Shown here in pieces: positions 1-64,000 of a stretch of DNA of 64,000 bases. Positions within the stretch are counted from its first letter, which is position 1; every line of letters begins with the position of its first letter. This DNA comes from Mycobacterium sp. (lineage in GTDB: Bacteria; Actinomycetota; Actinomycetes; Mycobacteriales; Mycobacteriaceae): the NCBI GenBank assembly GCA_020438845.1, contig JAGQTV010000028.1, forward strand, positions 79,192 to 143,191, in the 5' to 3' direction. Made by a program: the position numbers and the translations under genes. The notes beneath the pieces were generated by a model. That model saw only the letters and a list, made by a program, of their open reading frames with translations, did not search any database and was not told the DNA's origin.

Positions 1-1
1 G

Positions 2-43
2 GCCTGGGCCGAGCAATTCGAGCCCGACATGGCGATGTACTGA
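2..43 (+). CDS. 3' end of a CDS, probably MoeZ/MoeB1 rhodanese-domain C-terminus (partial)
   Basis: Only the last 13 codons and the TGA stop are in the window, and the peptide ends AEQFEPDMAMY. A tail of this kind (AW followed by an acidic stretch and a final aromatic residue) resembles the end of the rhodanese domain of the actinobacterial sulfurtransferase MoeZ. In M. tuberculosis moeB1/moeZ (Rv3206c) lies directly upstream of the TIGR02569 gene that follows here, and this synteny is the main argument. The peptide alone is too short to identify the gene. Confidence 0.5.
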   Translation, partial: AWAEQFEPDMAMY

Positions 44-78
44 CGGGTACTGACCCCGCGACGGCTTACCCTGGCGGT

Positions 79-933
79 GTGACCGACGAACGACCGCCTG
101 ACCATGTGCTGGCCGCGTTCGGTATCAAGAGCGGTGAGCCCCAGCACCTCGGCGACGACTGGGACGGCGGTTGGCGTTGCGGAGAGATTGTGTTGTCCCC
201 GATCACCGACCACCCGCGGGCCGCATGGTCGGCCAAGGTTCGCGAATCGCTGTTCGTGGACGGCCTGCGGCTGGCTCGGCCCGTGCGTTCCACCGACGGG
301 CGCTACGTCGTGTCGGGGTGGCGGGCGGATACGTTCCTCGCCGGTTCGCCCGAGCCGCGCCACGACGAGGTGGTGTCGGCCGGGGTGCGGCTGCATGAGG
401 CTACCGCCGCCTTGGAGCGTCCGAGGTTCCTGACTCAGGCCCCGGTGCCGCCGTGGACCGACATCGACGTGTTCGTGGTCGCCGACCGCGCCGCGTGGGA
501 GGAACGCCCGCTGCAGAGCCTGCCCCCTGGTGCGCCGGAGATGCCGGACAGCGAGGACCGCCAGAGTTCCCGAGAATTGCTGACCCAGTTGGCCCGGTTG
601 CGCAAGCCCACCAAGAGCCCTCATCAGCTGGTGCACGGAGACCTTTACGGCACAGTGCTGTTCGCCGGCGCTTTGGCGCCGGGCATCACCGACATCGCCC
701 CGTATTGGCGGCCGGCATCGTGGGCCGCCGGGGTGGCCGTCGTCGACGCGCTGTCCTGGGACGAGGCCGACGAAGGGCTCATCGAGCGCTGGGACATCTT
801 GCCGGAATGGTCGCAGATGTTGTTGCGGGCGTTGATGTTCCGCTTGGCGGTGCACACCATGCATCCGCGGTCGACGCCTGCGGCCTTCCCCGGTCTGGTT
901 CGCACCACTGCTTTGGTCCGGATGACGCTCTGA
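79..933 (+). CDS. TIGR02569 family protein (Rv3205c-like), aminoglycoside-phosphotransferase-like fold
   Basis: 284 residues, GTG start (GTG ACC GAC GAA). The protein matches my memory of the actinobacterial TIGR02569 family (Rv3205c), whose role is unknown. Around residues 186-188 an HGD motif inside QLVHGDLYGTVLF resembles the catalytic Brenner-type loop of aminoglycoside phosphotransferase/choline kinase folds. A later DIAPYWRPASWAAG segment resembles the region after the metal-binding DxD, but a canonical DFD is not evident, so activity is uncertain. It follows a probable moeZ end by 35 bases and could be cotranscribed with it. The next gene is convergent. Identity as TIGR02569 is fairly sure, function is not. 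Confidence 0.85.
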   Translation: MTDERPPDHVLAAFGIKSGEPQHLGDDWDGGWRCGEIVLSPITDHPRAAWSAKVRESLFVDGLRLARPVRSTDGRYVVSGWRADTFLAGSPEPRHDEVVSAGVRLHEATAALERPRFLTQAPVPPWTDIDVFVVADRAAWEERPLQSLPPGAPEMPDSEDRQSSRELLTQLARLRKPTKSPHQLVHGDLYGTVLFAGALAPGITDIAPYWRPASWAAGVAVVDALSWDEADEGLIERWDILPEWSQMLLRALMFRLAVHTMHPRSTPAAFPGLVRTTALVRMTL

Positions 934-1157
934 GGCAGCCTTCAGGCGCGTCGCCCTGAAATTCTCCTGGGTTGCAGCCAAGATGTCCGGGCGCGGAATG
1001 AAAATTTACTGACTGCCCTGTCTCCTGCCGCCCTGCGCACTCCGAAACATCCACTGGGAAAGCCGGTCACGCTCGGTGCGTTCCTGAATGCGTGGCAGAT
1101 CAACTCCTACGTGACCATCGAGGTCTCGAAGGCGGAGTCATCGCCACCATGGTCCGG

Positions 1158-1460
1158 CTATCCGAAGTCGTGTCGGACCTCGGCCAGCGGGATTCGGCCA
1201 TCAGTGGCCAGCACACCTTCGGCCCGTAGCAGTTCCAGCTGCTGCGTTTCCAAGTGTGCGGCGGGGCGTCCGGAGGCGGTGATCACCCGATGCCAGGGCA
1301 GGCCGGCGGAGTCGGTCCGCATGATCCAGCCGACGATTCGCGGACTGGAAAGTCCTGCAGCGCTAGCGATGTCACCGTAGGTGGCGACCCGGCCCGCCGG
1401 TATCGAGGCCACCAATGCGCGCACCCGTTCCACTTGGGCGTCGGTGATCGCCGGCATCAC
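1158..1460 (-). CDS. MGMT-fold alkyltransferase-like protein (ATL), Trp in place of the acceptor Cys
   Basis: 100 residues with the fold of the C-terminal domain of O6-alkylguanine-DNA alkyltransferases: GRVATYGDIA (residues 23-32), the helix-turn-helix arginine region SSPRIVGWIM, and PWHRV at 55-59. True MGMT enzymes have PCHRV and transfer the alkyl group to the Cys. Here Trp56 replaces it, as in ATL proteins that bind O6-alkylguanine and recruit nucleotide excision repair. The GTG start abuts the upstream alpha/beta-hydrolase stop (1461-1463) with no gap, so the two are cotranscribed. An ATG one codon later is an alternative start. Homologous to Rv3204 by synteny. It should act as a damage sensor, not a suicide methyltransferase. 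Confidence 0.9.
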   Translation of the reverse strand: MMPAITDAQVERVRALVASIPAGRVATYGDIASAAGLSSPRIVGWIMRTDSAGLPWHRVITASGRPAAHLETQQLELLRAEGVLATDGRIPLAEVRHDFG

Positions 1461-2243
1461 TCAGCCCAGCATGTCCCGGATGACGGCAGCGGTCTCGGCG
1501 GGCTTGACCTGGGCCACCATGTGTTGGCAGGCGAAATCCGCCAAGACGAAGTCGGCGCCGAGGTGGCTCGACAGGGTGTCGATCAACGCCTCGGTCACGT
1601 ATGGCGGATTCTGAAAGGCCGCACGCACCAGAGTGGTTCGGGTTCCGCGATGCGGCAGAGCGACATCGCGGGCCAGTTCACTCCAGTACGCGACCATCGC
1701 GGGAATACAGACCCGCCAGCCATAGCGGCCATTGGGTAGGGCGATCAGATGCTCATCGAGATCGTCGTCAAGTTCGACGGGGGGAACGTCGGCCCACACG
1801 CCGGTGGATTTCTCGGTACGCGCCTCGGCGCGGTCGGTGTAGTCCGGTGAGGCCAGCGTGGCCTCGGCGATCTCGAGGACCCACTGCCCGTCCAAGGCCA
1901 CCGCCGGGTCCAGCAGCACCACACCGGACACCAGGTCGGGGCAGGCCGCGGCAAAGTGCAATGCGATCGCGGCGCCGAACGAATGGCCCACCACAACGAC
2001 GGGCCCCTCGGCCTCGTTCTCCACACACGTCGCCAGCGCGGCGACGTTGGCGTCGATCGTCCAGGGCGCGGCGTAGGACGAGTGGCCATGTCCCAGCAGG
2101 TCCGGAGCCAGCACGCCGACGTCGGACAGATACCGGGTGGCCAGCGTGCGCCAGCGTCGGCCGTGGCCGGTCAGGCCGTGGATGGCCAGCACCCGGGCGC
2201 CGCCCGGCGGGCCGTAGCGGTGCAGATGGAGGTGGTTGCTCAC
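1461..2243 (-). CDS. lipV: alpha/beta hydrolase, LipV-like esterase/lipase
   Basis: 260 residues. The GTG start at 2243 (VSNHLHLHRYG) was chosen because longer in-frame extensions run into the divergent beta-CASP gene. Canonical alpha/beta-hydrolase features are an oxyanion-region AIHGLTGHG (20-28), the nucleophile elbow GHSFG (86-90, Ser88) and a late conserved His in ACQHMV. Length and position beside the ATL gene match M. tuberculosis lipV (Rv3203), a serine lipase/esterase. No signal peptide is seen, so it is probably cytosolic. Its start codon lies only 18 bases from the start of the divergent gene, so promoters must overlap the coding regions. The hydrolase fold is certain; the natural substrate is unknown. 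Confidence 0.85.
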   Translation of the reverse strand: MSNHLHLHRYGPPGGARVLAIHGLTGHGRRWRTLATRYLSDVGVLAPDLLGHGHSSYAAPWTIDANVAALATCVENEAEGPVVVVGHSFGAAIALHFAAACPDLVSGVVLLDPAVALDGQWVLEIAEATLASPDYTDRAEARTEKSTGVWADVPPVELDDDLDEHLIALPNGRYGWRVCIPAMVAYWSELARDVALPHRGTRTTLVRAAFQNPPYVTEALIDTLSSHLGADFVLADFACQHMVAQVKPAETAAVIRDMLG

Positions 2244-2261
2244 GGGCCCTATGCTGCCACC

Positions 2262-3632
2262 ATGGGTTCCGAACTCACTTTGTGCTGTCTCGGCGCTGCC
2301 GACACCGTCACCGGCTCCAAGCATCTGTTGGAAGCCGCCGGCACCCGAATCCTGGTGGATTGCGGCCTGTTCCAGGGTGTCAAGAACCTGCGCGAGCAAA
2401 ACTGGGACCGGCTGGCGGTCGACCCGTCGACAATTGACGCAGTCGTCCTCACCCACGCCCACCTCGATCACAGCGGTTATCTGCCCCGCCTGGTGCGACA
2501 GGGGTTCCGTGGGCGAATCTTCGCCACGGCGGCCACCGCTGCGGTCGCCGAAATCATTCTGCGCGACAGCGCGTCGCTGCAAGAACGCGATGCGGAGTTC
2601 CTGAACAGGCACAAGGCCACCAAACACCACCCGGCCCTGCCGCTGTACGACAGCGAGGATGCGCAACGTGCCATCGACCTGTTAACCACCCGGCCCTTCG
2701 GGCACGAGTTCGACCTGCCGGGCACCGGGGCGGTGGTCACCTTCCGACGCGCGGGGCACATCCTCGGCGCGTCGACTGTCGACCTGCTCTGGCACGGCCG
2801 TCGGCTCGTCTTCACCGGCGACCTGGGCCGCTACGACGATCCGGTGATGCTCAACCCGGAGCCGGTGCCGGCCGCCGACTATCTGGTGATGGAGTCGACC
2901 TACGGTGACCGCGTCCATGACCGCTCCGACCCAGCCGGCACGCTGGCCACCATCATCGACACGACGGTGGAGCGCGCCGGCACCGTGGTGATTCCAGCCT
3001 TCGCGTTGGGGCGGGCCCAGACCCTGCTGTACTACCTGTGGGAGTTACGTCGTCAGCGGAGACTGCCCGATGTCCCGGTTTACCTGGACAGCCCGATGGC
3101 GATCAACGTCAGCAACCTGCTGCGTACCTTCCAGAACGACCACCGCTTGGATCCCGAGATTTACGAGGACATGTGCGCCATGGCGCACTACACGCAGGAC
3201 GCGGAGGAATCCAAGAAGATCTCGGCCAGCCGCGAACCCAAGATCATCATCTCTGCCAGCGGGATGGCCACCGGCGGCCGGATTCTGCACCATCTCAAGG
3301 CGTTTGCCCCGGATCCCCGTAACACGATCATGCTCACCGGTTATCAGGCGCCGGGTACCCGCGGCCGTTCGATCGCTGCGGGTGAGCGTCAGGTCAGAAT
3401 TCACGGCGAATGGGTCCCGATCAATGCCCAGGTTGCCAATCTGAAGATGCTGTCCGCGCATGCCGACGCCAACGAACTCATCCGTTGGGCCCGCGGCTTC
3501 ACCTCACCGCCCCGACGGGTGTTCGTGGTCCACGGCGAACCTGAGGCGGCAGACACCCTTCGTGCCCGCCTGAGTCACGAATTAGGTTGGCAAGCAACGG
3601 TTCCTCGGCAGAACCAGCTGTTCGACCTGTAA
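2262..3632 (+). CDS. beta-CASP metallo-beta-lactamase fold ribonuclease (YSH1/RNase J-like exonuclease family)
   Basis: 456 residues from ATG 2262 (MGSELTLCCLGAADTVTGS). The metal-binding motif HAHLDH is at residues 65-70, preceded by an early conserved Asp in LVDCGLFQG. The C-terminal half has beta-CASP features: PAFALGRAQ, YLDSPMAIN, SASGMATGGR and the final HGEPEAADTL histidine motif. This order defines bacterial YSH1/CPSF73-like MBL-fold nucleases, which process RNA. The AADTVTGS N-terminus (mTVTGS motif) is typical of the bacterial CPSF-like subgroup. The gene is divergent from lipV with almost no intergenic space. I expect a cytosolic RNA endo/exonuclease distinct from RNase J; the RNA targets cannot be inferred. 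Confidence 0.92.
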   Translation: MGSELTLCCLGAADTVTGSKHLLEAAGTRILVDCGLFQGVKNLREQNWDRLAVDPSTIDAVVLTHAHLDHSGYLPRLVRQGFRGRIFATAATAAVAEIILRDSASLQERDAEFLNRHKATKHHPALPLYDSEDAQRAIDLLTTRPFGHEFDLPGTGAVVTFRRAGHILGASTVDLLWHGRRLVFTGDLGRYDDPVMLNPEPVPAADYLVMESTYGDRVHDRSDPAGTLATIIDTTVERAGTVVIPAFALGRAQTLLYYLWELRRQRRLPDVPVYLDSPMAINVSNLLRTFQNDHRLDPEIYEDMCAMAHYTQDAEESKKISASREPKIIISASGMATGGRILHHLKAFAPDPRNTIMLTGYQAPGTRGRSIAAGERQVRIHGEWVPINAQVANLKMLSAHADANELIRWARGFTSPPRRVFVVHGEPEAADTLRARLSHELGWQATVPRQNQLFDL

Positions 3633-3664
3633 TCTTGCTGATTCAGCAGGATAAGGGGGCCGAT

Positions 3665-4009
3665 GTGCTGACCAGAAGGCTTCACCTGATCACGGTGCTG
3701 GCGGCGACCGCTGTGGTCGTTCCGATGGGAGTCATCGCTGCGCCGACAGCCGCCGCGGATTGCAACTCGACCGGGAGCACTACGTTGTGTGCGAGCGGTG
3801 GTTCGGTGCGGGGCGGTTCCGGTGCTCCCGCATCGGTTCCCGTCTACGACCCGTATCCGTGTGTGGGCGATCCGTGGTGCGATCTCTACGACAATTACAA
3901 CCCGGGTATCGAATGGGATCTCCCCGATATCAATCGGCCAGGTCGTCCCGGGGGGCCTGACGGACCGGGTGGGCCCAGCAGACCGGGCAGACCGGGCAGA
4001 CCGGGATAG
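3665..4009 (+). CDS. small secreted protein with a collagen-like Gly/Pro/Arg tail
   Basis: 114 residues starting at GTG 3665, preceded by AAGGGGGC as ribosome binding site. The first ~32 residues form a signal peptide (MLTRRLH, a hydrophobic core, APTAAADC). The mature part has four cysteines (DCNST, TLCAS, YPCVG, PWCDL) that could form two disulfides. It ends in a low-complexity Gly-Pro tail whose last units repeat RPGRPGRPG, encoded by a short direct repeat (ccgggcaga). I do not recognise a functional family. It lies 38 bases upstream of the hemophore gene on the same strand, so both may be exported from one transcript. Confidence 0.75.
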   Translation: MLTRRLHLITVLAATAVVVPMGVIAAPTAAADCNSTGSTTLCASGGSVRGGSGAPASVPVYDPYPCVGDPWCDLYDNYNPGIEWDLPDINRPGRPGGPDGPGGPSRPGRPGRPG

Positions 4010-4047
4010 CCACGCCGAAAATCCGTTCGTTCAAGGGAGTCTGACTA

Positions 4048-4455
4048 ATGTCTTTGTCTTTTAGGTCCAATAGGTCCGCTGGAGCCCGTCGCGCGGTCGC
4101 CGGTGTTCTCACCGCCGCTGCGCTGACCGGCGTGGTGGTGGGCACCGCTCCCGTTGCGGCGGCCGACGATCCGCCCAACTGCACGGCGGCAGATCTCGCC
4201 GGTGTGGCGGCCGGTGTGTCGGCGGCCATGTCGGCCTACCTCTTCACCCACCCGGACGTCAACGCGTTCGCGACCAGTCTCAAGGGGCAGCCTCGTGATG
4301 AGGTCCAGGCCATGGTTCAGCAGTGGTCGGAGGCCCACCCGCAGGAGAGGGCCGAGATCAAGGCGATCCGCCAGCCGTTGGCCGATCTCCGGAACCGCTG
4401 CGGCGGGCTGGACAACGACCCGGTGGCCGACGTTCGGGGCGCCCTGGCCGGGTAG
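4048..4455 (+). CDS. secreted hemophore-related protein (Rv0203/MTB_hemophore family)
   Basis: 135 residues, ATG start with AAGGGAG eight bases upstream. A signal peptide of about 39 residues ends at VAAADDPP. The mature chain has the Rv0203-type pattern: an early Cys in PPNCTAADLAGVAAG, helix AMSAYLFTHPDVN, the LKGQPRDEVQ segment, and the second Cys in PLADLRNRCGG, probably pairing with the first. Rv0203 is an exported heme-binding protein that passes heme to MmpL3/MmpL11, so heme capture in the periplasm or outside the cell is the likely role. Its TAG stop lies in the same frame as adnA just downstream. Family assignment is good; heme binding is inferred. Confidence 0.85.
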   Translation: MSLSFRSNRSAGARRAVAGVLTAAALTGVVVGTAPVAAADDPPNCTAADLAGVAAGVSAAMSAYLFTHPDVNAFATSLKGQPRDEVQAMVQQWSEAHPQERAEIKAIRQPLADLRNRCGGLDNDPVADVRGALAG

Positions 4456-4521
4456 CCGCCGAACCGCGACCCGGTTGGGCGGCTTGGAATCAATGTCAGA
4501 CCCTTCTGGTGTCATGCCGGT

Positions 4522-7500
4522 ATGGCAGAAGTTCGGGTGCTGGGCGGGCCAGGCACGGGCAAGACCAGCCTGCTGGTCGACACGGCTGCTGCGCATATCG
4601 CCGCGGGGCTGGAGCCCGAGTCGTTGCTGCTGCTGACCGGGTCTGGCCCGCTGGCTGCCTCGACGCGCAGCGCGGTGACAGCGCGGCTGCTCGCTGCGCG
4701 CTGCGCGGAGCCATGCCGGGCCGTGGTTCGCGAGCCTGTGGTGCGGTCGGTGCACTCCTACGCCTTCGCGGTGTTGCGTAAGGCCGCAGCACGGGCCGGT
4801 GATCCACCCCCGCGGCTGGTCACCCGTGCCGAGCAGGACGGCATCATCCGCGAGCTGCTCGCCGGAGATCTCGAGGACGGCGCGCTCCACTGGTCGCGGG
4901 AACTGCGCCCGGCGCTGACCACCGCCGGGTTCGCCACCGAGCTACGCGACCTGATGGCGCGGTGCGCCGAACGCGGGGTGGACCCAGCCGAACTGCAGCG
5001 CATCGGGCGACGTTCCGGACGCAGCGAATGGGTTGCCGCGGGCCGGTTCGCCCGTCAGTACGAGCAGGTGATGCTGTTGCGTGCATCCGTCGGCACGGCG
5101 GCTCCGCAGGCGACGGTGCCGGCGCTGGGAGCTGACGAACTGGTCGGCGCGGCGCTGGATGCACTGGCTGCCGACCCCGATCTGCTTGCCACCGAACGGG
5201 CACGGGTGCGGCTGCTCTTGGTCGATGATGCCCAGAACCTCGATCCTCAGGCCGCCCGGCTGGTCCGGGTGCTGGCGGCTGGGGCGGAGTTGACCGTGTT
5301 GGCCGGTGATCCCAACCAGGCCGTGTTCGGGTTCCGCGGCGGTGACCCCGAACTGCTGACAGCCACCGACGGCGAGACCATCGAGTTGACCCGATCGCAT
5401 CGGTGCGCACCGGAAATCGCCCGGGCGATCGCGGGGATTGCTGCCCGGTTGCCGGGCACCGGGTGGCGCACCGTCGACGGCTCTGGCGAGCCGGGGGCGG
5501 TCCGCGTGACCGTGGCAGGTTCGGTTCACGCCGAGGCCGCGTTGGTCGCCGACGCGTTGCGCCGGGCCCATCTCATCGACGGAGTGCCCTGGTCGCAGCT
5601 TGCCGTGATCGTGCGTTCGGCGTCGACTGCGTCCGCGCTGGCGAGGTCGCTGGCCACAGCCGGTGTTCCGGTGGACGGCTCCGCAGGTGGCGGACCGGTC
5701 GGTGCCCAGCCCGCTGCCCGCGCGCTGTTGACCGTGCTGAGCGCCACCATCGATGGCCTGGGCGAGGACCGGGCCATCACGCTGCTCACCGGGCCCATCG
5801 GCAGGGTCGACCCGGTGTCGTTACGCCAGCTTCGACGCGTGCTGCGGCGCACCGGCACCACCCTGCCCGAGGCGCTGACCGGACAGGCTCCGCAGTTGCC
5901 GGGTGCTCTCGGGCGTGCGGTCAAGCGGGTCAGGTCCGTCCTGGCGGCTGCCGCGCGCGCCAACCGCGAACATCGCGATCCGCGTTACACGCTGTGGCAG
6001 GCGTGGGACCGCACTGGTTTGCAGCGCCGCTGGTTGACCGCCGCCGAGCGCGGTGGGGTGGACGGGGCTTTGGCGGACCGCAATCTCAGCGCGGTCACTG
6101 CGCTGTTCGACATCGCCGAGACCTACGTCGCCCGCACCACCGGCGCGTCGGTGTCGGGGCTGCTCGACCATGTCGCGGCTCTGCAGTTGCCGCCGGTGCC
6201 CACCGGCTCCGCAGCGGGCGCCGAGACGGTCGCGGTGCTCAGCCCGCACGCTGCCCTGGGCCGAGAGTGGGACATGGTCATCATCGCCGGTGTGCAGGAG
6301 GGGTTGTGGCCCAACACCACTCCACGTGGCGGCGTGCTGGGCACCCAGCGACTGCTCGACGTCCTGGACGGCCTCGGCGAGGACGTATCGACGCGAGCTC
6401 CGCTGCTGGCCGAGGAACGCCGGTTGCTGATCGCGGCGATGGGCCGGGCGCGGCGGCGGCTGTTGATCACCGCGGTCGACAGCGACGCCGGCGACGAGGC
6501 GATGCTGCCGTCCGTGTTCGTGACGGAGTTGGCAACCCTGGCAATCGAACCCGCCGACGAGCCTGCTCGGCCGGTGCCGGCGCCCGCACTGCTGTCGGCA
6601 GCGGCGGTGGTCGGCCGGTTGCGAGCGATGGTGTGTTCCCCTGAGGGCACTGTCGATGACGCCCGAAAGGTCAGCGCTGCAAGACAATTGGCGCGACTTG
6701 CCGAAGCCGGGGTGCCCGGGGCGGATCCCGCGCAGTGGCAGGGCCTGGCGCCGCTGAGCACCGAGGAGCCCCTGTGGTCCGACCCTGGACACTCCGTCAC
6801 GCTGACTCCCTCGACGTGGCAGACGTTGACCGACTGCCCGTTGCGCTGGCTGGCCGAGGCCCATGGCGGCACCGGCCCTCGTCAGCTGAACTCGACCCTC
6901 GGATCGGTGGTCCATGCGTTGATCGCCGACCCCGCGGTGAGCGAGTCGCAGCTGGCTGTGGAGCTTGAGCGGCTCTGGGGCGCTCTGCCATTCGACTCGC
7001 CCTGGTATTCGGCCAACGAACTGGACCGGCACCGGGCCATGCTGTCGGCGTTCGTGGCCTGGCGCGCAGCCACCCGCCACGAGCTCACCGAGGTGGGCAC
7101 CGAGGTCAGCCTCGGCGGCGTAGTCGCACCGGGAGTGCAGGTCCGCGGCCGCATCGACAGACTGGAGCGTGATCCGCAGGGCCGGTTGGTGATCGTCGAT
7201 GTCAAGACCGCCAAGAGCCCGGTGACCAAGGACGACGCACAACAGCACGCCCAACTTCGGCTTTACCAGCTGGCAGTGGCAGCCGGATTGCTGTCGGACG
7301 GTGACGAGCCTGGCGGCGGCCGACTCGTCTACGTAGGAAAGCAGGCCGCCGGCGGCGGTGCCACTGAACGTGAGCAGACCGCTCTTGGCGCCGAGGATGT
7401 CGCCGGCCTGCGGGCCGATGTGGTTGCCGCCGCTGCCGCCACGGCCGGTCCGCAGTTCCTCGCACGGGCAAACGACGGCTGCGCGCACTGCCCGGTTCGG

Positions 7501-7596
7501 CCGTCCTGCCCGGCCCAGAACACTCAGCCGGCCCAGAACACTCAGCCGGCCCAGAACACTCAGCCGGCCCAGATCACGCAGCAGGAGCAGAAATGA
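4522..7596 (+). CDS. adnA: AdnA, subunit of the AdnAB ATP-dependent DNA end-resection helicase-nuclease
   Basis: 1024 residues. UvrD/AddA-like motor with Walker A GGPGTGKT (8-15) and motif II VDDAQ (~234-238), then a RecB-family nuclease domain with VDVKT (~892). Four cysteines (TDC ~772, GCAHC ~987-990, PSC ~996) fit the Fe-S staple of AddB-type nuclease domains. AdnAB resects double-strand breaks in mycobacteria. Walker A begins only seven residues from the N-terminus: the 22 codons back to the hemophore stop in the same frame contain no ATG, GTG or TTG, so the start is forced and the protein lacks the leader of about 30 residues I recall in Rv3202c. The C-terminus carries a PAQNTQ hexapeptide repeat. 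The TGA overlaps the adnB ATG by four bases. Confidence 0.95.
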   Translation: MAEVRVLGGPGTGKTSLLVDTAAAHIAAGLEPESLLLLTGSGPLAASTRSAVTARLLAARCAEPCRAVVREPVVRSVHSYAFAVLRKAAARAGDPPPRLVTRAEQDGIIRELLAGDLEDGALHWSRELRPALTTAGFATELRDLMARCAERGVDPAELQRIGRRSGRSEWVAAGRFARQYEQVMLLRASVGTAAPQATVPALGADELVGAALDALAADPDLLATERARVRLLLVDDAQNLDPQAARLVRVLAAGAELTVLAGDPNQAVFGFRGGDPELLTATDGETIELTRSHRCAPEIARAIAGIAARLPGTGWRTVDGSGEPGAVRVTVAGSVHAEAALVADALRRAHLIDGVPWSQLAVIVRSASTASALARSLATAGVPVDGSAGGGPVGAQPAARALLTVLSATIDGLGEDRAITLLTGPIGRVDPVSLRQLRRVLRRTGTTLPEALTGQAPQLPGALGRAVKRVRSVLAAAARANREHRDPRYTLWQAWDRTGLQRRWLTAAERGGVDGALADRNLSAVTALFDIAETYVARTTGASVSGLLDHVAALQLPPVPTGSAAGAETVAVLSPHAALGREWDMVIIAGVQEGLWPNTTPRGGVLGTQRLLDVLDGLGEDVSTRAPLLAEERRLLIAAMGRARRRLLITAVDSDAGDEAMLPSVFVTELATLAIEPADEPARPVPAPALLSAAAVVGRLRAMVCSPEGTVDDARKVSAARQLARLAEAGVPGADPAQWQGLAPLSTEEPLWSDPGHSVTLTPSTWQTLTDCPLRWLAEAHGGTGPRQLNSTLGSVVHALIADPAVSESQLAVELERLWGALPFDSPWYSANELDRHRAMLSAFVAWRAATRHELTEVGTEVSLGGVVAPGVQVRGRIDRLERDPQGRLVIVDVKTAKSPVTKDDAQQHAQLRLYQLAVAAGLLSDGDEPGGGRLVYVGKQAAGGGATEREQTALGAEDVAGLRADVVAAAAATAGPQFLARANDGCAHCPVRPSCPAQNTQPAQNTQPAQNTQPAQITQQEQK
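7510..7581 (+). repeat. 18-bp tandem repeat, four copies, inside the adnA 3' end
   Basis: Four consecutive 18-bp units (ccggcccagaacactcag). The first three are identical and the fourth has two substitutions. Each unit encodes PAQNTQ, adding a hydrophilic tail after the last iron-sulfur-type cysteine of AdnA. The unit is a multiple of three, so copy changes keep the frame. Such a repeat could vary in number between strains. Confidence 0.95.
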
Positions 7597-10500
7597 CCTA
7601 CAGCCCCACCGAACTGGCTGCAGCCCTTGGTCTTCCGCAGCCCACTGACGAGCAGGCCGCGGTGATCGCCGCACCACCGGGGCCGCTGGTGGTGGTCGCG
7701 GGCGCGGGCGCCGGGAAAACCGAGACCATGGCCGCGCGGGTGGTGTGGCTGGTGGCCAACGGATTCGCCGAACCGGGCCAGGTGCTGGGGTTGACGTTCA
7801 CCCGCAAGGCCGCCGGGCAGCTGCTGCGTCGGGTGCGTTCGCGGCTGGCCCGGTTGGCCGGCCACCTCGGTGTCGACCATTCCGGATCTCCGACCGTGAG
7901 CACCTATCACGCTTTCGCCGGGACGCTGCTGCGGGAATTCGGTCCGTTGTTGCCGGTGGAACCCGACGCCCGGCTGCTCAGTGACACCGAGATGTGGCAG
8001 TTGGCGCACGAGGTGGTCAGCGCGCACCCGGGGCCCATACCCTTCGACAAGACCCCGGCGGCGGTCACCGCGATGGTTCTGCGGCTGTCCGGCGAACTGG
8101 CCGAGCACCTGGTCGACACCGCGCAGTTACGCAACACCCATGGCGAACTTGAGCGCCTCGTTCTCACCCTGCCGCCGGGACCCCGGCAGCGCGAGACCCC
8201 GAACCGCCGGCTGTTGGCCATGCTGGATACCCAGACCCAGCGGGCCGCGTTGGTGCCGCTCATCGACGCGCTGCACGCCCGGATGCGAGCCGAGAGGGTC
8301 ATGGACTTCGGATCGCAGATGTCCGCGGCTGCCCGCTTGGCGTCGGCCTGTCCGCAGATCGGTGAGCAACTGCGGGCCCGCTATCGGGTGGTGTTGCTCG
8401 ACGAATACCAGGACACTGGGCACGCCCAGCGGATCATGTTGTCCTCGTTGTTCTCCGGCGGAGACCAGGCCTTGACCGCGGTGGGCGACCCGATCCAGTC
8501 CATCTACGGCTGGCGTGGTGCCTCTGCCACCAACCTGCCGCGCTTCACCACCGACTTCCCCCGTGCCGACGGCTCCCCGGCTCCCACCTGCGAACTGCTG
8601 ACCAGTTGGCGCAACCCGCCGCGCACACTCGAACTGGCCAACGCCGTGTCGGCCGAGGCCCGGCAGCGCTCGGTCGGGGTGAGCCCGCTGCGGCCGAGGC
8701 CGGGGGCGCAACCCGGCACGGTGCTGTGCACGCTGCGCAACGACGTCGTGGCCGAACGGCAGTGGGTGGCCGATCAAATTGCGCGCCGCTGGGGCGAAGG
8801 GGTCACGGCGGCGGTCCTGGTGCGCCGCAACGCCGATGCCGGACCGATGGCCCAGGAGCTCGTCGCCCGGGGAATACCGGTCGATGTGGTCGGCCTGGCA
8901 GGCCTGCTGTCGATTCCCGAAGTGGCCCAGATCGTCTCGACCCTGCGGCTGGTCGCAGACCCGGCCGACGGGGTGGCGGCGATGGCAGTGCTAACCGGGC
9001 CTCGGTGGCGGCTGGGTACCGCAGATCTGGCCGCATTGTGGCGGCGTGCCGTGGCTCTGGACGGCGGCAGGCCGAGGGCGGCCACTGCGCAGGAGATCGC
9101 TCTTGCCGCGGCAGACCCCGACTCCGCGTCGCTGGCCGACGCACTGGCCGACCCGGGCTCGGCCGACAACTACTCGGCGATGGGCTACCGCCGAATCACC
9201 GCATTGGAAGCTGAATTGACAAGGCTGCGAGGCCATCTCAACCTCACCCTGACCGACCTGGTGGCAGAAATCCGGCGCGTCATCGGGGTCGAGGTCGAGG
9301 TACGGGCGGCCGGTGGGGGAGCCGCGCATCTGGACCGCTTCGCCGATGTGGTGGCCCGCTACGAGACGGGGCGAACCGACCGGGCCGGTGTTGGAGTCGG
9401 TGTCGCTGCCGGCGCCAACGGCCTGCTCGACTATCTCGATGCCGCCGCCGTCCAGGAGAACGGTCTGGCGCCGGCTGACGTCGGTGTCTCTGAGGACCGC
9501 GTGCAGATCCTCACCGTGCATGCCGCCAAGGGCCTGGAGTGGCAGATCGTGGCCGTCCCGCACCTGAGCGCGCGGGTGTTCCCGTCCACCGCATCGGCGC
9601 GCACCTGGCTAAACGACCCGGCCGACCTGCCGCCACTGTTGCGCGGTGACCGCGCAGACGACCGTTTCGGGAACGGGTTGCACGGGGTACCGGTGCTCGA
9701 CACCTCCGAGGTGTGCGACCGCAAGGCACTCCACGATGTCATCGACGCCCACCGCGGACAGTTGAACCGCCGACGTATCGACGAGGAACGTCGACTGCTC
9801 TACGTCGCCCTGACCCGCGCCGAGGACACTCTGCTGCTCTCCGGGCATCATTGGGGTGCAACCGAATCGACCCCACGGGGGCCGTCGGACTTTCTGGTTG
9901 AGATGAAGGGCATCATCGAGGCCACCGGGTGCGGCGAGATCGACGGGTGGGCCCCGGACCCGGCCGAAGGCGAAGCGAACCCGTTGCAGAGCAGCACCGT
10001 CGAGATGCTGTGGCCGGTCGACCCGTTGCCGAACCGCACCGATGTGGAGCGGGGGGCGAAGTTGGTGGCCCAGGCCATGGGCGGCGATCTCTGCCAGCCA
10101 GGAGATGATCCCGACGGCTGGGCAGCCGAGGTCGACGCACTGCTGGCCGAACGAGCCCGGGCGCACCAGCCGCGTCCTGCGCCGTTACCCGGCCAGCTGT
10201 CGGTCAGTGCCTTGGTGGACCTCGACCGTGACCCGCGCGGTGCAGCCAGGCGGCTCACCCGAAGGCTGCCGGGCCGCCCCGACCCGCACGCCATGCTGGG
10301 CACCGCCTTCCACGACTGGGTGCAGCGCTTCTACGGGGCCGACCGGCTGTTCGATCTCGACGATCTGCCCGGTGCCGGGGATAGCAGCGTGGCCGCCGAC
10401 CCCGACCAGTTGGCCGCCCTGCAAGCCGCCTTCAGCGCCTCCCCGTGGGCGATTCGCACTCCGGTCGACATCGAGGTGCCCTTCGAGATGGCGCTCGGCG

Positions 10501-10787
10501 ACACTGTCGTGCGCGGTCGTATCGACGCGGTTTTCGCCGATCCCGACGGCGGGGTCACCGTGGTGGACTGGAAGACCGGCGATCCTCCGGCCGACGGGGA
10601 AGGCCGTCGGCACGCCGCGGTGCAGTTGGCCGTCTACCGGCTGGCCTGGGCGGCACTGGCCGGAGTTCCGGAATCGCGGGTGGGGGCTGCGTTCCACTAC
10701 GTGCGGTCCGGACGGACCATCACGCCGGAATCCCTGGTCGGCCCTGAGGAACTACTGGGTCTGCTGCGCCGCAGCGTGGTTACATAG
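7593..10787 (+). CDS. adnB: AdnB, lead motor and nuclease subunit of AdnAB
   Basis: 1064 residues. Intact UvrD-type helicase: Walker A GAGAGKT (37-43), a TFTRKAAGQL motif Ia, DEYQDT (~270-275), GDPIQSIYGWRGA motif III, a late VHAAKGLEW motif V and [13 protein letters not shown] motif VI. A C-terminal RecB-like nuclease follows with VVDWKTG (~991-996). It starts at ATG 7593 inside the adnA stop (ATGA), giving translational coupling expected of a heterodimer. AdnB is the principal ATPase in mycobacterial AdnAB, and the nuclease domains of the two subunits cut opposite strands. The following K+ channel gene starts six bases after the stop codon, so the operon continues. Confidence 0.96.
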   Translation: MTYSPTELAAALGLPQPTDEQAAVIAAPPGPLVVVAGAGAGKTETMAARVVWLVANGFAEPGQVLGLTFTRKAAGQLLRRVRSRLARLAGHLGVDHSGSPTVSTYHAFAGTLLREFGPLLPVEPDARLLSDTEMWQLAHEVVSAHPGPIPFDKTPAAVTAMVLRLSGELAEHLVDTAQLRNTHGELERLVLTLPPGPRQRETPNRRLLAMLDTQTQRAALVPLIDALHARMRAERVMDFGSQMSAAARLASACPQIGEQLRARYRVVLLDEYQDTGHAQRIMLSSLFSGGDQALTAVGDPIQSIYGWRGASATNLPRFTTDFPRADGSPAPTCELLTSWRNPPRTLELANAVSAEARQRSVGVSPLRPRPGAQPGTVLCTLRNDVVAERQWVADQIARRWGEGVTAAVLVRRNADAGPMAQELVARGIPVDVVGLAGLLSIPEVAQIVSTLRLVADPADGVAAMAVLTGPRWRLGTADLAALWRRAVALDGGRPRAATAQEIALAAADPDSASLADALADPGSADNYSAMGYRRITALEAELTRLRGHLNLTLTDLVAEIRRVIGVEVEVRAAGGGAAHLDRFADVVARYETGRTDRAGVGVGVAAGANGLLDYLDAAAVQENGLAPADVGVSEDRVQILTVHAAKGLEWQIVAVPHLSARVFPSTASARTWLNDPADLPPLLRGDRADDRFGNGLHGVPVLDTSEVCDRKALHDVIDAHRGQLNRRRIDEERRLLYVALTRAEDTLLLSGHHWGATESTPRGPSDFLVEMKGIIEATGCGEIDGWAPDPAEGEANPLQSSTVEMLWPVDPLPNRTDVERGAKLVAQAMGGDLCQPGDDPDGWAAEVDALLAERARAHQPRPAPLPGQLSVSALVDLDRDPRGAARRLTRRLPGRPDPHAMLGTAFHDWVQRFYGADRLFDLDDLPGAGDSSVAADPDQLAALQAAFSASPWAIRTPVDIEVPFEMALGDTVVRGRIDAVFADPDGGVTVVDWKTGDPPADGEGRRHAAVQLAVYRLAWAALAGVPESRVGAAFHYVRSGRTITPESLVGPEELLGLLRRSVVT

Positions 10788-10792
10788 ATTTC

Positions 10793-11869
10793 GTGGTCGA
10801 CCGGGAGAAGCAACGCCGCCTCTTCGCGATCAACGAGAACCTGACAACCAAGCCGGATTCCGCCCTCGTCGAGTACCTGCACATCCCGCAGCGTTTCGTC
10901 AGCCCGGGCCGGCGCATCGCGCAACGTCTGCTCTACGCCGTGGCGGCGTTGCTGGCCGCGGTGGTACTCGTCTACCTCGACCGTGACGGATACCGCGACG
11001 TGCGCGACCAGCCGATGACGTTCCTCGACTGCTTCTATTACGCCACCGTGTCACTGTCGACCACCGGCTACGGCGACATCACCCCGTACACCGAACGAGC
11101 GCGTCTGATCAACATCCTGGTGATCACCCCGCTGCGGGTGGCGTTCCTTATCGTGCTCGTCGGTACCACGGTGGAGACGCTCACCGAGGCCTCGCGGCAA
11201 GCCCTGAAGATTCAGCGTTGGAGGAAAAAGGTGCGCAACCACACCGTTGTCGTGGGCTACGGCACCAAGGGCCGTACTGCGGTGAGCGCGATGATCGGAG
11301 ACGGAGTCGCCCCGGCCGAGATAGTCGTCGTCGACACCGACCAAACCTTGCTCGACCGCGCCAGTTCCGCCGGCCTGGTGACTGTGCGCGGCGACGCCAA
11401 CCGATCCGACGTGCTGCGGTTGGCCGGAGCTCCGCACGCCAAGGCCATCGTCGTCGCCACCAACAGCGATCCGACCGCGGTGTTGGTCACCCTCACCGCC
11501 CGCGAACTGGCGCCCAAAGCGGCCATCATCGCCGCGGTCCGCGAGGGGGAGAACCGCCACCTGCTGCTGCAATCGGGCGCCGACTCGGTTGTGGTGTCAT
11601 CGGAGACGGCGGGTCGCCTTCTGGGCCTGGCGACGAGCAAGCCGACGGTGGTCGAGATGATCGAGGACCTGCTGACCCCGCATGAGGGGTTCGCCATCGC
11701 CGAACGGGAGGTCGAGAGTGAGGAGATCGGCGGATCCCCGCGGCATCTGCCTGAGATCGTGCTCGGCTTGGTTCGGGACGGCCAACTGCTGCGGCTGACC
11801 GACCCGGGCGCCGATGCTTTGGAGAAGTCCGACCGGCTGCTGTTCGTCCGCGACGCAGAGGCGGGCTGA
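10793..11869 (+). CDS. two-TM potassium channel with RCK/TrkA-N domain (Rv3200c-like)
   Basis: 358 residues, GTG start. Two membrane helices (about residues 45-65 and 110-130) flank the pore helix and the selectivity filter TTGYGD (~90-95), the signature of a K+ channel. A cytoplasmic RCK domain follows, with the Rossmann glycine motif VVVGYGTKGR (~150-160), an acidic VVVDTD strand end, and a TrkA-C-like region near the C-terminus. Such channels open in response to a ligand or Ca2+ at the RCK ring and let K+ flow across the plasma membrane. It lies between adnB and nudC in a tight same-strand run, as in M. tuberculosis, although no functional link to DNA repair is obvious. Confidence 0.92.
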   Translation: MVDREKQRRLFAINENLTTKPDSALVEYLHIPQRFVSPGRRIAQRLLYAVAALLAAVVLVYLDRDGYRDVRDQPMTFLDCFYYATVSLSTTGYGDITPYTERARLINILVITPLRVAFLIVLVGTTVETLTEASRQALKIQRWRKKVRNHTVVVGYGTKGRTAVSAMIGDGVAPAEIVVVDTDQTLLDRASSAGLVTVRGDANRSDVLRLAGAPHAKAIVVATNSDPTAVLVTLTARELAPKAAIIAAVREGENRHLLLQSGADSVVVSSETAGRLLGLATSKPTVVEMIEDLLTPHEGFAIAEREVESEEIGGSPRHLPEIVLGLVRDGQLLRLTDPGADALEKSDRLLFVRDAEAG

Positions 11870-11875
11870 TCGGCG

Positions 11876-12793
11876 GTGAGCTTCCGGCTGCGCAATATCC
11901 CGGTGCTATCCCGGGTCGGCGCCGATCGCGCCGACGATCTGCGCACCGACGTCGACGCCGCGGTCGCCGGGTGGTCCGAGGCAGTGCTGCTGCGGGTCGA
12001 CAACCGCAACCAAGTGCTCCTGGCCGACGGCGCCCTGGCGCTCGGCCCGGCCACCGGCTTCGCCGACACCCCACCGGCTGACGCAGTGTTTCTCGGCCGG
12101 CTCGCAGACGGCCGCCATGTATGGGCGGTGCGGGCCCCGCTGGAACCTCCCGACCAGGGTGAGACCGCGGTGGTCGACCCCCGGCGCACCAGCCAACCGT
12201 TCGACGACGCCAGCGCTGGGTTGGTGGCCTCCGCCCTCGCCCTGCTCAATTGGCATGACCGGGCCCGGTATTCGCCGGTGGACGGCTCACCCACCCGGCC
12301 GGTTCGGGCCGGCTGGGCTCGGCGTAACCCGCTGACCGGCGAGGAGGAGTTTCCCCGTATCGACCCGGCGGTGATCTGCCTGGTGCACGACGGGGCAGAC
12401 CGCGCCGTGCTGGCCCGCCAGGCGGTGTGGCCACCGCGGCTGTTCTCCTTGCTGGCCGGTTTCGTCGAGGCGGGGGAGTCGTTCGAGTCCTGCGTGGTCC
12501 GCGAGATCGCCGAGGAGATCGGGCTGACGGTGACCGACGTGCAGTACCTGGGCAGCCAGCCCTGGCCGTTCCCGCGTTCCTTGATGGTCGGCTTTCACGC
12601 CCTCGGCGACCCCGATCAGGAGTTCGTTTTCCGCGACGGCGAGATCGCAGAGGCCGCGTGGTTCACCCGCGCCGAGGTGCGCGACGCCCTGGCCGCCGGC
12701 GATTGGAGCAGCAAGTCCGATTCGCGGCTGCTGCTGCCCGGCACCATCTCGATCGCCCGCGAGATCATCGAGTCCTGGGCCGCGGCCGACTGA
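11876..12793 (+). CDS. nudC: NudC, NAD(H) pyrophosphatase (Nudix)
   Basis: 305 residues, GTG start six bases after the channel stop. The Nudix box (GX5EX7REUXEEXGU) occupies ~195-217 with GFVEAGE and REIAEEIG intact. The NADH-pyrophosphatase signature SQPWPFPRS follows at ~226-234. The zinc-ribbon cysteines of E. coli NudC are absent: the equivalent region reads RPVRAGWARRNPLTG without Cys, which I also recall for the M. tuberculosis protein. The enzyme cleaves NADH to NMNH and AMP. In mycobacteria it also hydrolyses isoniazid/ethionamide-NAD adducts, where a change at the Pro-to-Gln site of the QPW region matters; here the residue is Pro. It is a dimeric cytosolic enzyme. Confidence 0.94.
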   Translation: MSFRLRNIPVLSRVGADRADDLRTDVDAAVAGWSEAVLLRVDNRNQVLLADGALALGPATGFADTPPADAVFLGRLADGRHVWAVRAPLEPPDQGETAVVDPRRTSQPFDDASAGLVASALALLNWHDRARYSPVDGSPTRPVRAGWARRNPLTGEEEFPRIDPAVICLVHDGADRAVLARQAVWPPRLFSLLAGFVEAGESFESCVVREIAEEIGLTVTDVQYLGSQPWPFPRSLMVGFHALGDPDQEFVFRDGEIAEAAWFTRAEVRDALAAGDWSSKSDSRLLLPGTISIAREIIESWAAAD

Positions 12794-12851
12794 GGGCCCG
12801 CGCCGCCCGAGGAAAAGTGTTGTGCCTCCGGAGACCTCCGAACTACCGGGG

Positions 12852-13091
12852 CTACATCCCCAGCTTGGCCTTGACGGCTCCGATGCTGGGGTTCGTCAAC
12901 GCCGTCCCGTCGGCGAACTTCAGCGTCGGCACGGTCTGATTCCCGTGGTTGACCGACATTACGAACTGCGCCGCAGCCGGGTCGTGCTCGATGTCCACCT
13001 CGGTGAAGGTGATACCTGCCGCCTTCATTGCGACCTTCAGTCGCTTGCAGTAGCCGCACCACACGGTGGTGTACATGGTCACGTCGGGCAT
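12852..13091 (-). CDS. mrx1: mycoredoxin-1 (glutaredoxin-fold, mycothiol-dependent)
   Basis: 79 residues from ATG 13091. A TTG at 13100 is an alternative with a better-spaced AGGGAA and would add three residues. The active site WCGYC (Cys12, Cys15) and the cis-proline VPTLKFADG are typical of mycoredoxin, the reductase of mycothiol-protein mixed disulfides. The VDIEHDPAAAQFV segment matches Rv3198A from memory. The gene is convergent with nudC and divergent from uvrD2 with about 20-30 bases between starts, the conserved mycobacterial arrangement. Confidence 0.9.
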   Translation of the reverse strand: MPDVTMYTTVWCGYCKRLKVAMKAAGITFTEVDIEHDPAAAQFVMSVNHGNQTVPTLKFADGTALTNPSIGAVKAKLGM

Positions 13092-13120
13092 AGCGGTCAA
13101 CTTAGCAATTCCCTGCCAAG

Positions 13121-15208
13121 ATGGACGCCATGCCGCCGATCGCCGACCATCTCGCCGGCCTCGACGACGAACAGCGCGAGGCCGTCCTGGCCCCCCGAGG
13201 CCCGTTGTGCGTGCTAGCCGGTGCCGGTACCGGGAAAACCCGCACCATCACCCATCGCATCGCTCACCTCATCGCCGACGGCCACGTGGCGGCAGGCCAG
13301 GTGCTGGCGGTCACCTTCACCTCCCGCGCGGCCGGTGAGATGCGAACCAGGTTGCGAACCATGGATGTTGCCGGCGTGCAGGCGCTGACCTTTCACGCCG
13401 CCGCCCGCCGGCAGCTTTCCTACTTCTGGCCGCGCGTCGTCGGAGACACCGGGTGGCAACTGCTGGACAGCAAGTTCGCTGTCGTCGCCCAGGCCGCGAA
13501 CAGGTCTCGGCTGCAGGTCTCCACCGAAGACGTGCGCGACCTGGCCGGTGAGATCGAGTGGGCAAAAGCCTCGCTCATCAGTCCCGAGGACTACCCGAAC
13601 GCCGTCGCTGAGTCTTCCCGGGACATCCCGTTGGACGCCCAGAAGGTCTCCGCCGTCTACTCCGCCTACGAGAAACTCAAGGCCGACCGCGACGGGGTCA
13701 CACTGCTTGACTTCGACGACCTGCTGCTGCACACCGCGGCCGCGATCGAGAACGACCCCGTGGTGGCGGCGGAGTTCCGGGACCGCTACCGCTGCTTCGT
13801 CGTCGACGAGTACCAGGACGTCACGCCGCTGCAGCAGCGGGTGCTCGACGCCTGGCTCGGCGAGCGCGACGACCTGACCGTCGTCGGCGACGCCAACCAG
13901 ACCATCTACTCCTTCACCGGCGCCTCGCCGCGCTATCTGCTCGACTTCTCGCGACGGTTCCCCGACGCGACCGTCGTTCGACTTGAGCGCGACTACCGCT
14001 CCACCCCGCAGGTGGTGTCACTGGCCAACCGGGTGATCGCCGCGGCCCGGGGCCGGATGGCCGGATCCAAGCTGCACCTGATCGGCCAGCGCCCACCGGG
14101 TGCAGAGCCGACCTTTCACGAGCACCCCGATGAGGTGGCCGAGGCCGCCGCAGTGGCCCGCGCGGCCAAGAAGCTCATCGCCGCCGGCACCCCGGCCGCC
14201 GAGATCGCGGTGCTTTACCGGATCAACGCACAATCCGAGGTGTACGAGGAGGCGCTCACCGCGGCCGGTATCCCGTTCCAGGTGCGCGGCGGGGAAGGAT
14301 TCTTCAGCCGACAGGAGATCCGCCAGTCGCTGGTGGCCCTGCAGCGTGCCGCCGAGCGGGGCGTCACCGGGGAGCTTCCCGATGTTGTCCGCAATCTCCT
14401 TGAGCCGCTTGGTCTTACCGCTGAGACACCTGCGGGCGTCAAGGCCCGGGAACGCTGGGAGGCACTGACGGCGCTGGCCGAACTCGTCGACGAAGAGGTC
14501 GCCGTCCGACCTGATCTCGACCTGTCCGCACTGGTCGCCGAATTGCGGGTGCGTGCCGACGCCCGCCACCCGCCGACCGTCCAGGGCGTCACGCTGGCGT
14601 CGTTCCATGCCGCCAAGGGGCTCGAATGGGATGCCGTTTTCCTGGTCGGCCTGGCCGATGCAACCCTTCCCATCAGCCATGCTCTGAGCCACGGCCCGGA
14701 CAGCGAAGCGGTCGAAGAAGAACGTCGTCTGCTCTACGTCGGAGTCACCAGGGCCCGAACGCATTTGGCACTCAGCTGGGCGCTGGCCCGCGCCCCGGGT
14801 GGTCGGCAGGGCAGAAAACCCTCCCGCTTCCTCAACGGCATCGCCCCCCAGACCAGGGCCGAAGTCTCGGCGCCGAACAAGCCGCGACGCCAGCGCGGCG
14901 CCACCCCCCGCTGCCGGGTCTGTAACGCCGTGCTCACCGCCACCACCGCAATCATGTTGCGGCGCTGCGAAACCTGCTCGGTCGATATCGATGAGGAACT
15001 GCTCGCCCAACTCAAGGACTGGCGAATCGCGATGGCCAGGGAACTCGGCGTACCGGCCTACGTCGTCTTCACCGACAACACCCTGATCGCCATCGCCGAG
15101 TCGCTGCCCACCGATGACACCGCATTGATCGCGATCCCGGGTATCGGCGCCCGCAAGCTCGAGCAGTTCGGCAGCGACGTACTGGAACTGGTACGCCGCC
15201 GCCAGTAG
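13121..15208 (+). CDS. uvrD2: UvrD2, superfamily 1 DNA helicase with tetracysteine and HRDC domains
   Basis: 695 residues; start ATG 13121 (a second ATG at 13130 is possible). Motor motifs: Walker A GAGTGKT (34-40), [14 protein letters not shown] (~229-233), [14 protein letters not shown], a [10 protein letters not shown] motif V and VTRARTH motif VI. After the motor comes a four-cysteine cluster (CRVC ~598 and CETC ~618), then an HRDC domain to the end ([13 protein letters not shown]-type helices; here [13 protein letters not shown]). This layout is specific to mycobacterial UvrD2, a 3'-to-5' helicase essential in M. smegmatis and M. tuberculosis, where the tetracysteine motif is needed for full unwinding. 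It is divergent from mycoredoxin. Confidence 0.95.
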
Positions 15209-15220
15209 CCAACTGCCCGC

Positions 15221-15754
15221 TCAGAAGCCGGTGCTGTGCGGCATCATCGGGTCATGCGGCGGGGGTGCCGGCGGGGCCGGGTTACTCATGGCCTGACCGA
15301 CCCAGATCAACAGATCATCGACGCCGTTGTTGTAAACGACGCTGTCGGGAACCTGGCCGACCACGTCGAAGTAGATTCGGCCACTGGACTTCTGGCCCTG
15401 GGCCAGGGTCAGGCCCTGGATGCCGCCCCAGGTCGGAACGGCGAGCATCCGGTAGGTGTCTCCATTGGCCGCGCGGGCGTTGAACATCGGCAGCAGCGGG
15501 GTGACGGTGCCCTTGACGGCATCGACCGTCACCGAGGCTTGATACAGCCTCCCTGCCACCGGGTAGGGGATCACGTCGACGCTGGGTGCCAGATAGTCCA
15601 CCATGTAGCCGGTAACGACGAGTCCGTTTGCGTTGGTGAGGGTTTGGGTGGTTCCGAATGGAGCCACCGGGGCGGCCGATCCGGCCGGCGCGGTGCTGAG
15701 AGCGATCGTCGCGGCCGCGGCCGCGACACAGAACTTCATCCTGATTGTGGCCAT
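15221..15754 (-). CDS. secreted MPT63-like immunoglobulin-fold protein (DUF1942)
   Basis: 177 residues with a cleavable signal peptide (MATIRMKF, hydrophobic stretch, GSAAPVA). The mature part follows MPT63 (Rv1926c): VTGYMVDYL, VIPYPVAGRLYQASVTVDAVKGTVTP, FNARAANGDTYR, QGQKSSGRIYFDV and NNGVDDLLIWVG. MPT63 is a small secreted beta-sandwich antigen of unknown function. A Pro/Met/His-rich tail (PAPPAPPPHDPMMPH) is extra. A TAGGGT hexamer six bases before the ATG suggests a leaderless transcript. It is divergent from the TetR-mmpS-mmpL operon, so the same regulator may control it. Confidence 0.88.
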   Translation of the reverse strand: MATIRMKFCVAAAAATIALSTAPAGSAAPVAPFGTTQTLTNANGLVVTGYMVDYLAPSVDVIPYPVAGRLYQASVTVDAVKGTVTPLLPMFNARAANGDTYRMLAVPTWGGIQGLTLAQGQKSSGRIYFDVVGQVPDSVVYNNGVDDLLIWVGQAMSNPAPPAPPPHDPMMPHSTGF

Positions 15755-15812
15755 ATATAGACCCTACTAAATCTGCACCGACTAGAAGGGAAAGTCGGGC
15801 TATCGTGACCCG
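15755..15812. promoter_or_regulatory. short divergent promoter region between the MPT63-like and TetR genes
   Basis: Only 58 bases separate two divergent starts. On the minus strand TAGGGT ends six bases before the ATG. On the plus strand TATCGT ends seven bases before the GTG. Both fit the -10/leaderless pattern of mycobacteria. A TetR repressor encoded at one side commonly binds such a region; the half-sites tagacccta and gactaga are present but no clean palindrome was found. Confidence 0.5.
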
Positions 15813-16418
15813 GTGACCAAGACTGCCCGGGAGAGCGAGTTACTTGCGGTCACGCTGGGTCTGCTGCAGCAGAAGGGTTACGACGGTCTGACGGTCGACG
15901 ACGTCGCCGCCACCGCCCACGCCAGCAAGGCCACCATGTACCGACGCTGGCCCAACAAGGCCGAACTGGTTCTGGCCGCGGTCACCGAGGGGATCCGGCA
16001 AGTGTCGGTCCCGCCGAACACCGGGAACCTGCGGGATGACCTGCTGGCGATCGGCACCACGGTGTGCGAGCAGGCCCACGAGCATGCCGGAACCATGCGG
16101 GCCGTGCTGGTCGAGGTGTCGCGCATTCCCGAACTGAACGACACCCTGCAGCGTGAGTTCTTCGAGCAGCGCAGGAAGGTGATCACCCACGTGCTGCACC
16201 AGGCCGTCGAGCGCGGCGAGATCGATTCCGACGCCCTCGACGACGAACTGTGGGACGTGCTGCCCGGCTACCTCGTCTACCGTTCGGTCATTCAGAACCG
16301 GACGCCCACTCGCCGTACCGTCGAAGCACTCGTCGACCAGGTCATCATTCCGGGCTTGACTCGCACCCGCGTAAATCCTGCGCCTGGCGGTACCGTCCCG
16401 TACTGTTCGGCGTGGTGA
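15813..16418 (+). CDS. TetR/AcrR family transcriptional regulator
   Basis: 201 residues, GTG start. The N-terminal TetR DNA-binding domain is clear: GLLQQKGYDGLTVDDVAATAHASKATMYRRWPNKAELV (residues ~14-55), ending in the usual YRRWPNK recognition element. The C-terminal ligand domain looks like the TetR_C_33-type group seen next to exporters. Its stop overlaps the mmpS start, so it is the first gene of a TetR-mmpS-mmpL operon and most likely its local repressor, relieved by the transported compound or an analogue. Ligand unknown. Confidence 0.93.
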   Translation: MTKTARESELLAVTLGLLQQKGYDGLTVDDVAATAHASKATMYRRWPNKAELVLAAVTEGIRQVSVPPNTGNLRDDLLAIGTTVCEQAHEHAGTMRAVLVEVSRIPELNDTLQREFFEQRRKVITHVLHQAVERGEIDSDALDDELWDVLPGYLVYRSVIQNRTPTRRTVEALVDQVIIPGLTRTRVNPAPGGTVPYCSAW

Positions 16419-16861
16419 AAAGCAATCCCGTCGTCCGGCTTGTTGCTCGGGGCTGGATGCTGTTCGTAGCCGCCGCCGTCATTGGCGTCGTCGGGTTCTC
16501 CGTTTACCGGTTGCACGGAATTTTCGGCTCGAATGTGAACACCAGCACTCCCAGCGGCGCCGCCGGCGAGATCGTCCCCTTCAACCCCAAGACCGTCGTC
16601 TACGAGGTCTTCGGTGACCCGGGGGCGACAGCCCAGATCAGCTACACCGACGTCCACGCCCGTCCGCAGCACGTCGAGAGCACGTCGCTGCCATGGTCCT
16701 ATGAAGACTCCACGACCGCACCCGCGGTGATCGCCAACGTCATGGCCCAGAGCGACGGTTCGTCGCTGGGCTGTCGCGTCATCATCGACGGCAAAGTCAA
16801 GGCCGAACGCGTGGTAAATGCACCCAATGCGTACACCTATTGTCTGGACAAGTCCGGATGA
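16415..16861 (+). CDS. MmpS family accessory membrane protein
   Basis: 148 residues, GTG start overlapping the TetR stop (GTGA); a GTG one codon earlier is possible. One N-terminal membrane helix (about residues 13-33, LVARGWMLFVAAAVIGVVGFSVYRLHG) anchors a periplasmic beta-sandwich domain with the family motifs KTVVYEVFGDPGATAQISY, LPWSYEDSTTAPAV and C-terminal CRVIIDGKV. Two cysteines (CRVII and YTYCLD) may pair. MmpS proteins partner the MmpL encoded next and assist export of lipids, siderophores or drugs. Translational coupling on both sides (overlapping starts and stops) supports a stoichiometric complex. Confidence 0.93.
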   Translation: MKSNPVVRLVARGWMLFVAAAVIGVVGFSVYRLHGIFGSNVNTSTPSGAAGEIVPFNPKTVVYEVFGDPGATAQISYTDVHARPQHVESTSLPWSYEDSTTAPAVIANVMAQSDGSSLGCRVIIDGKVKAERVVNAPNAYTYCLDKSG

Positions 16862-19830
16862 GCGCGCCGAGCGGGAACCGCACCGCCAAGATCATCCGCC
16901 GGTTGGCGCCGCTGATCGCGCTGTTCTGGCTGGGCCTGGCGCTCTGGACCAACACTCAGGTGCCGCAACTGGAGAAGGTTGCCGAAGCGCACAACGTGGC
17001 GCTGGCCGCCGCGGACGCGCCGTCGATGATCGCCATGAAACACATGGGCAAGGTGTTCAAGGAGTTCGACTCCGACAGCGTGGCCATGATCGTGCTGGAG
17101 GGCAAACAGCCCCTGGGTGCCGAGGCGCACGAGTACTACGACACTCTTATCCAGAAGCTTCGCCAGGACACCAAGCACGTCACGCATGTTCAGGATTTCT
17201 GGTCCGACCCGCTGACCGCGGCAGGGGCGCAGAGCCCGGACGGCAAGGCCGCCTATGTCCAGGTCAACCTGGCGGGTAATCAGGGGCAGGCGCTGTCCGA
17301 CGAATCGGTGCGGACCATCCGTCAACTCGTGGACAAGACCCCTGCACCGGATGGCGTCAAGGCGTACGTGACCGGGATGTCCCCGCTCATCGCCGACCAG
17401 TTCGACGTCGGCTCAAAGGGTTCGAAAAAAGTCACCCTCATCACGTTCGGGGTGATCGCGGTGATGCTGCTGTGGTACCTCCGGTGGATACCCGCGGTGT
17501 GGCTGACGCTGGTTGTGGTGGCTCTGGAAGTGGCGTGCGCCCGCGGCGTCGTGGCCGTCCTGGGCGACCACGACATCATCGGACTGTCGGTGTACTCGAC
17601 GAACCTGTTGACGTTGCTGGCGATCGCGGCCGGAACCGACTACGCGATCTTCCTGATCGGCCGGTTCCACGAAGCCCGGCACGACGGTGAGAGTCGGGAA
17701 CAGGCGTTCTACACCGCCTACCGCGGCACCGCCCACGTGGTGCTGGGGTCGGGCTTGACCATCATCGGCGCGGTGTACTGCCTGAACTTCACCCGGCTGC
17801 CGTACTTCAAGAGCCTCGCTGTACCTGCAGCGATCGGCATCGCCGTCGCACTGGTGGGTGCCCTGACGCTGGCGCCGGCGATCATGACACTGGGAAGTCA
17901 TTTCGGGGCCTTCGACCCGCATCGGCCGATGAAGACCCGGGGCTGGCGGCGCATCGGCACCGCCGTCGTCCGCTGGCCCGGGCCGGTGCTCGCGGTGTCC
18001 ATCGGAGTCGCGTTGATCGGCCTGGTCGCCCTGCCGGGGTACAAAACCAGCTACGACATCCGCCCGTATCTGCCTCCGGGCTCGCCGGCGAATGCCGGAT
18101 ACGACGCCGCCGAACGGCACTTCTCGGCGGCCCGGCTCAACCCCGAACTGTTGATGATCGAATCCGATCGCGACTTGCGCACTCCTGCCGGACTGCTGGT
18201 GCTGGAGAAGGTGGCCAAGGCTATCTTCCACACGCCCGGGGTGGCCATGGTGCAGACCATCACCCGGCCGTTAGGCACCCCGCTTGACCACAGTTCGATC
18301 CCGTTCCAGATCAGCATGCAGAGTTCCACGCAATTGGAGACCTTGCCCTTCCAGCAGGCCCGTGCCAACGATCTACTCAAACAGATCAACGAGATCACCA
18401 ACGGAATCTCGCTGCTCAAGCAGCAGTACGGGCTGCAGCAGCAACTCAGCAATGCCACCGACGATCAGGCCCAGGAATTCCACAACGCAGTCGAGATCAT
18501 CGACGAATTGCGCGACAAGGTTGCCAACGTCGACGACTTCTTCCGGCCGATCCGCAACTACTTCTACTGGGAACCGCACTGTTACGACATCCCGGTCTGT
18601 TACGCCCTCCGCTCGCTGTTCGATGCGCTCGACGGCGTCGATAAACTCAGCGAACAATTTGCCGCCGTCACGGCCGCACTGGACCGAATGACGGCGATCC
18701 AGCCGGAGATCCTGGCGCTGATCCCGGAGCAGATCGCCAGCCAGGAACGCGCGAAGTCGTTGGTGGAGAACAACTTCGCCACTCAGTCCGGTCTGCTGCA
18801 GCAGACCAAGGATGCGTTGAAGAACTCGCACGCCATGGGCCAGGCGTTCGACGAGGCCAAGGACGACAGCTCGTTCTACCTGCCGCCGGAGGTGTTCGAC
18901 AACCCGGAGTTCAAGCGTGGGTTGTCAATGTTCTTCTCCCCGGACGGCCACGCGGTCCGGTTCATCATCACCCACGAAGGCGACCCGGCCACGCCCGAAG
19001 GCATTTCGCATATTGACGGTATTGAGAAGTCGGTGCGACAGGCGCTCAAGGGCACCCCACTGGCCGGCTCGAACATCTACCTGGCCGGCACCGCGTCGAC
19101 GTTCAAGGACATTCAGTTCGGCGCCAAGTATGACCTGATCATCGCCGCAATCTCCGCGCTGGGGCTGATCCTGCTGATCATGATGTTCATCACCCGCAGC
19201 CTGGTGGCGGCGTTGGTGATCGTAGGAACCGTCGCCCTGTCTCTGGGAGCGTCGTTTGGCCTGTCAGTCCTGGTGTGGGAGAAGCTGTTAGGCATTGACC
19301 TGTACTGGATCGTGCTGGCCATCGCGGTGATCCTGCTCCTGGCGGTGGGCTCGGACTACAACCTGTTGTTGATATCCCGGTTCAAAGAGGAGATCCATGC
19401 CGGCCTCAACACCGGCATCATCCGGTCGATGGCCTCGACGGGTGCGGTGGTCACCGCCGCGGGCCTGGTGTTCGCCGCAACCATGTGTTCCTTCGTGTTC
19501 AGCAATCTGCGAGTACTGGCCCAGATCGGGACCACCATCGGCCTGGGCCTGCTGTTCGACACCCTGGTGGTGCGTTCGTTCATGACGCCGTCGTTCGCCG
19601 CACTGCTCGGACGGTGGTTCTGGTGGCCGCTGAAGGTGCGTCCGCGCCCGGCCAGCCAGATGTTGCGGCCGTACGGAACCCGCCCGTCGGTGCGCAAGTT
19701 GCTCCATCTCGACGAGGACGCTGTTCCGGCGAAGGTGCCGGCCGGCGGTATTTCGGACGGGGATTCCGACGGGGCTTCCGATGGCCCCGCCGAGCACGAG
19801 GATGATTCCGGCGCACGCTCGCCGCAATAA
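16858..19830 (+). CDS. MmpL family RND transporter
   Basis: 990 residues; ATG 16858 overlaps the mmpS TGA (ATGA). RND topology: one N-terminal helix, a large periplasmic loop (to ~residue 190), a six-helix bundle containing GTDYAIFLIGRFHEARH, a second long periplasmic region (~400-750, with a Gln/Leu-rich coiled-coil segment ITNGISLLKQQYG), a second bundle with VGSDYNLLLISRFKEE, and a short acidic cytoplasmic tail. The paired Asp-Tyr motifs (GTDY, GSDY) are the proton-relay residues of the MmpL family. The gene is nearest in style to siderophore/drug-type MmpL4/MmpL5, but the regulator is TetR and not MarR. Substrate unknown. Confidence 0.95.
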   Translation: MSAPSGNRTAKIIRRLAPLIALFWLGLALWTNTQVPQLEKVAEAHNVALAAADAPSMIAMKHMGKVFKEFDSDSVAMIVLEGKQPLGAEAHEYYDTLIQKLRQDTKHVTHVQDFWSDPLTAAGAQSPDGKAAYVQVNLAGNQGQALSDESVRTIRQLVDKTPAPDGVKAYVTGMSPLIADQFDVGSKGSKKVTLITFGVIAVMLLWYLRWIPAVWLTLVVVALEVACARGVVAVLGDHDIIGLSVYSTNLLTLLAIAAGTDYAIFLIGRFHEARHDGESREQAFYTAYRGTAHVVLGSGLTIIGAVYCLNFTRLPYFKSLAVPAAIGIAVALVGALTLAPAIMTLGSHFGAFDPHRPMKTRGWRRIGTAVVRWPGPVLAVSIGVALIGLVALPGYKTSYDIRPYLPPGSPANAGYDAAERHFSAARLNPELLMIESDRDLRTPAGLLVLEKVAKAIFHTPGVAMVQTITRPLGTPLDHSSIPFQISMQSSTQLETLPFQQARANDLLKQINEITNGISLLKQQYGLQQQLSNATDDQAQEFHNAVEIIDELRDKVANVDDFFRPIRNYFYWEPHCYDIPVCYALRSLFDALDGVDKLSEQFAAVTAALDRMTAIQPEILALIPEQIASQERAKSLVENNFATQSGLLQQTKDALKNSHAMGQAFDEAKDDSSFYLPPEVFDNPEFKRGLSMFFSPDGHAVRFIITHEGDPATPEGISHIDGIEKSVRQALKGTPLAGSNIYLAGTASTFKDIQFGAKYDLIIAAISALGLILLIMMFITRSLVAALVIVGTVALSLGASFGLSVLVWEKLLGIDLYWIVLAIAVILLLAVGSDYNLLLISRFKEEIHAGLNTGIIRSMASTGAVVTAAGLVFAATMCSFVFSNLRVLAQIGTTIGLGLLFDTLVVRSFMTPSFAALLGRWFWWPLKVRPRPASQMLRPYGTRPSVRKLLHLDEDAVPAKVPAGGISDGDSDGASDGPAEHEDDSGARSPQ

Positions 19831-19871
19831 ATCAGTTGTGGCATCGCACGGCGGCCGCTAGTCTGGGCCGC
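19826..19871 (+). promoter_or_regulatory. whiB7 promoter with WhiB7-type AT-rich element
   Basis: A -35-like TTGTGG (19836-19841), a 17-base spacer and a -10 TAGTCT (19859-19864) lead to the uORF ATG eight bases after the -10, so the leader peptide is translated from a leaderless or nearly leaderless RNA. Directly upstream of the -35 lies AATAAATCAG, the AT-rich tract expected for WhiB7-SigA autoactivation. The promoter overlaps the last codons of mmpL. Confidence 0.75.
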
Positions 19872-19943
19872 ATGTTCTTCACCGCCAATGCTGCTGCGCA
19901 TCACGCCGCCGCTACCTCGTCCGTGGACTGGAGTGTCACTTAG
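19872..19943 (+). CDS. whiB7 leader peptide (uORF)
   Basis: 23 codons from ATG 19872 to TAG 19943; the peptide begins MFFTANAAAHHAAATSS and ends VDWSVT. It is the translated sensor of the whiB7 attenuator: its 3' third (GTCCGTGG at 19919-19926) is the antiterminator arm, so a ribosome completing the uORF masks it. When translation slows or fails under ribosome-targeting antibiotics the arm is free. Mycobacterial whiB7 leaders are known to carry such uORFs; the pairing is read from this sequence. Confidence 0.85.
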   Translation: MFFTANAAAHHAAATSSVDWSVT

Positions 19944-19995
19944 GGCTAACCCCAACGACATTCGGGCCACGGACCTTCGGGACGTGGCCCTTTTT
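19919..19995 (+). promoter_or_regulatory. whiB7 ribosome-mediated attenuator (antiterminator / terminator switch)
   Basis: Two mutually exclusive structures are visible. Antiterminator: GTCCGTGG (19919-19926, inside the uORF) is perfectly complementary to CCACGGAC (19967-19974). Terminator: GGGCCACG (19964-19971) pairs with CGTGGCCC (19983-19990), with an inner CC-UUCG-GG tetraloop, followed by TTTTT (19991-19995). Bases 19967-19971 belong to both, so only one can form. Full uORF translation favours termination; impaired translation favours readthrough into whiB7. Confidence 0.85.
19964..19995 (+). terminator. intrinsic terminator within the whiB7 leader
   Basis: An 8-bp GC-rich stem capped by a two-pair UUCG tetraloop, followed immediately by five T residues. 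U-tract terminators are rare in mycobacteria, so its placement between the uORF and whiB7 is itself evidence of attenuation control. Confidence 0.85.
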
Positions 19996-20019
19996 GTATG
20001 CCTGGAAAGAGAGAGACCG

Positions 20020-20250
20020 ATGATTCCCTGTCAGGACGGTGATCCCGACCTGTGGTTTGCCGAGGAGCCTGCTGACCTCGAGCGCGCCAAGACCCTGTGC
20101 GGTGGGTGTCCGCTGCGGCGGGAATGCCTGGCCACCGCCCTCGAGCGGGCAGAACCCTGGGGCGTGTGGGGTGGGGAGATCCTTGTGGGCGGGGTGGTCA
20201 TCGGCCGCAAGCGGCCGCGCGGCCGCCCACGCAAGGAGGTTGCGGCGTAG
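20020..20250 (+). CDS. whiB7: WhiB7, redox-sensitive Fe-S transcriptional activator of intrinsic antibiotic resistance
   Basis: 76 residues from ATG 20020, with GGAAAGAGAG as ribosome binding site. No in-frame start lies further upstream before the terminator, so the protein lacks the short leader I recall in the M. tuberculosis form. Four Fe-S ligands are Cys4, Cys27, Cys30 and Cys36 (LCGGCPLRREC). The WhiB turn EPWGVWGG (45-52) and an AT-hook RGRPRK (67-72) follow; the AT-hook separates WhiB7 from other WhiB proteins. WhiB7 binds the primary sigma factor and activates efflux, ribosome-protection and drug-modification genes after ribosome stress. It is convergent with the ABC1 gene. Confidence 0.96.
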   Translation: MIPCQDGDPDLWFAEEPADLERAKTLCGGCPLRRECLATALERAEPWGVWGGEILVGGVVIGRKRPRGRPRKEVAA

Positions 20251-20267
20251 TTGCTTTGGCTTTGCGG

Positions 20268-21599
20268 CTAATGTGCCGGCTCAGGCTCGGCGAAGCCGGG
20301 GATCAGCTTCTCGGCCATCTCTCGCACCGGCACATGGCAGTCCAGCTGGCAGGAGATCGCGACGTTGGAGGCGATTACCCGCAGCGGCATCGCCAGGCGC
20401 ACCGGGAGGTCCATCTGCCGAGCCATCTTCAGCTGCTGTGGCGCGCGCTCCATGTTCTGGGCAGCGTGCTTCTGCAGCCACTTTCGGGTGTAGTGGAACA
20501 CCGGTACCTCGACCGGTTCGACGTACTGCGCCAGCATCTCGTCGATGGCCTCGATCGAGAGCTGTTCACCCTTCTGGACGAAGCCGATCTTCTCCATGGT
20601 CGGCAGCAACAGCTCGTAATTGCGGTGCAGCGCCAAGCGGATCATCATGCCCATCTCCACGGGCAGGCCGTCGGGCAGCGGTGCCACCGCGCCGAAGTCG
20701 ATGACGGCAAGCCGCCCGTCGGGCATGAGCATGAAATTGCCCGGATGGGCATCGCCGTGCATCATCCCCACTCGGGCCGGAGCGTCGAAAGTCAGCTCGA
20801 AAAGCCTTGTGCCGCAGAGGTCACGCTCCTCGCGGGAGCCGTGCCGGATGATCTCCGACATCGGGATGCCGCCCTCGATCCACTCGCTGACCATGACCTT
20901 GGGCGCACTGCCTACGATGTGCGGCACCAAGAAGTGCGGGTGGCCATCGTAGGCCTTGGCGAACGCCCGCTGATGGTTGGCCTCCAGCCGGTAGTCGAGC
21001 TCCATCTCGGTGCGTTCGACCATCTCGTCGACCACGCCCTGCACGTCGGCGCCCGGGGCCAGTTGCTTGAGCACACTGGTCAGCCGCTGCATGGTCTTCA
21101 AGTCGGCGCGAAGTGCCTCGTCGGCGCCCGGATACTGGATCTTCACGGCCACGTCGCGGCCGTCGGCCCACACCGCCCGGTGCACCTGGCCGATGCTGGC
21201 CGAGGCGACGGGCTCGTCGTTGAAGGAGCGGAACCGGACCGGCCACTTGGTGCCCAACTGGGCGTCGAGCATCCGGTGGACTTTTTCGGCCGGCAGCGGC
21301 GGCGCGTCTTTCTGCAGCTTGGTCAGCGCCTCGCGGTAGGGCCCGCCGTACTCCTCGGGGATGGCGGCCTCCAGCACCGAGAGCGCCTGGCCCACCTTCA
21401 TCGCGCCGCCTTTGAGTTCGCCGAGCACGCTGAACAGCTGGTTAGCGGCTTTCTCCATCAACTCGGCGTTGACTTCGTCGCGGGATTTCCCGGTCAGCCG
21501 CTTGCCCAGCCCCAGCGCGGCCCGACCGGCCATACCGACCGGGATGCTGGCCAGCTTCGCGTTGCGGCGAGCACTTCCACGCTTGATGTCGTCGGCCAC
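20268..21599 (-). CDS. ABC1/UbiB (AarF) family atypical protein kinase-like ATPase (Rv3197-like)
   Basis: 443 residues. Hallmarks of the UbiB/COQ8 family: KxGQ as KVGQ (68-71) with the helix around it, the Ala-rich nucleotide loop ASASIGQVHRA, an invariant Lys in VAVKIQYPG, HGDAHPGNFML as catalytic loop and VIDFGA as the metal-binding DFG. COQ8-type proteins show ATPase activity and support lipid or quinone metabolism at membranes. No membrane helix is obvious here. M. tuberculosis Rv3197 occupies the same position convergent with whiB7 and has been linked to macrolide tolerance, as I recall. It runs in the same direction as, and just downstream of, the Rv3196-like gene. Confidence 0.93.
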   Translation of the reverse strand: MADDIKRGSARRNAKLASIPVGMAGRAALGLGKRLTGKSRDEVNAELMEKAANQLFSVLGELKGGAMKVGQALSVLEAAIPEEYGGPYREALTKLQKDAPPLPAEKVHRMLDAQLGTKWPVRFRSFNDEPVASASIGQVHRAVWADGRDVAVKIQYPGADEALRADLKTMQRLTSVLKQLAPGADVQGVVDEMVERTEMELDYRLEANHQRAFAKAYDGHPHFLVPHIVGSAPKVMVSEWIEGGIPMSEIIRHGSREERDLCGTRLFELTFDAPARVGMMHGDAHPGNFMLMPDGRLAVIDFGAVAPLPDGLPVEMGMMIRLALHRNYELLLPTMEKIGFVQKGEQLSIEAIDEMLAQYVEPVEVPVFHYTRKWLQKHAAQNMERAPQQLKMARQMDLPVRLAMPLRVIASNVAISCQLDCHVPVREMAEKLIPGFAEPEPAH

Positions 21600-21606
21600 G
21601 CCTCCA

Positions 21607-22464
21607 TCATCCCCGACCCTGGGGTAACGGCAATGGTGAATCCCAACACGAACACAGCGGGTGTCGGGGCCACAGCCGGGCCCGGATCGCGTGTGAGGCG
21701 ACGTGAACCTCCCAGGTGGTGTTCCAGGTGGACGGAGGCGGCCCGGCCTGGCCGTTTTGCCGAACGCCGTTGACGATCTTCAGCAGCTGACCCAATGCGA
21801 GCGCGGCGGTGGCCAGTAGCGTCGGCCGGTCAGCGCACCCGACCTCGTGCCGCAGTTGGGCGGCCAGTGCCGGCCAGGCGGCGTCGCGGTCGGCCCGGTG
21901 CAGATCGGCGCACAGCAGACAGCTGGTCACCCCGGGGATGACCAACGGTCCCACCAGGCCGGCGCCGTCGCGCACCCGAACCGCGAGGTGCGGCACCCCG
22001 GCGGCGTGCAGTTCGCGCAGCAGTCTGGGGTCGGGGGCCAGCGCGTCAGTCAGCACCACCAGATCCCCCGCGGACCCGGCGTGGCTGTGGCTGGTTGATG
22101 CCACCCGCGCTCCCGACCGGCGCAGCCCGTCGGTCATCAGTGCCGACAGTGGGCCGTCACCGTGCACCCGGATCGACAGTGTTCGTCCTGGTTTGTTGGC
22201 ACACGTGCGCACCACGCCCCGGCCGGTCAGATCGTCGAGCACCTCATCCAACCCATGCGGGTCGCACAGCCCGTGCCGGGTGGCCAGCCGGTGTAGTTCC
22301 GAGCGCGACGACGGCGAGGACATCTCACGCAGCACCGAGGCCAGACCCGAAGCGGTCAGGCCCGACGGTGGGCGCACCATCACCGCCCGCCGGGGATCCC
22401 AGCCAACCTGCACCGCGCCGTCGGGGCGCAGCAGCACCGGCATAGCGGGGTCGAGTGTCAACAC
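21607..22464 (-). CDS. Rv3196-like protein (E1/ThiF- or TOMM cyclodehydratase-like, function unknown)
   Basis: 285 residues, GTG start (an ATG seven codons later is possible). The N-terminus reads as a small winged-helix-like region. The middle has a Rossmann-like half resembling the cofactor-binding part of ThiF/E1-like or TOMM-associated proteins: DLVVLTDALAPDPRLLRELHAAGVPHLAVRVRDG, then GPLVIPGVTSCLLCADLHRADRD with a CxxC. The last part has CSCW. The CLLC/CSC cysteines could bind zinc. I recall Rv3196 as an uncharacterised orthologue in this position. It ends seven bases before the ABC1 start and is cotranscribed with it. Confidence 0.7.
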   Translation of the reverse strand: MLTLDPAMPVLLRPDGAVQVGWDPRRAVMVRPPSGLTASGLASVLREMSSPSSRSELHRLATRHGLCDPHGLDEVLDDLTGRGVVRTCANKPGRTLSIRVHGDGPLSALMTDGLRRSGARVASTSHSHAGSAGDLVVLTDALAPDPRLLRELHAAGVPHLAVRVRDGAGLVGPLVIPGVTSCLLCADLHRADRDAAWPALAAQLRHEVGCADRPTLLATAALALGQLLKIVNGVRQNGQAGPPPSTWNTTWEVHVASHAIRARLWPRHPLCSCWDSPLPLPQGRG

Positions 22465-22519
22465 ATCACCAACCCTGGCATCGAATGCCCAAGCGGGCGT
22501 TCAGTTCTCCACAGGCTCG

Positions 22520-24928
22520 CTACTGGACGGGTTGGCCGACGCTCAGCGCCCGATCCGTCAGCGCGGCCAGGTAGTGCCAGTACAGGCCGTCGGCGATCGC
22601 CGCCCGTTGGGCTACCGGGTCGGCGGCTGTGTGGCCGGCATAGATGGCGCGTTCTTCCTGATGATCGGCGTAGGCCAACAACGCCTGCAACTGCGCGATC
22701 TCCCGGCCCTCAGCTTCCGACATCATCGGCGCCATCACCGCAAACCACAGATCCGCGGACCGGTCCTCGGGGCTCAAGGCGCTCGCCGGAGCAGCCGGCA
22801 GCAGCTTGACCAGGGCCCTATCCGTGGTGGCGGCTAGGTGGCCGGCATGTTCGGGGGCGATCATCGCCAGCCTGTCTCGGCCGACCATCTGTGAGGTTTG
22901 TGGAATGTCGTCGTTTTCGAGCACCTGGTGGGAGGCCCCGACATCCACTCGATCGAGTTGGTCTTTGGTTCCGATCACCGCGCGCAACTCCACGCCTTGG
23001 GCCTGGGCCCAACCGGCCAGGGCCAACCAGGGACGCGTCGACCAGGACACCCGAGTGGCCAGTGGAACCGAGTCGTCCAGGCTGACGAAGCAGACCTGCT
23101 CCGGGAGATTCTGCCCGGCCGGAAGGTAACCCATTCCAAAGGAATTGGCGACGAGGATACGGCCGTCGGTAGTCAATCCGGTGGCCCAGAAGAAGTTCGG
23201 CACGTGTCGTTCAGGTCGGTCTTGGGCGTTGAGCGCGGCCGCGATCCGGATGGCGAGCGTCAGGGGATCGGCCGCCCCGCCGCGTCGCGCACTCGACGCT
23301 TCGGCGTTGACTGCCTGGAGAACCGCCTCCCGCTCGGCGCGCGCGGCGGTCACCGGAACCGGACCGGCCGCCAGCGTGCTCCCGGCGCCTGGGGCTGCCG
23401 CAGCGGGACTGACTGCCGGACCCGTCATTGGAGCGCCGACCGGTGCGGCGGGCGCCGGTGTGGGCGGTGGTCCCAGGGGTGTCGAGGGTCCGGAGCCGGC
23501 AGGGGGACCCGCCCCGATCGGTGGGCCCGCCATTCCCGCTGGTGCGGGGGTTGTTGGCCCAGTCGTCGGGGTGGCGCCGCCAGCACCCGCCGCCGCGGGG
23601 ACGACTCCGGCGGGCGGGACCGACAACGCACTCCCTCCCGGTGCGGCGGAAGCCGGGGCGGTGGATGCCGCCGGGGGAGCAGCCTGTGCCGCCGCAGCGG
23701 CTGCTGCTGCGGCCGGGTTGGCCAGAGGTGGCGGTGTGCTTTGCGGACCGCCTTGGCCGGCGCCCTGGCCTCCTTGGGCGCCGGAAGTGCCTGTGGGGGA
23801 TTGGGCGCCGTTTGGTGAGCCGGAGATGGGGCTTCCACTGCCTGTCGGAGCTGTCGTTGGCGGGGTACCGTGACTGCCTCCCGGTGAAGACGAACCTGTT
23901 ACGGGAGATGAAGTCGACCCGAGCGATCCCGGCGACAGTCCCGAGGCGCTGCCCAAAGGGGCACCTGCCGATCCTGAGTTGGTGGCGGGCATACTGCCTG
24001 GAAAAGCCCCCGGCATGGCTGGTGTGGACTGCGGCTGAAGGGACGGAGAGGCGCCCGCTCCCGGGTTTTGGGCGGCAAGTGTCGCTTGATGATTGCCGAG
24101 ATTGTCAGCCGATGGTGCTTTGGTGGGTGTTGGGGAGGTGCCGGTCGCGGGTGTCGGCTGTTGATTGCCGAGGCTGTCAGCCGATGGTGCTTTGGTGGGT
24201 GTTGGGGAGGTGCCAGCCGCCGGTGTCGGCTGTTGATTGCCGAGGCTCTCAGCCGATGCAGCTTTGGCTGGAACAGCCTGAGCCCCCGGGATTGAACCCG
24301 TCACGAGCCCCTGGCCAGCCGCCTTTCCGATACCCGGCACGGACCTCGTTGAGGGAGCGGCGAGTTGCTCCGCCGGGAGCGTCTTCCGGTTGCCCGAGAT
24401 CTTGATCAGCTTGTTCATTTCGAATCGCGGTGGTCTGAAATCCACCGGGGCGACGAGCGCGGCGGCGTTGGCCACCACAGCGTGATTCGCGGACTGAGCA
24501 GTCGCAACTGTGCTCTCGAGTTGGGACTCCCAATCTGGGTTGAACGCTTGCGTCGCAAGTATTGCCGAAATATCTGCTTGCGCCGTCTCGACATTGGCAA
24601 CCACCGTTCCTTTGGTCGTGACTACCGCTGCTGTGGTGGCCCTGTACCAGAGGATTGCTTTAGCCAAATCGTGCTGCTGATCACGCAAGGAAGCGATCAC
24701 TTCGGTGACTTTCACCGCTGCCGCCTCGGCCGCTGACCCCGACCAGGTCTCCGAAGTAAATAATTCGGCCTGCTCGTGCGCCCAGGATTCTAAGACTAAT
24801 GTGACTTGACGCAATTTCTCTGCCAAGGTCTGCGCGCGATCACTCAATGTGTCTTCATCGACCTCGGGCCAGGCCCCGTTGGATAACATTTCCTCGGCAT
24901 ATTGGCCCGTAGGCCTGGCGACTCCCAC
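22520..24928 (-). CDS. large ESX-associated protein: WXG/PPE-like helical N-domain, Pro/Ala/Gly linker, EspK/Rv3899c-like C-domain
   Basis: 802 residues, GTG start with GGAAGGG five bases upstream. Residues 1-165 are helical with a WSG turn at 62-64 (ETWSGSAAEAA), as in type VII secretion substrates. Residues ~190-530 are low complexity, rich in Pro, Ala, Gly, Ser and Thr, with a ~24-residue tandem repeat (PTPTKAPSADSLGNQQ). The globular C-terminus (~560-802, with FFWATGLTTDGRILVANSFG and WSTRPWLALAGWAQ) resembles the DUF5631/DUF5632-type end of Rv3899c and EspK-like proteins; this is from memory. EspK acts as a chaperone/escort in ESX-1. It lies two bases after a membrane-anchored protein gene and opposite an espACD-like operon. 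The 5' half has lower GC than the core genes. Confidence 0.72.
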   Translation of the reverse strand: MGVARPTGQYAEEMLSNGAWPEVDEDTLSDRAQTLAEKLRQVTLVLESWAHEQAELFTSETWSGSAAEAAAVKVTEVIASLRDQQHDLAKAILWYRATTAAVVTTKGTVVANVETAQADISAILATQAFNPDWESQLESTVATAQSANHAVVANAAALVAPVDFRPPRFEMNKLIKISGNRKTLPAEQLAAPSTRSVPGIGKAAGQGLVTGSIPGAQAVPAKAASAESLGNQQPTPAAGTSPTPTKAPSADSLGNQQPTPATGTSPTPTKAPSADNLGNHQATLAAQNPGAGASPSLQPQSTPAMPGAFPGSMPATNSGSAGAPLGSASGLSPGSLGSTSSPVTGSSSPGGSHGTPPTTAPTGSGSPISGSPNGAQSPTGTSGAQGGQGAGQGGPQSTPPPLANPAAAAAAAAAQAAPPAASTAPASAAPGGSALSVPPAGVVPAAAGAGGATPTTGPTTPAPAGMAGPPIGAGPPAGSGPSTPLGPPPTPAPAAPVGAPMTGPAVSPAAAAPGAGSTLAAGPVPVTAARAEREAVLQAVNAEASSARRGGAADPLTLAIRIAAALNAQDRPERHVPNFFWATGLTTDGRILVANSFGMGYLPAGQNLPEQVCFVSLDDSVPLATRVSWSTRPWLALAGWAQAQGVELRAVIGTKDQLDRVDVGASHQVLENDDIPQTSQMVGRDRLAMIAPEHAGHLAATTDRALVKLLPAAPASALSPEDRSADLWFAVMAPMMSEAEGREIAQLQALLAYADHQEERAIYAGHTAADPVAQRAAIADGLYWHYLAALTDRALSVGQPVQ
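24093..24260 (-). repeat. in-frame tandem repeat (~72 bp unit) in the EspK-like linker
   Basis: Two nearly identical ~72-bp units plus a diverged third encode about 24 residues each (the core tctcccaacacccacc-type segment recurs with few changes). The unit is in frame, lengthening the Pro/Thr linker. It is likely to vary in copy number. Confidence 0.8.
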
Positions 24929-24930
24929 AC

Positions 24931-26040
24931 TTACCCTTCCACTGCGAGGCAGGCAGCGCTAACAACGGCGCCGATGCTCTGAGCCGCAGCGTATAGTTCG
25001 GCATCCTGCACTGAGAAGGTTGGGATTCCACTCGCATACGTCCGGTAATACTGAGCCGACAACGCCAAAAAATCTCCAATCACGGGGTTTCCTCCCGATT
25101 TTCCAATCTCCTCTATCTGGTCAGCGCGCTCAGCCAGGACCTGAGCTGCGTTTTCCCAAATCAGCTTGTCGGTCGGACTCCACTGTTCGGCAGGAACGTT
25201 GTCAAGTTTTAGCCACTCCCCAAGCTTGGCATCATCGCTCTTGTTCTGAGACCGCAATCTTGCGCAGACTGGTGAAGGGGCGGTTAGGAACCATGGTGCC
25301 TCGGCTGGATCATCCACTCGGGCAGCTTCAGTTGGCTGCGCCGCCGCTGAGGATGGCGAATACCGCTTTGCTGCAGAGAGATTGGTAATTGAACTGCAGA
25401 TGTGAAGCAAAGCGCCGCTGATGTTGTTTCCAACAACAGCGAAGGCATTGTCGCTCGGCTTGTAGGAGGGGATGGCGTCAGCGTATGAGCGGTAATAGGC
25501 AATGAGTTGTTCATAGAGTTCCCGCATGACTCGGTGGGGAGTCTCCCGTGCAAGAGGCACCGTGTGGTCGATCTGGGAGCGCAGCACGCGGCCTGCGGAT
25601 TCGTAAATCTGGCGCTGCTCCGGAGTCCATGCAGACACCGGGATCGAATCGTCACGCTGACCCCACGCTTCAAGTTGGGAACTGCTGTTGCTCAAGAGCG
25701 CCAACCACCGATCACACGTCGGGTCCTCCGTGATGATCCCCACCGGCCCAGTGTCATTCGCGCTGGCGATCTCTCCGCTGGACCTCTGCGAACTCCCAGA
25801 CGAGCCAGCCTGATTCCCCGGCCCCCGGTGGGTAACCCACACCGTCGCAGCAACACTAACCGCGATGACCGCCAAGAACGCCAAGGCGAGCAGGATCCAC
25901 CGCAGGTTTCCGCGAGGAGGCCCAGGTGGGGGACCGGGTTGTGGCCAGGATCCTGGTGGATAGGGCCCTGGCCCTTGCGGACCAGGCCAGGGGGCGCCAG
26001 TAGGTGGCTGGCCGCCCGGCGGCAGAACAGGGCCGCTCAC
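24931..26040 (-). CDS. Pro-rich, single-pass membrane protein with a duplicated extracytoplasmic domain
   Basis: 369 residues, GTG start. Residues 1-44 are Pro/Gly-rich and cytoplasmic. One helix spans ~46-70 (LRWILLALAFLAVIAVSVAATVWV). Two copies of one ~110-residue helical domain follow outside the membrane: copy 1 from about CDRWLALLSN to LLHICSSI, copy 2 from CARLRSQNK to VVSAACLAV. Both share a first Cys, a W(T/S)P block, YY RSYADAIP versus YYRTYASGIP, and a last Cys, so each copy likely has a disulfide. I do not recognise the family. It is the first gene of the minus-strand operon of the ESX-substrate island and is coupled to the EspK-like gene (two-base gap). Confidence 0.7.
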   Translation of the reverse strand: MSGPVLPPGGQPPTGAPWPGPQGPGPYPPGSWPQPGPPPGPPRGNLRWILLALAFLAVIAVSVAATVWVTHRGPGNQAGSSGSSQRSSGEIASANDTGPVGIITEDPTCDRWLALLSNSSSQLEAWGQRDDSIPVSAWTPEQRQIYESAGRVLRSQIDHTVPLARETPHRVMRELYEQLIAYYRSYADAIPSYKPSDNAFAVVGNNISGALLHICSSITNLSAAKRYSPSSAAAQPTEAARVDDPAEAPWFLTAPSPVCARLRSQNKSDDAKLGEWLKLDNVPAEQWSPTDKLIWENAAQVLAERADQIEEIGKSGGNPVIGDFLALSAQYYRTYASGIPTFSVQDAELYAAAQSIGAVVSAACLAVEG

Positions 26041-26220
26041 CGCTGATTTCCCTGGCCACTACCGCCCACAGAACGTCTCCCTTACGCACCCACCGACCAC
26101 CAACGCGACGCCAGGGTCGCGACAGCTATCTAGTCTAAATAGCGTTCCCGCGATCTGGGCCCGGCAGTTTGGGCACAGTGCGCAGGGATCAGCGCGAGAG
26201 GTCCGGAAGGGTGGTGGCAT
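26041..26220. promoter_or_regulatory. divergent regulatory region of the ESX-substrate island with a 19-bp near-palindrome
   Basis: 180 bases between the two island operons. At 26125-26143, GCTATCTAG and CTAAATAGC are inverted around a single T with one mismatch in nine pairs, and the element is more AT-rich than its surroundings. It lies 85 bases from the minus-strand start and 78 from the plus-strand start, so one regulator could control both operons. Ribosome binding site GGAAGGGTGG precedes the plus-strand GTG. Confidence 0.55.
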
Positions 26221-27195
26221 GTGACAGGCGGTTCTGACGGCGGTTTGGGCGGCATTGGAGACATCGCCGACCTCTTCGAAGGCGTCAAAAGTGGCATCGA
26301 GCATTCAGGCGAGCTCATCGGCGACATCGGTTCCGGTCATTTTGGCGAGGCGTTGGACGACGGCGTCTCCGTCGTGCGCGACGTTGGAGGAATTCTTGAG
26401 TCCTTGGGCGGCCTGGGAGTGCACTACGGCAAGGTGGCCACGAAGTATGTGGACAAGCTCGTTCCACTCGCGGAGTCGAAAATTCTCTCGGCGGCGCAGC
26501 TGCTGATCGACGGTGCGAAGTACACCACCGGCGAGGGTGATCCTGACCCAGGGGACGGTTTCAAAGATGCGGCGGACCGCTTACAGGGGGTTGTCGAAGT
26601 TCTGATCGATGCGAACAGGCATGAGGATCGCTGGGATGGTGCAGCAGCGGAAGCGTACGAAAGCACTAATCACGACCACCGGGTAGCGACGTCGGCAGCC
26701 CAGGCGGCCGACGAACGCATCGCCAAGATCTTGGCCGGGGAAGCCGACCAGGTCGTTCGCACCCGGGAGAATCTCGACGGGCTCTCAGAGGGACTGCATG
26801 AATTCGATCTGGCCACAATGTGGATGAACTATGTACCGGGTGGAGCGGCTGCCAAGGCGGCTATGGATACCACCGCCGCCGCTGGGGCTACCGCAGCGAT
26901 GCAGGCCACCATGCTGAGCCTTTTCCAAGCCTCCGTCAGCAATGCAGCGCAGATCCGGCAAAGCACTAATGATTACGACCCAGCACTCAAGGACCACACG
27001 GGTGATGGTCGGCTTTGCGGCAGTGACATCTTCGTCAAACAGAACGAAGATCTTGAAAGACTTCCAACCCGATTGAAGTCGAACGCACCCTACGAGCTGC
27101 CCGCACCGGAGGAACCGCCGCAGTGGGGACCACCGGCGCAGCCCCTACCGGCGCCCGGCACCACGGCTCCGCCACCGGCGAGGGGACAGCGATGA
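26221..27195 (+). CDS. EspA/EspE-like ESX secretion substrate
   Basis: 324 residues, GTG start. An amphipathic N-terminal half is followed by a helical hairpin whose turn is a WxG motif: EDRWDGAAAEAYESTN (WDG at 138-140). The helix AADERIAKILAGEADQVVRTRENLDG and the stretch MNYVPGGAAAKAAM follow. The same order (GDGWLGSAADKYAGKN, then RQLISLIHDQANAVQTTRDIL) is found in EspA, so EspA/EspE family membership is well supported. A Cys (RLCGSD) and a Pro-rich tail (ELPAPEEPPQWGPP) close the protein. EspA is co-secreted with EspC by ESX-1. Its stop overlaps the EspC-like start (ATGA). Lacks a signal peptide, as expected of a type VII substrate. Confidence 0.82.
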   Translation: MTGGSDGGLGGIGDIADLFEGVKSGIEHSGELIGDIGSGHFGEALDDGVSVVRDVGGILESLGGLGVHYGKVATKYVDKLVPLAESKILSAAQLLIDGAKYTTGEGDPDPGDGFKDAADRLQGVVEVLIDANRHEDRWDGAAAEAYESTNHDHRVATSAAQAADERIAKILAGEADQVVRTRENLDGLSEGLHEFDLATMWMNYVPGGAAAKAAMDTTAAAGATAAMQATMLSLFQASVSNAAQIRQSTNDYDPALKDHTGDGRLCGSDIFVKQNEDLERLPTRLKSNAPYELPAPEEPPQWGPPAQPLPAPGTTAPPPARGQR

Positions 27196-27515
27196 GCGAC
27201 GGTGAAATGAACTTGCGGGTGGTCACCGAGCACCTCCTCCACTTGTCGGAGAAGCAATCACGTGCGGCCGACAAGCTCATTGGGGCTAATCGGGCGGTGT
27301 CCGGCGTCGCGGAGGCGGTCGCGAGCACTCACGGTGTCGCCTGCAGTCTGACCAACCAAGCCGTCACCGAGGCCGTTTCCCGGCGGGCCGCGGCGGGTGA
27401 GAATCTGCGCAAGGTATCGACCGAGTTGGATGAGAAGCTCAAATCCGCGGCGGGCAACTACGCCAATGCCGACTATATGGCCGGCAAGAGCATCGACAAC
27501 GAGTGCAGCATGTGA
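27192..27515 (+). CDS. EspC/EspF-like ESX secretion-associated protein (DUF2580)
   Basis: 107 residues, ATG overlapping the previous stop. Size and pattern match EspC/EspF: an N-terminal MNLRVVTEHLLHLSEKQSRAADKL helix, a Gly/Ser/Thr turn (STHGVACSLTNQ), and a second helix RRAAAGENLRKVSTELDEKLKSAAGNYANAD. The YxxxD/E-type secretion signal fits YANADYMAG near the C-terminus. EspC-type proteins are WXG100-like and needed for secretion of their EspA partner. The neighbour on each side is the expected EspA and EspD-like partner. Confidence 0.82.
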   Translation: MSDGEMNLRVVTEHLLHLSEKQSRAADKLIGANRAVSGVAEAVASTHGVACSLTNQAVTEAVSRRAAAGENLRKVSTELDEKLKSAAGNYANADYMAGKSIDNECSM

Positions 27516-28027
27516 CCGATTCAACGACCCACGATGCGTGGGATGACGACGAGGATGACGAGGACGACTTCGACCGAAATGATGTCGCCGATGCTTTCGC
27601 CGGGTACCTGCCGCCGGTACGCCCCGATGACGCTGTCGACGCCTCGGACGACGACAGCGTCTCAACGCTGCTCTGCACAGCCAGCAATCCGCCCGGCACG
27701 GTATCGGCGACGGCGCTGTTAAGCGGACGGATTCTCGACGTCGAGTTCTCACCGGAAGCCGCCCGGATGACAGGCCGGGAACTAGCGGAAGAGATCAGAA
27801 GTGTTGCTGCTCTTGCAAACCAGCAAGCCAGGGCGGCCCAGCACGCGGTCATGGCGACGTTGATGGACCGCCTCGGGAAGGATCCCGCCGAAACTCGCAG
27901 CTTTCTCGAACGCGAGCTGGGGCTGCCTTCGCCGGAATCGGTGAACGCGGCACGCGCCCAATCGCTCGCGGCTCATTACGCGGGTGACAGTGAGCATTTC
28001 GAGGGCGGTTCCGGTGACGAACAGTAA
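27512..28027 (+). CDS. EspD/EspH-like protein
   Basis: 171 residues, GTG start within the upstream stop (GTGA). A very acidic N-terminus (DAWDDDEDDEDDFDRND) leads to a YbaB/EbfC-like core: NPPGTVSATALLSGRILDVEFSPEAARMTGRELAEEI followed by a helix rich in Ala/Arg (NQQARAAQHAVM) and LERELGLPSPESVNAA. EspH (Rv3867) and EspD (Rv3614c) have the same acidic start, N-P-x-G-x-V-S and LP(S/T)PE features. EspD stabilises EspA and EspC in the cytosol. This completes an espACD-like unit. Confidence 0.82.
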   Translation: MTDSTTHDAWDDDEDDEDDFDRNDVADAFAGYLPPVRPDDAVDASDDDSVSTLLCTASNPPGTVSATALLSGRILDVEFSPEAARMTGRELAEEIRSVAALANQQARAAQHAVMATLMDRLGKDPAETRSFLERELGLPSPESVNAARAQSLAAHYAGDSEHFEGGSGDEQ

Positions 28028-29420
28028 TACCGAGCCGATGCCAACCGAACGCCGAAGGTGGCCGCTTATCGCCGCGGTATTGGCAGTCGTCCTGCTGGTC
28101 GTGGTGGCGGTGCTGGTGTTCGGCTGGCCCCGAAGGGTTGGTGGTCTGGCGATCGGCCCGCGCCCGGCGTGGCAGCCGCCGCCCCAGACGCAGCTCAGTT
28201 CGTCGATGCATGTCCCGCCGGTACCGGGCTGGCGGCTTCGCGCAACAGACCTCGGCTTGCCGACGCGGTTTGCCACGAGCGATGATCCACAGTTCGCCGA
28301 CCCCTTCATCGGAAACGTTGACAACCATGCCTATTTCCTTGCGGGTAGTTCCGCTGCCACCGGTACCCAATGGTGGCTGACAGGGGTCGATGTCGACAGC
28401 GGTCAGTCGATGTTCAAACCGGTGCCGTTGAATACCGGCCAAAGGGCGCCGCAGTGTTTCCTCAATGGCCCGGCAGCAGTGCTGTGCGTCGACGATGAGC
28501 GCCAACGCTCCCGGGCTTGGGTGATTGACGTTCCCTCTGGCCGGGAATCCTACTCGGGGCCAACCGATTTACGTACCTTTGGAGCATCCCTCCGGGTCAA
28601 GCAAATCGGCATCTATGCCGTCGCCGACACGTCGGATCAGGGAATATATGGCGTTGGGGCTAAAGCGGAGACAACCTGGTTCGTTCCGGGCGACGGGTCG
28701 GCGCAGTACCGTTATATGCCGGATGATTTTGCGCCACAGACCATCTCGACTCAGGCAGGTCTGGGACGCGCGACCGATCGCATGGTGGTATTCCGCGTTA
28801 CCGATGGCCATGTGTTCGAACCGGTTATGCCCGAAGGCACAAGTCCCGGTTCGGCTGCGGTATATCCAGGAGGATTTGCCGTCGAAATTCTCGATGACAG
28901 TGTAGGCGGGACGCGCGGAGGGGTGAACTTCTATGACGATGACGGTAAACTGCTGGGGCATATCGACTCTGGCAGCTCTCGTGGGTATCTGAAAAGCGGC
29001 GCGGTCGATTTGCCGATGGTGAAAGCAGGCCGGGAGTCAACCGTTTACAGCATCGATGGCACCGATCTGGTTCACATCCAGGACATTTCGGACGAGTTGC
29101 TGATCGGCAGCCGGCTGTTCTATGAGGCGCTGAACGTCGAACAATACGACCTCAGCACGGGTAAACAGGTTGAACCCTGCAAGTTCGGGTACGCACATTC
29201 GACCTACGTTGCTACTGACGGTGTTGTAGGACTGTTCCGAACGGGTGGACAGAAAATCGGGATGGAAACCTATGGTCTCGACTTGGCGACATGCACGACA
29301 CTGTGGACGAGGACGTCTCCTCCCGGCGCCTTCCACTACCTGTGGCGGATCAACACCACACTGGTTCAATTATCCGACGATGCAACCGAACTGATGTCGC
29401 TCGTCGCGCCGCAAAGCTGA
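28014..29420 (+). CDS. membrane-anchored extracytoplasmic propeller-like protein, copy 1
   Basis: 468 residues from GTG 28014 (GAGGGCGG upstream), overlapping the EspD-like gene end by 14 bases. A short basic N-terminus and one helix (WPLIAAVLAVVLLVVVAVLVFGW) anchor a ~430-residue extracytoplasmic domain. The domain repeats short strand motifs: WWLTGVDVDSGQSM, AWVIDVPSGRESYSG, YSIDGTDLVHIQD, YDLSTGKQVEPCKF, YGLDLATCTTLWTR. A VDxxSG/YDLxTG pattern suggests a PQQ- or WD-like beta-propeller. Five or so cysteines may form disulfides. I do not know a characterised homologue. The operon position behind espACD-like genes suggests a cell-envelope role in, or sensing for, ESX export. Confidence 0.72.
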   Translation: MTNSNTEPMPTERRRWPLIAAVLAVVLLVVVAVLVFGWPRRVGGLAIGPRPAWQPPPQTQLSSSMHVPPVPGWRLRATDLGLPTRFATSDDPQFADPFIGNVDNHAYFLAGSSAATGTQWWLTGVDVDSGQSMFKPVPLNTGQRAPQCFLNGPAAVLCVDDERQRSRAWVIDVPSGRESYSGPTDLRTFGASLRVKQIGIYAVADTSDQGIYGVGAKAETTWFVPGDGSAQYRYMPDDFAPQTISTQAGLGRATDRMVVFRVTDGHVFEPVMPEGTSPGSAAVYPGGFAVEILDDSVGGTRGGVNFYDDDGKLLGHIDSGSSRGYLKSGAVDLPMVKAGRESTVYSIDGTDLVHIQDISDELLIGSRLFYEALNVEQYDLSTGKQVEPCKFGYAHSTYVATDGVVGLFRTGGQKIGMETYGLDLATCTTLWTRTSPPGAFHYLWRINTTLVQLSDDATELMSLVAPQS

Positions 29421-29430
29421 AGCCGTCAGG

Positions 29431-30831
29431 ATGACTGCACATAACACCGTTTCCCGCGGAAAACGCCGTAGTTGGCCTCTGATCGTCGCCGTGTTGGCGG
29501 TTGTTCTGATGGTTGTGCTGGCGATGGTGGTGTTTGGCTGGACCCGGGCCGGTGTTCTGGGGATCGGCCCGCGCCCGGCATGGCAGCCCCCGCCGCAGAC
29601 TCGACTCAGTTCGTCGATGCATGTCCCGCCGGTTCCGGGCTGGCGGCTCCGCGCGAGCAACCTCGGATTACCGACTCGGTTCGCCACGAGCGATGATCCG
29701 CAGTTCGCCGACCCGTTCATCGGCAACGTGGACAACCATGCTTACTTCCTTGCCGGTAGCCCCACTGCCACCGGTACCCAGTGGTGGGTTGCTGGGATCG
29801 ATGTCGAGAGTGGTAAGTCGATGTTCAAACCGGTCCCGTTGAACATCGCCCCGTGGGCGCCGCAGTGTTTTCTCAATGGCCCGACAGCCCTGCTGTGCAT
29901 CGACTTCGACGGCCACCGCTCACAGGCGTGGGTGATCGACGTCCCAGCCGGTCGTCAATCCTTCTCGGGGCCAACTGATTTGCGCACCATCGCTGGGCAC
30001 CTCGAGGTCAAACAGATCGGCATTTATGCTGTTGCTCAGACCTCGGGCCAGGGTGTCTACGGTATCGGCCCCAAAGCGCAGACGACGTGGTTCGTTCCCG
30101 GCGCTGGGTCGGCGGATTACCGATTCATGCCGGACGATTTTGCGCCGCAGACTCTTGTCACCCAGAACGCTCTCGGTCGCGGGGCCACCCGCATGGTGGT
30201 TTTCCGCGTCAGTGATGGCCACGTGTTCGAACCGGTTATGCCCGAAGGCGCGAATGCCGGTTCGGCAGCGGTGTATCCAGGCGGATTTGCGCTCGAAGTA
30301 CGCGACGACCGTCCCGGCGGAAGGCTGGTCGGGGTGAACTTCTATGACGACGATGGTAAACAGCTAGGGCACATCGACTCTGCCGGTTCCGGTGGCTCGC
30401 TACAACCGGGTGCTGTCGATCTCCCGATCGTGGAATCAGGAAGGGATGCGACGGTGTACAGCGCCGACGGCACGGCGCTGGCTCAGATACAGGACAATTC
30501 GGACGAACTACTGATCGGCGATCGGCTCTTCTTCGAAGCATTCAACGTCGAACAGTATGACCTGAGCACGGGCACCAGGGTTGAACCCTGCAAGTTCGGA
30601 TACGCACAGTCCTCCTACGTTGGGACCGACGGTGTCGTAGGCGTCTTCGAAAAAGGCGGACGCAAGGTCGCGATGAAAACCTATGGGCTCGACTTGGCGA
30701 CCTGCAAGACCCTGTGGACGACGACCTCGCGCCGCGATGCCTTCCATTACCTGTGGCGGGTCAACACCACGTTGGTTCAGCTCTCCGAGGATGCAACCGA
30801 ACTGATGTCGCTGGTGGCTCCGCGCAGCTGA
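29431..30831 (+). CDS. membrane-anchored extracytoplasmic propeller-like protein, copy 2 (tandem paralogue)
   Basis: 466 residues, ATG start ten bases after copy 1. Colinear with copy 1 along the full length: same anchor, then IGPRPAWQPPPQT and SSSMHVPPVPGWRLRA, with most residues shared in the N-terminal 130, and the same final VAPRS/VAPQS. DNA similarity is also high, so the duplication is fairly recent. Divergence concentrates in the YSxDGT to YDLSTG loops and around residues 255-275. The tandem arrangement suggests either a heteromer or paralogues tuned to different ligands. Function unknown. Confidence 0.72.
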   Translation: MTAHNTVSRGKRRSWPLIVAVLAVVLMVVLAMVVFGWTRAGVLGIGPRPAWQPPPQTRLSSSMHVPPVPGWRLRASNLGLPTRFATSDDPQFADPFIGNVDNHAYFLAGSPTATGTQWWVAGIDVESGKSMFKPVPLNIAPWAPQCFLNGPTALLCIDFDGHRSQAWVIDVPAGRQSFSGPTDLRTIAGHLEVKQIGIYAVAQTSGQGVYGIGPKAQTTWFVPGAGSADYRFMPDDFAPQTLVTQNALGRGATRMVVFRVSDGHVFEPVMPEGANAGSAAVYPGGFALEVRDDRPGGRLVGVNFYDDDGKQLGHIDSAGSGGSLQPGAVDLPIVESGRDATVYSADGTALAQIQDNSDELLIGDRLFFEAFNVEQYDLSTGTRVEPCKFGYAQSSYVGTDGVVGVFEKGGRKVAMKTYGLDLATCKTLWTTTSRRDAFHYLWRVNTTLVQLSEDATELMSLVAPRS

Positions 30832-30852
30832 GCGAGGAACCCACCGGGAGGG

Positions 30853-30896
30853 CTTTTCGAAAGCCGATATCACCGGTGATAGCGGATTTCGAGAAG
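30853..30896. repeat. 44-bp palindromic repeat, copy A (between convergent genes)
   Basis: Two 22-base arms meet at a CACC/GGTG centre (left CTTTTCGAAAGCCGATATC..., right mirrored with three mismatches). Outer element CTTnTCGAAA and inner GATATC(A/G)CC are shared with the copies at 38604 and 58831. It lies between the stop of the propeller-like paralogue and the stop of the M15-like gene. Confidence 0.85.
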
Positions 30897-30920
30897 CATT
30901 ACCGGGTCCAATAGCCCCGC

Positions 30921-31271
30921 TCAGACGACCGTGACGTGGACGTGGTTGAAGTGGCCCGCCACCCGCCACATCGTGTACTTGACGCCGAAACGGTCCGCCT
31001 GACTTTGGACGTCTGCGTTGATGGCATCACCGAGGCCCATGTCCGAGCCGATCATGATGTCCAGTGCGTGGCCGCTGGGGTGATCAGGGCGCGAATCCGA
31101 ACGCACGCCACCAATGGACTGAACACCGGGGTAGGTAGCCGCGAGGTACTGGTCGAGAGTGGAGGCGTTGGGGCACAGACCGTTCATCCCCACCTGGGGC
31201 ATGGCGCTCGCCGTCGCTGATGACGTTGCAACCCAGCCGGCGGTGATCGTCGCTAGCACAATCGCTTTCAT
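30921..31271 (-). CDS. small secreted M15-like (D-Ala-D-Ala carboxypeptidase fold) protein
   Basis: 116 residues. Signal peptide MKAIVLATITAGWVATSSATASA. The zinc-binding pattern of the VanY/hedgehog-type M15 fold is visible: DHPSGHALDIMI (His64, Asp71) and HFNHVHVTV (His110, His112). An N-terminal Cys (GLCPNAS) follows the signal peptide. M15 proteins cut peptidoglycan peptides; this compact single-domain form recurs in mycobacteria, where its substrate is unproved. It is convergent with the propeller-like pair and is the right-hand edge of the accessory island. Confidence 0.75.
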   Translation of the reverse strand: MKAIVLATITAGWVATSSATASAMPQVGMNGLCPNASTLDQYLAATYPGVQSIGGVRSDSRPDHPSGHALDIMIGSDMGLGDAINADVQSQADRFGVKYTMWRVAGHFNHVHVTVV

Positions 31272-31577
31272 AATCGAAAAGGCTAATTGGATTGCTATCC
31301 GGCGGAAAAGCCTTGTCGCAGGACGACGCTATTAACGCAGCATAGTCATATTTGCTGCGCTATAACGGCTTTCGGTGATCACTCGTGGTGGTGCAGGGTA
31401 TATCACCAGGTCGGTCTGCTGCGGCTCAACCGCTCGAAAGCCCAGTTCAATGGCCATGTTAAACACCGAAGGTGCAGGTCGGCGAAGCCGGCTGGCTCAA
31501 CGCAATTCCCGACTATCAATCAAAAATTTGCTGGCTGGCATGGAAATTCGCAACGTGTCGTCGAACACACTGCGGCG
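31272..31577. other. gene-free spacer, AT-richer than average
   Basis: 306 bases between the start of the secreted M15-like gene and the stop of the zincin_2-type gene. It should hold the promoter of the M15-like gene (AATTAGCC/ATTCG region close to its start). No coding frame with homology, tRNA, transposase or strong hairpin was seen. The base composition is lower in GC than the flanks, as at island borders. Confidence 0.6.
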
Positions 31578-32903
31578 CTAAGAGCTTTCTCCGCTGTCGC
31601 CGGAACCGTCCATGTCTTTCTCGAATTCGGCTATCGCCGCGTCGATGTCGAGGTTCCCCACGTCGCCGCCGATCACCCGGTCGATGAACGCGGCCGGCTC
31701 GTCGAGGTCGGCGGAGGTGGGCAGCAGATCGGGATGCGCCCACACTGCGTCGCGGGCGTCGATACCTGCTGCGTCGGTCAACCGCTGCCAGAGCACGGCG
31801 GCCTCGCGCATCTTGCGCGGCCGCAGTTCCAGACCGACCAGGGTTCCGAAGGTCTGCTCAGCGGGCCCGCCGGTGGCGCGACGGCGGCGCAACATCTCCG
31901 ACAGGGCCGGGGTGCCGGGAATCCGGTCATCCAACGCAGCGGAGACGACGGTGGAGACCCAGCCCTCGATCAACGCCAGCGTGGTCTCCAGGCGATCCAG
32001 GGCGGAGGTCTGCTCCGGGGTGGCCTTGGGTTCGAACATGCCTTGGGAGAGAAGCTCTTCCATCTTCGAGGGGTCGCCCAACGTGGTGGGGTCGAAGTTC
32101 TGTGCCAGTGCCTCGACGCCGCTCATGTCGACCTTCATGCCGTTGGCGTAGGCCTCGACGGCTCCCATCAGCTGCGAGGACAGCCACGGCACGTGGCTGA
32201 ACAGCCGGTGATGGGCGGCCTCGCGGGCGGCCAGGAACGTCAGGACCGCGCTGCGCGGTTGCTCCAGCCCCTGCGACAAGGTCTCGATGGCGCCGGGCAT
32301 CAGGGCGGCAACACCCTTGGGCCCCAGAGGAAGTCCGACATCGGTAGAGGTCAACACCTCCCCGGACAATCGGCCCAGCGCCTGGCCCAACTGCGAGCCG
32401 AAGGCCATGCCGCCCATCTGGCTCATCATCGCCATCAGCGGACCGGCCATGGCTTTGGCCTCCTCGGGCAGCGCCGAGGTCCACACCGACGCGATCTGCG
32501 CAGCCATCGGGTCGCACAGGCGTTTCCAGGTGTCCATGGTGTTGTCCACCCAGTCCTGCGGAGTCCACGCAGCGGTCTTGGTGGCGCCGGCCGGCAGTGC
32601 GCTGGCCCCGTCCAGCCAGGTGTCGGCCAGGTGCACCGCGTCGGCGACGGCCTTGGAGGTGGCCTCCGGGATTGGTGCAGTGAAGCCGATGGAGCTCGAC
32701 GCGAGCTTGCGGGCCAGATCGTAGTTCACCGGCCCGGAGCCCCCGCCGGCCATCGCCGAGCCCGCCCCGGAGAACATCTGGCCCAGCTTGGTGAAGATCT
32801 GCCCCAGGTCGGCCATGTTGAACTCACCGCCGCCCAGGGGGTCCTTGCTCTTGTCGCGGTTCGGGTCGTCTCCGGCGGAAAAGCCGAAGGGCAGGTCAGC
32901 CAT
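31578..32903 (-). CDS. zincin_2/DUF2342 family zinc-dependent metalloprotease-like protein (Rv3195-like)
   Basis: 441 residues from ATG 32903 (MADLPFGFSAGDD). Family features: DLARKLASSSIGF, PWLSSQL and an AAREAAHHRLF segment where clustered His and Glu residues form the suspected zinc site. The C-terminus is acidic (FEKDMDGSGDSGESS). Rv3195 is the probable orthologue in M. tuberculosis. The fold resembles zincins but I know of no proven peptidase activity. The gene is divergent from the Lon-like PDZ gene with a 33-base gap, the conserved arrangement. Confidence 0.85.
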   Translation of the reverse strand: MADLPFGFSAGDDPNRDKSKDPLGGGEFNMADLGQIFTKLGQMFSGAGSAMAGGGSGPVNYDLARKLASSSIGFTAPIPEATSKAVADAVHLADTWLDGASALPAGATKTAAWTPQDWVDNTMDTWKRLCDPMAAQIASVWTSALPEEAKAMAGPLMAMMSQMGGMAFGSQLGQALGRLSGEVLTSTDVGLPLGPKGVAALMPGAIETLSQGLEQPRSAVLTFLAAREAAHHRLFSHVPWLSSQLMGAVEAYANGMKVDMSGVEALAQNFDPTTLGDPSKMEELLSQGMFEPKATPEQTSALDRLETTLALIEGWVSTVVSAALDDRIPGTPALSEMLRRRRATGGPAEQTFGTLVGLELRPRKMREAAVLWQRLTDAAGIDARDAVWAHPDLLPTSADLDEPAAFIDRVIGGDVGNLDIDAAIAEFEKDMDGSGDSGESS

Positions 32904-32936
32904 GGCCACTACCGTACCGCCGTTACCCTGGGCGGG

Positions 32937-33959
32937 GTGAACAGGAGGATTCTGACGCTGGTGGTGGCCTTGGTGCCCATCGTCGTCTTCGGCGTGCTGG
33001 CCGCCGCGGTCCGGGTTCCCTACGTGGCGCTGGGCCCGGGACCGACGTTTGACACCCTCGGCGAGGTGGACGGCAAGGAGGTCGTCGCAATCGAGGGCAC
33101 GGCGACCAAGCCCACCTCCGGGCACCTCAACATGACGACGGTGTCCCAGGTCGACGGCATCACGCTGGGGCAGGCGATCGCGCTGTGGGCCTCGGGCAGC
33201 AACCAACTCCTGCCGCGGGACCTGGTGTTCCCGCCGGAGAAGTCCCGCGAGGACATCGAGAAGACCCAGGCCGCGGACTTCCACAGCTCCGAGGACAACG
33301 CCAAGTTCGCCGCGCTGAACTACCTGCAATACCCCAAGGCGGTGACCGTGGAAAAGGTCAACGACCCGGGACCCTCGGTGAGCAAGCTGGAGGTCGGCGA
33401 CGCCATCGACGCGGTCGACGGCGTCAAGGTCGCCGCCGTCGAGCAGTTCTCCAAGCTGCTTAAGTCCACCAAGCCCGACCAGGAGATCGTCGTCGACTTC
33501 CGCCGCAAGAACGCCGCACCCGGTACCGCGCGGATCAAGCTGGGCAAAAACGAGGACCGTGACTACGGCTACCTGGGCATCGCCGTGCTCGACGCCCCGT
33601 GGGTGCCGTTCACCATCGACTTCAACCTCGCCAACATCGGCGGCCCGTCGGCGGGGATGATCTTCAGCCTGGCCGTGATCGACAAGCTGACCACCGGCGA
33701 CCTCAACGGCGGCAAGTTCATCGCCGGCACCGGCAGCATCGGGGCCGACGGCCGGGTCGGCCCCATCGGGGGTATCACGCACAAGATGGCCAGCGCCCAG
33801 GAGGCGGGGGCCGAGGTTTTCCTGGTGCCCGCCGACAACTGCGACGAGGCCCGCACGGTCCACGGCGACACCATGCAGCTGGTCAAGGTCGAGACCCTGC
33901 CGCAGGCCGTCGACGCCCTCAAGGCCCTGAGCTCGGGTGGCAAGCCGCCGCTGTGCTAG
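32937..33959 (+). CDS. Lon-like membrane-anchored PDZ serine protease (Rv3194c-like)
   Basis: 340 residues, GTG start. One N-terminal helix (LTLVVALVPIVVFGVLAAAV) anchors it facing outward. A PDZ domain is centred on KLEVGDAIDAVDGVKVAAVEQF (~155-185), then a C-terminal Lon-type protease domain with the Ser-Lys dyad: GGPSAGMIFSLAVID (Ser ~239-240) and GGITHKMASAQEAGA (Lys ~283). The family (YlbL-type) degrades extracytoplasmic substrates; Rv3194c occupies this site in M. tuberculosis. It precedes the UPF0182 gene on the same strand and may be cotranscribed with it. Confidence 0.92.
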   Translation: MNRRILTLVVALVPIVVFGVLAAAVRVPYVALGPGPTFDTLGEVDGKEVVAIEGTATKPTSGHLNMTTVSQVDGITLGQAIALWASGSNQLLPRDLVFPPEKSREDIEKTQAADFHSSEDNAKFAALNYLQYPKAVTVEKVNDPGPSVSKLEVGDAIDAVDGVKVAAVEQFSKLLKSTKPDQEIVVDFRRKNAAPGTARIKLGKNEDRDYGYLGIAVLDAPWVPFTIDFNLANIGGPSAGMIFSLAVIDKLTTGDLNGGKFIAGTGSIGADGRVGPIGGITHKMASAQEAGAEVFLVPADNCDEARTVHGDTMQLVKVETLPQAVDALKALSSGGKPPLC

Positions 33960-34035
33960 CTGTGCTGACCACGGCCGTCACGCCGCCTCGGCGCGCGATG
34001 CGTAAGGTTGACACCGTGATCCCAGGACCACGCCT

Positions 34036-37014
34036 ATGAGCATGCGTCAACCCGCCCGGATGCCGACCTTGAGTCGGCGCGGCCGCACCCTGGCCGGCGT
34101 CGCCGCCGTGATCGTGCTGCTGCTGATCATCGGTCCACGCCTGATCGACACCTACGTCAGTTGGCTGTGGTTCGGCGAGATGGGCTACCGCTCGGTGTTC
34201 ACCACGGTGCTGTTCACCAGGCTGGTGGTGTTCGTCGCCGCCGCCCTGCTGGTCGGGCTGATCGTTTTCGCCGGGCAGGCGCTGGCCTACCGCACCCGGC
34301 CGGTGTTCGTACCCAGCGGCGGGGCCACCGACCCGGTGGCCCGCTACCGGATGGCGGTGCTGACCAAGCTGCGCGCGTTCGCATTCGGGGTGCCCGCTGT
34401 GATCGGCGTCCTGGCCGGTCTTGTCGCCCAGGGCTATTGGATGCGGGTGCAGTTGTTCCTGCACGGCGGCAACTTCGGGGTCGTCGACCCGCAGTTCGGC
34501 CGCGACCTGGGCTTCTACGCCTTCGACCTGCCGTTCTACCGGCTGCTGCTGACGTTCGTGTTCGTGGCGGTCTTTTTGGCCTTCATCGCCAACCTGGTGA
34601 CGCACTACGTGTTCGGCGGCATCCGGCTGGCCGCCGGCACCGGCATGCTCAGCCGGGCGGCGCGCATCCAGCTGGTCAGCCTGGTCGGGGTGCTGATGCT
34701 GCTCAAGGCGGTGGCCTACTGGCTGGACCGTTACGAGTTGCTCAGCCACACCCGGATGGGCAAGCCGTTCACCGGGGCGGGCTACACCGACATCAACGCC
34801 GTCCTGCCGGCCAAGATGATCCTGGCTGCGATCGCGCTGATCTGTGCGGCGGCGGTGTTCTCGGCGCTGTTCTTGAAGGATCTGCGCTTCCCCGCGATCG
34901 GGGTGGTCCTGCTGCTGCTGAGCTCGCTGATCATCGGCGCCGGCTGGCCGCTGATCGTCGAGCAGTTCAGCGTCAAACCCAATGCTGCGCAGAAGGAGTC
35001 TGAGTTCATCTCTCGCAGCATCACCGCAACCCGACAGGCTTACGGGTTGACCAGCGAGACGGTCACCTACCGCGACTACTCCGGCAACACCCCCGTCGGC
35101 GCCCAGCAGGTGGCCGCCGACCGGGCCACCACCTCCAACATCCGGGTGCTCGACCCGACCATCATCAGCCCGGCGTTCACCCAGTTCCAGCAGGGCAAGA
35201 ACTTCTACTACTTCCCCGACCAGCTGTCCATCGACCGCTACCTGGGCCCCGACGGCAACCTGCGCGACTTTGTGGTGGCCGCCCGAGAACTCAACCCGGC
35301 CCGGTTGATCGACAACCAGCGCGACTGGATCAACCGCCACACCGTCTACACCCACGGCAACGGGTTCATCGCCTCCCCGGCGAACACCGTGCGCGGAATC
35401 GCCAACGACCCCAACCAGAACGGCGGCTATCCGGAGTTCCTGGCCTCCGTCGTCGGCGCCAACGGCAGCGTCGTCTCACCGGGGCCGGCCCCGCTGGATC
35501 AGCCGCGCATCTACTTCGGGCCGGTGATCGCCTCCGGTCCGGCCGACTACGCGATCGTCGGCAAGAACGGCAACGACCGCGAGTACGACTACGAGACCAA
35601 CACCGAGACCAAGAACTACACCTACACCGGTGTGGGCGGGGTTCCGGTGGGCAACTGGCTCGCCCGTGGGTTGTTCGCGGCGAAGTTCGCCGAGCGGAAC
35701 TTCCTGTTCTCCAACGTGATCGGTCCCAACAGCCGCATCCTGTTCAACCGAGATCCGGCCAACCGGGTCAAGGCCGTCGCCCCGTGGCTCACCACCGACT
35801 CCACGGTGTATCCGGCGATCGTCAACAAGCGCATGGTGTGGATCATCGACGGCTACACCACCCTGGACAACTATCCATATTCGGAACTGACGTCGCTGAA
35901 TTCGGCCACCGTGGACTCCAACGAGATCGCGTTCAACCGGTTGCTGCCCGACAAGCAGGTGTCCTACATCCGCAACTCGGTCAAGGCCACCGTCGACGCC
36001 TACGACGGCACCGTCTCGCTCTACGCCCAGGACGAGAAGGACCCGGTGCTGGCGGCCTGGATGAAGGTCTTCCCCGGAACGGTCAAGCCGCGCAGCGAGA
36101 TCACGACCGAACTGGCCGAGCACCTGCGCTACCCCGAGGACCTGTTCAAGGTGCAGCGAATGCTGCTGGCCAAGTATCACGTCGATGACCCGGTGACGTT
36201 CTTCTCCACCTCGGACTTCTGGGACGTGCCGCTGGATCCCAACCCGACCGCGTCGAGTTTCCAGCCGCCGTACTACATCGTCGCCAAAGACATTGCCAAG
36301 GGCGATAATTCGCCCTCGTTCCAGCTGACGACTGCGATGAACCGGTTCCGCCGCGACTTCCTGGCCGCCTACATCAGTGCCAGTTCCGACCCGGACAACT
36401 ACGGCAAGCTCACCGTGCTCACCATCCCCGGCCAGGTCAACGGCCCCAAGCTGGCGTTCAACGCGATCAGCACCGACACCGCAGTGTCCCAGGATCTCGG
36501 CGTCATCGGCCGTGACAATCAGAACCGCATCCGGTGGGGCAACCTGCTGACCCTGCCGGTCGGGCAGGGCGGACTGCTCTATGTCGCACCGGTTTACGCC
36601 TCGCCCGGTACCTCGGACGCCGCCTCGTCCTACCCGCGGCTGATCCGGGTGGCGATGATGTACAACGACAAGGTCGGCTACGGACCGACGGTGTCCTCGG
36701 CCCTGGACGGCATCTTCGGCCCGGGCGCGGGGGCGACCGCGACGGGCCCGGCTCCCGACGGCAGCCAGCCGGCCGCCAAACCCACCGACACCGCCGCCGC
36801 GGCGGCACCCCGGCCGGAGGTGCCCACCCCGCCGGTGGCCGCGCTGCCACCCGGGGGAGTTTCGCTGTCGTCGGCGAAGGCCGCCGCGCTGCAGGAGGTG
36901 CAGTCTGCCCTGGGTGCGGTGCGCGACGCCCAGCGCAGCGGCAACTTCGCCCAGTACGGGGCGGCACTGCAACGCCTCGACGAAGCGATGAACCGCTTCG
37001 AGGGCGCCAAGTAG
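34036..37014 (+). CDS. UPF0182 family large membrane protein (Rv3193c-like)
   Basis: 992 residues. About seven membrane helices lie in the first ~330 residues (e.g. [30 protein letters not shown]). The rest is a large extracytoplasmic domain with the UPF0182 landmarks [10 protein letters not shown]-type start of the domain, [44 protein letters not shown]-like [15 protein letters not shown] and RAYFGPV-type RIYFGPVIA. It ends in a Pro/Ala-rich linker and a short helix with coiled-coil character ([18 protein letters not shown]). The function is unknown in any bacterium. A good ATG at 34036 follows the PDZ gene by 76 bases. Confidence 0.94.
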
Positions 37015-37051
37015 GGCTGCTTTTGCTGGCCCTTGCTACAGCGGACTGAGC

Positions 37052-37456
37052 TCAGCCGGCTCGGTGTTTTTGCAGCGCGAACGCTCCCGCGCCGGCGAAG
37101 GCGATCACCAGGAACGCAAGGGCATACAGCACGGCGAGCTCGCCGCCGTTCTCGATGGGCAATAGGCCCTTGGGCTGGTGCTCGGTGAAGTAGGCGAAGG
37201 CCATCTCGCCGAGGCCGACCAGGGCGGCCAGCCGGCTGAACACACCGAGGATCAGCAGCACGCCGATGATGAGTTCGATGAGGCCGGCGTACCAGTACGG
37301 CCAGTTGCCGACCGGGATCTTGCCGACGGAAGTGGCAGGCCAGCCCAACACCTTGGCACTGCCGTGGAGGGCGAACATGAATCCGATGAGGATCCGGAAG
37401 ATACCGAGCACGGGGGAGGAGTGCTGGCTGAGACGGGCGTCCAGGTTCTGGGTCAT
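37052..37456 (-). CDS. DoxX family membrane protein
   Basis: 134 residues, four membrane helices. DoxX features: GIFRILIGFMFALHGSAKVLGWP at the start (with the conserved His-Gly-x-x-K region) and GLIELIIGVLLILGVFSRLAAL in the middle. Mycobacterial DoxX acts with SseA and SodA in a redox complex; this stand-alone copy is unlinked to those genes. It is convergent with UPF0182 and divergent from the initiator tRNA about 106 bases away. Confidence 0.9.
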   Translation of the reverse strand: MTQNLDARLSQHSSPVLGIFRILIGFMFALHGSAKVLGWPATSVGKIPVGNWPYWYAGLIELIIGVLLILGVFSRLAALVGLGEMAFAYFTEHQPKGLLPIENGGELAVLYALAFLVIAFAGAGAFALQKHRAG

Positions 37457-37562
37457 GGGGTTAGCGTAGGGCGGTTTGCGCGGCTGGGCAGGGCCTTGGC
37501 GAGCTCATTAGCTGCGGATTTGGCGCGCTTGGTGGTACTTGGGTAGCCTTTGGGAGCAACGT

Positions 37563-37636
37563 CGCGGGGTGGAGCAGCTCGGTAGCTCGCTGGGCTCATA
37601 ACCCAGAGGTCGCAGGTTCGAATCCTGTCCCCGCTA
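37563..37636 (+). tRNA. initiator tRNA-fMet(CAT)
   Basis: A 74-nt cloverleaf is readable: acceptor CGCGGGG/CCCCGCT with an unpaired position 1 (C1-U72), D-arm GAGC...GCTC, anticodon arm CTGGG-CTCATAA-CCCAG, T-arm GCAGG-TTCGAAT-CCTGT. Three consecutive G-C pairs at the bottom of the anticodon stem and the mismatch at 1-72 are the hallmarks of the initiator, so this is fMet and not elongator Met or Ile. The 3' CCA is not encoded (CTACTGA follows). Confidence 0.96.
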
Positions 37637-37642
37637 CTGAAT

Positions 37643-37677
37643 GGCCAGGTGAGAGGTAATTTACCTCTCACCTGGCC
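37643..37677 (+). terminator. strong hairpin terminator directly after tRNA-fMet
   Basis: A perfect 17-bp inverted repeat (GGCCAGGTGAGAGGTAA then one T then its complement) starts six bases after the tRNA and is followed by TGCTTTC. Its strength and place fit a transcription terminator for the tRNA. Confidence 0.85.
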
Positions 37678-37702
37678 TGCTTTCTATGGATGATGAGTCG
37701 GT

Positions 37703-37900
37703 ATGTACTACCGCGCCCTCGACCATGGCGGCGACCAGCCGACCTCAGGGAGTTTGCCGGATGCGGTGCTGACGTCACCGGGCCCGGGCATTCTAGTTGT
37801 CCTAATACCAGCTTTCGTCCTACCGACGATCATCTCGATTGCGATCTGCTACTCGGTACCCAGCACCCCGACAACCGCCAGGGGTCGTTTTCGTCGCTGA
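37703..37900 (+). CDS. possible small membrane protein (hypothetical)
   Basis: 65 codons from ATG 37703 with one predicted membrane helix (ILVVLIPAFVLPTIISIAICYSV) after a short polar N-terminus (MYYRALDHGGDQ). No convincing ribosome binding site and no homology that I recognise. An overlapping frame (37690-38007) encodes a non-membrane sequence without recognisable features. The whole 37678-38073 interval is otherwise empty; this is the only plausible gene in it. Confidence 0.3.
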   Translation: MYYRALDHGGDQPTSGSLPDAVLTSPGPGILVVLIPAFVLPTIISIAICYSVPSTPTTARGRFRR

Positions 37901-38073
37901 TCGTCAAGTCAGCCCTCGAGACACCATTCCTGGTGACGGAGCACGCGCTCGTAGGAGTCACTCGTTCGTCCAGTACGGCCGCCACCGTTCGTCGAGAAAC
38001 CGATTGAGTTCTGCCTTCGTCCAGCACGAGGGCATGCGGCCGCCGACTTTGTTCACCAAGGAGAATGATCGGC

Positions 38074-38562
38074 ATGGCGGGTGCACTCGGGAAAGTGGCT
38101 GTCGCTGCGCTGGTCTGCATGGGTGTGAGCGCATGTTCGTCCGAATCGCAGCCGATATCCCAGGCCGCCCCGGCAAGTTCGTCGACCCGACAAACTTCGT
38201 CTGCCGCGTCCACGGTGGCGACTACGACGACCCCTTCCTGTGTCGGGCTGTCGATCTGCACCCCGCCGCCGCCCGACGCAGAGGGCAATTCACCGTGCAG
38301 CTACCGCGACGGCTGGGACGCCGATCCGTCGGGATTGGGGATCAACGTCTACTACTTCCCGGAATCGTCCACCAATGCCGACGAGGTGACCGCCGACATC
38401 CGCATGAAGGACGGCAGCGTCGCATCCCAGATCGCTGCGATTGACGCGGGCCAGACATTTCATCGGTTCCAGTTCCCCGGCATCGACAAGGCGACCGTGC
38501 AGGAAGTGCTGTTGAACACCGGCTCCGGTCGGTGCTTTGTCATCGGCCCGGACGGCAGCTGA
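38074..38562 (+). CDS. secreted lipoprotein, hypothetical
   Basis: 162 residues from ATG 38074, chosen over ATG 38065 because AAGGAG sits ten bases ahead of it and touches the upstream one. Lipobox VSAC with lipidated Cys21 (LVCMGVSAC). A Ser/Thr-rich spacer leads to a small domain with four Cys (PSCVG, SICTP, SPCSY, GRCFV), likely two disulfides, containing INVYYFPESSTNADEV and FHRFQFPGIDKATVQEVLL. No family recognised. Convergent with the methyltransferase, with palindromic repeat copy B between them. Confidence 0.7.
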   Translation: MAGALGKVAVAALVCMGVSACSSESQPISQAAPASSSTRQTSSAASTVATTTTPSCVGLSICTPPPPDAEGNSPCSYRDGWDADPSGLGINVYYFPESSTNADEVTADIRMKDGSVASQIAAIDAGQTFHRFQFPGIDKATVQEVLLNTGSGRCFVIGPDGS

Positions 38563-38603
38563 CGCCCTCGAGCAGCAGCACAAGACGGACCCGTCCGGTG
38601 ATG

Positions 38604-38647
38604 CTTGTCGAAAAGTGGTATCGCCGGCGATATCGCCTTTCCGCAAG
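38604..38647. repeat. 44-bp palindromic repeat, copy B (between convergent genes)
   Basis: Left arm CTTGTCGAAAAGTGGTATC... and right arm ...GATATCGCCTTTCCGCAAG pair around CGCC/GGCG with a few mismatches. Same outer CTTnTCGAAA-like and inner TATCGCC elements as copies A and C. It sits between the lipoprotein stop (38562) and the methyltransferase stop (38684). Confidence 0.85.
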
Positions 38648-38683
38648 ACACATTGGTCAAGCCCCGGGGCCGAACGGCCGGGC

Positions 38684-39499
38684 TCAGCGACGGCGTCCGG
38701 TGACTATCAAGTACTCCCAGTTCATCACCGACGATCCGGCCAATTCCCGGTCGCCCAGCGCGGCAAGTTCGGCGTCGAGTGCGGCGACCTTGTCGGGGTC
38801 CTCGGCGATTCCCCGGTACGCCGTTATCGTGGGGCCGTAATAGGCCTTGAAGTAGTCGCGGAAGGCCGCGCCGTCGGCGAACCCGTGGACCGGTAGCGCG
38901 CCGCGGCTGGTGTCGACATCGACCCGGTCGCCGAACAATGCCTGCACGTGGCTCTCGTCGCCCCACAGCGGCGGCGGTTGGACGCCGGGTGGTGGCGTCG
39001 GCAGGTAGGGCCTCATGGTGGCGAACATCCGCCCGACGAAGCCCTGCGGGGTCCAACTCAGCACCGACACCGTGCCGCCCGGCCGGCACACCCGGATCAG
39101 CTCGTCGGCGCACTGTTGGTGGTGCGGGGCGAACATGATTCCGATGCAGGAGATGACGGCGTCGAACTCACCGTCGTCGAACGGAAGCGCTTCGGCGTTG
39201 GCCTCCAGGAACTCCACCTCCACCCCGCGGTCGTCAGCCACGGCACGCCCGTGCGCCAGCAGCTCGGGGCACAGGTCGCTGGCGACCACGTGGGCCCCGA
39301 GGCCAGCCGCGGCGAACGCCGCGTTCCCGGTGCCGGCGGCGACGTCGAGTACTCGCTGCCCAGGCCGAATGCCCGCTGCCGCAGCGAGTTCCGACCCGAG
39401 CGGGGACACCAGCTCATTGGCGATCGTGCGATAGTCGCCCAGCGCCCACATCGCGCGGTGCTTGGCTTCCAACTCACGCTCGATGGTTGTTGCACTCAT
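38684..39499 (-). CDS. class I SAM-dependent methyltransferase
   Basis: 271 residues. Rossmann methyltransferase motifs: VLDVAAGTGNAAFAAAG (motif I, ~49-65), the acidic end of strand 2 HVVASDLCP, ANAEALPFDDGEFDAV (motif III region), and GGTVSVLSW (motif V). It belongs to the UbiE-like superfamily. Substrate unknown. It is divergent from an HxlR/SCP2-type regulator, which probably controls it. Confidence 0.88.
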   Translation of the reverse strand: MSATTIERELEAKHRAMWALGDYRTIANELVSPLGSELAAAAGIRPGQRVLDVAAGTGNAAFAAAGLGAHVVASDLCPELLAHGRAVADDRGVEVEFLEANAEALPFDDGEFDAVISCIGIMFAPHHQQCADELIRVCRPGGTVSVLSWTPQGFVGRMFATMRPYLPTPPPGVQPPPLWGDESHVQALFGDRVDVDTSRGALPVHGFADGAAFRDYFKAYYGPTITAYRGIAEDPDKVAALDAELAALGDRELAGSSVMNWEYLIVTGRRR

Positions 39500-39587
39500 C
39501 TCATTCCCCTTTCATCGTGCTGATCTCAGCGTGCGCTTCCAGGGCGAACCGAGTCCAGTGCCGGATGTGAACCACTGCCGGTACAAC

Positions 39588-39630
39588 ATCTGTACTAGTC
39601 GGCTCGGACGGCGTGTACTGGTAACAGATC
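39588..39630. promoter_or_regulatory. candidate HxlR operator between the methyltransferase and its regulator
   Basis: ATCTGTACTAG (39588-39598) and CTGGTAACAGAT (39619-39630) form an imperfect inverted repeat in a 147-base divergent spacer. TGTACTAGT and TGTACTGGT also form a direct repeat 22-23 bases apart. Both patterns suit a dimeric winged-helix regulator. Confidence 0.4.
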
Positions 39631-39646
39631 CGGAAAGGGGCTAGCG

Positions 39647-40321
39647 ATGTCGACCTACGGACAGTTCTGCCCGGTGGCCAAGGCGATGGAACTTCTCGAT
39701 GAACGCTGGACGCTGCTGGTGGTACGCGAGTTGCTACAGGGCAGCGCTCATTTCAACGACCTACGCCGCGGAGTACCCAGGATGTCGCCGGCGCTGTTGT
39801 CCAAGCGGCTCAAGTCGCTGGCCCGGGCTGGTGTTGTCGAACGCAGCGAGGTCGACGGGCGGGCGAGCTACTCGCTGACCGAGTGCGGGCGGGAACTATC
39901 CGACGTCGTCGACGCGCTGGGTGCGTGGGGCGTGCGGTGGGTGGGCGAGATCGGCGACGACGACCTGGACCCCCATCTGCTGATGTGGGACATGCAACGT
40001 CACCTGCCGCTGGACCGGTGGCCGCGGGCTCGCACCACGGTGGCCTTCCGCCTCGACGGCGTCGCCCCGAAAGCGTCGCACTGGTGGCTGGTGGTCTCCG
40101 AGGGGCGTGCCGACGTATGCGATTTCGACCCGGGTTACGACATCACCGCCACCGTGAGCACCAGCCTGCGCACCCTGACCCAGATCTGGCGCGGCGACGT
40201 GTCATGGTCACGGGCCCTTCACGACGGCAGCGCCGTCCTCTCTGGCAGCGGCGAATCACGAACGGCGTTGCCGGACTGGATCGGTCAGTCGAAGCTTGCG
40301 GCGGTACCCCGCCCGTCGTAA
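39647..40321 (+). CDS. HxlR-type winged-helix regulator fused to an SCP2-like domain
   Basis: 224 residues. Residues 1-100 are the HxlR domain: QFCPVAKAMELLDERWTLLVVRELL, HFNDLRRGVPRMSPALLSKRLKSL and the wing RASYSLTECG. The C-terminal ~110 residues (VAFRLDGVAPKASHWWLVVSEGRADVCDFDPGYDITATVST) resemble the SCP2 sterol-carrier fold seen attached to some mycobacterial HxlR proteins, which may bind a hydrophobic effector. Divergent from the methyltransferase. RBS GGAAAGGGG upstream of ATG. Confidence 0.85.
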   Translation: MSTYGQFCPVAKAMELLDERWTLLVVRELLQGSAHFNDLRRGVPRMSPALLSKRLKSLARAGVVERSEVDGRASYSLTECGRELSDVVDALGAWGVRWVGEIGDDDLDPHLLMWDMQRHLPLDRWPRARTTVAFRLDGVAPKASHWWLVVSEGRADVCDFDPGYDITATVSTSLRTLTQIWRGDVSWSRALHDGSAVLSGSGESRTALPDWIGQSKLAAVPRPS

Positions 40322-40447
40322 CTCCCGCCCCCGGCAGTCGATGTCGAGGCTTTGCGAACAGGCTCTGAGAAGCTGTGCGATAAACGCTTCGACTACCGCT
40401 CACAGGCAACGTCTGCTTCGCGATCCGGTTGGTCAGGAAGAGAGATC

Positions 40448-41104
40448 ATGGCAGCCGAAATTGCACCACTGACCCACAGCATTTTGATCATCAACTACTT
40501 CGGCGACGTCGTGTTCGCGGTCAGCGGTGCATTGACCGCGGCCCGGTACCGGATGGACGTGATCGGGTTTGTGGTGGTCGGCACCATCACCGGGATCGGC
40601 GGCGGAACCCTCCGTGACCTGCTGCTGGGCCGCACTGTCTGGTGGACACAGAACCCACTCGAGGTGGTGCTCTGCATGGTGGCGGCGCTGGCGACCTTTC
40701 TTGTCGCCGGGCACCGCATCAATTACCGGAAGGGCATGGTCTGGGCTGACGCCCTCGGCCTGTCGGCCTTTGCAGTCGTGGGCTGCAACATTGCTCTCAA
40801 CTTCGGTGCGCCTTTTGTCATCGCGATCTTTATGGGCGTGGTCACCGCGACCGGAGGCGGCGTCATTCGGGATGTGCTCACCAACACCCGGCCCATGATC
40901 ACGAGCGGACAACCGTATGCCACCGCCGCGCTGCTGGGATCCCTTACCTACGCCGGTCTGCACCACTTCGGAGCCCCGGAAATCGCCGCAGAACTGGTAT
41001 CGGTCGCAGCGGCATTCACCCTGCGGGCGTCAGCGATAGTCCTCGACATACGCATGGGACCACCCGGCCAATTCTTACGGTTCGGCAGACGGCAGAGCGG
41101 CTAG
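40448..41104 (+). CDS. TRIC family (UPF0126) cation channel
   Basis: 218 residues from ATG 40448 (AGGAAGAGAG upstream). Seven membrane helices in two similar halves: FGDVVFAVSGALTAARY with GIGGGTLRDLLLG in the first, and AVVGCNIALNFGAPFVIAIFMGVVTATGGGVIRDVL in the second. The GGG-(T/V)-(L/I)-RD element in each half is the conserved TRIC/UPF0126 motif. TRIC proteins are trimeric K+-permeable channels. No functional link to neighbours is evident. Confidence 0.92.
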   Translation: MAAEIAPLTHSILIINYFGDVVFAVSGALTAARYRMDVIGFVVVGTITGIGGGTLRDLLLGRTVWWTQNPLEVVLCMVAALATFLVAGHRINYRKGMVWADALGLSAFAVVGCNIALNFGAPFVIAIFMGVVTATGGGVIRDVLTNTRPMITSGQPYATAALLGSLTYAGLHHFGAPEIAAELVSVAAAFTLRASAIVLDIRMGPPGQFLRFGRRQSG

Positions 41105-41149
41105 GTGTGTGGGTCCGTCGAAGCTGAGCGAGTCAGGCGATACTGGGTT

Positions 41150-41395
41150 GTGGTCAGAAATCCCCGCATCTGGATCTACTTGGTGGTCGGACTCGTGGCT
41201 GCTGGCCTTATCGGATACTCCGAATGGCGCGACTCCGACGCTCAACGTCTCAAGCGCTGCGTCGATGCCTCCATGAATCAGATGATGCAGGACACTCCGG
41301 CGCTGGGCGGCTTCGAGAACGCCCAAACCGCCTTGGTCGCGATGTCGCGCGCACGGTGCATAAAGCACCTCGGGATCAGCCCCCAGCCACAGTAA
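41150..41395 (+). CDS. small single-TM protein, hypothetical
   Basis: 81 residues from GTG 41150 (VVRNPRIWIYLVVG); an earlier GTG at 41105 is in frame but the -10-like GATACT seven bases before 41150 fits a leaderless start there. One helix IWIYLVVGLVAAGLIGY is followed by a ~50-residue domain with two Cys (LKRCVDASMNQM, RARCIKHLG) likely paired in the periplasm. No family recognised. Confidence 0.55.
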   Translation: MVRNPRIWIYLVVGLVAAGLIGYSEWRDSDAQRLKRCVDASMNQMMQDTPALGGFENAQTALVAMSRARCIKHLGISPQPQ

Positions 41396-41455
41396 GGATC
41401 ACGCCTCGCTCTCGGTAGAAGCCAAGCCGTCCACGATCCCCGGTAGCCTCAGATA

Positions 41456-41839
41456 ATGCCGGATACCGTACGGGAATTCATCGGTGTCTATGACGCTGAC
41501 GGCACCGTCCTCGGCGAGGCGCGCTACTGGATCGGGGCCCGACTCGGTCGGACGCACTGCGCGCTGTGCGAGATCACCCACGGGCTGTTCACGGAGCGGG
41601 CCGACTGGCGGCGCTGTCGAGATCAACTCGACGTCGGGTTCCAGACCTATCACCGCAATGATGCTCCCGAGGATGTACTCGCCGTGGGGTCACCGGCGCC
41701 GTTCGTGGTGGCTCGCACCGACGGTGGCCTGGTTGCCCTGCTTGGCCCCGAGGAACTCGACGCGTGCGCCGGCGATGTCGAGGAGTTCCGCCGGGCCCTG
41801 ATGCGAGCGTGTGCCGAACGGAACCTCGACGGAATCTGA
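41456..41839 (+). CDS. conserved hypothetical protein with CxxC
   Basis: 127 residues, ATG start preceded by TAGCCT seven bases away, suggesting leaderless transcription. Sequence highlights: FIGVYDADGTVLGEARYWIG, RTHCALCEITHGLF (CxxC plus His) and VGSPAPFVVARTDGGLVALLGPEELDACAGD. The CxxCx3H set could bind metal. I recall similar short proteins in other actinobacteria but no assigned role. Convergent with the NrtR-like regulator. Confidence 0.65.
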   Translation: MPDTVREFIGVYDADGTVLGEARYWIGARLGRTHCALCEITHGLFTERADWRRCRDQLDVGFQTYHRNDAPEDVLAVGSPAPFVVARTDGGLVALLGPEELDACAGDVEEFRRALMRACAERNLDGI

Positions 41840-41950
41840 AGAGGTTCGCACCTGCATCTCGGCTGCCATGGCGATGTGGTTTCCGGCCGTGGGTCAAATT
41901 CGGCGCGCCGGGTGCGGGGGAGGGACTACGGGAGCCACGGCAGGCCCGGC

Positions 41951-42655
41951 TCAGCCCCGGTCGCGCTTTCGCCGGAACAGTTCCGCCGGCCGGCCCCGGC
42001 TCCCGGTGTGCTCCTGGAAATTCCCGGTGGCGACCAGTTGGTCTTTCATCAGGCGGCGGAATGCGTAGCGGCTGAGTTCGTCGTGCCCGGCGACGGCCTC
42101 ATGAACCCGCTGCAGTTCGCTCAACGTGAAGCGAGGACCCAGCAGCCGGTCGGGGTCGGGCTCGGTTTCGTACCGCGACCGGACGTGCTCCTTGGCCAGC
42201 CGGACGATCTTGGGGTGGTCCCACACCAGCTCGCCGGGCCGGTCGACTGAAACCAGGCGAGTCGTGGCGGAGCCTGAGCCGAGCGATTCCAGTTGCTCGG
42301 GCCGGACGACGGCAACGTAGGCCACCGAGATCACCCAGTCGCGGTCGTCGCGATCGGGGTCGTCGAACACCGCCAACTGATGCGGCCGGACGCCGTGTAC
42401 ACCGAGTTTGTCGCTCAAGCAGCGCTCCACGGCCTCGGCCAACGTTTCGCGCTCGCGCAGGAATCGGCCCGGCAACGCCCACTTTCCGGTGTCTCCGCGT
42501 GCCATCTCGGCCACCAGGAGCTGCCGCCGATCCAAGTCGACGGTGAGCAGCGCGACGTCCACGGCAACGGTGGGCCTCGGGAAGCTATGGAGTTTTTTGT
42601 CGGTGGGTCTCGCTACCCTTGGCCCATAAGCGTCCGGTATCGCATTGCTGCCCAT
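41951..42655 (-). CDS. NrtR-type regulator: degenerate Nudix domain plus winged helix
   Basis: 234 residues. An N-terminal Nudix fold (VAVDVALLTVDLDRRQLLVAEMARGDTGKWALPG) is followed by a C-terminal winged helix (FTLSELQRVHEAV, RYAFRRLM, GRPAELFR). The Nudix box is degenerate: the catalytic REUxEE is replaced by VERCLSDK, so it should bind but not hydrolyse its ligand, as in NrtR regulators that sense ADP-ribose. NrtR proteins repress NAD-related operons. Here the divergent operon starts 128 bases away, and a 21-bp palindrome lies in the gap. Confidence 0.85.
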   Translation of the reverse strand: MGSNAIPDAYGPRVARPTDKKLHSFPRPTVAVDVALLTVDLDRRQLLVAEMARGDTGKWALPGRFLRERETLAEAVERCLSDKLGVHGVRPHQLAVFDDPDRDDRDWVISVAYVAVVRPEQLESLGSGSATTRLVSVDRPGELVWDHPKIVRLAKEHVRSRYETEPDPDRLLGPRFTLSELQRVHEAVAGHDELSRYAFRRLMKDQLVATGNFQEHTGSRGRPAELFRRKRDRG

Positions 42656-42697
42656 GAGGTTGAATCTAACATTTCGGGCGCATTGCGCATAAATTAA

Positions 42698-42718
42698 TAT
42701 GTGCTATTATCGCACATA
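42698..42718. promoter_or_regulatory. 21-bp palindrome, probable NrtR-type operator over the operon promoter
   Basis: TATGTGC (42698-42704) and GCACATA (42712-42718) are perfect inverted arms seven bases apart. The -10 TATTAT (42705-42710) of the plus-strand operon lies in the spacer, 16 bases after a -35-like TTGCGC (42683-42688), so binding would block RNA polymerase. The site is 43 bases upstream of the regulator gene and may also autoregulate it. Confidence 0.7.
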
Positions 42719-42782
42719 ATATAAAGGGCATGGACAGCCCACGAACAAGGAGCGGGTCACTACTACTGAACGGGGGGAACCG

Positions 42783-43565
42783 ATGACTGAGATCAACACC
42801 AGCTTCGACGTCTACGTCTTGGGGGATGTCGACACGTCGAAGCGGCTGGACATGCTGGCGGCAAAGGCGGCCGAACGCGGCGCGGTCATCGCGCAGACCT
42901 TCGCCTTCGGCGAGGGCGAGGCGGCGGGACACGACGACCTCACCGAGGTCGACGCGGTCGTGGAGGCGCTGGGCCGGGCGATCGCCACCCGCACGGACAT
43001 CTGGCTGCCGTTCTGGCTTCAGGATCTGTGCCGCGAAGCCCATCTGCGTCGGCTCAGCCTGGCGCTGCAGAGGCACGGGTTGCATCTGCTCCTGGGCCCG
43101 GAGTTGGCGCCCTGCCCGGTCAAGGGCGGCTTCAACGAGATCGACGCCGCCCTGCGCAGCGAAGTCAGGGCGGTGTTCGCACTCGACGACGCGGCTCTGG
43201 CCGCCGCGGGTGTGCGGTCGTTGGGCGCCGAGATCGAGGCCGCGCTGGCGAAGCCTGCGACGTTCGGCCCGGTGGACGAGCCGCCCTTCGAGTGGTGCGA
43301 GCCCGAGGAGCGCTACTTCAGCACCGCAGAGGCGGCGGCCCTGTTCGGCAAGTCCGCCGACTGGGTGTCGCGCGGACTGCGGGAGAAGACGTTCGTCTAC
43401 CCCGACGGCTCACCCGTCGAGCCGGCCAGCGCCGGCAGGGGCGGGCGGCGTCGGTTCACCGCGGACATGGTGCGCGCGATGGCCTTCTCGGCCTACCGCC
43501 GCGGCACGGTGAGCCCGAAGCAACTGCAGGAGGTGTTGGCGGAGCTGGCCCGCGCGGTGCGGTGA
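42783..43565 (+). CDS. uncharacterised protein with C-terminal helix-turn-helix, first gene of the NrtR-linked operon
   Basis: 260 residues, ATG start with GGGGGGAA upstream. The N-terminal two-thirds form an alpha/beta domain (FDVYVLGDVDTSKRLDML, DIWLPFWLQDLCREAHLRR, LLLGPELAPCPVKGGFNEI). The last ~90 residues look like a MerR/excisionase-type HTH: RYFSTAEAAALFGKSADWVSRGLREKTF and RRRFTADMVRAMAFSAYRRG. No enzyme signature is recognised. Its place under an ADP-ribose-type regulator suggests a nucleotide-related substrate, which is inference. Confidence 0.65.
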   Translation: MTEINTSFDVYVLGDVDTSKRLDMLAAKAAERGAVIAQTFAFGEGEAAGHDDLTEVDAVVEALGRAIATRTDIWLPFWLQDLCREAHLRRLSLALQRHGLHLLLGPELAPCPVKGGFNEIDAALRSEVRAVFALDDAALAAAGVRSLGAEIEAALAKPATFGPVDEPPFEWCEPEERYFSTAEAAALFGKSADWVSRGLREKTFVYPDGSPVEPASAGRGGRRRFTADMVRAMAFSAYRRGTVSPKQLQEVLAELARAVR

Positions 43566-43649
43566 CCGCCAGCCGCGGCCGGCTCGTCTGCTGCGCCGCT
43601 GCCAGCACCCCCGTGCATCCGTCAAGCCTGCCGATCCAAGGAGAAAACC

Positions 43650-44225
43650 ATGAATGGCAACAACAACATTCCCAACTGGGCGCACGACCGGCTCATCCAC
43701 GGCTACTGGGTGATCCCGGACCGGCTGCTCGCCACGGAGTACCCCGGCGCCAAGACACGCGAGAAAGCTGCGGAGAAGCTGGCGACGCTGCTCGACGCCG
43801 GCGTCTCCTCGTTCGTCGACCTAACCGAAGCCGGTGAGAAGACCTGGGGAGGCAACCGGATGAAGCCCTACGACGCGCTCCTGCGCGACGTTGCGGCCCA
43901 GCGCGGGCTGGCCGTCGACTACCGGCGCCACCCGATTCGCGACTGCTCGATCACCACCGACGTTCATTACGACGAGATCCTTGAGCACATCCGTGCCGAG
44001 CTCGCCGGCGGCAGAGTCGTCGTCGTGCACTGCTGGGGCGGGAAGGGTCGCACCGGCACCGTGGTGGGTTCCTGGCTCATCGACGAGCAGGGCCTGGGCT
44101 ACCCCGAGGTGATCGACCGAATGCAGGAGCTGCGTCGCGGATCCAAGAAGGACGATCAGCCAGTGCCCGAAACCCAGGAGCAGCACGACGTCCTTCGTCG
44201 TCGCGCCCAGCGGAAGGGGGCCTGA
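43650..44225 (+). CDS. dual-specificity/tyrosine-type protein phosphatase fold (CX5R)
   Basis: 191 residues, ATG with AAGGAGAAAACC. The active-site loop HCWGGKGRTGT has His127, Cys128 and Arg134 as in CX5R phosphatases, and VSSFVDLTEAGE and RRHPIRDCSITTD match the general-acid region. It is a small cytosolic phosphatase of the dual-specificity type. Candidate substrates under an NrtR-type regulator include phosphorylated ADP-ribose or nucleotides as well as phosphoproteins; the sequence does not decide. It lies between the HTH protein and the third gene, with the next gene only one base after its stop. Confidence 0.85.
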   Translation: MNGNNNIPNWAHDRLIHGYWVIPDRLLATEYPGAKTREKAAEKLATLLDAGVSSFVDLTEAGEKTWGGNRMKPYDALLRDVAAQRGLAVDYRRHPIRDCSITTDVHYDEILEHIRAELAGGRVVVVHCWGGKGRTGTVVGSWLIDEQGLGYPEVIDRMQELRRGSKKDDQPVPETQEQHDVLRRRAQRKGA

Positions 44226-44226
44226 C

Positions 44227-45240
44227 ATGACCACGCGGGACTGGTTCGAACGGCTGGTGGGATTCAGCGAGAGCGACGGCTACACCGCCACCCAGAGCCG
44301 GCTGGCCGTCGAAGGTGATCAACTGGTCTCGACGGTCAACGGCAAGCGCTACGGCATCGGGCAGCTGACCGTGCCGACCCTGGCCGAACTACGCTCCCGG
44401 GTGAACCCGGCTCGGGGACAACGCAGTTCGGCGCACATCGTAGTCGGCGACGTCCGGAAACTGCACTCCGATCCGGAGTTCGAGGGTGCCCTGTTCCAGG
44501 TGGCCTCCCAGTTCAATCTGCTGGAGATGGTCGCGCCGCACGTCACCCCTGAGCAGGGCGTGGCGAGGTATGCCCACGACCCGACCCAGGGTCCGGCATG
44601 CGCGATCTCCGCCGGTGCGGGGACGATCTACCGCAACTACCTGGTGCCGGTGGGTGACGGGATCGGTCAGACTCGTGACCGCCAGATCGACACACTGGCG
44701 GGCGTCGGGGAGGAACTGTCGGATCTGACCGGGCTGCCGGCGTCGCGGTTGTGGCAGATGCGCAACGGCTACGCGCTGTGCACCGCCGAGGGCCTCAGTG
44801 CCATCAACCGCCTTCTGGGCAGCGCATCCGAGGATGTTCTCGACCGGCTGCGCGGGCGACTCGCGATCGGCCTGTACCGAGACGTCGAGGTCACCGACGG
44901 CAGCGGTCGGCGCGTCTCGCAGGCCTACTGCTCAGCCCTTCCCGTGGCCTATTCGGAACTACCCGAGGAGGATTGGGAATCGTTCGCGCGCCTGGTGTTG
45001 CAGGCCTCCTACGAGGCCACGCTGCTGGCCGCGGTCGAGCAGGCCGGCGCCGGCGGCTCCAATAAGGTGCTGCTGACCCGGATCGGTGGGAGCGCTTTCG
45101 GCAACGGCGACGACTGGATCGATAGTGCCATCGAGCGGGCCATGGGCTTCGTCGAGGATGCCGGCCTGGAAATCATCATCGTCGGTTACTTCGGCGTCAG
45201 CCCGGAGGTCGAGGCGATCGTCGACCGGTATGCGCGGTGA
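44227..45240 (+). CDS. uncharacterised conserved protein (possible macrodomain-like, speculative), third gene of the NrtR-linked operon
   Basis: 337 residues, ATG one base after the phosphatase stop. Conserved-looking blocks: GALFQVASQFNLLEM, DPTQGPACAISAGAGTIYRNYL, GQTRDRQIDTLAGVG and LARIGGSAFGNGDDWI-like TRIGGSAFGNG. A repeated S/A-x-x-N/G-x-G theme with strands suggests a nucleotide- or ADP-ribose-binding alpha/beta fold. I have seen related sequences in fungi, algae and bacteria but know no experiment. A macrodomain-like ADP-ribose hydrolase role is only a hypothesis drawn from the neighbours. Confidence 0.6.
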   Translation: MTTRDWFERLVGFSESDGYTATQSRLAVEGDQLVSTVNGKRYGIGQLTVPTLAELRSRVNPARGQRSSAHIVVGDVRKLHSDPEFEGALFQVASQFNLLEMVAPHVTPEQGVARYAHDPTQGPACAISAGAGTIYRNYLVPVGDGIGQTRDRQIDTLAGVGEELSDLTGLPASRLWQMRNGYALCTAEGLSAINRLLGSASEDVLDRLRGRLAIGLYRDVEVTDGSGRRVSQAYCSALPVAYSELPEEDWESFARLVLQASYEATLLAAVEQAGAGGSNKVLLTRIGGSAFGNGDDWIDSAIERAMGFVEDAGLEIIIVGYFGVSPEVEAIVDRYAR

Positions 45241-45282
45241 ATGCGGTTGTGGGTTCGTCCGGCGACCGGACGTCCTCGGTTA

Positions 45283-45516
45283 TCACCACAGTGCCGAGTG
45301 TGACGACAGGCAGGCCGGTTCTGGGGCTGTAGGAAAGCCCAGCGTGGCGTGGGAGCGCATCCCCCGCCGAATCAGGTCGGCGACAGTGTCGCTGAAGGTA
45401 CGGCGCGCATCGCGGGCGATGGCCAGCACCTGGCGGTGCAGGTCATCGGGGAGATCGATCGTTCGATCCCGCGTCGCCGTTGCGCGGCAGGGGGCGATGA
45501 CGCCACCCGGCGCCAC
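45283..45516 (-). CDS. orphan VapB-type ribbon-helix-helix antitoxin (possible remnant)
   Basis: 77 codons from GTG 45516. The RHH core TRDRTIDLPDDLHRQVLAIARDARRTFSDTVADLIRRGM is clear, but the usual short MTxRT N-terminus is replaced by an unusual APGGVIAPCRATA stretch and no toxin follows within reach (the next gene downstream on this strand is convergent). It may be the leftover of a toxin-antitoxin pair, or a stand-alone DNA-binding protein. Confidence 0.55.
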   Translation of the reverse strand: MAPGGVIAPCRATATRDRTIDLPDDLHRQVLAIARDARRTFSDTVADLIRRGMRSHATLGFPTAPEPACLSSHSALW

Positions 45517-45663
45517 ATCATGAGTCGGCGCAGATCAGCGAGAAGTCGAAGTCGGTGAGCTTTCGGTCGGGAAGTCGTGGCTTGGGTGCCGACGAGAACT
45601 GACCAACTTGTCCTACCGCGCTGGTGGGTTCATCCGGCATGTCCTAGTGGTGGGAGTGTGGTG

Positions 45664-46065
45664 TCACACGGCAATCACGGACAGCGCACTGTGAATGCCT
45701 CGAAAGTCGTTCTCGTTGCGCGTGATTAGCGGAATCCCAAGATCGACGGCGACTGCGGCGATAAGAAGGTCGAACCGGCGCGGCTTCGGATCTCGGCCAA
45801 TGGCGCGCACATTTGCGCATAGCGCGCCATACACGCGTGCAGCACCGCGGGCGAAGGGTATCGGGTCGAAGGTGTCGGAAATCCAGTGGTATCTCTGCTC
45901 GCGTGCGGCGTTGCGGAGCGGATCCTCGGTGTGCAGGCCGTACGCAAGTTCGGCGAGGGTGATGGTGCTGATTGCGGCCGTTCTTGCGTGAGCCGCCACT
46001 GCTGTGGCCGGGTAGTCGATGACCACCGAGGTGTCGAGCAGCACTCGTTCGTTGACGGGGCTCAC
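45664..46065 (-). CDS. vapC: VapC PIN-domain ribonuclease toxin
   Basis: 133 residues, GTG overlapping the antitoxin stop (GTGA). PIN features: LLDTSVVIDYP (Asp11), STITLAELAYGL (Glu), RRFDLLIAAVAVDLGIPLITRNENDFRGI (the last Asp/Asn metal ligands). Acts as an RNase on tRNA or rRNA when freed from VapB. The partner gene precedes it. A palindromic operator is visible upstream of the antitoxin. Confidence 0.93.
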   Translation of the reverse strand: MSPVNERVLLDTSVVIDYPATAVAAHARTAAISTITLAELAYGLHTEDPLRNAAREQRYHWISDTFDPIPFARGAARVYGALCANVRAIGRDPKPRRFDLLIAAVAVDLGIPLITRNENDFRGIHSALSVIAV

Positions 46066-46352
46066 AGCCTGCCCCAGCGATCGTCATCGTTGTCGTTGAC
46101 CGCAGCGTCGAGTTGACGTAATTCGGCGGCGAAGCGATCGCCGTCCCAGTCGGGAAGTCGGCTGAGGCCGGCCGCGAGATCGTCGACTGACACGAATCGT
46201 TCACGGTGATCCGCTGCGGCCCGGTCGTGGGGCACGAGCTCTGCCACTGGCAGGCCATTCCTGGTGACGGTGAAGTGCTCTCCGGCCTCGACGCGGCGCA
46301 TGATTGCCCCGCTGTCATTGCGAAGCTCCCGCTGACTGATCACGGTCCCCAT
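46062..46352 (-). CDS. vapB: VapB antitoxin, Phd/YefM-type
   Basis: 96 residues: ISQRELRNDSGAIMRRVEAGEHFTVTRNGLPVAELVP is the Phd/YefM DNA-binding fold (prevent-host-death). An acidic C-terminus (VNDNDDDRWGRL) should wrap the toxin. ATG at 46352. Overlaps vapC by four bases. Confidence 0.92.
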   Translation of the reverse strand: MGTVISQRELRNDSGAIMRRVEAGEHFTVTRNGLPVAELVPHDRAAADHRERFVSVDDLAAGLSRLPDWDGDRFAAELRQLDAAVNDNDDDRWGRL

Positions 46353-46361
46353 ACGACGACC

Positions 46362-46379
46362 GTAGCAGTGAGGTGCTAC
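46362..46379. promoter_or_regulatory. candidate VapBC operator
   Basis: GTAGCA and TGCTAC are inverted six bases apart (46362-46379), ten bases upstream of the vapB start, with a related GTGTAGCGC just beyond. This is a typical site for autorepression by an antitoxin dimer. Confidence 0.5.
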
Positions 46380-46592
46380 GCGGTGTAGCGCTTTCTTTGG
46401 GGTGATCAGGCGGTCGATCCCTTCACGGCGCTGTCAGGTTGGTCAGGACCCGTCAGGATCTTCGAGTCCGTCCGACGTCTGCCGCACGGTGAAGACGGTT
46501 CGCCCCAACGCTCAGATCAACGGGCAGGTTTGAGGGGACTGGCGCGTAGCTGACTTGCTGCTCTTCTCGGTGGGGAATTCGACGGCTGCTAG

Positions 46593-47273
46593 GCCGCGCT
46601 TAGCCAAGCCGGACAGAAATACCGAGAGACCGACCAGATGCTGGCGGAGAAGGCCAAGCGACACCAGTTCCTCAGTGGTGAGGGCGGCATCGGGGATTCG
46701 GTCTCCGACGAGTTGCTGCGCAATATGGCCGACGGCGGGCCTTCTGGGACGGGCACCCCCGGACTACCGGGATCGCTATTGCCCGACGAGACCGACTGGA
46801 TCCTGGGCGGTGCGGGCGCGACTGCGCAAACGTTCACCGACAAGATCGCGGAGTTAACGCGCAGGGGTCTGGATACTGGTGGCGACGGTGCCAGCCCGAC
46901 CCTGAAGAAGGCTGTCGGCGAGATCAAGAATCCGTTCACATTCCTGGGTAAAGAAGCCCCAGGCCTGGGAAGCAAGATGGGCGGCGGCATCGGAGCCATC
47001 ATGTCCATTCCCGCCATCGCCAGGGACGTCGGCGAGGGCAACATGTCGGCGGGGCAGGCGATCGCCAGAGAGGGTGTGGGCATGGTCGTGGGTACCGCGT
47101 TAGGCGCACCCCTCAGCGCCGTCCCGGTCGTCGGACCTCCGGCCGCGATAGGTGTGGGGATTCTGGCGGGCAACCTGGCCGCTAAGGGTGTCGATGTAAT
47201 GTGGGAACCCCTTCAGGAGTTCGGAAAGGCCGCCGCTGATGGCGGTTACAGGGTCGCAAGGCTGGGCCGTTGA
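46593..47273 (+). pseudogene. 5'-truncated type VII secretion-associated gene
   Basis: An open frame runs from 46593 to the TGA at 47273. In frame before the first ATG (46638) it reads AALSQAGQKYRETDQ, the end of an EspC/WXG100-like helix, then MLAEKAKRHQFLSGEGG. An in-frame TAG at 46590 cuts off the N-terminal part, and no matching sequence exists upstream in any frame, so the 5' part was deleted. Translation could begin at ATG 46638 (211 residues). The rest is Gly-rich with a hydrophobic segment (GMVVGTALGAPLSAVPVVGPPAAIGVGILAG). It probably encoded a type VII secretion substrate, perhaps of toxin type. The 46380-46592 stretch upstream holds nothing else recognisable. Confidence 0.6.
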
Positions 47274-47276
47274 TGA

Positions 47277-47891
47277 ATGGCCCGACGCACTACGGAGGGA
47301 CCGGGCGGAGGAGCCGACCCCGGGCCAAAGCGATTCGATGATTTCATCGACGTACGCGGTATCTCGATGGCGGCAGTCGACCACTTCGTCGGGTATGCGG
47401 TCGACGTCGCCTTACCGCCGGATTGGGAACTCTTTCATTCCCCGCGCGGTTCGCGGGTCTGCATTTGGCGTGCAGACCCTCTGAGGCGGCAGTTCTGTGC
47501 CAACGTGGTCCTGACGATGGCCGAAGTCGAGTCGGCACTGGACCCGGCGGCGGTATTCGCCAAGCTCTGCGAAAGGGAGTCACGCCTGGTGCCCGGAACA
47601 CAGGAGACATCCCGTGAACTGGTTCGCGCAATGGAGGGACCGGGCGTGGCTGGAATCCTCGCCCTGCAAATCCCAACAGAGTCCGGCCTCCTTGACGGCG
47701 TATCGGTAACGCGCATCCTGAACGCCGAAAAGCGAACGCTGATAGCGCAACTGACCTTGACCGCGCTGCCCGACTCGCCAGTGGACCGCGCTAACATCGG
47801 ACCAGCCGTCACAACGGCCACGCCGGCAGGCGTGGCAGCCACCCCCGAGCCGAGCCGGATTTCTGCGGCCGAAACGGCCGGCGGCCCCTAG
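47277..47891 (+). CDS. LpqN/LpqT-like (PsbP/Mog1-fold) protein without lipobox
   Basis: 204 residues from ATG 47277. The core FVGYAVDVALPPDWELFHSPRGSRVCIW, RRQFCANVVLTMAEVE, EGPGVAGILALQIPT and VTRILNAEKRTLIAQLTLTAL follows the mycobacterial LpqN-type fold (A/D-x-V-x-x-P-x-G/D-W). No signal peptide or lipobox is seen, so this copy should be cytosolic. It immediately follows the truncated type VII gene (four bases) and precedes the membrane protein gene. Confidence 0.6.
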   Translation: MARRTTEGPGGGADPGPKRFDDFIDVRGISMAAVDHFVGYAVDVALPPDWELFHSPRGSRVCIWRADPLRRQFCANVVLTMAEVESALDPAAVFAKLCERESRLVPGTQETSRELVRAMEGPGVAGILALQIPTESGLLDGVSVTRILNAEKRTLIAQLTLTALPDSPVDRANIGPAVTTATPAGVAATPEPSRISAAETAGGP

Positions 47892-48625
47892 TGCCAAAAC
47901 GTCGCGACAAGGCTGAGCCGCCTGGGGCCACTGCAGCAGGAGCGATCGTGCTGCTGATCGTGGTGGTTTATGCAGCGTTTCCTCAGCTGCGAAACTGGGC
48001 TGTCGTCGTCACGGGCGTTGCACTCGGATTTCTTTTGATCTTCATCGGCAGCGGCCGCATCTACCGCCCTGCAGTCACCAGGACGGGTAACGCCATGACC
48101 TGCCGCTTCAATCCTTGGCGCGAGGGGACGTTCTACCTCAGTCTTTTCGGCCTACCGTTGTTCGGCATTATTGCGATCGCGGGGTCAACGTTGTTGGATC
48201 GCGGAAGCCCGTCGTTCTGGCGGTTTCTGGGCGTACTGCTGATCGCCGCAACGCCGGTACCTGTGTTCGTCTTCGTCCGTCAGGGCCGTAGAAGCCTGTT
48301 GCGCATCACCCCGTTCGCATTGACCGCCGCCATACCCGGCCAGCGGGACGGACTTGATGAGATTCCCCGTGAGGCTGTCGAGGCGATCGGCCCCACGACC
48401 GGACGCCTGGGCAACGGGACCACCGCCCCGGTCACCCAGATCACCTTCAACAATCAGAGCGTGATGTTCGGCCCGACCAACAGCAAGAAGACCGCCTGGT
48501 TGACCGTCGAGCAGGCCGACCTGCAGGCGGGCCTGCAGGCCTGGAAGGACGGCGACCCCCACGATCCCGGCCTCATGGACCGTGTCGAATCGATCCTGCG
48601 GGGCAAAGAATCCGCCAACGGCTGA
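47891..48625 (+). CDS. four-helix membrane protein with a C-terminal cytoplasmic domain
   Basis: 244 residues, GTG overlapping the previous stop (TAGTG). Two helices at ~20-58 (AIVLLIVVVYAAF, VALGFLLIFIGSG) and two at ~95-140, then a C-terminal PH-like region (LLRITPFALTAAIPGQRDGLDEIPREAVEAIGP, TQITFNNQSVMFGP). No family identified with confidence. Third gene of a short operon beginning with the truncated type VII gene. Confidence 0.6.
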   Translation: MPKRRDKAEPPGATAAGAIVLLIVVVYAAFPQLRNWAVVVTGVALGFLLIFIGSGRIYRPAVTRTGNAMTCRFNPWREGTFYLSLFGLPLFGIIAIAGSTLLDRGSPSFWRFLGVLLIAATPVPVFVFVRQGRRSLLRITPFALTAAIPGQRDGLDEIPREAVEAIGPTTGRLGNGTTAPVTQITFNNQSVMFGPTNSKKTAWLTVEQADLQAGLQAWKDGDPHDPGLMDRVESILRGKESANG

Positions 48626-48734
48626 CCCGAGGCGATGGACACGCCAGTGGCATCGAGGGACTTCCGTGCTTTGCCGCCGCAGTCGGACGGCCAGGAACTG
48701 TCGGATGCCCTGGCTAGCTAATCACTTGATCACA

Positions 48735-49283
48735 TCATCGGCCGCCCGTCCGTTGGCGGTTGTACAGGGGACTCCCGGCTGCGCTGGTTGATGCTGCGGT
48801 TATGTCGTCGATTGACGAATTCAGCAGCAGGGCAGGGAAGACGAGCCACATTGTGGCACTGATCTCATCCCCTCGGCTCACCGCGACGACTGAGCCGTCC
48901 GATGCGAGTAGGGCGCCGCGGTCTCGCCCATCGAAATGTTCTGTGCTTAATGCGTAGCCTGGGGCGAGTTCGTCCTTGGTGGCGGGGAGGTGCACGGGTG
49001 GCAATCGGCGCAGAAACCGGATGCTGTCGGCAAAGTCCCCGTAGAGGTATTTCTCAATTGTCTGCCAGGCAGGTGCAGCCGATTCCAGATGTTCCGGGCC
49101 TAGCCAATCCGAACCGGTGATGACGAACCAATCGTCCTCGCCCATCCCGACGAAGTAGCGCAATTCTCCGCTCCGAGACCAAAAGATTGCTCGGCCGTCG
49201 TCTGAGGTCCCCCCCGGGGTCAGGCTGTAGCCCGCTGCGGCGCCCCACTCCTCCAGTCGCCGAGAAATTTCGATGGCGCTCAT
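48735..49283 (-). CDS. Imm61-like immunity protein (orphan)
   Basis: 182 residues, ATG 49283. The pattern RRLEEWGAAAGYSL, FWSRSGELRYFVGMGEDDWFVITGSD, APAWQTIEKYLYGDFADSIRFLRRLPPVHLP matches what I recall of Imm61-type immunity proteins linked to type VII polymorphic toxins. No toxin with a recognisable domain lies next to it; the truncated type VII gene is about 1.5 kb away on the other strand. It may protect against toxins of other strains. Confidence 0.6.
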   Translation of the reverse strand: MSAIEISRRLEEWGAAAGYSLTPGGTSDDGRAIFWSRSGELRYFVGMGEDDWFVITGSDWLGPEHLESAAPAWQTIEKYLYGDFADSIRFLRRLPPVHLPATKDELAPGYALSTEHFDGRDRGALLASDGSVVAVSRGDEISATMWLVFPALLLNSSIDDITAASTSAAGSPLYNRQRTGGR

Positions 49284-49384
49284 CGACCCAACACCCGCAA
49301 TCGGATCAAATCCGTCACTGGAAGGAGGTTGCCATCTCTCACTCGCACCTGGATATTGGCACTGCTCGATCAGCGGGGAACGAT

Positions 49385-50500
49385 CTAACCCGTGCTGAGC
49401 CACTTCGGCGCAAACGCCACATCCAGTCCCACCGTCTCTCGATAGCCGGCCCACGTCGGCATGCCCTCCGGTTGCCCGCGATAGATTCCGCGCGCCGCGG
49501 CGACCACCCGTTCCCGCTGCGTCGGCCATTGGATTGAGGAGGCGATCTGCTCGAGCACGTCGCGGTCTCGCTCCAATGCGCGGTCGACGATGGCGATCGC
49601 CGGCAGGGCGCCACTCTTGTCCCCGTTGCACCGGGTGCAGGCCAGTACCAGGTTGGCCAGGCCGTCGATACCCACCAGTGACCAGGGCAGCACGTGGTCG
49701 ATCGGGTTGCCGTCGGCCAGGTGCGCGCCACAGTAGAAGCAGTGCGGGCCGAACGCCTCCTTGAACGGTTCGCGCACCGCCGCTAAGGCCGTGCGCTCCC
49801 GGCCGAACAGGTGGCCAGCGACGTCGGGAACCTCGGCGTGCAGGAACTTGTTCATCCGCCGCACGTCGTCAACCCACATGATCTCCAGGGCTGGCTTGAG
49901 TAATCCGGCCAGCCGGGCCAGGCCATGCGCCACTCCCGGTCTCAGGACGATTGCGTCACCATGGGAACGCAGCGTCGCACGCGACACCTGATCGTGCAAG
50001 AAGGAGTCGTCGTAGAGGAAGCAGTCCGACCTCGCCGCTCCGGGGAGGCGCTGCAGGCGGTGCAGCGGCTGTTGGGCCAGGCACAGGGTGATCTCGTCGA
50101 TCGCGCGCTGGTAGGCCTGCGGGGCGCGCAGCGCAGCGATATCGACGGACGCGGCGCGGGCCCCGAGATCCGCCGCATCTCGGAGGGTGTTGGCTGCCAG
50201 GAGGATTCGGGCTCGAGGCTGGGTGGATTGCCGCAACTCGTGGCCGTCGAAGGGGCGGACCTGCCGCCAGTAGATCTCCAACACCCGGGCCGCCAGTTCG
50301 GGAATCGGCACCGGCAGTTCGTCGTCGGCGCCGTCGGGCAGGTTCTCGATGCAGTGGTCGATCAATGCCATCAGGGTCGCCAGCTTGTAGGTCGCAGTCC
50401 GCAGCCCGGTCTCCAGGATTGCGACGACTCGCTGTCCAAGGAGCAAAGGATCGGCGACCCAATCGGCCACGGAGGACCCCTTTCGGCCCGCTGAACTCAT
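49385..50500 (-). CDS. HNH endonuclease-domain protein
   Basis: 371 residues. The N-terminal ~240 residues are helical (WVADPLLLGQRVVAILETGLRTATYKLATLMALIDHC, EIYWRQVRPFDGHELRQ). The HNH module is C-terminal: CFYCGAHL (~253-260) with IDHVLPWSLVGIDGLANLVLACTRCNGDKS, giving two CxxC pairs and the H-N-H-type histidines. It should be a metal-dependent DNA endonuclease. It is divergent from the PLD/DEAD/DUF3427 helicase with about 108 bases between starts, an arrangement suggesting shared function in defence or repair. Confidence 0.85.
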   Translation of the reverse strand: MSSAGRKGSSVADWVADPLLLGQRVVAILETGLRTATYKLATLMALIDHCIENLPDGADDELPVPIPELAARVLEIYWRQVRPFDGHELRQSTQPRARILLAANTLRDAADLGARAASVDIAALRAPQAYQRAIDEITLCLAQQPLHRLQRLPGAARSDCFLYDDSFLHDQVSRATLRSHGDAIVLRPGVAHGLARLAGLLKPALEIMWVDDVRRMNKFLHAEVPDVAGHLFGRERTALAAVREPFKEAFGPHCFYCGAHLADGNPIDHVLPWSLVGIDGLANLVLACTRCNGDKSGALPAIAIVDRALERDRDVLEQIASSIQWPTQRERVVAAARGIYRGQPEGMPTWAGYRETVGLDVAFAPKWLSTG

Positions 50501-50607
50501 CTGGCGACAGTATGACTCAAGTGAGTGTCGGACTGGGCCGTCGGCAAACTACCGACCAAGGCGCATTGGCCTGCCAAGATAGGCAGAGGCGCATCGAGGG
50601 GTCCGAG

Positions 50608-53600
50608 ATGTTGGGGGAGTACCGCGTGATCGAACCAGGTCTCTACGAGCAGCTCCTCACCGAGGCGCTGCTCAGCGAACTCGAAACGCTGGACGGCAGT
50701 CTCAGACCCGACCGCCCTCTGCACACCGCCGAAGCCGCCGACCGGATCGCACTGCACCTGAGCCGTCGTATCCGGCGGACCCTAGACGCCGTCGGGGACA
50801 GCGACCGGGTCCAGGTGGGCATCGAGGTCGCCCGCGATCTGATCGCCAGGCTCGCGACGATCGTCGACTCCGAACTCGCCGAAGCGCCGGTGGAGCCTGG
50901 AACCGTCCTGCACGCGATCCTTCAGCGTCGGCCCGACGGCACCCCGCAGCCGATCGCCGAGCCGCTCATCCCGTTGCTGGACACCACCCTTTTGACCAAC
51001 GCTCCCGGCGAACCGGGGCTCCTGCACCAACTCGACGCCGAGATCGACTCCGCGGATGAGATCGACGTGCTCATGGCGTTCATTCGCCGCAGCGGCATCA
51101 ATCCGCTGATTTCGTCGCTGCGCCGGCACTGTGAAAACGGCAAGCCGCTGCGAATCCTCACCACCGTCTACACCGGCTCCACCGAGCAGGCCGCGCTCGA
51201 ACAGCTGACCGACCTCGGCGCACAGGTGCGCATCTCCTATGACGTCAGCACCACGCGGCTGCATGCCAAGGCGTGGATCTTCCACCGCCGCAGCGGCTTC
51301 TCGACCGCCTATGTCGGTTCCTCCAACCTCACTCATTCCGCACAGCTCACCGGACTGGAGTGGAATGTGCGGGCCTCGGCCGCACGTAACCCCGACATCC
51401 TCGACAAATTCGAGGCAGTCTTCGAGAGCTACTGGCAGAGCGCTGACTTCGTCCCCTTTGATGCCGAGGAGTTCGAGACTGAGAGCCGCCGCGCCGGCTC
51501 CGAGCACGACACCGGACCCAACGTCATCCTCAGCCCCATCGAGCTTCGACTGGAACCATTCCAGGAGCGGCTGCTGGAGAAGATCTCGCTGTCGCGCAGC
51601 CGTGGCTATCACCGCAATCTGCTCGTCGCCGCGACTGGCACCGGCAAGACCGTCATGGCCGCCGTGGACTACGCCAGGCTGCGCGACGACCTCCCGAGAG
51701 CGCGGCTGCTGTTTGTGGCGCACCGCAACGAAATCCTCGACCAGAGTTTGGCCATTTTCCGACACGCCATCCGCGACGCCTCGTTCGGCGAGAAGTGGAT
51801 CGGCGGGGCCCGACCGCAACACTTCGAGCATGTCTTCGCCTCGGTACAGAGCCTCAACGCCGCCAATCTCGAAGACCTCGCGCCTGATCACTTCGACGTC
51901 GTGGTCGTCGACGAGTTTCACCACGCCGCTGCCCCGTCGTACCGCAAGCTGCTTGACCACGTCGCACCCCGCGAACTGCTCGGCCTGACCGCGACACCCG
52001 AACGCAGCGACGACCTGTCGATCCTGCACTGGTTCGGCGACCGCATCGCCGCCGAGTTGCGACTGTGGGATGCCATCGACCAGCAGCGCCTTTGCCCCTT
52101 CATGTATTTCGGCATTCACGACGGCCTGGACCTCACCGACATCCCGTGGCGCCGCGGCCAGGGCTACGACGTCACGGCCCTCAGCAACCTGTACACCAGT
52201 ACCGACGCCTGGGCGCGGACGGTCGTGCAGGAAGTCACTCGCCTGGCCGACAGTCCCAGCACGATGCGGGCACTCGGTTTCTGCGTCAGCATCGAGCACG
52301 CCCAGTTCATGGCAGCGCACTTCACCAAGCACGGCCTTCCGTCCGTGGCGGTGTGGGGTGACAGTTCACGGGATGACCGGGAAGCAGCACTTAAAGACCT
52401 CGCCGCCGACCGGGTCCGCGTCGTGTTCTCGGTGGACTTGTTCAACGAGGGTGTCGATGTCCCCACGGTTGACACATTGCTGATGCTGCGGCCGACCGAA
52501 AGCCCGACGCTGTTTCTGCAGCAACTCGGCCGCGGACTGCGCCGCTCCAAGGACAAGAGCTTCTGCACGGTGTTGGACTTCGTCGGTACCCATCGGCGGG
52601 AATTCCGCTTCGACCGTCGCTACCGGGCCCTGCTCGGCGGCACCCGCCGCGATGTTGAACGCTCGGTGCAGCAAGGCTTTCCGTTCCTGCCCGCCGGGTG
52701 CTACATGCACCTGGACGCCAAAGCCTCCGAGATCGTCTTGGACAGCCTGCGCAACGCGATTCCGTCGCGGTGGCCGGCGCGGGTTGAGGAACTGCGGGTG
52801 GTGCACGCCAACTACCCCGACGTGACACTGTCGCGCTACCTCGAGGAATCCGGACTGGACCTGCCCGATGTGTACGACGGCAACCGGGGCTGGTCGGATC
52901 TGTGCCAAGCGGCCGGTGTCCCGGTGGCGCCGGCGGGCCCGCACGAGGCGCCGTTGCGCAAAGCACTTGGGCGGATGCTCCATGTCGACGACGATGAACG
53001 CATCGCGACCTACCGCGGCCTCCTGGAATCTTCGACGCCCCCCGACGTTGCGGCGATGACGGAGCGGGAACGTCGATTGGTTCGCATGCTCGTCGCCAGC
53101 ATCGGGGACCAAGTGCTTGCTAAGGAGCAGTCGCTGCAAAGCGGTGTCGATCTGCTCTGGGCACACCCTCAGGTCCGTGCCGAATTCGCGCAGCTTCTGG
53201 TCGAACTCGACGAGCGCGTCGACCACCTGCACGGCGACCTTCCCAAGCATCCCGACGTTCCGCTTCAGGTCCATGCGCGGTACTCACGTCTAGAGATTTT
53301 GGCGGCGTTCGGAAGTGGGGCGCAGGCGAAGACGCCGGACTGGCGCGAAGGTGTGCGGGAAGTGAAAGACGAGCGCGCCGACTTGCTGGCGTTCACCCTC
53401 GATAAGAGCAGTGGCAGCTTCTCACCGACCACCCGCTATCGCGACTATGCGATCAGCCCCAAGCTGATTCACTGGGAGAGCCAGTCGACCACCCGAGCCG
53501 ACAGCGAGACCGGTCTGCGCTATCGCAACCATGAACGCCTGGGGCGTTCGATCATGCTGTTCACCCGTCTGCGGGCCGAGGATCGCGCGTTCTGGTTCCT

Positions 53601-53715
53601 CGGTCCCGCCACCTACCGCGGACACGTCGGGGAGAAGCCGATGGCCATCACCTGGGAGTTGCAGACGCCGTTGCCGGGGGATCTGTATCAGTCGTTCGCT
53701 GCGGCGGTGGCGTGA
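50608..53715 (+). CDS. PLD-nuclease/DEAD-helicase fusion with DUF3427
   Basis: 1035 residues from ATG 50608 (GAGGGG upstream). Domain order: an N-terminal region, a phospholipase D-type nuclease with HAKAWIF and GSSNLT (~219-240), a superfamily 2 helicase with Walker A ATGTGKT (~343), DEFHH (~435) and a motif VI QQLGRGLRRSKDKS, then a long C-terminal DUF3427 part (~700-1035). Such single-chain PLD-SF2-DUF3427 proteins occur sporadically in bacteria, often in variable regions, and are proposed to act on foreign or damaged DNA. The divergent HNH gene supports this. Confidence 0.9.
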   Translation: MLGEYRVIEPGLYEQLLTEALLSELETLDGSLRPDRPLHTAEAADRIALHLSRRIRRTLDAVGDSDRVQVGIEVARDLIARLATIVDSELAEAPVEPGTVLHAILQRRPDGTPQPIAEPLIPLLDTTLLTNAPGEPGLLHQLDAEIDSADEIDVLMAFIRRSGINPLISSLRRHCENGKPLRILTTVYTGSTEQAALEQLTDLGAQVRISYDVSTTRLHAKAWIFHRRSGFSTAYVGSSNLTHSAQLTGLEWNVRASAARNPDILDKFEAVFESYWQSADFVPFDAEEFETESRRAGSEHDTGPNVILSPIELRLEPFQERLLEKISLSRSRGYHRNLLVAATGTGKTVMAAVDYARLRDDLPRARLLFVAHRNEILDQSLAIFRHAIRDASFGEKWIGGARPQHFEHVFASVQSLNAANLEDLAPDHFDVVVVDEFHHAAAPSYRKLLDHVAPRELLGLTATPERSDDLSILHWFGDRIAAELRLWDAIDQQRLCPFMYFGIHDGLDLTDIPWRRGQGYDVTALSNLYTSTDAWARTVVQEVTRLADSPSTMRALGFCVSIEHAQFMAAHFTKHGLPSVAVWGDSSRDDREAALKDLAADRVRVVFSVDLFNEGVDVPTVDTLLMLRPTESPTLFLQQLGRGLRRSKDKSFCTVLDFVGTHRREFRFDRRYRALLGGTRRDVERSVQQGFPFLPAGCYMHLDAKASEIVLDSLRNAIPSRWPARVEELRVVHANYPDVTLSRYLEESGLDLPDVYDGNRGWSDLCQAAGVPVAPAGPHEAPLRKALGRMLHVDDDERIATYRGLLESSTPPDVAAMTERERRLVRMLVASIGDQVLAKEQSLQSGVDLLWAHPQVRAEFAQLLVELDERVDHLHGDLPKHPDVPLQVHARYSRLEILAAFGSGAQAKTPDWREGVREVKDERADLLAFTLDKSSGSFSPTTRYRDYAISPKLIHWESQSTTRADSETGLRYRNHERLGRSIMLFTRLRAEDRAFWFLGPATYRGHVGEKPMAITWELQTPLPGDLYQSFAAAVA

Positions 53716-53736
53716 CGCGCGATGCCGTGGCCCGAG

Positions 53737-53946
53737 CTATGAGTCGGTGCCCGGTCCAGTTGTGGCTGACTGGCGAAGAATCCGCCGCAGTTCCGCTCTG
53801 CTTGACCAGTTGTCGAACTCAGTAGGGGACAGCTGGTAGTCGCGGGCGACGTCCCTTTTGCGGCGGCCTTCGATGACGACGGCGGTGATGACGAGCTGGG
53901 CCTTGAAGCCAGACACTTGTCCCCGCTACCAGCGAAAATGATTTTT
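53737..53946 (-). mobile_element. degenerate IS481-family transposase remnant
   Basis: Reading the minus strand from GTG 53916, the peptide KAQLVITAVVIEGRRKRDVAR and DYQLSPTEFDNW resembles the N-terminal HTH of IS481 transposases. It runs off into unrelated sequence and stops at 53737. The AT-rich end (ctaccagcgaaaatgatttttt) may be the IS terminus. No catalytic DDE part remains. Confidence 0.65.
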
Positions 53947-53966
53947 TGGTTCGATATAGTGCGCGG

Positions 53967-55217
53967 ATGCCCGTAGCACGGTCCGGCCACCGGCTGATGT
54001 TGAGCGTTTTCCTGGCGTGGGTCATGTTGGTTTGCGGCGCGCCTGCTCCGGTGTCGGCGGCTCCGTCCGCGGCAGGCGTGCGGCCGGGCATCGAGGTCTT
54101 CCTCAGTGACGTGCCGGATGCCCTACGCGGCAAACGGGTCGGCCTGATCACCAACAACACCGGCGTCGACCGGTCGGGTAGCTCGGACATCGATCTGATC
54201 GCCCAGGACGACGACCTGACACTAGTGGCCCTGCTGGCGCCGGAACACGGTATCCGCGGCACCGCCGAGGCGGGTGTCACTGTCGCCGATGGCGTCGACG
54301 CGAAGACTGGCCTGCCGGTCTACTCCCTCTATGCGGCGCAAGGGCACAGCCCGACTCCGGAGATGCTGAAGGACGTGGACGTCCTGGTCTATGACCTTCA
54401 GGAGGTCGGCGGACGCACCTGGACCTACGTGTCGACCATGGCGCTGTCTATGCAGGCCGCGGCGCGCAAGGGCATCCCGTTCGTCGTTCTCGACCGGCCG
54501 AATCCGATCGGCGGCGACATCGTGGAGGGCGCCCTGCTGGACCCGGCCTTCTCGTCGTTCATCGGCATGTACCCGATTCCCGCGCGGCACGGCATGACGG
54601 TCGGCGAGCTGGCCACGCTGTTCAACCGGCAGCAGGGTATCGGCGCGAACCTGACCGTCGTTCCGGCGCAGGGGTGGCACCGCGGGCAGTGGTTCGACCA
54701 GACGGGTCTGCCCTGGGTGAACCCGTCGCCCAACCTGCGATCTCTGGCGGCCCTGGCGAGCTACCCCGGCACGGTGTACTTCGAGGGCACCAATCTCTCG
54801 GAGGGTCGCGGCACCGACCGGCCCTTCGAGCAGATTGGGGCGCCGTGGCTGGACGCAGCGGCGGTGGTCGCGACGATGAACGCGATGGGCTTGCCGGGCA
54901 TCGCCTTTCAGGCCGTCACCATCCCGGTCGCCGACACCGCCGCCAAGTTTCCCGGACAGACCATCCCGGCTGTCCGGCTGGCCATCACCGATCGGCAGGC
55001 ATACCGACCGGTCCGCACGGCGCTGCTGCTCATTGACACGATCCGCAAACAGCATCCCGGGGACTTCGCCTGGGAGCCGTCGATCGACGCGCTCACCGGA
55101 TCAGATCGGGTGCGCCAGGCGATCAACGGCGATCGACTCGCGCCGCTGCTGGCTGATTGGGACGGGGCGGCCGCCCAGTTCCGCGCAAGCCGGGCGGGGT
55201 ACCTGCTGTACAGCTGA
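53967..55217 (+). CDS. NamZ-like exo-beta-N-acetylmuramidase (DUF1343), secreted
   Basis: 416 residues from ATG 53967. A TATAGT -10 ends six bases before the ATG, so the message may be leaderless. Signal peptide to about residue 31 (LMLSVFLAWVMLVCGAPAPVSAA). DUF1343 signatures: GKRVGLITNNTGVDRSG, LLAPEHGIRG, YSLYAAQGHSPTPEML, DVLVYDLQEVGGRTWTYVSTM, DRPNPIGGDIVEG, YPIPARHGMTVGELA, FEGTNLSEGRGTDRPFEQIGAPW. NamZ enzymes release terminal MurNAc from peptidoglycan fragments. The protein looks intact and is placed beside the IS481 remnant. Confidence 0.92.
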   Translation: MPVARSGHRLMLSVFLAWVMLVCGAPAPVSAAPSAAGVRPGIEVFLSDVPDALRGKRVGLITNNTGVDRSGSSDIDLIAQDDDLTLVALLAPEHGIRGTAEAGVTVADGVDAKTGLPVYSLYAAQGHSPTPEMLKDVDVLVYDLQEVGGRTWTYVSTMALSMQAAARKGIPFVVLDRPNPIGGDIVEGALLDPAFSSFIGMYPIPARHGMTVGELATLFNRQQGIGANLTVVPAQGWHRGQWFDQTGLPWVNPSPNLRSLAALASYPGTVYFEGTNLSEGRGTDRPFEQIGAPWLDAAAVVATMNAMGLPGIAFQAVTIPVADTAAKFPGQTIPAVRLAITDRQAYRPVRTALLLIDTIRKQHPGDFAWEPSIDALTGSDRVRQAINGDRLAPLLADWDGAAAQFRASRAGYLLYS

Positions 55218-55221
55218 ACCG

Positions 55222-55752
55222 TCACATCGTGTGTAGGTCCAGGCGCGACGCGATTGCCTTCAACGGCAGGAAGAGATGAAGCGGGTCCACGGGAGACTGG
55301 ATGAACTCGGCATGATGACAGTAAAAAGCCCGGGCCTCGTCATCGCGCGCGTGGACTAAAAGTGCTGGGGCTGCGACGGATTCAGAGAGCAGCAGCACCC
55401 GCTGCATTGCGTCCCGAAGAAGCCCCCAACCCAGTCCTCGCCCGTGCCACTCTCGGTCAACGGCGAGGCGTGCCAATAGGAAACAGGGCACTGCGTTGGG
55501 TGCGCCTTTGGCGATCAACCCCGGCGCGGCGTCCCGCTCGTATCCGGCGACGGTGATCGCGTAGTAGCCGACAACTCGGTTGTCTCCGACGGTGGTGACG
55601 TATGTCGTTGCGTGGCGAGCCCGCTGGTCCTGCCAGCTGTACTTCTGCAGCCATTCATCGAGTTCACGTTCGCCGGAGTGAAAGCTGGCTCGGTCGTCGG
55701 CGCTGGTGAGCTTCCGCGGGGTCCTCGGCCTCGTCCCGGGCGGCTGAGTCAA
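55222..55752 (-). CDS. GNAT acetyltransferase toxin (TacT-like)
   Basis: 176 residues, TTG start overlapping the antitoxin stop (TTGA). GNAT motifs: NRVVGYYAITVAG, LLARLAVDREWHGRGLGWGLLRDAM (acetyl-CoA loop with R/Q-x-x-G-x-G/A as HGRGLG) and late HARDDEARAFYCHHAEF. In TacT-type modules the toxin acetylates charged tRNA. The paired DUF1778-type antitoxin is upstream. Confidence 0.9.
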   Translation of the reverse strand: MTQPPGTRPRTPRKLTSADDRASFHSGERELDEWLQKYSWQDQRARHATTYVTTVGDNRVVGYYAITVAGYERDAAPGLIAKGAPNAVPCFLLARLAVDREWHGRGLGWGLLRDAMQRVLLLSESVAAPALLVHARDDEARAFYCHHAEFIQSPVDPLHLFLPLKAIASRLDLHTM

Positions 55753-56045
55753 GCATCGCCCTCATCGAAGGGGCTCTCTCGCCGGAACAGGCGATCGAGT
55801 TTGGGCATGGGTTTCAGCGGAGCGTCGAGCAGTCGTTCGAACTCGGCCCACTGCTGGTCGTCGGCAACGAACCATTGCCGGTCGGCGAGAACCCGTTGGG
55901 CACTCTCCAGGACGCTGTCGAGAATGAAGTCCGTGATTGTGCTGTCGCTGGCCTCGGCGGCACGGCGGATCATCAGCTCCTGATGCGCGCTGGCTCGAAA
56001 GTTCAGACGCTGGTCACGGCTGGTTTTGGTCTTGTTCTTGTCCAT
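55749..56045 (-). CDS. DUF1778/RHH antitoxin of the GNAT module
   Basis: 98 residues from ATG 56045. RDQRLNFRASAHQELMIRRAAEASDSTITDFILDSV is the ribbon-helix-helix domain; the C-terminal RQWFVADDQQWAEFERLLDAPLKP is the toxin-binding motif usual for DUF1778. A palindrome just upstream is a likely operator. Confidence 0.9.
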   Translation of the reverse strand: MDKNKTKTSRDQRLNFRASAHQELMIRRAAEASDSTITDFILDSVLESAQRVLADRQWFVADDQQWAEFERLLDAPLKPMPKLDRLFRRESPFDEGDA

Positions 56046-56061
56046 GGCCGCCTCACCTCGG

Positions 56062-56080
56062 GTACGTACACCGTACATAC
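56062..56080. promoter_or_regulatory. candidate operator of the RHH-GNAT module
   Basis: GTACGTAC and GTACATAC form an inverted repeat with a three-base spacer (56062-56080), 17 bases upstream of the antitoxin start. Typical size and place for RHH autoregulation. Confidence 0.5.
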
Positions 56081-56192
56081 GCCGGGATCGAGAGCGCAAT
56101 GGGTCGGGCATGTAGCCGAACGTATCGGGATGTTGACGAACAGTCCTGCCCGAAGGTCCATCGGCTGTGGACAATCCAACGGGAGATGCCGG

Positions 56193-56896
56193 CTACCTCA
56201 CCCCCAACCGCGCCTGCTCAGCCCGCACCAACTCATCCTGGGAGGGCTGCCGATCCGACCACGACGCGTCCACCGCATCCGCGTGGGTTTCCTTGGCGTA
56301 GCTCTCGCGGGCGTACTGATCGAACAGTCCGGCCTTGCGCAGCAATACTTCTCGCATCGGCTCGTCGATGCTGCCCTTGGCCAGGATGCGGTGCACCTGC
56401 ACTGTGCGCACCTGGCCCATCCGGTGCGCGCGGGCGATGGCCTGTGCTTCGGTGCTGGGCTTCCACTGCGGTTCGGCGATGATCACCACCGAGGCGGCTT
56501 GGATGTTGAGTCCGACGCCGCCGGCCTCGATCTGGGACAGCAGCACAGCGCTGCCGGGGTGCGCGGTGAACTCGTCGACCAGGGCTTGGCAGGCGGCGCT
56601 GCTCATCGCTCCGGTCAACGGGCCGAAGACCGTCCCGGGTAGCGACCCGCCAATGACGTCAAGAACTTTCAGGAAGTACGAGAACACAATGACTTTGGCG
56701 CCGTTGTCCTCTGCTTCCTCGACGAGTTCCACCAGGCGCTCCAACTTGGCGGACTGGTCCCGCGACCCGCTGAGGTATTGCCCCGGCCGTCGATGACGGC
56801 GTTGACCTGGGTGCTGATGTCGGCCCGCAGACGGTCGATGCTCGCCAGGGTCTGCTCGGCGTGCGCCAGGAGGCCGAAGAGTCCGGCCCTGTCCAT
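56193..56896 (-). pseudogene. truncated, frameshifted SNF2-family helicase
   Basis: The C-terminal SF2 helicase lobe is readable: AKVIVFSYFLKVLDVIGG, LLSQIEAGGVGLNIQAASVVIIAEPQWKPS and ARAHRMGQVRTVQVHRILAKG, the SNF2 motif V/VI pattern, ending QARLGVR. Upstream the frame breaks near 56785: MDRAGLFGLLAHAEQTLASID continues from 56896 in one frame to GRG, then GQYLSGSRDQSAKLERLV continues in another. The N-terminal ATPase lobe with Walker A is missing altogether. A decayed remnant, possibly of a defence helicase. Confidence 0.75.
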
Positions 56897-57022
56897 GAAA
56901 TCCCCCCGTCACTCGCCCCGGAGTTTAGACACTCTCCGTCAGGCCGCGTCCGCGATGATCTGCTGGCCAACCCGAAGTCGTCGGTGTTGAGTTTCACAGC
57001 TCAGGCCGGTGCTTCACGCCAC

Positions 57023-57454
57023 CTACGCACCGAGAACCCGGCGCAGACCGGCGGCGGCACGGTCACCGATCTGACGGAACATCAGCCGCAGACCCAGGTC
57101 GCCGACGCGCAGCACGCCATTCAAGCGGAGATCCGCGTCGTAGGTGACCACTGATCCGGTGCCGTCCGGCTCGACGGTGATCCGGTCGATCGACGTGAAA
57201 ACGGTGCTGCGGGCCACCACGAGGAGGTTGCACGGGGCGTCGTACTCCTCGGTGACGTACCGCAAGGTCAGGTCGCGGCCTACACCGGCGACGGTGACGT
57301 CGAAGACGTTGTCCGGGCCGCCGCCCGAGCCCTTCACCTGCTTGACAGCCTTCACCCCGGGATCCCACTCGGCGAAGTTGCGGAGGTCGGCCATGTAGGC
57401 GAACGCCTCCTGCGGAGTCTTCGCGGTCTTCACCGTTGTCACATAGCGCGCCAT
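57023..57454 (-). CDS. SRPBCC family (START-like) protein
   Basis: 143 residues, ATG start with GGAAGGGG upstream. RYVTTVKTAKTPQEAFAYMADLRNFAEWDPGVKAVKQV is the usual start of Bet v1-like polyketide cyclase/SRPBCC proteins; RLMFRQIGDRAAAGLRRVL is the C-terminal helix. It likely binds a small hydrophobic ligand. Confidence 0.85.
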   Translation of the reverse strand: MARYVTTVKTAKTPQEAFAYMADLRNFAEWDPGVKAVKQVKGSGGGPDNVFDVTVAGVGRDLTLRYVTEEYDAPCNLLVVARSTVFTSIDRITVEPDGTGSVVTYDADLRLNGVLRVGDLGLRLMFRQIGDRAAAGLRRVLGA

Positions 57455-57574
57455 CGCCGCCCCTTCCGGTGACGTCCAGTGTGCGCCCGTCCCGGACTTC
57501 GTCCCCACCCGACCCCGCTGGACATCCCGACCCAGCTGGGCATCAGGGTGTGAACCGAGAGGACATCCGAGGCC

Positions 57575-57964
57575 TCAGGTGCGGTCTGTGGTGCCGTCGG
57601 ACACGGCGATCCGTGCGAGCTTCGCCGCGATTGTGTTGACGGTGTCCAACTCGCGGGTCGCCACCGCGATGATCAACTCGAAGCGCTCGTCTTGGCTGGC
57701 GGCGATACAGTAGCGGTTCAATCCGTAGAACAGCCGGGTCGCCGCCCATGCGGTGCGCTTGTTGCCATCTGCCAGAGCGTGATTGGTGGCCAGGGATTGC
57801 AGCAGGGCGGCCGCCTTCTGATGAATGGTGGGATAGGCGTCCTCGCCGAACACCGACGCTTGCGGGCGGGCCAACGCGGACTCGACCAGTCCGTAGTCGG
57901 CGATGGTGAACCCGGCCCGGGCGGTCAACGCAAGCACATCATCGAGCGCCAGATACTCGATCAC
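57575..57964 (-). CDS. doc: Doc/Fic-type toxin
   Basis: 129 residues, GTG overlapping the antitoxin stop (GTGA). Fic motif HALADGNKRTAWAA, with the catalytic His and the GN-K-R anion loop, is complete. Doc proteins inactivate EF-Tu by phosphorylation. Partner antitoxin precedes. Confidence 0.9.
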   Translation of the reverse strand: MIEYLALDDVLALTARAGFTIADYGLVESALARPQASVFGEDAYPTIHQKAAALLQSLATNHALADGNKRTAWAATRLFYGLNRYCIAASQDERFELIIAVATRELDTVNTIAAKLARIAVSDGTTDRT

Positions 57965-58161
57965 GCGTCGGCAAGACGGCGGAACAGCTCAGCGTCCTCG
58001 GTGAAGATCTGTTCGATGATCTCGTCGCGACGTTGCGCACGCCGATCGACGTACTCGTCGATGGCTTTAAGCGCAACCGCCTGCATCGAGACACCCTCAC
58101 GTTCAGCGGTGGCACGCAGTTTTGCAGTCTGCTCTTCGCTGAGCCGCAGCGTCATGGCCAT
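57961..58161 (-). CDS. RHH-type antitoxin of the Doc module
   Basis: 66 residues from ATG 58161 (an ATG two codons later is possible). TLRLSEEQTAKLRATAEREGVSMQAVALKAIDEYVDRR is ribbon-helix-helix; the C-terminal IIEQIFTEDAELFRRLADA is the region that wraps the toxin. An unusual partner, since Phd is the classical antitoxin of Doc. Confidence 0.85.
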   Translation of the reverse strand: MAMTLRLSEEQTAKLRATAEREGVSMQAVALKAIDEYVDRRAQRRDEIIEQIFTEDAELFRRLADA

Positions 58162-58169
58162 GAACTCAT

Positions 58170-58185
58170 GATACCAATCGGTATC
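58170..58185. promoter_or_regulatory. candidate operator of the RHH-Doc module
   Basis: GATACC and GGTATC are perfect inverted arms with a four-base AATC spacer, 9 bases upstream of the antitoxin start. A typical site for RHH autoregulation. Confidence 0.6.
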
Positions 58186-58308
58186 AAATCCGGTGCGCCA
58201 CGTTCAGACCCAACGCTGACCACCATCGCGCGGGCGGCGTTGTCGCTGGTGGGATTCACCGTGCTGGGATTCACCGTGGCGAGTTGTCTGCCCGTTACGC
58301 TCGTCAGC

Positions 58309-58800
58309 GTGACTCCTGCGGCCACCCCGGCGATCGCGGCTCTGGTCGCGGCCGGTGTCGCCCATGAGGTGCTGACCTACCACCACGATGCGCGATCTGC
58401 GTCGTACGGCGAGGAAGCGGTCGCGGCGCTCGCCGGCTTCAATGGTGTTGTACCCGAACAGATTCTCAAGACGCTGATCGTCTCCGGACCGTCGGGGCTG
58501 GCGGTTGCGGTGCTGCCGGTGCCCTGGAAGCTCTCGCTCAAAGCCGTCGCGGCGGCGTTGGGGTGGCCCAAGGCGACGATGGCCGAACGAAGCGCCGCCG
58601 AGCGCTCGACCGGCTACGTGCTCGGTGGTATCTCCCCGTTGGGCCAGCGCAGAAAGCTACCGACGGTTGTCGACGACTCTGCGCTGAGGTTCGACCGTGT
58701 GCTCTGCAGCGCGGGTAGACGGGGTTGGGATCTGGCGCTGGAACCCCACGACCTGACGCGCCTGACCCGTGCCGTCGTCGCGAACATCCGGTCCGTCTGA
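58309..58800 (+). CDS. ybaK: YbaK/EbsC-type Cys-tRNA(Pro) deacylase
   Basis: 163 residues from GTG 58309, the usual length. A TACGCT hexamer seven bases before it fits a leaderless start. YbaK features: TPAIAALVAAGVAHEVLTY, PEQILKTLIV, WKLSLKAVAAALG, MAERSAAERSTGYVLGGISPLGQRRKLPTVVD. The family hydrolyses mischarged Cys-tRNA-Pro. The enlarged reading frame toward 58033 is not supported. Confidence 0.92.
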   Translation: MTPAATPAIAALVAAGVAHEVLTYHHDARSASYGEEAVAALAGFNGVVPEQILKTLIVSGPSGLAVAVLPVPWKLSLKAVAAALGWPKATMAERSAAERSTGYVLGGISPLGQRRKLPTVVDDSALRFDRVLCSAGRRGWDLALEPHDLTRLTRAVVANIRSV

Positions 58801-58830
58801 TCCGTTGATCACCGTTCGAGGGCAAGGGCG

Positions 58831-58874
58831 CCTTCGGGAACTTGATATCGCCGGCGATATCAAGTTTCGAGACG
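58831..58874. repeat. 44-bp palindromic repeat, copy C (between convergent genes)
   Basis: The inner AACTTGATATCGCC is perfectly mirrored around the centre 58852/58853 (28 bases), with weaker outer arms (right outer arm TTTCGAGACG matches the TCGAAA element of copy A). It lies between the ybaK stop (58800) and the Acg-like stop (58921). Confidence 0.85.
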
Positions 58875-58920
58875 TCCATGTACTAGCTGACGAGCTGCAT
58901 CCGACAAGACGTCGCGTGGA

Positions 58921-59751
58921 TCAGGTTGTCCAGGTGGTGATCTCAGTGACCGGCCTGCGCTCGGTCGGCGGCGGGGACGCTTCATCCTCCGGAGGAAGCC
59001 CGAGCCGGATCAGCGCCTGCGGATGCGCTTCACCGTCGAACACCTCGCAGGCCAATCCCAACCGACTGCGCATGTCGTTCAACGGTTCGGTCAGCGGGCA
59101 GGTGGCCAGGCCCAGTGCTGTCGCGGTCAACGTGATGTGACTGAGCGCCTCGCCGGCCCGCAGTCGCATCTCGTCGTTGTCCTGGCGGGTGCCAATCACC
59201 AGCAGAACCGCATCATCGTCGGGTTCCTCCGAGACCGCAGGAAAGCGCAGCGTGACGCTTCCGTCCTCATTCCGAACCCACAGCGATCGCGGAACGACGC
59301 CCAACTCCACACCCAACCGGGCCGCGCGAATGTGCAATAACTCCAGCGTGGCCGGTGGTATCCGGCGCGCCGGGTACCGTCGCCGGTCGGCCCGGCGCTG
59401 AGGGATGGCGCCCGCCAACTCCAGGTTCGCGGCCTTGGGCGGCTGCTCGACGACCTCCAGGATCGCCAGATGACCGTCCTGCCCGCCGTCAGGGAACCGC
59501 CGTACCCGAGGGGACCAGCCTGCTGCGGCAAACGCGACGACGCAATGGTCCAGAACCGCTCCGCAGCTGAGCAGGACATCCCGCCGATCCGTCGGTGATC
59601 CACCGGGTCGGCGACCCCAATCGGCGTAGAGGTGGACCGCGTCAGGGTCTACCCGCCACCGCCAGGGCTGCAGGTTGCCCGACGAGGGTGCCCGGGTGGC
59701 GATATCGAGCACGCTTTGCAGCGTGACCGGGTCCGGGAAAGAAGTCGCCAC
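58921..59751 (-). CDS. Acg-like nitroreductase-fold protein
   Basis: 276 residues from GTG 59751, chosen because GGAGG lies eight bases ahead, unlike the GTG at 59760. Acg pattern: ATRAPSSGNLQPWRWRV (residues 18-34), DRRDVLLSCGAVLDHCVVAFAAAGW, RRADRRRYPARRIPP and a late LGLATCPLTEPLND. Acg (Rv2032) proteins lie in the DosR regulon and bind FMN without proven nitroreductase activity. This version is shorter than the ~330-residue Acg I recall. Confidence 0.88.
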   Translation of the reverse strand: MATSFPDPVTLQSVLDIATRAPSSGNLQPWRWRVDPDAVHLYADWGRRPGGSPTDRRDVLLSCGAVLDHCVVAFAAAGWSPRVRRFPDGGQDGHLAILEVVEQPPKAANLELAGAIPQRRADRRRYPARRIPPATLELLHIRAARLGVELGVVPRSLWVRNEDGSVTLRFPAVSEEPDDDAVLLVIGTRQDNDEMRLRAGEALSHITLTATALGLATCPLTEPLNDMRSRLGLACEVFDGEAHPQALIRLGLPPEDEASPPPTERRPVTEITTWTT

Positions 59752-59867
59752 CGATCTCACCTCCGTCGCTTTCGCTGGCTCCTATTATGCATCGCTGCAC
59801 AAAATGCATGGGTTGCGTTGCGTCACCGGCGAAGTCGCTCTGCTAGCCGTTTCGCCGGCGGACCCCC

Positions 59868-60725
59868 TCAGGAGGGGAACTGGCGGGTCGTCCTGATGCG
59901 CCCCGTCACCCCCAGCGACTGCGCCCTGGCCACCAGCTCCTGGTAGGTCTCGGGAGCGATGGTCTGGTCCCTGGTCAGGATGTAGCCGCTGCGGCCGCTC
60001 GGGTCGCTGACGATCACCCAGCTGTAGTCGGGGGCGCGGTCGAGGATGAGGTAGTTGCCCGGCGGATTGGCCGAGGGCTTGCCCCAGAAGCCGACGTTGA
60101 GCGCGGTGTTGATGTCGTTCACCGGGACTGCCGATCCGACGATCGACGACTTCGGGCCGCGCTTGAAGAAGTAGTTGCCGGAGTTCTGCACCCGCAGGGT
60201 GCCATCGGGCTTCACGGTGTAGACGGCCTTGGTGTTGACCAGCCCGATGGAGAAGAACTGCTTGACGCTGCCCTGCTCGTAGTAGGTGCCGGCGAACTGC
60301 GCCGCGTCGACGGGCACATTCGACGGCATCACCTGGGTCGACGCCGCGGCGACGGCGGACGCCGCCGGGCTGGTGTTATTGCCGCCTGAGACCCGGGATG
60401 CTGCGAGTGAAGGGACGGCCCGGTCCACTGCCGGGACACGCCGGTTGCGTGCTGCGGCCGATGCGATCCCGGCGGACCCTGTCGCAGCAGAGGCCCGTGC
60501 CGCCGGGGTCGCAGCCGATGCCGGCAGGGCGATGCGGGCGTTTGCGCGGGCCGGACTGACGCGGGCCTGCCGGGCCGGGCCCGCAGCCGAAGCCTGCGCC
60601 ACTCGGGTGACGGAACTGGTTTCGCTGCCCGCGTCGGCGGCCGCAATGCCTGCGCCGCACCACGCGGCCGCTCCCAGGCCACCGGCAACCGCGGTCGGAC
60701 CGATCCATCTGATAAGCGAATTCAT
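59868..60725 (-). CDS. secreted protein with Ala/Ser-rich stretch and lipocalin-like domain
   Basis: 285 residues. Signal peptide (MNSLIRWIGPTAVAGGLGAAAWCGAGIAAA), then an Ala/Arg/Ser-rich disordered stretch to ~135, then a lipocalin/Blc domain: FAGTYYEQGSVKQFFSIGLVN, AVYTVKPDGTLRVQNSGNYFFKRG, NVGFWGKPSANPPGNYLILDRAPDYSWVIVSDP, GYILTRDQTIAP. Usual lipocalins bind fatty acids or lipids. Extracytoplasmic. Confidence 0.8.
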   Translation of the reverse strand: MNSLIRWIGPTAVAGGLGAAAWCGAGIAAADAGSETSSVTRVAQASAAGPARQARVSPARANARIALPASAATPAARASAATGSAGIASAAARNRRVPAVDRAVPSLAASRVSGGNNTSPAASAVAAASTQVMPSNVPVDAAQFAGTYYEQGSVKQFFSIGLVNTKAVYTVKPDGTLRVQNSGNYFFKRGPKSSIVGSAVPVNDINTALNVGFWGKPSANPPGNYLILDRAPDYSWVIVSDPSGRSGYILTRDQTIAPETYQELVARAQSLGVTGRIRTTRQFPS

Positions 60726-60891
60726 CGGTGTGAACCTCTCCCCGGCTGTCGGACCTTCGCCCTGCCGTTGTTCGTCAGTGCCGATCTGGTCGGTCGGCTG
60801 GCACTTATTCGGAGCGGTGGTGACGGCGGATCGGTCGATGTGGGTGATCTACGTCACTGGTCGTGGACGATCTGCTCGAGGCCTCCGGTGA

Positions 60892-61116
60892 TCACGCCGT
60901 CACGAGCCGCTCCAGTTCGGCCGCGTCATTGGCGGCAAGCATCCCGGTCAGCGCCACCATCAGCCGTGCGTCGGCGCGCAGCGCCTCGAATGTGTAGGTC
61001 TCGTCGGGAACTCCACTGGACTGGCGATTCCACGCGTTGAGGAACAACATCACAACTCGTTGGTCGGTGTCCACGTCGATCTGGTGGTCGGTGTACGGGA
61101 CGGTGAACGACCTCAT
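60892..61116 (-). CDS. small hypothetical protein
   Basis: 74 residues, ATG 61116: VPYTDHQIDVDTDQRVVMLFLNAWNRQSSGVPDETYTF. Codon use is like the neighbours and the frame ends before the MFS gene. No family recognised. Confidence 0.5.
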   Translation of the reverse strand: MRSFTVPYTDHQIDVDTDQRVVMLFLNAWNRQSSGVPDETYTFEALRADARLMVALTGMLAANDAAELERLVTA

Positions 61117-61320
61117 CGGGAAACGCTAGCTGATCTGCACGCCTGTCGGTTGTCTCACCGCTTACAGACCACCGCGCTCCACTGCTTCATCCCCGGGCGG
61201 CCCGGCCAGCCGCTCGGCCAACGGATCGTCGAACAAGGCGTCCGGGTTCCGGCCATCGCCTGGCTGTCTGGGCCGCCCGGGTCGTAAATCATTCGACCCA
61301 GGGGCGCTCGGTCGGCAACC

Positions 61321-62619
61321 ATGGACCAAGTGAGTGCGCCGTTCGATGCCGAACACCGTGGGGGAGCCGCCCGCGGTTGGCGCGTGGTTGCACCCTTTCG
61401 CTTCCGCGAGTTCCGGTTGTTGATCGCCGCTGTGGCGATCTTCGTCTTCGCCGAGGGAATGTGGACCGTGGTCATGGCGCTGCAGGTCATCGCGCTGGCC
61501 GACGATCCCGCCGCACTGTCGCTGGTTGCGACGTGCTTGGCCGGGGGAATGCTGGCCTTCGTTCTGGTCGGCGGGATCGTGGCCGACCGGAGATCGCAGC
61601 GCGCCATCATCATCACGGTCGAGGCGGTCAACGTCGCGGCCGTCAGTGCGGTCGCGGTGATGGGCATGGTCGGCTCTTTGAAGCTGTGGCAGATGGCCGT
61701 TGCATCGGCGGTACTAGGCGTGGGAGCAGCTTTCTTCTTCCCCGCCTACAGCGCCTACCTGCCGAGGATCCTTCCGCCGCAACATTTACTGGCGGCCAAC
61801 GGGATTGAGGGCATGATTCGTCCCACGCTGGGACAGGCGATGGGGCCGGCATTCGCGGGCGTACTGGTCGGCGTGACGTTCCCGGCGTTGGGTAGCACGG
61901 CCGTGGCGGTGTTGTTCGCTATCGGACTGCTCCTGCTGGTGGCCGTCCGACCCGAACGGGCCGAGCGCCTCCTCACCGACGCCGATCGCGAAAGGCCCCA
62001 TCCGCTGGCCGATTTACGCGACGGATTTGTGTTCGTGCTGCGCACGCGGTGGCTCTTGTGGACGCTGCTGTTCGCCAGCATGTGGGTGCTTCTGGTGATG
62101 GGGCCGATGGACGTGTTGCTGCCGTTCATCGCCCGGGAGCGGTTCGTTCACGGCGGCCAGACTTACGGTTTCCTGCTCGCCGCCTTCGGACTCGGCAGTG
62201 CAGTGGGTGCGTTGGCGGTGTCAACGCGGTCGCTCCCGCGTCGCTACCTGACGGTGATGATGATGCTCTGGGGCCTCGGCACGCTACCACTGGCGGTCGT
62301 GGGCGTGACGTGGTCGTTCCCGACGATGGCGGTCGCACTGTTCATGGTCGGCCTGGCCAGCGGGGCCGGCATGGTCATCTGGGGCACACTGCTGCAGCGA
62401 AGAGTGCCGGCGCAGATGCTTGGTCGGGTCGCCAGCCTCGACTTCTTCGTCTCGCTGTCGTTCATGCCGGTGTCGATGGCACTTGCGGGTCCGCTGTCGA
62501 AAGTGGTTCCAGTACCGATGATCTTCGCCGCCGCGGGCGTGCTGCCCATCGCTTTGGCGGTGGTTGCGCTGGCCGCCGCGCGGATGCCACGCGACGAGGT
62601 CGCACACCCTTTGGGCTGA
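61321..62619 (+). CDS. MFS transporter (MFS_3/EntS-like)
   Basis: 432 residues, about 12 membrane helices. MFS_3-type features: FREFRLLIAAVAIFVFAEGMWTVV at the start, GGIVADRRSQRAIII as the loop-2 motif and AANGIEGMIRPTLGQAMGPAFAG mid-protein. Such pumps export drugs or siderophores with the proton motive force. A basic, hydrophilic N-terminus of about 25 residues precedes helix 1. Confidence 0.9.
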   Translation: MDQVSAPFDAEHRGGAARGWRVVAPFRFREFRLLIAAVAIFVFAEGMWTVVMALQVIALADDPAALSLVATCLAGGMLAFVLVGGIVADRRSQRAIIITVEAVNVAAVSAVAVMGMVGSLKLWQMAVASAVLGVGAAFFFPAYSAYLPRILPPQHLLAANGIEGMIRPTLGQAMGPAFAGVLVGVTFPALGSTAVAVLFAIGLLLLVAVRPERAERLLTDADRERPHPLADLRDGFVFVLRTRWLLWTLLFASMWVLLVMGPMDVLLPFIARERFVHGGQTYGFLLAAFGLGSAVGALAVSTRSLPRRYLTVMMMLWGLGTLPLAVVGVTWSFPTMAVALFMVGLASGAGMVIWGTLLQRRVPAQMLGRVASLDFFVSLSFMPVSMALAGPLSKVVPVPMIFAAAGVLPIALAVVALAAARMPRDEVAHPLG

Positions 62620-62771
62620 GCCCGGTCCCACACCGACCATCATCCGCGCGGGTGGTGCGGGCCGCCTGCCGGCCAATCGTCACTACCTGCAGCCCCGAGT
62701 CGTTGAGCCCCGACTTTTGAACGCCGACTCGTTGTTCGCCGGCCGGTCGGGGCACGGCAGACTGTAGTCCC

Positions 62772-63779
62772 GTGGCGGAGTTGTTGATCGCAGCCAATCC
62801 GGACGCGGGATCCCGGTTGCCGTTCCTGCTGCGGGTGCCGCTGGCCGGCGGTGACCTACTGTTCCGGACGGCCGGGACCTGGCCGCGGGAGAAGGCTCTG
62901 TTCGCCTACCCGGTACCGCTGGACGAGTGGCCCGAGGATCCGGTGATCGTCGAAACGGTGGTGCTGCGGTCATGCCAGCGGCGTGGCGCATCGATCGACG
63001 TCATCGCCGACCGGTCGCGGCACAATCGTTCGCAACTGGTGTTCACCCGGGCCCGGGATCGCGATGCGGTGTTCTGGCAGTCGCCACGCACCCGCAAACA
63101 GGCCCGGCCGAACGTGCGAACCCCGACCGCCCGGGCGCAGGGCATCGACGGCTTGCAGATCGTGGTCGACAGCCACGAGCAGTACCCCTACCGCTTCGCC
63201 GGACAGCAGGTCGCGACGGTGAAGCAAGCCCTGCCGTGCGGCGACTACGGAATCGTCGACGACGGCCGGCTGATCGCCAGTGTCGAGCGTAAGTCACTGG
63301 CCGACCTGGTGGGCGGCCTCATCGGCGGCAAACTGCGGTATCAGGTGGCCGACCTGGCCGCGCTGCCGCGGGCGGCTGTGGTGGTCGAGGACCGGTATTC
63401 GCAGCTGTTCAAACTCGATCGCGTACGGCCCGCGATGGTCGCCGACGGCCTGGCCGAGTTGCAGATCCGGTGGCCGAACGTGGCCATCGTGTTCTGCGAA
63501 ACTCGCCGGCTCGCTGAGGAGTGGACCTACCGTTTCCTGGCCGCAGCCCAGGCCTGGTCGGCCACTGAAGTGGCTGTCCTGCAACGGATGTCACCGACCA
63601 GAGTGGATCTCCCGGCGTCCGGTGGGGTACCCGCTCCCGCGTCGGCGCCGACCACCGCTGAGGTCCGTGCCTGGGCTCGAAGCGCCGGGTTGTCCGTGCC
63701 CGATCGTGGGAAGTTGCGCCCGGAAATCTGGAAGGCCTGGGAGCAGGGCAACCCGCCGACCACGCCCCAGGCGGAGTAA
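62772..63779 (+). CDS. ERCC4-type nuclease with Lsr2-like C-terminal domain
   Basis: 335 residues, GTG start. N-terminal ~125 residues of unknown fold, then an ERCC4/XPF nuclease core: VVDSHEQYPYRF (~132), CGDYGI (~157) and VERKSLADLV (~172), the GDxnERKx3D-type motif. Residues ~294-327 (TTAEVRAWARSAGLSVPDRGKLRPEIWKAWEQ) match the C-terminal DNA-binding domain of Lsr2. A nuclease carrying an Lsr2-type AT-rich binder suggests preference for AT-rich or foreign DNA. This is inference; the domains themselves are clear. Confidence 0.85.
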   Translation: MAELLIAANPDAGSRLPFLLRVPLAGGDLLFRTAGTWPREKALFAYPVPLDEWPEDPVIVETVVLRSCQRRGASIDVIADRSRHNRSQLVFTRARDRDAVFWQSPRTRKQARPNVRTPTARAQGIDGLQIVVDSHEQYPYRFAGQQVATVKQALPCGDYGIVDDGRLIASVERKSLADLVGGLIGGKLRYQVADLAALPRAAVVVEDRYSQLFKLDRVRPAMVADGLAELQIRWPNVAIVFCETRRLAEEWTYRFLAAAQAWSATEVAVLQRMSPTRVDLPASGGVPAPASAPTTAEVRAWARSAGLSVPDRGKLRPEIWKAWEQGNPPTTPQAE

Positions 63780-63802
63780 AGCACCGAAGCGCTCACCGTC
63801 GT

Positions 63803-64000
63803 CAGTGATCCCGCGGTCCCGCCAGCGCGTCGTCGTCATCGGTTGCGGTCGAACAGATCACGCCGTCACCGCCGTCGTTGAGTGCGCTGTGGTGGCGGCC
63901 CCAGGCGAAGTAGAACACCAGGACTACAAGGACCCAGCTGCCGAAGGCCAGCCAGGTGTACCAGTGCAGGCTGAACAGAATGTAGCCGCAGGCCAGGACC
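63803..64000 (-). CDS. 3' end of an APC-family amino acid permease (partial)
   Basis: The last 65 codons are in the window. Two helices (VLACGYILFSLHW, WLAFGSWVLVVLVFYFAWG) precede the RRHHS-like RHHSALNDGG and a hydrophilic acidic tail (STATDDDDALAGPRDH). This ending is typical of cationic amino acid permeases. The start is beyond 64000. Confidence 0.75.

What the first reader, a model, noticed from the sequence alone, without database searches (positions are those of the whole stretch)
22520..31271. Accessory island with an espACD-like trio, EspK-like protein and two new envelope families
Between Rv3196-like and Rv3195-like core genes sits an 8.7-kb block absent from H37Rv by my recollection. 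The plus operon is EspA-, EspC- and EspD/H-like, coupled by overlapping stops and starts, followed by two anchored propeller-like proteins. The minus operon holds an EspK/Rv3899c-like protein and a duplicated-domain membrane protein. This looks like a self-contained ESX substrate/escort unit with its own extracytoplasmic parts but without ESX core genes. It may redirect an existing ESX system to new substrates.
Basis: partly seen in the sequence, partly recalled or inferred. Interest (0 to 1): 0.82.

Follow-up and report, generated by a model that had tools for sequence, protein, structure and literature searches.

The report
Relocated mycobacterial ESX-1 self-identity island
This stretch of a mycobacterial chromosome holds displaced parts of the ESX-1 protein-export system: a relative of a protein that lets mycobacteria tell self from non-self during mating, its export escort, and a separate four-gene set of exported proteins, chaperone and surface protein whose job is unknown.

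Summary
The block is real and its ORFs sit where stated. A is an EspK homologue (phmmer 2.9e-63 to PDB 8ako). C and D hit Pfam EspA_EspE and EspC; E is EspH/EspD-like. B is not new: it belongs to the Msmeg0070 (Mid, self-identity) family, and B-A corresponds to the mid pair Msmeg0070-0071, found between eccD1 and eccE1/mycP1 in part of the ESX-1 loci. An unnamed M. smegmatis-like genome carries a B homologue whose length, proline count, membrane segment and spacing match published Msmeg0070; window B aligns with it over 393 columns (35%). C-D-E-F is a separate, recurrent four-gene module (18 of 36 other F loci fetched); its E proteins form one clade. F/G is one uncharacterised anchored family that recurs beside other type VII substrate-like genes; "propeller" is unsupported (structure prediction never ran). 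The host's ESX-1 genes are split over several contigs, so the block is best read as a displaced ESX-1 satellite, not a unit redirecting another system. Against strict ESX-1 dependence: 5 of 18 cassette genomes lack EccCb1, and 12 of 20 fetched B loci show no ESX-1 core gene. Function (identity tag plus exported pair) is inferred, not shown.

The parts
22520..24928 (-). A: EspK-family protein (Msmeg0071-like): WxG N-terminal region, Pro-rich linker, conserved C-terminal domain
   Evidence: phmmer E 2.9e-63 to PDB 8ako_B EspK over residues 554-796; WSG at 62; Pro-rich middle; C-terminal homologues in 109 of 198 genus genomes
24931..26040 (-). B: Msmeg0070 (Mid, self-identity) family: Pro-rich N-terminus, one membrane segment, two Cys-paired domains that are duplicates of each other
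   Evidence: 35% over 393 columns, 206 bits (pairwise E 2.4e-67), to the G077 protein with Msmeg0070's published numbers; duplication; invariant Cys 109/215 and 259/364
26041..26220 (.). 180-bp intergenic region between the divergent B-A and C-G gene groups; possible shared control region
   Evidence: consensus promoter scan of the block at chance level (2 found, mean 1.7 in shuffles, none in this stretch)
26221..27195 (+). C: EspA/EspE-family protein with WxG (WDG at 138)
   Evidence: Pfam PF18879 E 1.5e-17
27189..27515 (+). D: EspC-family protein with C-terminal YxxxD (YANAD)
   Evidence: Pfam PF10824 E 4e-22; motif
27503..28027 (+). E: EspH/EspD-like (YbaB-like) putative chaperone
   Evidence: Pfam YbaB 2e-4, below cut-off; phmmer to the host's EspH-position gene 8e-19; clade of F-linked E proteins, support 99/98
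27984..29420 (+). F: anchored, presumably extracytoplasmic protein of an uncharacterised family, 4 invariant Cys (start codon uncertain)
   Evidence: homologues in 46 of 198 genomes; invariant columns in 39 members; N-terminal hydrophobic segment in 35 of 39
29431..30831 (+). G: tandem paralogue of F, 75% identical
30921..31271 (-). H: small, probably secreted protein with a GH..D / HNHVH motif (peptidase-like, recalled); flank gene, probably not part of either module
   Evidence: no Pfam or NCBIfam hit; an 88% identical fragment of 24 codons at the end of sister locus L151

Best explanation
The block is a displaced satellite of the host's ESX-1 system made of two modules. Module 1 (B-A) is a second-site copy of the mid pair Msmeg0070-Msmeg0071: B is an inner-membrane-anchored protein whose two disulfide-paired domains face outward and act as an identity tag in cell contact or conjugation; A is its linked EspK-type escort, which brings a substrate to the ESX-1 ATPase. 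Module 2 (C-D-E-F/G) exports an EspA-EspC-type pair (WxG on C, YxxxD on D) kept stable by chaperone E; F/G are anchored on the outer face and receive or hold the exported pair. Shown by sequence: family memberships, gene order, recurrence of both modules, split ESX-1 genes in the host. Inferred: export by ESX-1, topology, the identity role, and F as partner of C-D.
For: An EspK-type gene adjoins B in 18 of 29 other B loci. B-A lies between eccD1 and eccE/mycP-like genes in 6 of 20 fetched B loci, beside eccD1 in 2 more, and B is in 21 of 80 named MycP1 loci. G077 B: 388 aa, 41 Pro, best hydrophobic 19-mer 71-89, 31 nt after the preceding gene, against published 388 aa, 41/388 Pro, TM 67-89, 32 nt. 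A tracks MycP1 (102 of 105 A genomes). C-D-E-F together at 18 of 36 fetched F loci, 12 of the 18 at one site; E proteins one clade 99/98. F-like genes also stand beside EspC-like and WXG-like genes. Host ESX-1 pieces: espE-like to eccCb1 on C25, PE to eccD1 on C112, mycP1-eccE1 and two further genes on C62. Against the sister at the same site, B (65%) and the A N-terminal part (47%) and linker (49%) are less conserved than the A C-terminal part (72%), the TOMM-like neighbour (73%) and abc1 (92%), the order reported for mid.
Against: Five of 18 full-cassette genomes lack EccCb1, four of them MycP1 too, so the cassette is not tied to ESX-1; G154 shows only two EccC genes, in ESX-3-like and ESX-4-like surroundings. 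Twelve of 20 fetched B loci show no ESX-1 core hit in the fetched stretch, and 22 of 94 B genomes lack MycP1. The TOMM-like core neighbour is itself only 73% identical to the sister, so the excess divergence of B is modest; within-species variation was not tested. No Msmeg0069-like gene precedes B here. PMC9040860 reports that mid identity remains in esx1 mutants. The lysine that EspK of M. tuberculosis needs for EspB binding is Ala in A, though it is Lys in only 34 of 57 homologues. No structure could be predicted. Kin recognition has been shown for one member of the B family.
Confidence: 0.45

Rival explanations
1. Ordinary dispersed ESX-1 accessory genes: A-B and C-E are plain substrate-chaperone paralogues with a secretion role only; no identity function.
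For: A tracks MycP1 almost perfectly; the host's ESX-1 genes are split in general; two B-A pairs in the genome.
Against: B belongs to the family in which a self-identity phenotype was shown; B occurs without A and without ESX-1; B and the A N-terminal part are less conserved than their neighbours, though modestly.
Confidence: 0.32
2. One reading: a self-contained substrate/escort unit that redirects another ESX (here the ESX-2-like system, elsewhere ESX-3 or ESX-4) to new substrates.
For: C-D-E-F open in genomes without EccCb1 or MycP1, one with only ESX-3-like and ESX-4-like EccC genes.
Against: A-B lies inside ESX-1 loci in part of the genomes; the host has ESX-1-type EccCab, EccD and MycP genes.
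Confidence: 0.13
3. A hitch-hiking or decaying variable-gene hotspot between two core genes with no joint function.
For: Sister genome has B-A pairs and a RES/Xre-like pair at what seems this site; no cassette was seen on its two fetched contigs; the B tree mixes locations; F copies with a stop inside exist elsewhere.
Against: All block ORFs are open with coupled starts; the modules recur as units.
Confidence: 0.1

Closest known systems
mid genes Msmeg0069-0071 of the M. smegmatis esx1 locus (PMC9040860, PMC3706393; passages read)
   Same: B = Msmeg0070 family; A = Msmeg0071-like (variable N-terminal part, conserved C-terminal domain); same order
   Different: Located outside ESX-1, no Msmeg0069-like gene before B, second pair on another contig, next to a C-D-E-F cassette. 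The paper already notes that in some species 0069-0070 orthologues lie elsewhere in the genome
EspK (Rv3879c; PDB 8ako; PMC9811218, passages read)
   Same: C-terminal domain homologous along its length, WxG N-terminal region, Pro-rich linker
   Different: EspB-contact lysine is Ala; not beside espB
espACD and espE-espF-espH (PMC6107294, passages read)
   Same: EspA/E-like, EspC/F-like and YbaB-like chaperone trio
   Different: E of the cassette is a separate clade; tied to membrane-anchored F, which I recall from no described esp operon

Membership tests
Msmeg0070 (Mid self-identity) family | sequence homology to Msmeg0070 | tested here: met
   35% over 393 columns, 206 bits, to the G077 protein, which matches Msmeg0070's published length, Pro count, membrane segment and spacing; Msmeg0070's own letters were not available
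Msmeg0070 (Mid self-identity) family | about 380 aa, Pro-rich N-terminus, one membrane segment | tested here: met
   369 aa, 38 Pro, hydrophobic 49-67
Msmeg0070 (Mid self-identity) family | followed by a gene with variable N-terminal part and conserved C-terminal domain (Msmeg0071) | tested here: met
   A directly follows; 47% against 72% identity with the sister
Msmeg0070 (Mid self-identity) family | preceded by Msmeg0069 | tested here: not met
   C is divergent; a 0069-like gene lies on C112 behind eccD1. A feature of the locus, not of the family
Msmeg0070 (Mid self-identity) family | highly polymorphic between strains | tested here: inconclusive
   only one sister genome compared: B 65%, TOMM-like neighbour 73%, abc1 92%
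Msmeg0070 (Mid self-identity) family | sets conjugal self-identity | not testable with these tools
   needs crosses
EspK | EspK C-terminal domain | tested here: met
   2.9e-63 to 8ako_B
EspK | WxG in N-terminal region and low-complexity linker | tested here: met
   WSG at 62; Pro-rich residues 200-500
EspK | EspB-binding residues F659/K663 (M. tuberculosis numbering) | tested here: inconclusive
   Phe kept, Lys is Ala; Lys in 34 of 57 homologues
EspA/EspC-type secreted pair | EspA_EspE and EspC domains, WxG on one and YxxxD/E on the other | tested here: met
EspA/EspC-type secreted pair | secretion by ESX-1 | not testable with these tools
   EccCb1 in 13 of 18 cassette genomes
EspD/EspH chaperones | YbaB-like domain and EspH homology | tested here: met
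   phmmer 8e-19 to the host's EspH-position gene; Pfam YbaB only 2e-4, below cut-off; in one group with the two EspH rows, support 89/81
beta-propeller (F/G) | repeat blades or match to a propeller family | tested here: inconclusive
   no significant PDB or Pfam match, no internal repeat by hhalign; structure jobs failed

The most novel reading that the evidence does not exclude
The block is a second, movable self-identity locus: B-A plus the C-D-E-F/G module together form a contact-dependent recognition apparatus, in which the ESX-exported C-D pair is the signal and F/G or B the surface receptor, with alleles swapped by site and lineage as in kin-recognition systems.
Probability: 0.15. Interest if true: 0.85.

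Novelty: new variant of a known kind. Interest (0 to 1): 0.6.

Why it matters
Mycobacterial self-identity is known from one gene in one species, for which no similar protein was reported (PMC9040860, passages read). Placing B in that family shows a duplicated Cys-paired domain, a frequent partner of EspK type (18 of 29 loci), spread over half of 396 sampled genus genomes, copies on plasmids and repeated changes of place in the B tree. It also defines a four-gene EspA-C-D-like module with an unstudied anchored protein that recurs beside other type VII substrate-like genes, so both can be tested by simple gene removals.

Tried and rejected
Rejected: B as an unknown new family (it is Msmeg0070-like); two different anchored families F and G (one family); the block's families as unique to this genome; C-D-E as simply the host's espE-F-H (separate E clade).

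Led nowhere: NCBIfam and PDB profile searches for F and B and Pfam scans of their members (scattered weak hits only); internal repeats in F; promoter and terminator scan at chance level; paper searches for a propeller beside EspA (listing of 10 seen) and for sae genes (none found). Structure prediction was accepted, polled until, and failed, so no fold search was made. M. smegmatis itself was not among the 80 named loci. Distribution of F outside the genus was not obtained (one search failed). The empty site was not examined.
Full report
What is there. The eight ORFs of the block are at the stated places. The plus genes overlap end to start: C/D at 27189-27195, D/E at 27503-27515, E/F at 27984-28027 if F starts at the first GTG. 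G is a 75% identical tandem copy of F. The minus genes B and A are 2 bp apart. B and C are divergent across 180 bp. GC falls to 56% in 24500-25499, against 66-71% in the flanks and mostly 58-64% in the rest of the block beyond it.

Identity of the minus pair. Residues 554-796 of A match PDB 8ako chain B, EspK, with E 2.9e-63. A also has a WxG near its N-terminus and a Pro-rich middle, the architecture described for EspK in PMC9811218 (passages read). B has no Pfam family. It has a Pro-rich N-terminus, one hydrophobic segment at 49-67 and two homologous halves (hhalign 99.7%, E 4.8e-27), each with two invariant cysteines across 55 members.

B is in 198 of 396 genus genomes. An EspK-type gene adjoins it in 18 of 29 other B loci, 17 with the A start directly after B and one with A before it. 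Of 20 B loci fetched with wider flanks, 6 have eccD1 on one side and eccE- or mycP-like genes on the other, 2 have eccD1 alone, and 12 show no ESX-1 core hit. Of 80 named loci fetched around MycP1, 21 contain B, among them M. wolinskyi, M. senegalense, M. septicum and M. chubuense. M. simulans and M. gastri show A but no B in the fetched stretch.

The ESX-1 place and the order are those of the mid genes of M. smegmatis. PMC9040860 (passages read) describes Msmeg0070 as 388 aa, 41 prolines, membrane segment 67-89, starting 32 nt after Msmeg0069, and shows that it sets conjugal self-identity. Its B homologue in that place is 388 aa from its ATG with 41 prolines, best hydrophobic 19-mer 71-89, 31 nt after the preceding gene. 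Window B aligns with it over 393 columns at 35%, 206 bits (the E-value 2.4e-67 is for that pair alone). I take B as a member of that family and A as the Msmeg0071 counterpart. The paper does not use the name EspK (0 occurrences), and one further search found no other paper holding three of the four terms mid genes, Msmeg0070, EspK, mycobacteri.

Identity of the plus module. C hits EspA_EspE (1.5e-17) and D hits EspC (4e-22); C has WDG and D has YANAD. E hits YbaB weakly and the host gene in EspH position by phmmer (8e-19). PMC6107294 (passages read) reports EspH as YbaB-like and proposes EspH and EspD as chaperones of such pairs. C-D-E-F occur together at 18 of the 36 F loci that I fetched, in 17 genomes besides the window; one search listed more F matches than I fetched. 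Twelve of the 18 carry ethA-, dinB- and polX-like genes (names recalled) beside the cassette, and in 8 of these 12 gltD-gltB were seen on the other side; the other six lack these markers, one of them on a 3.5-kb contig. The 18 F-linked E proteins (window included) form one clade, support 99/98, outside the two EspH rows. So this is a distinct module of its own.

F beyond the module. F has an N-terminal hydrophobic segment in 35 of 39 members and a lipobox-like motif in 6, with four invariant cysteines. F-like genes without C-D-E in L066, L069, L070, L071, L073 and L261 stand beside a small protein and a W.G protein that look alike from locus to locus. Of these I scanned two loci: the small proteins hit EspC (2.5e-5 over and 1.3e-4 just under cut-off), the W.G proteins WXG100 (2.2e-3 and 2.2e-4, under cut-off), and neighbours in L076 and L261 hit YbaB. 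F therefore seems to go with type VII substrate-like genes in general. The propeller idea has no support from profile searches or repeats, and structure prediction could not be completed.

The host. This genome has two EccCa hits over cut-off and two EccD hits. ESX-1-type genes lie on C25 (espE-like to eccCb1), C112 (PE to eccD1 and a 0069-like gene), C62 (mycP1, eccE1 and two downstream genes that look like espB and espL), C3 (this window) and C23 (second B-A pair); gene names other than EccC, EccD and MycP1 are by eye or by pairwise match. The breaks on C25, C112 and C62 are inside contigs, but the assembly is a draft of 118 contigs. In the sister genome G347 one B-A pair is at the window's site, where its contig ends; another lies on a 4.6-kb contig with a RES/Xre-like pair and a 24-codon end fragment of H. 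In the B tree the window copy pairs with the first (99/88) and the C23 copy with the second (100/94). Identities to the sister are abc1 92%, TOMM-like 73%, A C-terminal part 72%, B 65%, A linker 49%, A N-terminal part 47%. The order fits the mid pattern (variable 0070 and 0071 N-terminus), but the gap between B and the TOMM-like neighbour is small.

Dependence on ESX-1. In 198 genomes (lists copied by hand; no correction for kinship) A goes with MycP1 in 102 of 105, B in 72 of 94, F in 32 of 42 strong matches, the full cassette in 14 of 18 (p 0.046); the cassette goes with B in 15 of 18 (p 0.002). Cassette status is known only for genomes whose F locus I fetched. EccCb1 at 74% identity or more is in 13 of 18 cassette genomes; G035, G152, G154, G159 and G197 lack it, and G035 does have MycP1. 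G154 shows only two EccC genes, in ESX-3-like and ESX-4-like surroundings (types judged by gene order). So A is ESX-1 bound; B and the cassette are not strictly so.

Mechanism. The best reading is a displaced ESX-1 satellite. E keeps the C-D pair ready; the YxxxD of D and the WxG of C give the export signal; F/G hold or receive it outside. A escorts a substrate, possibly the EspB-like protein encoded on C62, although its EspB-contact lysine is Ala (Lys in 34 of 57 homologues). B displays an identity tag. The memberships, order and recurrence are shown; transport, topology and function are inferred. B copies on a plasmid of Mycolicibacterium sp. TY66 and a near-equal one of TY81 would fit an exclusion-like role but do not show it.

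Verdict. Real and more interesting than a bare island, but composed of known kinds: the self-identity family in a new setting plus a new ESX accessory module.

Noticed in passing
own genome C25, C112, C62, C110, C1 (L059, L060, L079, L248, L061, L080): ESX-1 and a second ESX (ESX-2-like by recall) both look broken between eccC and the PE gene, inside contigs; two EccCa hits over cut-off and two EccD hits were all that was found, so no ESX-3 or ESX-4 was detected.
   Followed up: partly
L066, L069, L070, L071, L073, L261: Second recurrent arrangement of F-like genes with an EspC-like and a WXG-like gene; near purS/purQ-like genes (recalled) in L070, L071, L073, L261; lipobox-like start in L070, L071, L073; YbaB-like plus eccC/eccB-like neighbours in L261.
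   Followed up: partly
L263 (plasmid pTY66_01 127892-152725): Two tandem B genes annotated as hypothetical proteins, near an annotated type VII secretion target and a RES/MbcA-type pair; no EspK match in the stretch.
   Followed up: partly
L151 (sister G347:C168): RES/Xre-like toxin-antitoxin pair next to a B-A pair at what seems the same chromosomal site (named by eye from the sequence).
   Followed up: no
L139 9282-10418, L140 9332-10432: B variants with an acidic instead of a Pro-rich N-terminus in genomes without MycP1, beside an aspS-like gene (recalled) and a PE-PPE-Esx group.
   Followed up: partly
L127, L128, L129, L156, L206: Several B genes in one stretch; nine B matches in genome G049.
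   Followed up: no
L076 2346-8129: Very long protein with a WXG-like start next to F-like and YbaB-like genes; looks like a polymorphic effector; not analysed.
   Followed up: no
window 21607-22464: TOMM-type (TIGR03882, below cut-off) protein flanking the block.
   Followed up: no
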